A stretch of DNA of 21,808 nucleotides from a virus. Shown here piece by piece: positions 1 through 21,808 of this stretch (position 1 is the stretch's first letter; each line of letters starts with the position of its first letter). The position numbers and the translations under genes were made by a program. The notes under the pieces were generated by a model, which saw only the letters and a list, made by a program, of their open reading frames with translations, made no database searches and had not been told where the DNA came from. The stretch is taken from the IMG/VR virus record IMGVR_UViG_3300047175_000264, positions 1-21,808 of that record; one strand, 5' to 3'.

Positions 1-435
1 TCACCCGCCAAATGGCCGCAGCAGTTTGTTTTCAACAATCCAGCGGTACACTGGCTCGGCGAGCCACAGGACAGCGCTGCCGATGAAACCAAGGCCGATG
101 ACGAGACCTGCGATGCGCGATTTCAATAAGACGATTTCGGTGATCGGCCGGCGAAGGCTTTCGACGGCCGTGACCAGTGTATCGATCGACACCCGGTTGT
201 CGGTATTGTCGCAATGCAGCGCGGTGACATCGTGCTGCATTTCAAACGCGACGCAGTGCAATCTCTGTTCGAGTTCCCGTTGATCCTGGCGCAGGATACG
301 CAGTTCCGAGCGGAGCGACTCCTGCATCTGTTCGGCTTGCGCCTGCCTGACCTCCATCGTTTCGTGCACGCGGCGCACGGCGGTAAGCACCTCTTGAATC
401 AGCGCGAGCAACACATGCTGATCGCTCTCGCCCAT
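1..435 (-). CDS. Small coiled-coil, single-span membrane protein (possible holin/lysis accessory)
   Basis: This is a 144-residue protein of unrecognised family. The ATG at 435 is chosen over an upstream TTG at 450 because GAGGGAG lies 6 nt before it. Residues about 25-60 are charged and heptad-like (many Q, E, R, L), suggesting a coiled coil. Residues about 108-127 (beginning AGLVIGLGFIGSAVLWLAEP) form one hydrophobic segment, followed by a short basic tail. There is no N-terminal signal peptide, so the bulk probably stays cytoplasmic with the C-terminus in the membrane. It follows the tailspike as the last gene of the visible late operon, where phages often place lysis genes. The topology recalls XhlA-type hemolysin/holin helpers, but I see no diagnostic motif. 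The functional label is inference; the gene itself is well supported by its ribosome binding site and position. Confidence 0.72.
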   Translation of the reverse strand: MGESDQHVLLALIQEVLTAVRRVHETMEVRQAQAEQMQESLRSELRILRQDQRELEQRLHCVAFEMQHDVTALHCDNTDNRVSIDTLVTAVESLRRPITEIVLLKSRIAGLVIGLGFIGSAVLWLAEPVYRWIVENKLLRPFGG

Positions 436-516
436 CGAAGGCTCCCTCAACTCGACCTATCGGTCCTTGGCGCCGCGTCCGGCTTGGGTTTTTTGTTGCG
501 CGGTATATTTGCCGTT

Positions 517-2778
517 CTAGGCGATACTGAGAATGCCGTTATTGTTCCATACCTGCCCCGAACCGGCGGGGGGCCTGATCGTTGGCAGCCCAGGCATGAA
601 CACGCCGCCACTGGGCGCGAGCGTCAGTGCACCTCTCGGATTGATGATCAGTCCGCTGGTGTTGGTGGTGATGAAGCTTGGGTTGCCGCCGGCAGCGTTG
701 CCGAAGACGATCCAATTTGTCGAGCCGGCGGTATTGGTGAAACTGGCGAGATTACCGTTATTGGCCACACCGTTTGCCAGGAGGTAGAGATTTCCGCCCT
801 TGGTCTGAATCACGCCGTTGACTATGCTATCCGTTCCATCGAAGCACAGCGACGACGGGTTGCCTGCGGTTGCAGGCTGGCAGCGCACGTAATTCGCGGC
901 GGAGGCAATATTGTTGACGTAGGACACGACCTGGCCGGACGCGTTCGTCCAGACGAAATCCTTGTTGCCGGCGATGCCGGACGGCACGGTGTTTTGCGCC
1001 GGCGAGTGGAAGGATATGCAATTGGCCGCACTATCGGAGCTTTGATCGACGATTGCGGTGGCAAGTGAGAGGTTGCTGAGATTGAGCCCATAGGCTTGCA
1101 AGCCCACCGTGCCGTTGGCGCCATTGATCTGGATTGCGGTCGCCATATCCTCGAAATGGCAGGCTTCGATGATGTTGTCGGACGAATTCCAGGTGCTGCT
1201 GAAACTGAAACCGATATCGGCCGAGGAACTGCCGCCACCAACAAAATTGCAGTTCGCCACGTGGATTTTGCTGACATTCGTCAGGTTGAAGAATGTCTGC
1301 GCGGTCGATGGTCCGCCGTCGCGGCTGATGTCGAGATTGGCGAAGAAACCGATCGTGACATTGTTGAGCAGGACGGTACCGAGATTTGTGTTCAGCTCGC
1401 CATTCGCGACCCACAGGCCGAGCAGCATGGCCTGGTTGGGCTTGTAGCTCGGCCAAGTGGTTTCGTTGGTTTGCAGAAAAAGATAGTCCACGCCGACCAC
1501 GAGGGGTGCGTGGATATACAATCCCTCGCAATAGCCTGTTTGCACAACAACGGCGTTGCCGTAATACGCCTGAATTCCGTCGATTCGGGTGTCTATGGAC
1601 CCGTTGATCTCGATCGTCGCGGACGTTGTGGCGCCGGCTGTGGCCGGCGGTCCGAACCAGGAGACATTCCTGATCTGGGAGCTCCAGCAATTGTTTAGGA
1701 TCACGCCGCGCAGGAAGGTCTGCGGAAACGGCGACGTGCCGTTGGCCTGGTTCGGATAACTGAAAAATTCAGCTTCATTGATGCTGACCGTGGCGTAGCC
1801 GAAACTTTGGGTGGACGGATAGGTCACCCGGATCGCTGCCTGGGTCTGTCCAGACAGGCTTTCGGCGTAGAAGGAAATGTCCTTTACGATGATTTTGTCG
1901 AACAGATTGTTGGGCGCGAAATCGAGACCAATGCCGGTGTGCTGGAAATGCAGCCTGGACTGGCCACGGCCGCATCCCCGAATGGTCACTGCCTTGCCGG
2001 ACAGGCTGAGCGGTGTGCTGATCCAGTAATCGCCGGGCGGGATGAAGATTTCGCCGCCATTCTGGCCAATCTGCGCGAAGGCGGCGTTGAACGCGTTGGT
2101 GCAGTCCGCGCCGCCAGTGACCGCGCCGAAATCGAGGAGATTGACGACGTCCAGCGCGCGTGTGCTGAGCGTGCGCGCCGTGCCGGTGCCGCCTGCCTGA
2201 ACAGTGCCAAGGCTGACGCTGCCCGCAATCGGCGCAGTCACCTGCCCATTGCTGTTGAGTCCGGCGACACCGCCAGCCGGAATACGCGCGCTGAGCGTGG
2301 AGATCGAGCCGTTCGCGCTCGCAAGCCCCTGTGTCAGTGTGCCGAGTTCGGAGGTAACGGAGGGATCCGTTGTTGCGCCGATGACACCCTGCTGGCTGAT
2401 GGTCACGTTGGTGCCGGCAGTGAATAGGGGGCGCAGCGCCGGGATCGGCAATTGCTTGGGCGTGCCGCTGGAATTGATGACCACTTCATCGGTCGGCAGA
2501 AAAGCCGCCGATTGCGGGAACTGAAGGTGATCGTAACCGTCCGCGGCGATGCTGGCGTTCTGCACGACAAGGCCAAGACCAACGGTCAGTGATTCCGGCC
2601 CGCCAGGTCCCGCTGATGCGCGGCCGAGCACACACGGGCTTGGTACTTCGATCGTGGCTTGCGTGCCGCTGAGCAATTGAGCGACGCTGACCGAGCGGGT
2701 CACGCCGGATTGTTCGATGGGCAGAACATCGCCGGGATTGGTGCCGGTGGCGCTTGGCAATTCGTTGATTGTTGGCAT
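517..2778 (-). CDS. Tailspike with pectate-lyase-like beta-helix (candidate depolymerase)
   Basis: This 753-residue receptor-binding protein has an N-terminal attachment region of about 40 residues (beginning MPTINELPSATGTNPGDVLP). A Gly/Ser/Thr-rich linker runs to about residue 205. A right-handed beta-helix then opens with VVNLLDFGA (about 211) and GGEIFIPPGDYWI (about 241-253), the usual entry of Pectate_lyase_3-type tailspikes. The remainder is rich in N, V, I and G with regular short strands, as in trimeric parallel beta-helices. The C-terminus is Gly/Pro-rich and ends GQVWNNNGILSIA. Such proteins bind and often cleave surface polysaccharide; catalytic residues cannot be assigned by eye, so the enzyme activity is inferred. 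It lies directly after the fiber-tail adaptor, which probably attaches it or the Gly-rich fibre. The start is an ATG with only a weak GAGG 12 nt upstream. Confidence 0.85.
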   Translation of the reverse strand: MPTINELPSATGTNPGDVLPIEQSGVTRSVSVAQLLSGTQATIEVPSPCVLGRASAGPGGPESLTVGLGLVVQNASIAADGYDHLQFPQSAAFLPTDEVVINSSGTPKQLPIPALRPLFTAGTNVTISQQGVIGATTDPSVTSELGTLTQGLASANGSISTLSARIPAGGVAGLNSNGQVTAPIAGSVSLGTVQAGGTGTARTLSTRALDVVNLLDFGAVTGGADCTNAFNAAFAQIGQNGGEIFIPPGDYWISTPLSLSGKAVTIRGCGRGQSRLHFQHTGIGLDFAPNNLFDKIIVKDISFYAESLSGQTQAAIRVTYPSTQSFGYATVSINEAEFFSYPNQANGTSPFPQTFLRGVILNNCWSSQIRNVSWFGPPATAGATTSATIEINGSIDTRIDGIQAYYGNAVVVQTGYCEGLYIHAPLVVGVDYLFLQTNETTWPSYKPNQAMLLGLWVANGELNTNLGTVLLNNVTIGFFANLDISRDGGPSTAQTFFNLTNVSKIHVANCNFVGGGSSSADIGFSFSSTWNSSDNIIEACHFEDMATAIQINGANGTVGLQAYGLNLSNLSLATAIVDQSSDSAANCISFHSPAQNTVPSGIAGNKDFVWTNASGQVVSYVNNIASAANYVRCQPATAGNPSSLCFDGTDSIVNGVIQTKGGNLYLLANGVANNGNLASFTNTAGSTNWIVFGNAAGGNPSFITTNTSGLIINPRGALTLAPSGGVFMPGLPTIRPPAGSGQVWNNNGILSIA

Positions 2779-2808
2779 GTTGGTGCTGGCCTCGCAAACG
2801 CGGATTGG

Positions 2809-3291
2809 TTAATCGATGGTAATAGGCACGCCGGTCTGGTCGGTGAGCGGCGCGCCGGTTTCGTTTGTCAGCTCATTGTTGCTGGCTGGCGGTGTCGCAA
2901 GCGCCGCGACGGGCAGCGAAATCGTCCGCGAAAAATTGCGCCCGTTGGTTGTGCCAATGACAACCGTGACGGCGTAGGCGGTTCCGGCGATGCCGCCGCT
3001 GAGCCACAGGATCGCAAGGTCGCCTTCGGTGCCGCTGGATTGCAGCGCCAGATCGCCGGTGTTGTCGGGATAAATCGCGACGGTAACGGTGGCGGCGGAA
3101 TCGGTTGGGTCGCCGGCCAATGCGTCTGTCAGGTCGACAACATAGTCGAGCACATCGCCAGGGTCCTTGACCGGCCAAACGAGAGGCGGAGGCTGCGTTT
3201 GCAGGACGCCGCGCGGAAAAGGGCCAAACCCTTCGATTGCGACAACGCGTGCCGTGGACGGCTGCCAGTTGGAACCGACCGTGCCCGACAT
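2809..3291 (-). CDS. Fiber-tail adaptor-like protein
   Basis: This is a 160-residue protein that begins MSGTVGSNWQPSTARVVAIE. The ATG at 3291 is preferred to an upstream in-frame start at 3384, because the upstream extension would overlap the fibre gene with Arg-rich out-of-frame-looking sequence, and AAAGG sits just upstream of 3291. The central stretch VWPVKDPGDVLDYVVDLTDAL resembles the DPG-x-LDY-x-x-D-W/L motif of phage fiber-tail adaptor proteins. It is followed by an immunoglobulin-like beta region and a short tail rich in T, N and D. The recall of that family is from memory and was not searched. Its position between two receptor-binding proteins fits a joining role at the baseplate. 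An alternative is a small structural fibre subunit. Confidence 0.72.
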   Translation of the reverse strand: MSGTVGSNWQPSTARVVAIEGFGPFPRGVLQTQPPPLVWPVKDPGDVLDYVVDLTDALAGDPTDSAATVTVAIYPDNTGDLALQSSGTEGDLAILWLSGGIAGTAYAVTVVIGTTNGRNFSRTISLPVAALATPPASNNELTNETGAPLTDQTGVPITID

Positions 3292-3377
3292 GGGTTCAAC
3301 CTTTGCTGCTAGAGCGCGATCGGAGCAGACGGCGCGGCGGTATTGGTTAGGGCGGCGATCTGCCGGCCGAGGCGCAC

Positions 3378-4625
3378 TTACCACTCGACCAGGACAAGAC
3401 CTGGGCCGCCAACGCCGCCCACGCCGGCGCCAAGTCCGCCGGATCCCCCGGCGCCGGGACTGATGCCGCTATTGCCATTGACATCCGCCGAGCCGCCTGG
3501 GCCGACCACGGAAACCGCGCCGGCGCCCCCGAACGCCGAGCCGCCGACGCCACTGAGCCAGTCGGCGCCGCTAGAGAAGGCGGGACCGCCGGCCGAGCCG
3601 CTGACCGTGAAACCCGATCCGGCACCAGTGCCTCCCTGACTGCCGCCCGCGCCATTGCCGCTGGACCCGCCATTTCCGCCCGCTACACCGCCGCTCGCCG
3701 AGGCTAGCGCGCCAAAGCTGGACGTGCCGCCGTTGGAGCCCGCGCCGGCGCCGCCATTGCCTACCGAGACGGCAATGACCTCGCCGGGCGTGACGCTATA
3801 ATAACCTTCCGAATAGCCGCCGCCCGCGCCGCCGCCGCCCGCCGCGGTGAAGCCTGCGCCGCCTGCGCCGCCGCCACCCCAAATGCGCACCTTGACCGAA
3901 GTGACGCCGGCCGGAACGAGCCAGTTGCCCTGGGTTGTTGGACCAAACGCCTGGATGTTGTGGGTGCCCGGCGTCAACTGGGGCAATTTGTAGGTGATGA
4001 AAGGCGCCGTCGGATACGGCGTAATGTTGGCGGCGGTTATGGCTGTGGCGCCGTTGGAGACGGCAACGACCCAAAGCCCGACCCAGCCCTGATCGACCGA
4101 TGCCGTGGGTTGCGATCCGCTGGGTCCGGGCGCCGCCGGTTTGGCCAGTAACTGCACCGATTGCAGGCGCTGCGTATTTTGCGTGGCGCCGTTATTGTTA
4201 GGCCCGCTATAGGGTTGCGCGGGGTTGTTCGAATTGTAATAGGGCAGCACAACCGGCGTCGCGTCGGCTTCAAGAAAACTCGCTTCGATCAAGTAATTGA
4301 TCGACTGGCCGGTGGTTGTTGGCGGGGCCAGGGAAAACTGTGTGCTGCCGACATTGATGCCCAGTTTCATCAATGGATTGCTGGAGCTCGGGATTGAGCC
4401 GTAGGCCGTGGTATCGATCACCGTGAGTTGCGTGATGGAGCCTGGGCCGATGTTCACCGTTAGCGAGGCGGGCGAGGTCGGTGTGCACGCCAGCCCATCC
4501 ACCACCGTGGTCGTGCCAAGGGTCGCCTGCAGCAGATAGCCGAGCGCGATCATCGCGTCCCGCTGGGCGCCGAGTATGTCCGTGTCCAAGGGAATGCTGG
4601 CTGGATAGACGATCTGCCTGTCCAT
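3378..4625 (-). CDS. Tail fibre/adhesin with glycine-rich C-terminal domain
   Basis: This protein has 415 residues. Residues 1-45 resemble an N-terminal baseplate-attachment segment, and residues about 46-235 look like a beta-rich shaft. From about 235 (GNWLVPAGVTSVKVRIWGGG) to about 409 it becomes an extreme Gly-rich domain with many GG, GAG and GGS runs, ending LVLVEW. Comparable Gly-rich domains in phage adhesins (for example gp38 of phage S16) form packed polyglycine-II helices whose loops contact the receptor; that parallel is inferred. The start is an ATG with AAAGG about 9 nt upstream. An AT-rich repeat and candidate promoter of about 180 bp separate it from gene I, so it may head its own transcript. 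It contains little Cys and no transmembrane segment. The adhesin role is likely; the target is unknown. Confidence 0.85.
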   Translation of the reverse strand: MDRQIVYPASIPLDTDILGAQRDAMIALGYLLQATLGTTTVVDGLACTPTSPASLTVNIGPGSITQLTVIDTTAYGSIPSSSNPLMKLGINVGSTQFSLAPPTTTGQSINYLIEASFLEADATPVVLPYYNSNNPAQPYSGPNNNGATQNTQRLQSVQLLAKPAAPGPSGSQPTASVDQGWVGLWVVAVSNGATAITAANITPYPTAPFITYKLPQLTPGTHNIQAFGPTTQGNWLVPAGVTSVKVRIWGGGGAGGAGFTAAGGGGAGGGYSEGYYSVTPGEVIAVSVGNGGAGAGSNGGTSSFGALASASGGVAGGNGGSSGNGAGGSQGGTGAGSGFTVSGSAGGPAFSSGADWLSGVGGSAFGGAGAVSVVGPGGSADVNGNSGISPGAGGSGGLGAGVGGVGGPGLVLVEW

Positions 4626-4706
4626 GAGTCTGGCCTTTCAAGATGACTGATTTTGAGAGCAGTGTTTGCCGGTGCGCCGCGACGCCGCCGGAAGCGCTGC
4701 ATAGAA

Positions 4707-4735
4707 AATAAATGTTTTTTGGTTCTTTTTTTCAA
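4707..4735 (-). promoter_or_regulatory. Candidate sigma70-type promoter for the fibre block
   Basis: On the minus strand a -35-like TTGAAA (4735-4730) is followed after 17 nt by a -10-like TTTATT (4712-4707). This would give a leader of about 75 nt before the fibre ATG at 4625. The -35 matches 5/6 and the -10 matches 4/6 of the consensus. The whole region is AT-rich and made of hairpins, so chance similarity is a real risk. Confidence 0.3.
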
Positions 4736-4785
4736 AAAAGAACACTTCTTCTTTTTCTGAAGAAAAAGAAGCAAAAAGACTTTTG
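4714..4785. repeat. AT-rich hairpin element, copy 1 (modules B-A-C); putative terminator
   Basis: Three hairpins lie in tandem. B (4722-4743) has GTTC plus a T-run pairing with an A-run plus GAAC. A (4748-4771) has a perfect 10-bp stem, CTTCTTTTTC/GAAAAAGAAG, with a TGAA loop. C (4772-4785) pairs CAAAA with TTTTG. Read on the minus strand, C is followed by a T-rich run, which fits a Rho-independent or attenuating terminator between gene I and the fibre gene. The 30-bp core 4714-4743 recurs at 20889-20918 with one mismatch. The element forms most of the 180-bp noncoding interval 4626-4805 and is strikingly AT-rich against its GC-rich surroundings. Confidence 0.75.
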
Positions 4786-4805
4786 TTCCTTTGCTTGGCC
4801 CTGCC

Positions 4806-5465
4806 TTAGGGTTTGATGGCGGTCCAGGCCACGTAGCCGGAGGGCAAAACGGCTTCGACCGCGGCAAAAATCATGGCATCCGAGACGGGCGACGCGATCA
4901 TGTCGAGATCGCCGTAATAAGAATACCCGCCGGTGCCATAGCCGGCGAATAGCGCGATCCCCGTGCCGGAAGGCGGCGTCACGGTGACGAAGCTCGCATA
5001 GGGCAGAAGCAGGCTGCCCCAGCCACCGCCGGCGCCATAACCCACACCGCCCACCGTGTAGCCGCCGGTATCGGATGGTTTCGCCGGTTCAAAGATGACG
5101 GGTGGATTGCCGGTCAGTTCGGTGATCATCAGGATCAAGGCGTTGCGCGTGCCCCTGGGCCGCAACAATTCCTGCAAAATGCGTTGCTGGAAGGACTGAT
5201 CGGATTCGCCCGGCCGCCGCGCGAGCATGGCGCCGAAGAAATCGACGGCGATCATGTCCAGGAACGCGCCATAGGCCGTTCTAATCCGCGCAAGCAGCTG
5301 GACATCAGCGAGCAAGCCATACATGGCGGACCAGGCCGTGCCTAAGCCAGCCAGCACGGATTGCAGGATTGTGCCTTGCCCCGGTGGTGGAACCGGATCG
5401 GAGAACCAGCCGGCCGGCAAAACCGTCAGAAGCCGGCGGACAAAATCCGCAACGTCGCCGATCAT
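4806..5465 (-). CDS. I: Baseplate wedge/tail protein I-like
   Basis: This 219-residue protein sits where P2 gene I lies, directly after J; the stop of J abuts its ATG. Its N-terminal half is helical (beginning MIGDVADFVRRLLTVLPAGW). The stretch LDMIAVDFFGAMLARRPGE and the following Q-rich helix (QSFQQRILQELLRP) resemble the YmfQ/gpI-type baseplate proteins that cap the J wedge and hold fibres. The middle contains an unusual Gly/Tyr-rich block, GGYTVGGVGYGAGGGWGS, with a second Gly/Tyr patch further on (GYGTGGYSYYGDLD); these may be a fibre-docking surface. In family terms it is a P2-I/DUF2313 (YmfQ)-like protein. Family assignment comes from position plus general resemblance, so the exact family is less sure than the role. 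Confidence 0.75.
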   Translation of the reverse strand: MIGDVADFVRRLLTVLPAGWFSDPVPPPGQGTILQSVLAGLGTAWSAMYGLLADVQLLARIRTAYGAFLDMIAVDFFGAMLARRPGESDQSFQQRILQELLRPRGTRNALILMITELTGNPPVIFEPAKPSDTGGYTVGGVGYGAGGGWGSLLLPYASFVTVTPPSGTGIALFAGYGTGGYSYYGDLDMIASPVSDAMIFAAVEAVLPSGYVAWTAIKP

Positions 5466-6587
5466 TTAGCTCACCGTCACGCTGGAAACCACACAGACTT
5501 CATTCCATGCAAGTTGCAAATTCGCTGGCGCACCGTTGATTTCCGTGCCTGACACGCTGACAACCGATGGATCGGTGTTGTGGGCGATCGCCTCCAGCAT
5601 GGAAATGGCGGCAGTCCCGGCGATGGGCAGGGTTGACAGAAACGCTTGTATGTTCGCCGCGATTTCCCCTTTAACTGAAGCCGCCGTGACCGAGTTGGAT
5701 GTGATCACGGTCATGACCGCGGTGACATAAAGCACCACGGGAGGTATCACCGAATAGGTGGAGCCGATTGGCCGCACAAGCTCGATCGCGGCGCTGGCGC
5801 TGGTGATCAAGCTCGATGGGGGAAAACCTGTCCCGTCGTCGAGAACCACGCAGAAATGGCCAGGCACGAAGTCTTGCTGCGTGTCGGAATTTTCTACGAC
5901 GACATAGCGTAGTCCCTGCTGCAGGCTGGCAATGGCGGACTGGATGGCGAGGTCCGTGCACAGCGACAGACTGTTGATGTATAGATGAAACCGTGCGCGA
6001 AATGCTTCATCCGACTCCGGGTTCACACCGCCTGCGAAGGCCTGGGCGTTCGTCACCGTGTCCACGCCGGGAAGCGGTTGCGCAAGAAGGCTTATGGCAC
6101 CGGGCTGCACATTGCCCTGCATGCCGGGCGTGGAGGCCTGCGCAGCGACAGTGACGCTGGCAACGCTTGGCGCAAGGTTGTAGCCATTGCTGCCGTTCCA
6201 GGCCGGGTTTGTCGCGTCCTCGATGACCGCGAAACTTTGCGCGTTATCGCTGGTGCTGACAATTTGGCCAACAGGAATGACGGTGGCAATGCCCACCGAA
6301 TAGCGCGCAAACGTAACCTGTCCCAGGGCCGCCGAACCCGGCAGCCGGGCAAAAGAAAAATCCGCCATCCAACTATCTAGATCAGGTCCGACGCTCGTTG
6401 CCGCGCGCGTCATGGACAGGACCTGCAGGATCAGCCATTGGATCCACAACGCGACGGCCGCGCAAGCTTCCAGAAGCGCGCGCAACACGCTGCCGACCGA
6501 AAGATCTATGAGCTGTGCCGCGCCACCCTGAACGCCGGCGGCCATGTTCTGCACGAGAGTGGTAAAGTTTTGTAGGGGCAACAGCAT
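5466..6587 (-). CDS. J: Baseplate J-like protein
   Basis: This is a 373-residue baseplate wedge protein of the Baseplate_J/gp47 family. Seen features are an N-terminal helical part with hydrophobic helices (AAQLIDLSVGSVLRALLEAC, residues about 23-42), the domain around PVGQIVSTSDNAQSFAV (about 105-121), and the region GGVNPESDEAFRARFHLYI (about 186-204). The last matches the conserved G-G-x-(D/N)-x-E-S-D-E-x-(F/Y)-R-x-R motif of J proteins. A C-terminal alpha/beta domain follows. It works with W and I to build the wedges around the hub in contractile tails. It starts 2 nt after the W stop and ends against the I start, so the three are translationally coupled. Confidence 0.93.
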   Translation of the reverse strand: MLLPLQNFTTLVQNMAAGVQGGAAQLIDLSVGSVLRALLEACAAVALWIQWLILQVLSMTRAATSVGPDLDSWMADFSFARLPGSAALGQVTFARYSVGIATVIPVGQIVSTSDNAQSFAVIEDATNPAWNGSNGYNLAPSVASVTVAAQASTPGMQGNVQPGAISLLAQPLPGVDTVTNAQAFAGGVNPESDEAFRARFHLYINSLSLCTDLAIQSAIASLQQGLRYVVVENSDTQQDFVPGHFCVVLDDGTGFPPSSLITSASAAIELVRPIGSTYSVIPPVVLYVTAVMTVITSNSVTAASVKGEIAANIQAFLSTLPIAGTAAISMLEAIAHNTDPSVVSVSGTEINGAPANLQLAWNEVCVVSSVTVS

Positions 6588-6589
6588 GA

Positions 6590-6964
6590 TTAGCTCACTG
6601 AAAAGGAGAGGATCTGCGTACCGCCGGTCAAGGAATCCGTGTAGAGAATATAAACGTACAAACTGCCATCCGCGGCACCCTGCACGTCGATTGTCGGCTC
6701 TGGCAGTCGAGCGACTGCCTGTTCCTGAAAAATCTGGCTGCGTATGGTTGCTTTGATGGCGGCCGGGTTGACCGGCTGGCCTACATACTGTGCAAGGCCC
6801 GCGCCATAATCGAGCTGCCAGATGTAGTCGCCGGGGTTCGTCAAGAGTCGCCGCAGCACACGTTGCTGCCCCAAGGCGGCGTCACTGGCGAGGCCAATAT
6901 CCCCTGTCGAGTCAAAGGAAAGATCGCTGCCCCATAACAGGGCCGCATCCGATAAACCGACCAT
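6590..6964 (-). CDS. W: Baseplate wedge W / gp25-like protein
   Basis: This is a 124-residue homologue of P2 W/T4 gp25, the small wedge protein that contacts the sheath and starts sheath assembly. The conserved run RVLRRLLTNPGDYIWQLDYG carries the hallmark of the family: an R/L-rich helix, then TxPG(E/D), then a D-YG turn. Family members are about 110-140 residues. I choose ATG 6964, with GGGGA about 8 nt before it, over the GTG at 6979, which lacks its own binding site; the longer form would add five residues. It lies between V and J in the P2 order. Confidence 0.9.
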   Translation of the reverse strand: MVGLSDAALLWGSDLSFDSTGDIGLASDAALGQQRVLRRLLTNPGDYIWQLDYGAGLAQYVGQPVNPAAIKATIRSQIFQEQAVARLPEPTIDVQGAADGSLYVYILYTDSLTGGTQILSFSVS

Positions 6965-7020
6965 TATCCTGTTCCCCACACTAGCTGATGCGAAGCCGCG
7001 TCATGCGCCATCGAATCGGG

Positions 7021-7545
7021 TTAGTCTTGTGTCGAGGGCGGCGTCGTTGAGGGCGGGTGGACATGCTGATTGTAATGCGCCCTGAGATCAGCGAGCGAAT
7101 TATAGGAGTCATAGACATTTCCGGTGGCGTGGAAATCGCCATCATGCACCCATTTTGGCGCTTTGCTGGCAATCGATCCGTCATTGAGCAGCTGAATTTT
7201 GCTGCCGCTTTGATGCATGAGCCAAAATTCACCGGCGGGCGCGTCTGGCGCCGCCGCGGCGCTCGACCAGAGGCGGCCGATAATAAGACCGTTCTCCGCA
7301 TCGCCTTCCTGGGAAAGGACAATGACCTGATCCCCTGGGGATGGCGGACAGGCCAATCCCCAGCCGTTACCGACCCAAATCGAGGCGATTGGCAGCCAGC
7401 CGGACAGGACGTTTTCCGGCTGGATTTTGACCCGGGCCGTATAGCTTGTCGGATCGACCGAACTGACGACCGCCAAGCGCGTCTGTCCCCATGATTGATC
7501 CATCCGCGAAGCGTGCGCTTTGAACGCGTTCAGGAGGTAGTCCAT
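7021..7545 (-). CDS. V: Baseplate spike protein V (cell-puncturing tip)
   Basis: This 174-residue protein belongs to the Phage_base_V family. Residues about 20-95 form an OB-fold-like domain containing the conserved pattern PSPGDQVIVLSQEGDAENGL (about 69-88). A short beta-strand spike follows (LMHQSGSKIQLLNDGS). The C-terminal end carries H161-V-H163 in NQHVHPPS; in P2 V and relatives such His-x-His pairs from a trimer coordinate iron at the needle tip, so the same is inferred here. The C-terminus ends with a Pro/Thr/Ser tail. It overlaps the hub gene D by 16 nt, showing translational coupling, and uses ATG 7545. It is shorter than P2 V (211 residues). Confidence 0.92.
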   Translation of the reverse strand: MDYLLNAFKAHASRMDQSWGQTRLAVVSSVDPTSYTARVKIQPENVLSGWLPIASIWVGNGWGLACPPSPGDQVIVLSQEGDAENGLIIGRLWSSAAAAPDAPAGEFWLMHQSGSKIQLLNDGSIASKAPKWVHDGDFHATGNVYDSYNSLADLRAHYNQHVHPPSTTPPSTQD

Positions 7546-8540
7546 GACGGAAGCGTCGCCTCCACAGATTGGGTAAAACCGTGCGCGAAGGAAATGTGCC
7601 GCTCGACACTGGTGACAGCGTAAATATTATCGAAATCGGTGCCTGTGTTGGTCAAGGCAAGCCCTCGGCGGGGCATGATGGTTGCCTCGCCAGGCATATC
7701 AGCCCAAATCGTTCTGGTGCGCTGGTTGATCAGCCCGGCCATCCGGTTGGCATAGTTCTGCGCCGCCTGGGCATTTAGGTTAGGTCTGATGAAAGTATAA
7801 TTGGCCGATCCCGATCCACCGCCTTGCGCAATGGCTTGCTGGGAAACGATTTGGCTTCCCCGGATATCCCAGCTTTTCACGGAAACCGAAATGCCGGCAG
7901 ACAGAATACATGACTTTTCCAATTGTAGCCCGATGCAATCCCCTGGGGTTAGCGGGATGGGATCGGGATCCTGCGTTTGCGGAACAAAATTCAACGTGGA
8001 TTGGGATACCCAGACGTCGTAGCCTTCGCGTTCGGCCAGCCTTATCAGCAGATCCCACTCGGTCATATTGGACGCATGTTGCCCTAGGAGCGTTCGGACA
8101 TAGTTACTCTGAAAATCCCGGCCGATGAGCGACGTCGTAGCCGTGACATTCGGTGTCAAATTATGCCGGCTAGCGAGGTGAGTCGCGACGTCGCTCGACG
8201 TCTGATTCTCGAAGCTCTGCTGGATTTGCGAGTCAATGAAGCGCGCCGTCAGATCACGGCCTTCAACCGTTATTTCGTTTTCCCGCGAGTCGACCGATAT
8301 TTTGTCGGCATTGCCGAGCAAAAGATCCACCCAGCCGCCATTGACGGACAGTCTTATGTTGATCTGCAGCAAATCCTGTGCCCAAATATCGTATCCGGTT
8401 GCGGCAAGCGATGATTTGAGCCTGAATCGGCTAGCCGAAAAATACGAGTCACTGGAAACTGTGACGTCGGTGATGCCGGCCGTCGCAGCGCCGTTGACAA
8501 TGACTGCGGCATCGACACTTCGGGAACTACTGCTGGCCAA
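7530..8540 (-). CDS. D: Baseplate hub / late control protein D-like
   Basis: This is a 336-residue hub protein of the Phage_GPD (P2 D, T4 gp27) family, the ring that joins the tail tube to the spike V. Visible parts include an N-terminal beta domain (IVNGAATAGITDVTVSSD), the segment ITVEGRDLTARFIDSQIQQS (about 91-110), and EWDLLIRLAEREGYDVWVS (about 163-181). The last two match the family's E-G-(R/Y)-D-x-x-x-x-L-I-D and L-A-x-x-x-G-x-x-x-x-V patterns. The start is TTG at 8540, overlapping the X stop by 14 nt; no better in-frame start lies nearby, and the upstream binding site is weak, so it probably relies on coupling to X. Confidence 0.88.
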   Translation of the reverse strand: MASSSSRSVDAAVIVNGAATAGITDVTVSSDSYFSASRFRLKSSLAATGYDIWAQDLLQINIRLSVNGGWVDLLLGNADKISVDSRENEITVEGRDLTARFIDSQIQQSFENQTSSDVATHLASRHNLTPNVTATTSLIGRDFQSNYVRTLLGQHASNMTEWDLLIRLAEREGYDVWVSQSTLNFVPQTQDPDPIPLTPGDCIGLQLEKSCILSAGISVSVKSWDIRGSQIVSQQAIAQGGGSGSANYTFIRPNLNAQAAQNYANRMAGLINQRTRTIWADMPGEATIMPRRGLALTNTGTDFDNIYAVTSVERHISFAHGFTQSVEATLPSWTTS

Positions 8541-8721
8541 CGCCGCCCCCGGCGGACAGATCGATATCGGGCAGGATCAGGGTAATCACCTGACCGCCTG
8601 ACAGCCACGGGTCCTGAATGCCATTGAGGGCGGCAATTCGCACCCATTGGGTTGCATCCCGCAGATATGTCGCGGAAATCTGGAAGAGATTGCCCTGCAA
8701 AACGTTGATCACCTGGGTCAT
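8527..8721 (-). CDS. X: Tail protein X-like (LysM-type small baseplate protein)
   Basis: This is a 64-residue protein of the P2 X size class. The core NGIQDPWLSGGQVITLILPD (residues about 34-53) has the LysM-like pattern N-x-x-x-x-P-x-x-x-x-G-x-x-I-x-L-P that gpX proteins share. The typical role is a small baseplate/tail component placed next to the hub. It overlaps the preceding gene's stop by 4 nt (ATGA, 8718-8721) and overlaps D by 14 nt. Its C-terminus is an Ala/Gly stretch coded by the G-rich DNA that also contains the TTG start of D. Confidence 0.85.
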   Translation of the reverse strand: MTQVINVLQGNLFQISATYLRDATQWVRIAALNGIQDPWLSGGQVITLILPDIDLSAGGGVGQQ

Positions 8722-9398
8722 GTGCTCGTATTGTCCAAATTGGCGATGGCGCGTTGAATGTAGGCCCTAGCCGCGTAGAGCTGCGCAAGCGAGCCGCTGC
8801 TGCTGACAACCGTTGATAGTTGGGAAGAATTCAACCCATTTTGGCACAAAGCGATGGTCCGATCGATCGAAGACGATGTTGTCTGAAGGGTAGTCGCTGC
8901 TGCCGCATATTGTGTGCTTCCTTCGAACAGCGCACCGGCAACCTGAGTAGCGGCTATGGCGCCAGACGTATCGGTATAAAGGCCGGCCGCGGATAAGTCG
9001 GCGAACAACGAGTCGGCCAGGGACGGCACGATTGCCTCGCCTGCTTCGGCCAAATCTCGCACGACAAGGCAGGAAATCTGATATGGGACCCACCAGGGGT
9101 TATTGAACTGCAAGGACAGCGTCTCGATCAAGACAAGGTAGCAGAAGGCGTCCCAATTAAGTGGCAGTTGCAATCCTTCCACGCGCATCGCATCCAGCGC
9201 GCGGGCACGGTCGCCGGCATCGCTACCTGAGAATACGCCCGACCAGCGAATGGCGGCATCATCAGGTCCTAGCGTGTCAACGAGTCTTGCGCCGCCAATA
9301 AGCTTATGGACAGCAAGCTGCTGCCTGCCGCCAAAGCCGATCCTTTCCGGAACCTCGAAATGATCGAAGATAAAGTCACCAAGTGTAAGGAGCGCCAT
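8718..9398 (-). CDS. P2 U / DNA-circularisation N-terminal-like tail protein
   Basis: This is a 226-residue protein starting two nt after the tape-measure candidate stop. Residues about 10-110 contain FEVPERIGFGGRQQLAVHKL, GPDDAAIRWSGVFSG and RALDAMRVEGLQLPLNWD. These match the pattern of the DNA_circ_N/gpU domain, which has an R-x-G-G-R-Q-x-x-x-x-x-x-G-G-x-R-x-x-x-x-x-G motif and a W-x-G core. The C-terminal half is helical and rich in A, S and T. In contractile phages, proteins with this fold sit between the tape measure and the hub and help build the baseplate hub or tail end. The role is inferred from family resemblance and position. It lacks the long C-terminal extension of true DNA circularisation proteins. 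Confidence 0.72.
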   Translation of the reverse strand: MALLTLGDFIFDHFEVPERIGFGGRQQLAVHKLIGGARLVDTLGPDDAAIRWSGVFSGSDAGDRARALDAMRVEGLQLPLNWDAFCYLVLIETLSLQFNNPWWVPYQISCLVVRDLAEAGEAIVPSLADSLFADLSAAGLYTDTSGAIAATQVAGALFEGSTQYAAAATTLQTTSSSIDRTIALCQNGLNSSQLSTVVSSSGSLAQLYAARAYIQRAIANLDNTST

Positions 9399-9400
9399 AT

Positions 9401-10549
9401 CTACCCCACGGTAACGCCTGGTAGTAACTGCGAACGTCTTGGATTGTAGCCATTAGGCCCATTATTCGCCCTCTCGCTCTCTCGGCGCAGGTAGCGAGAT
9501 ATCCAGCGGCCGACGAGAATGCCGTCCAGAAAAACGTCGCCCTGGGATTGACGCTGCGCCGAGTCACTTTCCGACCCTGCGTCAAGGCCGCGTTGGTCGG
9601 ATCGAAGCGCGGGCGGCGACGTCATAAGACTGCGCAGGTCGCCGGCTCCGGTTCGGAATGAACGCTCAGCGCCATGGGATGGCTGAGGCGGTGAACTTGA
9701 ACCCGCGGGCGCAACTGGCATCTGCATCGTGGAGTGTATTTGCGGATAAACCGGCGCGTTCGCCAAAAATGGCGCAGGATCTGCGGTTGCATCGTCAAAA
9801 TCTGCCGCCTTGTCTGACATCTGCAACAGACTTAAGTTCGCCAGCCGTGGCGACTGCAAATTCGACAGGGGAACGCCGACGGGCCCCAAATGACCGCGGC
9901 CGGCCGCTTCCAATTCTGCAGATTGTGCCTCTGTGCCGGGTCGTGAATCGAACGCACCAGGAGGGGCATACGCATCTGAATTATCGAACCTACTGTTCAT
10001 CGCGCCCAGAGTGGCGAGATGTGACATATCGCCATCGTCCTTTGGAGAAACTGACTGTGCATTCGGCAAACTCCTTCCGCCGTCGGACGCGAACGAATTC
10101 AACGAACGGTGGGAGCCAGGGGACAAGACCGGTCGCGCGGTAGGAGGTGCCCTGTCATTAATTTGGCTCACGGACGCGTTGTTGGCTAAATCAACCCTTG
10201 TCACCTTTGACAGCGCCATGATCGACTTTGCGTCAAGCAGCTCATCCGCTGCGTTCGCCTGATTATCTGATTGCCCAGTCTTTCTGCTTATCTCAGGCTT
10301 GCTAAAAATCCCATCGGCGATGCCGGTCTCGGCACCCCAACCAAGGCTTTGTTTCAGTTGAGGCGCTGACTGGGATAGACCTCCGACAGATGCTGTTTTG
10401 AACGCGGTATTTCGGATGGCGTCGATCCCAAGCCCGCTTGCCGAAACCGCCTTTTGAAGACATGCAATCTCCTGCTGTGCTTTTGCGACACCAGAAGACA
10501 GCTCATCAGACAGCGCAATCGAAACCCCAATTTCAAAAGCTTCCTTCAT
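9401..10549 (-). CDS. Tape-measure-position protein, short and low-complexity
   Basis: This is a 382-residue protein at the tape-measure position, between the chaperone region and the U-like gene. The first 40 residues (MKEAFEIGVSIALSDELSSG...) resemble the helical start of tape measures. The last 45 (GDVFLDGILVGRWISRYLRR, then ...PGVTVG) look like a conserved C-terminal end. The middle (about 90-320) is unusual: rich in P, S, D and N, apparently disordered, with no long coiled coil and no hydrophobic segments. Tape measures normally contain both and are often 600 residues or more. It may be a shortened tape measure, or a chimera that keeps both ends and has lost the body. ATG 10549 overlaps the preceding stop by 4 nt. 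The gene is well supported; the function is inferred from position. Confidence 0.65.
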   Translation of the reverse strand: MKEAFEIGVSIALSDELSSGVAKAQQEIACLQKAVSASGLGIDAIRNTAFKTASVGGLSQSAPQLKQSLGWGAETGIADGIFSKPEISRKTGQSDNQANAADELLDAKSIMALSKVTRVDLANNASVSQINDRAPPTARPVLSPGSHRSLNSFASDGGRSLPNAQSVSPKDDGDMSHLATLGAMNSRFDNSDAYAPPGAFDSRPGTEAQSAELEAAGRGHLGPVGVPLSNLQSPRLANLSLLQMSDKAADFDDATADPAPFLANAPVYPQIHSTMQMPVAPAGSSSPPQPSHGAERSFRTGAGDLRSLMTSPPALRSDQRGLDAGSESDSAQRQSQGDVFLDGILVGRWISRYLRRESERANNGPNGYNPRRSQLLPGVTVG

Positions 10550-10818
10550 GGTTTCTCGCTCAACTGTTGACGCATCGCCGAAATAACCGCCGGGATCGCT
10601 GCTCTTGCCGATCGACTAAGCGCGCCTGTAGGTGGCGAAGCGGAAGAACCGACTTCCCGCACGGCAAGAGCACGACTACGGCTGCCGATGACCGCGCGGT
10701 TTCCCTCGATACGAATGTCCAACTCGGCGGCTTGTCCATCGGCAAGGAGGTCCGCTCGCATGGCTTCCGCCAGTTTTTCGCTGGCAGCGAGCAACGCATC
10801 CATCATAGTTTCGTCCAT
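10546..10818 (-). CDS. Small phage protein of unknown function (between chaperone and tape measure)
   Basis: This is a 90-residue protein beginning MDETMMDALLAASEKLAEAM. The ATG at 10818 is preferred over an upstream TTG at 10833, since it overlaps the end of the chaperone -1 frame extension by 16 nt, the usual coupling pattern. It begins with an amphipathic helix. A basic, Arg-rich middle follows (RIEGNRAVIGSRSRALAVRE, residues about 36-55), then a Pro/Ser linker and a final helix. I do not recognise the family. Its place is fixed: after G/G-T and before the tape-measure candidate, with a 4-nt overlap into the latter. It may assist tape-measure assembly, but that is only a positional guess. 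Confidence 0.72.
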   Translation of the reverse strand: MDETMMDALLAASEKLAEAMRADLLADGQAAELDIRIEGNRAVIGSRSRALAVREVGSSASPPTGALSRSARAAIPAVISAMRQQLSEKP

Positions 10819-10973
10819 GTGCGCTTGTCCCAATCAAGCTCTAGCCCATCGAAGCGGGCCATGACGACGACCCACGCCAGACGATCATCAGGGGGAAGTG
10901 AGAACGCAACGTCGAACGGCACCCCGTTCCGGACCAGGTATAGGCTATCGACCAGATCGGGGTGCCGGCTCAG
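10803..10973 (-). CDS. Frameshift extension (T part) of the tail assembly chaperone G-T
   Basis: This stretch is read only after a -1 frameshift on the heptamer at 10979-10973; it has no start codon of its own. It codes for 56 residues after the shared Asn, beginning LSRHPDLVDSLYLVRNGVPF, and stops at TGA 10805-10803. The middle NGVPFDVAFSLPPDDRLAW and the end FDGLELDWDKRTW have the aromatic/acidic look of T extensions, with W/F-rich ends. The fusion would be 170 residues (114 + 56). In lambda and many other phages, the G and G-T forms, made in a fixed ratio, bind the tape measure and keep it soluble during tail assembly. The uninterrupted frame across 56 codons between the chaperone and the next gene is direct evidence. 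The actual shift efficiency is unknown. Confidence 0.85.
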   Translation of the reverse strand: MSRHPDLVDSLYLVRNGVPFDVAFSLPPDDRLAWVVVMARFDGLELDWDKRTWTKL

Positions 10974-10979
10974 TTTCCC
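10917..10979 (-). promoter_or_regulatory. Programmed -1 ribosomal frameshift signal (slippery heptamer plus stem-loop)
   Basis: On the minus strand the sequence is G-GGA-AAC-TGA: the heptamer GGGAAAC (10979-10973) in the proper X-XXY-YYZ phase, followed immediately by the zero-frame stop. A 5-nt spacer (TGAGC, 10972-10968) precedes a perfect 10-bp stem: CGGCACCCCG (10967-10958) pairs with CGGGGTGCCG (10926-10917). Inside it, after one A/A mismatch, UCUGG (10956-10952) pairs with CCGGA (10932-10928) with one G-U, closing a 19-nt loop. The heptamer, spacer length and stem meet the usual design of -1 frameshift sites. Confidence 0.9.
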
Positions 10980-11314
10980 ACTGTGGCTGCTCCGGATGGC
11001 GCCGCGTCATCCTGCGCGATCGCAGCCGCGATCGCTGTCAATCCAGAATCGCCTAGTCGTCCGACAAGAGCCTCGAGCTGACCTTCATTGATGGGTGGCG
11101 GCACTGGGACAGAGTCGATTGTGGTTACGGCGTAGGCGAGTGTGGCCATCCCTAGGTACAGCGCATTTTGCGTAAGACTTGGGCCAAGGGCCTTGAATAA
11201 TCGCAAGCGGTCGAGTGCCGTGAGGCGCCGGACTTCAATCCGGCGCCCGATCGTATCCAGAATTGAACGGGTGGACTGTGTATCCTTCAAGAAGCTTTCG
11301 CTTGGGCTGGTCAT
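10970..11314 (-). CDS. Tail assembly chaperone (G form)
   Basis: This is a 114-residue protein, the unshifted product of the chaperone locus. The first part is polar; the core is helical (RLTALDRLRLFKALGPSLTQ, residues about 30-49) with a hydrophobic patch (LYLGMATLAYAVTTIDSVPV). It ends in an Ala-rich helix and GAATVGN, then TGA. Chaperones of this position hold the tape measure before tube polymerisation. It starts right at the tail tube stop (TAA-ATG, 11315/11314) and is followed by the frameshift continuation. Size, location between tube and tape measure, and the frameshift cassette together make the call firm even though sequence identity in this family is low. Confidence 0.87.
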   Translation of the reverse strand: MTSPSESFLKDTQSTRSILDTIGRRIEVRRLTALDRLRLFKALGPSLTQNALYLGMATLAYAVTTIDSVPVPPPINEGQLEALVGRLGDSGLTAIAAAIAQDDAAPSGAATVGN

Positions 11315-11743
11315 TTAGAGCCGCTTCCGCTGGGTTGCAAAGAACTCCAGCTTTTGTTTTACGCTTGCATCTCCCTTCCATGCTCCGGCGTTCGCAAGCT
11401 TGAAAACCACACCGTTATATTGGTAGGTCGAGATCGAGCCATCGACTTCAGTCACATACTGATAAACCGTGCCCGCGGGCATTGCACCCTGGTTGAAAAA
11501 CCTCTGTTCTGCGAGAGCAATGAAGTCGTCAACCGCGCTTGTGCCCCGCTCGACCTCAAAGCTTCCCTCCCAGCCTTTTGGCAGCTCGGCCCCCATGGGC
11601 ACACCATCGAGCCGGTCCAAACGGACAGGTTGGGTAACCTGCCTGCTTTCGAAGCCGCTCACGTAGGTGAGGTCGACGCGACCTTGTGGCCCAATGACCA
11701 CGAGTTGACAGTCGCGACCGATCGAAAAGGCATTGATCGGCAT
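11315..11743 (-). CDS. Tail tube protein
   Basis: This is a 142-residue protein of the usual size for small myophage tube subunits. It lies directly after the sheath gene, the normal sheath-tube order. The sequence is a mixed beta protein: INAFSIGRDCQLVVIGPQGR at the start, KGWEGSFEVERGTSAVDDFI in the middle, and a beta-rich C-terminus (YQYNGVVFKLANAGAWKGD). It ends with a basic KQKLEFFATQRKRL. The W-x-G-x-F-E-V-E-R strand and the G-A-W-K-G-D turn are typical of tube proteins. ATG 11743 has a strong AGGAG 7 nt upstream, consistent with a highly expressed structural gene. The subunits stack as hexameric rings inside the sheath. Confidence 0.87.
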   Translation of the reverse strand: MPINAFSIGRDCQLVVIGPQGRVDLTYVSGFESRQVTQPVRLDRLDGVPMGAELPKGWEGSFEVERGTSAVDDFIALAEQRFFNQGAMPAGTVYQYVTEVDGSISTYQYNGVVFKLANAGAWKGDASVKQKLEFFATQRKRL

Positions 11744-11801
11744 GTTCTTCTCCTAGAGTCATGTTATTCTTACTGAAAGAAACGGTTAAGCTTGTGATAA
11801 T

Positions 11802-13412
11802 CTAATTTACCAGCGTGCTGCTTGGCAGGGTCTGCTGCTGGATCACGACCGTTTGCCCGCCTTCCAGATTGACGATGAATTTTTCATTTATACCTTGGAA
11901 CTGAACCTGAACATTGCACTGAACAAAGCCCAGATCCGTCATGGAGGGGGGATTATTGCTGGCTTCGCAAATGACCGAGTAAGGAAGTGATCCATCGGCT
12001 GTACCCAGAATCCCCTGACTCAGGAGATTTTGCAGGAAGCTGAGTATGGTTGAACGGATATTCTGAAACAGCGTGGAATTGATCACTTGGCCGACGAATT
12101 GACCCATGCCCGCCGACAACGTGGCCGCGATGTAATTTGTCAGGCGGGTATAATTATCGCCATTTGTTGCCGGGTTCGACGAGGTGTTGTGTCCGCAGCG
12201 CACTCCCCAGTAAGCACCACCTGGTTGTGGGTTCGCAATCACATCGATCCCACTTTGGAACAACTGCGTCAGCTCGGCATCGCTATATGTGTTAACCTTG
12301 CTAGAGCCTGGTGTTCCTGAAAATTGCGTGCCAATCACGTTATAGAGCGGCTTGTTCAAGCTGGACTGTTCAGGGGAGAGATTGGCAAGCCGGCCGGCAA
12401 CGAACCCTTGCGGCGAGACCAGCCGTGTCAGAGCGTTCACCTGATCGTACCAGTAAACCCAATCACCAAGCATCAGTTTTGCCGAATAGGAATCCAGGCC
12501 CGCTGCATTCATGGTGGCAACCGCGCCCGAGATGTTTTGGCCTTGGCCTTGTGGACCAGTTAGAATCATATAGACGCCTTCCGATAGACCGAAGGCGGCC
12601 TGGGTGGTCCATTGGGTGGAATCGTCCGTGTCCGAAAGGACGGCAATGCCGCATCCCTGGGACCGCAAGGCATACATGCCGGTTCTGGGTGCGCCGTCTT
12701 GGCCGACAAGGGTAGCGGCGGTTACAGTGTCGGTTCCGGCTTCAGATACAGTTCCAGCGCCATCGGTACCCCCCGCCAACAGCTGAGGTCCAAACGCGGT
12801 GGGAGAGACGGCGTTGGGGATTAACGGCAGCGTGGCAACAACGAGTTGCGAAGCGCCGCGTAAAGCGCCGATGCCCTGATTGACCGCGTTCGCGAGAGTT
12901 TGCCAAAACAGTGTCGACGTGGCACCCGTAATGTTTGAAAAAACTTCGGGCACGAGACCTGGAAGCGCGACGACAAGTTGCCAGGCGCCCGTATTTGAAT
13001 TTTGCGACAGGGTAAGTGACAGTTGATTGCCAAGACTTCCCGTATTCACGGCAGTGAACATGATCGCAAATGTGTCGTTCGCAAGGCCGACAGCGTAGCT
13101 GGCCGCGGTATCGCTTCCGTCGGTAACCCGAACGCAGCGAAAATTCGTGGCGCCCTGTTGCACCGCGATCGCGACTGTCGTGCCCATATCATACTTGCGG
13201 GCCACCAGCGGGCCAAAGTTCTGCGCGTAATCGGCCATGGTGCCAACGGCGACCGGCTGGTTGATGGGGCCCCAGCTTGCTGTCCCAACCACGCCAAGCA
13301 GGTTCGTGGGAACGCCATTCAGAACCAAATTCTGCGGTGGGACAATTTGAACGTACAGGTTCGGCACAACGAGCGCCGTCGTGTTCAACGTCCCACTCTG
13401 AAAGATTGGCAT
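11802..13412 (-). CDS. Contractile tail sheath protein
   Basis: This is a 536-residue sheath protein and the clearest evidence for a contractile tail. Recognisable parts are the N-terminal strand VPNLYVQIVPPQNLVLNGVP, then TNLLGVVGTASWGPINQPVA (about 37-56), the motif of the handshake domain opening. The variable domain contains GNQLSLTLSQNSNTGAWQLV. The C-terminal conserved region includes the segment NPQPGGAYWGVRCGHNTSSN, where the Tyr/Trp-Gly-x-R element marks sheath proteins, followed by the helical TRLTNYIAATLSAGMGQFVG and a closing beta strand. ATG 13412 has a strong GAGGAG 6 nt upstream. The gene precedes the tail tube with a 58-nt gap. The length is within the 350-660 residue range of the family. 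Confidence 0.95.
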   Translation of the reverse strand: MPIFQSGTLNTTALVVPNLYVQIVPPQNLVLNGVPTNLLGVVGTASWGPINQPVAVGTMADYAQNFGPLVARKYDMGTTVAIAVQQGATNFRCVRVTDGSDTAASYAVGLANDTFAIMFTAVNTGSLGNQLSLTLSQNSNTGAWQLVVALPGLVPEVFSNITGATSTLFWQTLANAVNQGIGALRGASQLVVATLPLIPNAVSPTAFGPQLLAGGTDGAGTVSEAGTDTVTAATLVGQDGAPRTGMYALRSQGCGIAVLSDTDDSTQWTTQAAFGLSEGVYMILTGPQGQGQNISGAVATMNAAGLDSYSAKLMLGDWVYWYDQVNALTRLVSPQGFVAGRLANLSPEQSSLNKPLYNVIGTQFSGTPGSSKVNTYSDAELTQLFQSGIDVIANPQPGGAYWGVRCGHNTSSNPATNGDNYTRLTNYIAATLSAGMGQFVGQVINSTLFQNIRSTILSFLQNLLSQGILGTADGSLPYSVICEASNNPPSMTDLGFVQCNVQVQFQGINEKFIVNLEGGQTVVIQQQTLPSSTLVN

Positions 13413-13496
13413 TGTTTTCTCCTCGATATTGCGAACGGCTCTTTAGTCATTCTGTCGTCAAGACCAACGAGAGCAATGTGCAGCCGAAAAGTCTGT

Positions 13497-14306
13497 TCAA
13501 CCGTAATTCGGCGAACCGTCCAACACGATGTCACCGAACAGCATCGAAGGCGTCTGCAGGGCCTGCGTTGTCCCATACTCGACGTCGTAAGTCAGATCCC
13601 GGCGATATTGCTGAGCGTCCTGATCATCGTCGAAGCATGCGGTGGAGCGATAGCGAAGCCGCCCGCTCGTTCCATCGGCCAGTGTCAGAAACGCAATCGC
13701 GGAAAATGCCGAACCAATCATTGAAGCAAGCTGGTCACGAAGGGCCGGATTGGGACACCACAGCGTAACGCGAAACCCCTGTTCCTGGCGGCACCATTCC
13801 GTCGTTGTTGTGCCGGCCGCCGACACGCGGCCGATCAGATGCTGTGATCCCGGGACGGTAACGCTGGTGCCGGCGAGCCAGCAACTGCGCACTGCCTTGA
13901 TCGCCTGGGCGAGACTGGCCGCGACGACGGCCGTGGTATCGCCAGCGAGCGGCGCGTAAACAAAAGGCTGTTTATCCGCGAGAATACCAGCGAGCTGTCC
14001 AGGTGCAGTGTCGCCAGAAAAAGTGACCGTGGTGCCAGAGGTTGCTGCGAACAGGGTCGGCGGGGCTGTTTGCACAAGTTGAACGGGGTACCAGCGAGTC
14101 GTGTTATGTGTCGCACCCGGCATGGGGAAAACGCTTATGTTGGCGACGCCCTGGGCCAGATCAAGACTAAGCGGACCAGTCGTCGGCCAGCCCCGGTAAA
14201 TCCTGACAGGCAGTCCGGTCACGCTCGCTCCACCGATCCCGTTCGGGTAAACCACCGTCGTGACAGCGGCGACGAGCGCGCCCTCGACTTGAGACAGATC
14301 AGCCAA
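13497..14306 (-). CDS. Neck / tail terminator-like protein
   Basis: This is a 269-residue protein upstream of the sheath gene, where phages place the neck, tail terminator or tail completion protein. Residues 1-60 (beginning MADLSQVEGALVAAVTTVVY, with VRIYRGWPTTGPLSLDLAQG) and a C-terminal DGTSGRLRYRSTACFDDDQD suggest a compact alpha/beta structural protein. I recall a similar N-terminus from other alphaproteobacterial prophages annotated as neck proteins, but this is memory, not a search. The start is TTG 14306; no ATG is available nearby, and a GAGAG lies about 13 nt upstream, so initiation may be weak. The gap from the previous gene's stop is 32 nt. A baseplate role is unlikely from the position. 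Confidence 0.62.
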   Translation of the reverse strand: MADLSQVEGALVAAVTTVVYPNGIGGASVTGLPVRIYRGWPTTGPLSLDLAQGVANISVFPMPGATHNTTRWYPVQLVQTAPPTLFAATSGTTVTFSGDTAPGQLAGILADKQPFVYAPLAGDTTAVVAASLAQAIKAVRSCWLAGTSVTVPGSQHLIGRVSAAGTTTTEWCRQEQGFRVTLWCPNPALRDQLASMIGSAFSAIAFLTLADGTSGRLRYRSTACFDDDQDAQQYRRDLTYDVEYGTTQALQTPSMLFGDIVLDGSPNYG

Positions 14307-14338
14307 GCTCGGAACCCATCTCTCGATTGTGGAAAAAA

Positions 14339-14965
14339 CTAAGGTCCAATCTGGCGCAAGGCAATGCGGCAGCCGAGCGTTGATACTTCGACCGCACCGG
14401 CGACGTAATTCGATCCCAAATCGTCGGTGATGACATCCGCCGCGGACACAACCACAGGCAGCGCCGGCAGCAGCAGAACCCAGCTACCCAATCGGCTTTC
14501 TAAGGGCATCGCAGCGTTGCTATTGCTACCAAATTGCAGGAGACTCGCTGGCCACTGGTAGAGAATCAACTCGCCAGGTGTCGCAAAAAATCCGTTATAG
14601 CCACCCTGTGCGGTTGGGGTCGGACGTACGATGGTGACGACCCGGTTGGTCTGCACACACTGGATGGGTAACGCATCCATCTGTCGCGCAATAAAATACG
14701 TGGCAGACGGCGCAACCAGGTAGTCGCCAACCTGTGTGGTTGACGCGTCGAAGGTCGCCCACCAGAGCGCTTGCCCATGGTCCGGCGCTCTGGGCGGACC
14801 GGAACCTTCGGCTTGAAACGCGGCATAGGTCTGGCTAAGCAGATTATTCGGCTGGATGGGGGATAGCTTCCCATTTGGCCGATAAATACCGCAGGATTCC
14901 CCGGTTTGCTGTCCGGATATCGCGCGTGCCCGGTTTACAATCTGAGTGAGGCGAGCGAGGTCCAT
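14339..14965 (-). CDS. Head completion/connector-region protein of unknown family
   Basis: This is a 208-residue protein beginning MDLARLTQIVNRARAISG. I take ATG 14965, whose A is shared with the upstream TGA (TGATG overlap), over an upstream in-frame start at 15046 that would add 27 Arg-rich residues overlapping the preceding gene. After an N-terminal helix the sequence is beta-rich (GQALWWATFDASTTQVGDYL, GYNGFFATPGELILYQWPAS) and ends with CRIALRQIGP. The family is unrecognised. It sits between the capsid and the neck protein, so a head-tail joining or head closure role is plausible. The gene is supported by coupling on both sides. Confidence 0.68.
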   Translation of the reverse strand: MDLARLTQIVNRARAISGQQTGESCGIYRPNGKLSPIQPNNLLSQTYAAFQAEGSGPPRAPDHGQALWWATFDASTTQVGDYLVAPSATYFIARQMDALPIQCVQTNRVVTIVRPTPTAQGGYNGFFATPGELILYQWPASLLQFGSNSNAAMPLESRLGSWVLLLPALPVVVSAADVITDDLGSNYVAGAVEVSTLGCRIALRQIGP

Positions 14966-15339
14966 CAGACGATCAACGTCAAGCCGGCGTCGCCAAGTCC
15001 TGGTCCTGGCGGGACACCAAAAAATGCGCAAAGCCGCCGGCGCCATTCGTCAAACAGGCGCAATCGATCGCTGATTTCGTTCAGATTGTGCTTCCAGTTG
15101 GCGGCTGCGTCGGTATCGAGGTTGTCGCCCGCGGCCGGCACAGCGGCTTCGAGCTGGTTGAGTGTCGTGAGGTAGTTTAGCACGACATTGACTTCGTCAA
15201 CCGACATATTATTCATGCGATACTCAAGCAGGCCGTAAGCCACGAAAAAGCGCCAACCGATGTTTCCTGCCGGGCTTGCGCCATAGGCAGGATATCCGCA
15301 GAAGCGCCGGATATCGGTCTTTTGTTGGTCAGTGAACAT
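14965..15339 (-). CDS. Small head-tail adaptor-like protein
   Basis: This is a 124-residue protein starting MFTDQQKTDIRRFCGYPAYG. The size and the helical character of its middle (NNMSVDEVNVVLNYLTTLNQ, then NWKHNLNEISDRLRLFDEW) resemble head completion/adaptor proteins that bind the portal. The family is not securely recognised. The gene begins 45 nt after the capsid protein stop and shares one base of its stop with the next start. ATG 15339 has only a weak binding site (CGGA about 8 nt upstream). The C-terminus is Pro/Gly-rich (FFGVPPGPGLGDAGLTLIV). By position it most likely forms part of the connector. Confidence 0.68.
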   Translation of the reverse strand: MFTDQQKTDIRRFCGYPAYGASPAGNIGWRFFVAYGLLEYRMNNMSVDEVNVVLNYLTTLNQLEAAVPAAGDNLDTDAAANWKHNLNEISDRLRLFDEWRRRLCAFFGVPPGPGLGDAGLTLIV

Positions 15340-15384
15340 GTGATATCCGGGCTAAGGGAGATGAGCGAATCGGACTCCGGGAGT

Positions 15385-16713
15385 CTATCCCAGGTGCTCG
15401 ATCATCACCGCGCGTTTGAAATTCGCGTTTGTTGCTGTCGGAACAGTCAAGGCAGTCGTCGTCGTGTCGCTAGGCGCGCAGAAACCGCCGATCCAATACC
15501 AGGATTGAGCAATAATCTGCTGCAGCCGGTCGATCGGTTCGCGCGTCACCATGCAGACGCCATCGACAAGCGAGACAATCGAGTCTTTCGGCGCAACGTC
15601 GTCCGCGGCCATGCCGGCGAAATCGCCTTCGATCAATGCGCCCTTACCGACAATGATCGGCCGTCTGATCAAGGCGCCGGCGACACTCGGAGCCGGCTGC
15701 ACATAGGATTCCGTCGTCAAGACAAACCGCAGCCCGAGGAATTCATTCACCACGCCCTGACCGGGTTTGAACACTTCATTGGCAGAAAGTGCGCCGATGA
15801 AGAGCCGCTGGAAGTCGGGATCGGCGAAGAGCTGGCGGGCGCTGATCGGATCCATATAGCAATTATAAGCACCATCGATGTCGGGAACCGCGTTGAGCCG
15901 AAGGTTCGCTACAGCATCGAGGATGTTGCTCATGGCCAGTGTGTCGCCGACCTGGAGCTGAGACGTGTTGGTCCGTCCATTCGGGCGCAGGATCAGCGAG
16001 GAGGTGGCCGCCTGAATGGTATTGCCGGCCGTGCCGTCGGATGTCGAAACATTTGCGGAGAAGGTCAGAGTGCCGCTTATGCCACCGGGCGTCGTGGAAA
16101 CATTGGTGGCATCGGCGGTCGCGGCAATGAGCGTATAGATGTCGGCCCCAACCGTGGTCGCCAATGGATTGGCGGCGCTCACGGATTGCTGCACCCCATT
16201 GGCGAAGATGGTCGTAAAGCCGCGAATGTCATCGACCGAGATGGTTGGCCCGGCGCTGCCAAGGCTTGCTCGAACCCGCGTATTGCCACCGAAATAGGCG
16301 CTGAATAGTGCGTTGCGGGCGAGGTCGTCGAGGCTACGACCCGCCTGCTCTCCATTCACGTAAGCGTTTTGCAGAAAGACGCTCGCAATGGCGACCCGGC
16401 TTGTGACCATGTTGAGATCCATGGTCGCTGCGTAATGGTTCAGCGTTAGCGTGTATTGCTCGACGCTCCATGACCCGGGGCTGAGCCCGTTGTCAAGATT
16501 AGTATTCGTGTTGGCCGCCAGTGGTGTGGTGACGGCAGGCAACAGGCCGGCGCGAGTCTTGGTGAGCGTTTCACCTATACCGACTGCAAATTCCTCTCGA
16601 TCGGCGCAAGCACGATAACCAAGTTTGGATCGCAGGGCTTGTTCGAATTCACGCTCCAGGAAGCCCTGCTGAATAATGGCCTGCAAAGAAGGCGGAAAGT
16701 TGTCGATGCTCAT
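15385..16713 (-). CDS. Major capsid protein, N4-gp56-like
   Basis: This is a 442-residue capsid protein. Near residue 85 it reads VEQYTLTLNHYAATMDLNMV. This is followed by an exposed-loop region and a helix with LDDLARNALFSAYFGGNTRV (about 128-147), the arrangement of N4-gp56/P22-type coat proteins; the fold follows the HK97 type. The middle carries a Ser/Thr/Gly-rich insertion (about 180-235), common in this group. C-terminal beta strands include DIDGAYNCYMDPISARQLFA (about 276-295) and EVFKPGQGVVNEFLGLRFVL. ATG 16713 has a strong TAGGAG 6 nt upstream, in line with high expression. No head protease gene is seen upstream, which suits N4/P22-type heads. The exact family was recalled, not searched. 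Confidence 0.8.
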   Translation of the reverse strand: MSIDNFPPSLQAIIQQGFLEREFEQALRSKLGYRACADREEFAVGIGETLTKTRAGLLPAVTTPLAANTNTNLDNGLSPGSWSVEQYTLTLNHYAATMDLNMVTSRVAIASVFLQNAYVNGEQAGRSLDDLARNALFSAYFGGNTRVRASLGSAGPTISVDDIRGFTTIFANGVQQSVSAANPLATTVGADIYTLIAATADATNVSTTPGGISGTLTFSANVSTSDGTAGNTIQAATSSLILRPNGRTNTSQLQVGDTLAMSNILDAVANLRLNAVPDIDGAYNCYMDPISARQLFADPDFQRLFIGALSANEVFKPGQGVVNEFLGLRFVLTTESYVQPAPSVAGALIRRPIIVGKGALIEGDFAGMAADDVAPKDSIVSLVDGVCMVTREPIDRLQQIIAQSWYWIGGFCAPSDTTTTALTVPTATNANFKRAVMIEHLG

Positions 16714-16734
16714 CTGGAACTCCTATGGAGGGAA

Positions 16735-16764
16735 GGGGCCCATTCGTGCCCCGGTTTCCGAAAC
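16735..16764. other. Tandem small hairpins between scaffold and capsid genes
   Basis: The 70-nt interval holds two short inverted repeats. The first pairs GGGGC (16735-16739) with GCCCC (16748-16752) around an 8-nt loop. The second pairs GTTT with AAAC around CCG (16754-16764). Neither has a clear T tract on the minus strand. They could stabilise the capsid mRNA or be chance. Confidence 0.3.
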
Positions 16765-16783
16765 GTCGCCTTGCCGATCCCGG

Positions 16784-17185
16784 CTAACGCCGCCTTAGCA
16801 ACTCGGCGCGCGCAGCACGCCATTCGTCGAAGCTCATTTCGGTCGCAAGCTTTCGTTTCACTTGCATCGCCTTGGGTGGAACGGCGGGGCTGCTCGAGTT
16901 TGCCGGAGAGAAGAGCCAAGGCTTTTGCGCCTTTAGTTGAGCGATGATTTCGGCGGCATCGGCCGGTTCGTTTGCCTTGGCAGACAGGACGTTGGGATCA
17001 AGCAATTTAAGTCCATCAACATCGACAATGCCAGCGCGCATGGCTTCAGCCTTCAACTCCGTCTGTCGAATGCGCGAGGCTGCTTCAGCCTCTATTTCCT
17101 GCACCCGTCGTTCAAGGAACTCGGTCTTCTGGCGAAGGGCGGAAACTTCCGGATCGTTATTCTCTTCGGACTCACTGATCGTCAT
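16784..17185 (-). CDS. Head scaffolding protein-like
   Basis: This is a 133-residue protein between the portal and capsid genes, the normal scaffold position. It opens with an acidic segment (MTISESEENNDPEVSALRQK). A charged coiled coil covers about residues 14-50 (EFLERRVQEIEAEAASRIRQ, TELKAEAMR). A linker holds LKLLDPNVLSAKAN and the motif LKAQKPWLF (about 85-93), which resembles the K-x-x-x-P-(W/Y)-L-F segment near the end of many scaffolds. A basic C-terminus follows (SFDEWRAARAELLRRR), the sort of tail that contacts capsid protein. I take ATG 17185, which overlaps the portal stop by 14 nt; an upstream start at 17254 would add 23 residues, but those overlap the portal. The scaffold role is well supported by position and composition. 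Confidence 0.8.
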   Translation of the reverse strand: MTISESEENNDPEVSALRQKTEFLERRVQEIEAEAASRIRQTELKAEAMRAGIVDVDGLKLLDPNVLSAKANEPADAAEIIAQLKAQKPWLFSPANSSSPAVPPKAMQVKRKLATEMSFDEWRAARAELLRRR

Positions 17186-18575
17186 GTTTGTTTTCAGCCT
17201 CGATTTTCTGGAATTCACCCACAGCGTCAGGTAGGTCGTAGTCGTCAGCGACAAGCCTTACCGCGGTTTCCCGCGACAGTTGCCGGGCGCCCACAAGAGC
17301 GATCAGCGTTTCCGCCTTGCGTTGTCCGTCCAGCGCATCGTCCGGATACCAATCCGGCCAGCGCAACCCAACCTGGGCATGGATATCCAGCTTGGTGTAC
17401 GTCTTGCCCGCTGCCCGAATGGGAAAAATCTGACTGGCCTTCAGCACCATGGCCGCAAGACCAAGCAGCGCCCCCTGTCCGTAACTCACGCGCAGGTTAT
17501 CCGCGAGCCACAACAGGCCTTGGTTCATCAGCTCCAGAGCGCGTCCGCTTGCTGGAGCAGACAGACGCTGCGCATCCGCCCTGTTGCCATGCAATGTTTC
17601 CAGGGCTAGATCGCGCAGCACGCGGACGTAGTCCATCACCGCCTGGCTGGCCGTGCCGCCGATTTCCAGCAACTTCGCATCGCCCTTTTCGCTCACGACA
17701 AGCGCATTGGCGGCGCCTCGAACCATTGTGCCATCGAGACCAGCAGGCTCGCGTATCAGCAGGGTTGGATCGCTGCTATATTTCAAGCCCCTTCCGGCCT
17801 GACTTAATTGGTAGTCGATCTCGATATTCGTCTCGATCGCGCTGCGGAACGTGCAGGCGCCATCGATGCCTTTTCCGCCAGGCAGGTTTCTGACCCAGAC
17901 AATCGGCACGAACCCAAGATCGTGGCGAATGGATCTGGCTTCGTCCTCAAGTGTTGGCAGGCCTCGGCCGACTTCTACGGGTTCGAACCAGACTTCGCGG
18001 GTTTCGTCCCACATCCGCTTGAACCAGTAGGTTTCACCCGGGTCAGGCAAACTATAACCCTGTGCGGCAAGGCTTGCGCCACTGACCTTATAGAGTTCGC
18101 TCACGCTCGTCAGGCGGTCAGGCTCGAAGCGGTCCCATTCCGGCAACAGAAACAGCGTTTCCAAGGCTTCGAAGAAGACCCGGCCCCTTAGGATGCGCAT
18201 CAATATCGCGACAGAGCCGACCGATCCCTTGAGCCCGGCATCGACCATCACCGCGTTCAGTTTGGAGTCGTGGGCAATGTCGGAGAGCGCCTTGCGGATC
18301 TGGTCCGACGAGGACTCGAAACTCGGAAAATGCGCTTCGCTGAACAGAAGCGCTATGCTGTCTTCGACCACGAGCCGGGCCAGGCCATACCTGACCGAAG
18401 GCCTACGCTGGCGAAGCGGAATATAATCACCGCTCGACGAGCGTTCTTCGTGAAATTCGTAAGGAAGGACGTCATAGAATGTCCCGTCAAGAATTCTCCG
18501 ATAAATGTCGAGCTCTCTGGTTCGCTCCGGATAATCGTGGTCAACCGGGATAAGATCGGCGATGGTCTTGAACAC
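17172..18575 (-). CDS. Portal protein, SPP1 gp6-like
   Basis: This is a 467-residue portal protein, the 12-fold ring through which DNA is packaged. Seen features are a clip/wing beta region, the segment SVRYGLARLVVEDSIALLFSE (about 60-80), a further alpha/beta part (FVPIVWVRNLPGG), and the helices of the stem and crown near the C-terminus (GALLGLAAMVLKASQIFPIR). Near the end the sequence LRWPDWYPDDALDGQRKAET resembles the W-x-x-x-x-x-D-x-x-x-x-x-x-x-A-E-T segment of SPP1-type portals. The start is GTG 18575 with GGAG 7 nt upstream. It lies between terminase and scaffold. Confidence 0.88.
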   Translation of the reverse strand: MFKTIADLIPVDHDYPERTRELDIYRRILDGTFYDVLPYEFHEERSSSGDYIPLRQRRPSVRYGLARLVVEDSIALLFSEAHFPSFESSSDQIRKALSDIAHDSKLNAVMVDAGLKGSVGSVAILMRILRGRVFFEALETLFLLPEWDRFEPDRLTSVSELYKVSGASLAAQGYSLPDPGETYWFKRMWDETREVWFEPVEVGRGLPTLEDEARSIRHDLGFVPIVWVRNLPGGKGIDGACTFRSAIETNIEIDYQLSQAGRGLKYSSDPTLLIREPAGLDGTMVRGAANALVVSEKGDAKLLEIGGTASQAVMDYVRVLRDLALETLHGNRADAQRLSAPASGRALELMNQGLLWLADNLRVSYGQGALLGLAAMVLKASQIFPIRAAGKTYTKLDIHAQVGLRWPDWYPDDALDGQRKAETLIALVGARQLSRETAVRLVADDYDLPDAVGEFQKIEAENKHDDQ

Positions 18576-18644
18576 CGAAATACTCCGTTAGGTACAGGGG
18601 CGGCAAAGGCAACGCGTGATTGTCTTGTCGCGCGAAGTGGCCTG

Positions 18645-20063
18645 TTACCTTGTCAGGAACGAGAGGTTCCGGAAACGGGCCGGCTCCGATTTCTCGATCA
18701 GCAACTCGAAAGCGCGCGCCAGCGCATCGACCTGGTCATCCTTCTGGCCATTGGGAAAATTCGCCAACTCGTCCAGAAACACGGTGTTCCACTCAGCGCG
18801 CCTTATGGATACGCTGCCGGCCGACATCTGCGACGCAACCGGGGTTGCGCGGGTCGCCTTGCTTCCCGATTCTGGCGTCGCAACGATACGGTGCCCGGCC
18901 AGAAGCTGGGTCAAATAGAGGATTTGCGCCTTGCCTGCCTGGCCGGGATCTTGTGGCAAGCCAATCGTCACGTCGCGGCCATCGCGCTCAGCCGCATCTC
19001 TGATCCGCGCAGCCACTTCGGCCGCAAGCGCGCGGAACCGGATGACATCGTCCACGTAAATCTGTCCGGACTCATCTCTGACAAGTTTCACCCCCACGGT
19101 CCAGTCCGGGTTGCCGGACTCGCCAAGGCTGCCCGCCAAATCCCATGCGCGCACGCCAGCGCCTTTTGGAACGCTATCCACCACCCGCAATTTGCGCGGG
19201 TCGAACATCTGGCCCGCCTCGCCAAGTGGTGCCTGCTGGAACAAAGCCGAAAAATGGCGCTCGCCAAGCAGCGCCTTTTTCTCCAGCAGGGCATTGTGAT
19301 CTTCCCATTCTGGCCACAACGCTGTACCCTCTTCGCGGCCGAGCGGGTCACCGGCTTCGGCGAAAGCCGGAAACCGCAACACGTTCCAGCCACCCCGCTC
19401 GATCAGCCTCCCGGCAAGATCATCGGTGTGCCAACGCGTCATCACCAGAACGATGCGGCCCCGCGGCTTCATGCGGGTCAGCAATTCCGAGCGGAACCAC
19501 TCCCACAAATGCTCGCGGCAGGAGAAATTATCCGCGTCGTTGAGGCATCGGATCGGATCATCAACAAGCGCAAGATCGGCCCGCCGGCCGGTGACCGCAC
19601 CGCGCACGCCGATGGCAAAATACTGGCTCCCATCGGTGGTCTCGAAATTGCCGGCGGCGCGCACGTCCTGCCGCAGCGTCAGCCCCAGCGCATCACCTTT
19701 TTCCGCGACAAGATCGCGCACGCTCCGGCCAAAATGTTCGGCAAGCGTGGTGGTATGGCTTGCCGCGATGACCGCGCTTGCCGGATGGTGTGCAAACCAC
19801 CAGACCGGAAAAATTCGGCTGGCATACGTGCTCTTGGCCGAACCAGGTGGCAGCAGCAACATCAGCCGCTCGGTTTCGCCGGACGAGACGCGTTGCAGCG
19901 CTTTCATGATTTGCAGATGATGCAAGGCCGGGACTTGGCCACTCCGCTGAAGCACGTAACGTGCCCACATCTCTAGGCTCTGTCTGACTGCTTCACGGAG
20001 TTGGTTCTCTTTCGTCTTTCTCGGCGGCGGCGGCGGCGGCGGCGGCGGCACAGAGTTCGTCAA
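18645..20063 (-). CDS. terL: Terminase large subunit (ATPase/nuclease)
   Basis: This is a 472-residue DNA packaging motor. Walker A-like LLPPGSAKST lies at about residues 70-79, Walker B LALVDDP at about 164-170, and the coupling motif VMTRWHTDDL at about 208-217. The C-terminal RNase H-like nuclease has AWDLAGS (D308), LPQDPGQAG (D372) and KDDQVDAL (D442/D443/D446). It cuts the concatemer and drives DNA into the head. The N-terminus carries nine prolines coded by a CCG run. The start is TTG 20063 with GAGG only 3 nt upstream, inside the upstream gene; the next in-frame ATG is at residue 32. Translation is probably coupled to the 82-residue gene, which it overlaps by 71 nt. Confidence 0.93.
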   Translation of the reverse strand: MTNSVPPPPPPPPPRKTKENQLREAVRQSLEMWARYVLQRSGQVPALHHLQIMKALQRVSSGETERLMLLLPPGSAKSTYASRIFPVWWFAHHPASAVIAASHTTTLAEHFGRSVRDLVAEKGDALGLTLRQDVRAAGNFETTDGSQYFAIGVRGAVTGRRADLALVDDPIRCLNDADNFSCREHLWEWFRSELLTRMKPRGRIVLVMTRWHTDDLAGRLIERGGWNVLRFPAFAEAGDPLGREEGTALWPEWEDHNALLEKKALLGERHFSALFQQAPLGEAGQMFDPRKLRVVDSVPKGAGVRAWDLAGSLGESGNPDWTVGVKLVRDESGQIYVDDVIRFRALAAEVAARIRDAAERDGRDVTIGLPQDPGQAGKAQILYLTQLLAGHRIVATPESGSKATRATPVASQMSAGSVSIRRAEWNTVFLDELANFPNGQKDDQVDALARAFELLIEKSEPARFRNLSFLTR

Positions 20064-20241
20064 GTTCCTCGTCCGTCAACTGTTCCAGCCCCGTTGGCGC
20101 CGGTGCTTTGTTCGCCCGTGCGCGCGGATTGGGGATTGCGGCGCGCGTATCGGCCGCGGCCCCATCAAGTCCTCCTGAAACCCAGCGTTTGTGCGTGGTG
20201 CTGAAAAGCCAGACCGAAGGCGATAATGGACAATCCTCCAT
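19993..20241 (-). CDS. Small acidic protein upstream of terL
   Basis: This is an 82-residue protein of unknown family, starting MEDCPLSPSVWLFSTTHKRW. ATG 20241 has a strong AGGAG 6 nt upstream. The sequence holds an Ala/Arg linker, then an acidic helix (LEQLTDEELDELC, residues 52-64), nine alanines coded by a GCC run (65-73), and an acidic end (EKDEREPTP). The acidic codons supply the GAGG that serves as the terL binding site. It occupies the position of a small terminase subunit, but I see no helix-turn-helix, so it may be a packaging accessory or a leader ORF. The overlap with terL argues that its main role could be to deliver ribosomes to the TTG start. Confidence 0.7.
   Translation of the reverse strand: MEDCPLSPSVWLFSTTHKRWVSGGLDGAAADTRAAIPNPRARANKAPAPTGLEQLTDEELDELCAAAAAAAAAEKDEREPTP
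20022..20049 (-). repeat. GCC/CCG trinucleotide run read in two frames
   Basis: Nine complete units plus one base of CGG on the plus strand are read as GCC in the 82-residue gene (nine Ala) and as CCG in terL (nine Pro). Because the unit is three bases, gain or loss of units changes the length of both tracts but not the reading frame of either gene. Confidence 0.95.
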
Positions 20242-20303
20242 TCGCTCTCCTGCTTGGCTCGGGTGCGCCTGCCCGTCATGCGCAAGCCGCCATCATGAAG
20301 GAA

Positions 20304-20333
20304 CTAATACCTAAAAATGGGTCACTCGGGCAA
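20304..20333 (-). promoter_or_regulatory. Candidate promoter upstream of the terminase operon
   Basis: On the minus strand TTGCCC (20333-20328) is separated by 18 nt from TATTAG (20309-20304), followed by a leader of about 60 nt to ATG 20241. Each hexamer matches 4/6 of the sigma70 consensus. It lies in the 170-bp divergent gap (20242-20411) between the lipoprotein and the terL operon, where a late promoter is expected. No convincing promoter was seen for the plus-strand gene. Confidence 0.3.
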
Positions 20334-20411
20334 GAGTATTTTCATTGCGTATAGACATTTTTCTCAGGCGAGGTTTTGCGCGCCAGAAGCGCCTGGGCTA
20401 CAGGACAGTCC

Positions 20412-20765
20412 ATGAAGCGCGTAGGAAGCTGGTTTGTGGTGCTGCTCACGTCGTGCGCCTTGTCGCGGACGGTGAACTATGCCGGAAGCCTCAATCCGGA
20501 ATCCGGGCTGTGCGATCCGCCAACGCGGGCAACATTGACCCTCCGCCAGGACAAGATCATTTTCGCGCCGGCGGAAGGCACGCTTCAGTTGCAAGGCGAA
20601 ATCACCGGCAATGCCCTAACCGCTGAGCTCAACCTGCTTGATGCCAACAAGCGTCCTTACTGGCTGATGTTTCAGGGGGTTCGGACAGGGTCCGTCATAG
20701 AGGGGGTCTACAAGACGCCTCGCTGCACGTATGCAACGAAACTGCGCGTCACGGGGGATTATTAA
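20412..20765 (+). CDS. Predicted lipoprotein on the opposite strand (moron-like)
   Basis: This is a 117-residue protein and the only plus-strand gene supported in the window. The N-terminus MKRVGSWFVVLLTSCALS has a basic start, a hydrophobic core and a lipobox (L-T-S-C, Cys15), so it should be exported and lipid-anchored. The mature part is beta-rich (TLTLRQDKIIFAPAEGTLQL, GNALTAELNLLDANKRPYWL) and has two further cysteines (LCDPPT and PRCTY), possibly a disulfide pair. I do not recognise the family. AGGAC lies about 6 nt before ATG 20412; an upstream in-frame start at 20376 would add 12 residues before the signal peptide and is less likely. Opposite orientation between terL and the early genes, with terminator-like hairpins after it, is the classic layout of a phage moron. 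An expressed surface lipoprotein could alter the lysogen surface; that is inference. Confidence 0.75.
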   Translation: MKRVGSWFVVLLTSCALSRTVNYAGSLNPESGLCDPPTRATLTLRQDKIIFAPAEGTLQLQGEITGNALTAELNLLDANKRPYWLMFQGVRTGSVIEGVYKTPRCTYATKLRVTGDY

Positions 20766-20807
20766 GGCCATTGTCTAATGGGTGTCGCCAGCGGATTTAA
20801 GAAAGCG

Positions 20808-20841
20808 CTTCTTTTTTAGAAAAAGAAGCAAAAAACTTTTG
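20808..20841. repeat. AT-rich hairpin element, copy 2, modules A and C
   Basis: Module A (20808-20828) has a perfect 9-bp stem, CTTCTTTTT/AAAAAGAAG, with a TAG loop. Module C (20829-20841) pairs CAAAA with TTTTG. Both resemble the A and C modules at 4748-4785. They lie 43 nt after the lipoprotein stop and may act as transcription or mRNA end signals. The wider interval 20766-21042 holds no gene I can support. Confidence 0.7.
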
Positions 20842-20882
20842 ATTCTTTGAATAGGCTGGCTGGAACGAGCTAGTTTCAATGA

Positions 20883-20927
20883 CCAAAAGTTTTTTGGTTC
20901 TTTTTTTCAAGAAAGAACGGCTTTTTT
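20883..20927 (+). terminator. AT-rich hairpin element, copy 2, module B; terminator-like
   Basis: On the plus strand CCAAAA pairs with TTTTGG (20883-20897) and is followed by a T-rich run. GTTC-T-run then pairs with the A-rich GAAC arm (20897-20918) and is followed by GGC and six T (20922-20927). Both halves suit Rho-independent termination of the lipoprotein transcript. The core 20889-20918 matches 4714-4743 at 29 of 30 positions. Confidence 0.6.
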
Positions 20928-20957
20928 CAGCTACGCGTTTGACCGCCTGGGAAGGCC

Positions 20958-20980
20958 CGGCCTGGATTTCCGCCAGGCCG
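20958..20980. other. GC-rich inverted repeat downstream of the DUF6362-like gene
   Basis: A perfect 8-bp stem, CGGCCTGG (20958-20965) with CCAGGCCG (20973-20980), encloses a 7-nt loop. It lies about 60 nt beyond the stop of the minus-strand DUF6362-like gene. No T tract follows in the minus direction, so it is at most a weak terminator or an mRNA end stabiliser. Confidence 0.4.
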
Positions 20981-21042
20981 CGCCACCGGTCTCATGCCTG
21001 GTCAGCTTCGCGTGACGGACGGCCGAAGCATGATTGCCACGG

Positions 21043-21504
21043 TCAATGCCCGACTTTCCGCAGCGCACGCACGGCGGCGACGATCATGTCGATTCCCTGG
21101 CCATGCCAGCGCTGCACCGCCTTGTGATCGGCGCCAAGCACAGTGCCCAGCCTGCGCCATGAAAACAGATGCCGCTCGGTCACCGGACTGACCAAACTTC
21201 TGGCGCCTACGATGCGCCGCAGCACATAGCGCTCCTTGGGAATGAGGATCAGCCAGGCCAACGCCTCGTCCATGCGGGTAATGCGGGATGCTGAGGGAAC
21301 CGCCGGCCGGATACGGCCGCTCTGCCGGCCATAAGCCTCAGCGTCCCGCACGATATCAAGCTGGCTCGTCCGTAAGCCTGTCGAGTAGCCAGTGCCAGGC
21401 AATGCCAGCAACGTGGCGCCAGCCTCCTCCAGACGATAAGTGATGAAAGCCGTGTCGATGTCTTCGTGCAGACGTGACGGCGCGGATAGAGTCATATCGT
21501 TCAT
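21043..21504 (-). CDS. DUF6362-like phage protein with C-terminal helix-turn-helix look
   Basis: This is a 153-residue protein beginning MNDMTLSAPSRLHEDIDTAF. ATG 21504 is chosen because AAGGA lies about 8 nt upstream; a longer frame to 21552 would run into the upstream gene. The N-terminal EEAGATLLALPGTG, the RMDEALAWLILIPKERYVLR segment (about 78-97) and the final helix-turn-helix-like region (SWRRLGTVLGADHKAVQRWH, about 117-136) match the pattern I recall for the DUF6362 family, common in alphaproteobacterial prophages just before terminase. The function is unknown. The DNA-binding look and position allow a small terminase or late regulatory role, but this is inference. The start overlaps no neighbour: 10 nt separate it from the upstream gene's stop. 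Confidence 0.75.
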   Translation of the reverse strand: MNDMTLSAPSRLHEDIDTAFITYRLEEAGATLLALPGTGYSTGLRTSQLDIVRDAEAYGRQSGRIRPAVPSASRITRMDEALAWLILIPKERYVLRRIVGARSLVSPVTERHLFSWRRLGTVLGADHKAVQRWHGQGIDMIVAAVRALRKVGH

Positions 21505-21514
21505 GATTCGTTCC

Positions 21515-21808
21515 TTATAGAAAGACGGGGTATGGGTAAGGCTCGCCCTCAAGCACGGTCCCTGCGGTGATCAGACCCCAGGTGTCCGGATGACCGGCCT
21601 GCCTTGGCAGGCGGTCACGCGGTTCTTCGGCCGCCGCCACGGCTTGTCGGCCCGGCGGGCGCCGCGCACCTATCCTGCGCCCGCGTTCCAGGACGGTATT
21701 TCGCCCAAGGCCCAAGCTGTCTGCGATGCGGTCCCAGGTCACGCCCTCCCGTCGCAGATCGCGGATTTGACTATCCAAACCAGGCGTCCAGGCAATGCGG
21801 GACTTCAT
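21515..21808 (-). CDS. GcrA-like helix-turn-helix protein
   Basis: This is a 97-residue protein starting at the last base of the window, so the ATG is present but upstream context is unseen. The N-terminal part WTPGLDSQIRDLRREGVTWD followed by RIADSLGLGRNTVLERGRRI forms a Trp-led helix-turn-helix like that of GcrA-type regulators (W-T-x-x-x-x-x-x-L-x-x-L-x-x-E-G-x-S-x-x-x-I-A-x-x-L-G-x-x-R-x-x-V). The C-terminal part is a Pro/Arg linker and a conserved-looking end (WGLITAGTVLEGEPYPYPVF). It probably regulates phage genes or binds the phage genome before packaging; neither is shown by sequence alone. Its stop codon lies 10 nt before the DUF6362-like start and forms part of that gene's binding site region, so the two are coupled. 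Confidence 0.78.
   Translation of the reverse strand: MKSRIAWTPGLDSQIRDLRREGVTWDRIADSLGLGRNTVLERGRRIGARRPPGRQAVAAAEEPRDRLPRQAGHPDTWGLITAGTVLEGEPYPYPVFL

Follow-up and report, generated by a model that had tools for sequence, protein, structure and literature searches.

Programmed frameshifting in tail assembly chaperone genes is widespread among phages. In the lambda model, G and a minority of the fusion G-T sit on the tape measure and T recruits tube subunits (reviewed in PMC5009743). The locus described here lies in a 21.8-kb IMG/VR virus record of a contractile-tailed phage, hereafter the window (the whole stretch of DNA analyzed), whose genes are read on the minus strand. It resembles lambda gpG/gpGT in having a chaperone gene before a (here probable) tape measure gene, a -1 heptamer near the 3' end of the chaperone gene, an extension in the -1 frame and a short product expected in excess (for lambda, PMC5009743). 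It differs from lambda in three respects: (i) the lambda site is G_GGA_AAG, with AAG in the A site instead of AAC; (ii) the 60 nt downstream of the lambda site fold no better than shuffled sequences (z +0.9), whereas the hairpin in the window is strong; and (iii) the extension in the window spans 56 codons and falls outside any named T family.

Other described systems share one or another part of the arrangement. Burkholderia phage KL1 gp18/gp19 carries GGGAAAC immediately 5' of TGA with a predicted stem-loop downstream (PMC3483164). KL1 differs in being a siphovirus, in its longer fusion (264 aa), in a prediction that, in the passages cited, rests on folding of a single genome, and in the folding of its downstream 60 nt (z +0.7). 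The Caulobacter phages phiCbK and Colossus also have alphaproteobacterial hosts and use AAAAAAC and GGGAAAC as chaperone shift sites (PMC3556154), but they are large prolate siphophages, and phiCbK has no strong downstream structure (z +0.8). P2, like the phage in the window, has a contractile tail and makes gpE and gpE+E' by a -1 frameshift between its tube and tail length genes; its site, however, is TTTTTTG and its downstream folding is unremarkable (z -0.05). Outside phages, the gag-pro junctions of FIV, SRV-1 and MMTV offer an analogy only: there, too, GGGAAAC or AAAAAAC is followed, about 7 nt on, by an RNA structure (PMC3835772), but these structures are pseudoknots, whereas the family described below has no conserved partner 3' of the stem. 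The E. coli dnaX cassette joins a Shine-Dalgarno (SD)-like element, a heptamer and a hairpin (PMC3711429), but in an unrelated gene and on A_AAA_AAG, and the SD-like element is not universal in our family.

Thus frameshifting in chaperone genes, a GGGAAAC that adjoins TGA and predicted downstream stem-loops are all known already (PMC3556154, PMC3483164), and the support that we found in the literature for RNA structure at chaperone shift sites consists of single-genome folding. The new element is a chaperone family, widespread but unannotated, in which comparison of the sequences demonstrates selection on the frameshift hairpin.

An earlier note on this DNA, made from the letters alone, described a complete -1 frameshift cassette at the end of a chaperone gene, and its layout proved accurate: GGGAAAC stands in the correct phase with TGA next to it, a 5-nt spacer and a perfect 10-bp stem follow, and the -1 frame stays open for 56 codons after AAC (stop at 10805-10803), ending 16 nt inside the next ORF. 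The inner 5-bp stem of that description is likewise present in the window, although its conservation turned out to be moderate and confined to the outer three pairs (see below). All elements are listed in the table.

Features of the frameshift cassette and of the neighboring genes in the window.
Feature	Position	Strand	Basis or remark
Tail sheath	11802..13412	-	phrog_23 tail sheath, E 1e-48
Probable tail tube gene, directly upstream of chaperone	11315..11743	-	phrog_12993, E 8e-43, family of unknown function
Zero-frame G-type tail assembly chaperone (very likely), 114 aa	10970..11314	-	ORF; phrog_20383, E 4e-19, function unknown
SD-like GGAG, 10 nt 5' of heptamer, possible upstream stimulator	10990..10993	-	sequence
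Slippery heptamer G_GGA_AAC (GGGAAAC)	10973..10979	-	in phase, end of 114-aa ORF
Zero-frame stop TGA, directly 3' of heptamer	10970..10972	-	sequence
5' arm of 10-bp putative stimulatory stem	10958..10967	-	perfect pairing; 9-bp core conserved
Inner stem, 5' arm UCUGG	10952..10956	-	window fold; first three pairs moderately conserved
Inner stem, 3' arm CCGGA	10928..10932	-	window fold; moderately conserved
3' arm of 10-bp putative stimulatory stem	10917..10926	-	perfect pairing; 9-bp core conserved
-1 frame extension (T-type domain), 56 codons + stop	10803..10973	-	predicted fusion 170 aa
Next ORF, 90 aa, ATG at 10818	10546..10818	-	overlaps T end by 16 nt
Probable short tape measure protein, 382 aa	9401..10549	-	position only; no family match

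The 60 nt downstream of the heptamer fold at -33.9 kcal/mol, well below both dinucleotide shuffles (z -4.7) and synonymous shuffles (z -5.2). The same calculation applied to lambda, HK97, P2, KL1 and phiCbK found no unusual folding (z -0.8 to +0.9; the HK97 site, GGGAAAA, was picked by motif near the annotated frame junction). The claim that a strong stem is unusual for a phage chaperone needs qualifying: stem-loops had been predicted before, as for KL1, and what stands out against the five phages is the strength and the conservation of this one.

Is the stem maintained by selection? We collected relatives from virus contigs and bacterial genomes and clustered them at 85% identity. Each was then set against synonymous shuffles that drew on the codon usage of its own contig and left the T protein unchanged. 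Eight or more of the 9 core pairs form in 130 of 133 clustered relatives against 12.3 expected, and all 9 in 116 against 1.35 expected, counts that are not independent events because the 133 clusters are still mutually related. The folding z of the hairpin averages -4.3, with p <= 0.05 in 99% of the clusters. In an 82-row alignment, 98.5% of cells are paired; shifting the partner by 1-3 columns lowers this share to 34-50%. Synonymous constraint covers both arms and the flanks of the loop (T codons 0-6 and 12-17) and returns to background from codon 18, after the 3' arm. Among the constrained codons Gly is encoded by GGG in 129 of 133 relatives, though GGG makes up 21% of Gly codons, and Val by GTG in the same proportion (129/133). 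Where the protein does change, the pair is kept: two Methylobacterium prophages (L171 and L174) replace His by Asp in one arm and carry a synonymous GTG to GTC change in the other, while a third relative (L028) couples Pro to Ala with a synonymous GGG to GGC, each a switch from C-G to G-C. Thus, across these sequences, the stem is kept by selection. The earlier note had proposed looking for covariation of slippery site and stem arms in relatives; both are kept, with compensatory changes in these three.

Several lineages that lack the HP...GVP arms (L172, L081, L014, L015 and L169) have unrelated hairpins at the same position. Four of these fold better than their synonymous shuffles (p 0.00-0.04), and that of L015 does not (p 0.17). 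Elsewhere in the cassette conservation is looser. The three outer pairs of the inner stem form in about 68-94% of alignment rows and the loop folds with an average z of -1.5, indicating partial conservation. SD-like 4-mers at a spacing of 5-14 nt occur in 67 of 137 relatives, mainly of one class, against 31.8 expected from synonymous shuffles, with the strongest excess at spacing 9 (18 versus 2.4 expected). These counts suggest that SD-like element, heptamer and hairpin form a three-part cassette in some clades, with no universal rule. A downstream pseudoknot was also considered: 3' of the stem no conserved partner was found, and since constraint is gone from T codon 18 on, an H-type pseudoknot of the retroviral kind is ruled out as a conserved feature.

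A stem under selection could in principle serve some other purpose, such as RNA stability, termination, operator function or protein binding, and adjoin the slippery site by chance. Such a role would suit the arms in one respect, as they are nearly invariant in sequence, beyond what pairing asks for. However, the protein (HP and GVP) together with pairing forces this near invariance, and no sequence-specific binder is needed to account for it. Moreover, amino-acid changes are matched by silent changes in the partner arm that keep the pair, and divergent lineages carry unrelated hairpins in the same place. The hairpin is not followed by a T-run, and its region has no match in Rfam. Taken together, these observations make a different role for the hairpin improbable, and a stimulator of frameshifting is the reading that we retain.

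The slippery site itself is also well kept. The relatives found in named genomes belong mostly to Acetobacteraceae and other Rhodospirillales, with further hosts in Methylobacterium, Rhizobium, Ralstonia, Aquabacterium and the planctomycetes Limnoglobus and Zavarzinella. T lies in the -1 frame relative to G at 243 of 245 loci having both domains. An in-phase X_XXA_AAZ heptamer is present in 189 of 195 unique relatives, as GGGAAAC (159), AAAAAAC (25), CCCAAAC (2) or, once each, GGGAAAT, AAAAAAA and AAAAAAG. Homologous loci without heptamer or with a stopped -1 frame had been named beforehand as the evidence that would count against frameshifting; heptamer and open frame are found together in these 189. 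The first three bases are exchanged as a triplet while AAA is kept, exactly the pattern that tandem slippage demands. The zero-frame stop directly follows the heptamer in most relatives, but in 6 it is set back by 3 nt and in 32 by 18 nt, so the stop need not adjoin the heptamer.

Five of the 195 unique relatives have both domains intact and no recognized heptamer (L017, L149, L153, L168 and L170). In L170 T stands in a +1 relation to G, and in L017 it lies outside the -1 relation, behind an ATG of its own, which shows that frameshifting is not the sole solution in the wider family. Either separate genes replaced frameshifting in these five or they use other types of shift. The sixth relative outside the 189 (L203) has a stop inside G, near 1944; its GGGAAAC and T frame, well downstream of that stop, are intact, and decay of the element or an error in sequencing is the probable cause. 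The chromosome of Limnoglobus roseus (NZ_CP042425.1) has two chaperone copies (L151 and L157) about 4.6 Mb apart, both with AAAAAAC and related hairpins; each may be a prophage or a domesticated tail element.

The -1 frame has the properties of a genuine coding sequence. Over codons 1-52 none of the 133 clustered relatives has a stop in this frame, whereas the other two frames are stopped in 104 and 107. T codons 18-51, beyond the hairpin, have a median dN/dS of 0.33, a value to be read with the near saturation of synonymous sites in many pairs (median dS 1.15). Across 46 diverse members the extension keeps the motif HPDL..CLYLV.NGVPFDVAFSL. By these sequence measures the -1 product is a conserved protein under selection. 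Its AlphaFold model is confident (pLDDT 90.5), and a search of that model against a viral fold library returned no match at E <= 0.001. Pfam, NCBIfam and PHROGs searches assigned the domain to no named family. A comparison of the 56-codon extension with phage T-domain profiles had been suggested in the earlier note; the extension matches neither the lambda T domain nor any named family.

The RNA element also finds the family without the protein. We scanned virus contigs for AAAC, the spacer frame and the two stem arms, leaving the first three heptamer bases free and using no protein information. The scan returned at least 120 loci, and among the matches listed 97 have GGGAAAC and 23 AAAAAAC. 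The T frame is open at all loci among the matches listed, two being interrupted by contig ends, and the T proteins among them include some just 32% identical to that of the window. These contigs overlap widely with the relatives collected earlier, which makes the scan a check of specificity rather than a fresh sampling.

An inducible counterpart is the Komagataeibacter phage phiKX1. A tblastn search of a phage collection with the whole fusion gave no match at E 0.1; phiKX1 emerged when T alone served as query at E 10. The match is convincing only because of its shift site and stem, AAAAAAC TGAGCA GGCACCCCG ... CGGGGTGCC, which forms the same 9-bp stem as in the window. The T domain (3019-3198 of our locus L257; LC644975.1 31738-31917) is annotated as a separate hypothetical CDS that starts inside the hairpin, and this CDS is probably a truncated -1 extension of the preceding gene. 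Annotation thus misses or shortens the T domain, which has no Pfam or NCBIfam match and is a separate hypothetical gene in phiKX1.

Could T be a separate gene, translated by re-initiation after the G stop, with the heptamer incidental? The phiKX1 annotation gives T its own CDS, and the distant relative L017 shows that a T with its own ATG exists, albeit in another arrangement. In the window, however, the first ATG, GTG or TTG of the T frame is the GTG inside the conserved GVPFD motif, so that a gene caller, too, lacks a starting point. Between the heptamer and T codon 12, 74 of the 133 clustered relatives have no start codon, and just 4 of the 133 have an ATG in the stretch that begins 60 nt 5' of the heptamer and ends at codon 12. 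Translational coupling would also leave the triplet-wise change of XXX unexplained, and we consider it very improbable. Stuttering of RNA polymerase at the run is less credible still: A6 runs such as that of AAAAAAC (25 relatives) could stutter, but most members have GGGAAAC, with runs only three long, CCCAAAC is also found, and the hairpin sits at ribosome spacing, 5-6 nt away.

What does the G protein do? Searches of Pfam, NCBIfam and PHROGs found no named family for G, only phrog_20383, itself unnamed, and a profile search of solved-structure sequences gave nothing significant. The AlphaFold model of G (pLDDT 86) matches HK97 gp13 (2OB9, Z 5.0) and YqbN (3KLU, Z 4.7) best in the PDB, weak matches that could not stand alone, as a Z under 8 can reflect a common arrangement. 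Against viral models, several annotated tail assembly chaperones were among the matches. The weak fold match, the gene order and the frameshift together make G very likely a tail assembly chaperone. The earlier reading of the locus as a G-T chaperone frameshift thereby gains support, from the conserved heptamer and open frame, from the weak matches to the HK97 chaperone and YqbN, and from the position of the gene after the sheath and the gene that follows it.

We therefore think it almost certain that a programmed -1 ribosomal frameshift yields two predicted tail assembly chaperones from one gene, as in lambda G/G-T. The parts, their phase, their conservation and the selection on the -1 protein and the hairpin are visible in the sequences; slippage, its rate and the role in tail assembly are what we infer from them. 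Most ribosomes would terminate at the TGA of GGA AAC TGA, yielding the 114-aa G protein. The hairpin, which begins 5-6 nt past the shift site, would make a minority pause; with GGA in the P site and AAC in the A site, both tRNAs would move back by one base and pair with GGG and AAA instead. The slipped ribosome would then translate 56 more codons to give the 170-aa G-T fusion. If the lambda model applies, the tape measure would be coated by many G and few G-T, and the T part would recruit tube subunits around it.

Why would these phages use AAC? In E. coli, A_AAA_AAC is much less slippery than A_AAA_AAG (PMC5009743), so a useful shift rate would depend on the hairpin or on the tRNAs of the host. 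On mammalian ribosomes, by contrast, AAC sites rank among the most efficient, and tight pairing to AAG is expected in bacteria that possess two lysine tRNAs (PMC5009743). All five host genomes checked encode both tRNA-Lys(CUU) and tRNA-Lys(UUU). It is conceivable, and we put it forward tentatively, that the conserved RNA element fits hosts in which AAG works poorly: a weak Asn site of the retroviral type, X_XXA_AAC, would be offset by a strong hairpin, in a layout kept, or rebuilt from unrelated sequence, across prophages of Alphaproteobacteria, Betaproteobacteria and Planctomycetes. The presence of tRNA-Lys(CUU) in the five hosts fits such hairpin-aided sites, but the Aquabacterium prophage with AAAAAAG resides in a two-lysine-tRNA host, a counter-example that limits the idea to a hypothesis. 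A strict rule confining AAG sites to hosts that lack tRNA-Lys(CUU) was rejected, since CUU is present in all five, the AAAAAAG case included.

Heptamer and hairpin can be traced through hundreds of natural variants of this family, with compensatory changes and independent hairpins among them. In phiKX1, whose host is an acetic acid bacterium, the relation between hairpin strength, G:G-T ratio and tail length can be tested: its particles were obtained by mitomycin C induction, and PHAST rated the phage incomplete, so that it may assemble but not infect (PMC8566455).

On the minus strand of the window the gene order is terminase, portal, major head protein, sheath, probable tube, chaperone, a small ORF, probable tape measure and baseplate genes. 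Near the chaperone the sheath is certain from its phrog_23 match, and the flanking tube and tape measure genes are assigned from order. The tube gene (11315..11743) is probable from its place after the sheath, and the tape measure gene (9401..10549) from its place in the order; neither has a named family. The 90-aa ORF between T and the probable tape measure gene has no family match better than E 0.07. If the 382-aa ORF is the tape measure, very short tails would follow. Across 60 relatives, the longest ORF downstream of T has a median length of about 378 aa.

A minor feature concerns the base composition of the window. A short imperfect palindrome, TTTTTTGGTTCTTTTTTTCAA(A/G)AAAGAAC, which is absent from the output of the inverted-repeat search for the window, occurs in both of two AT-rich stretches (4718-4745 and 20889-20920), while the rest of the genome in the window is GC-rich.
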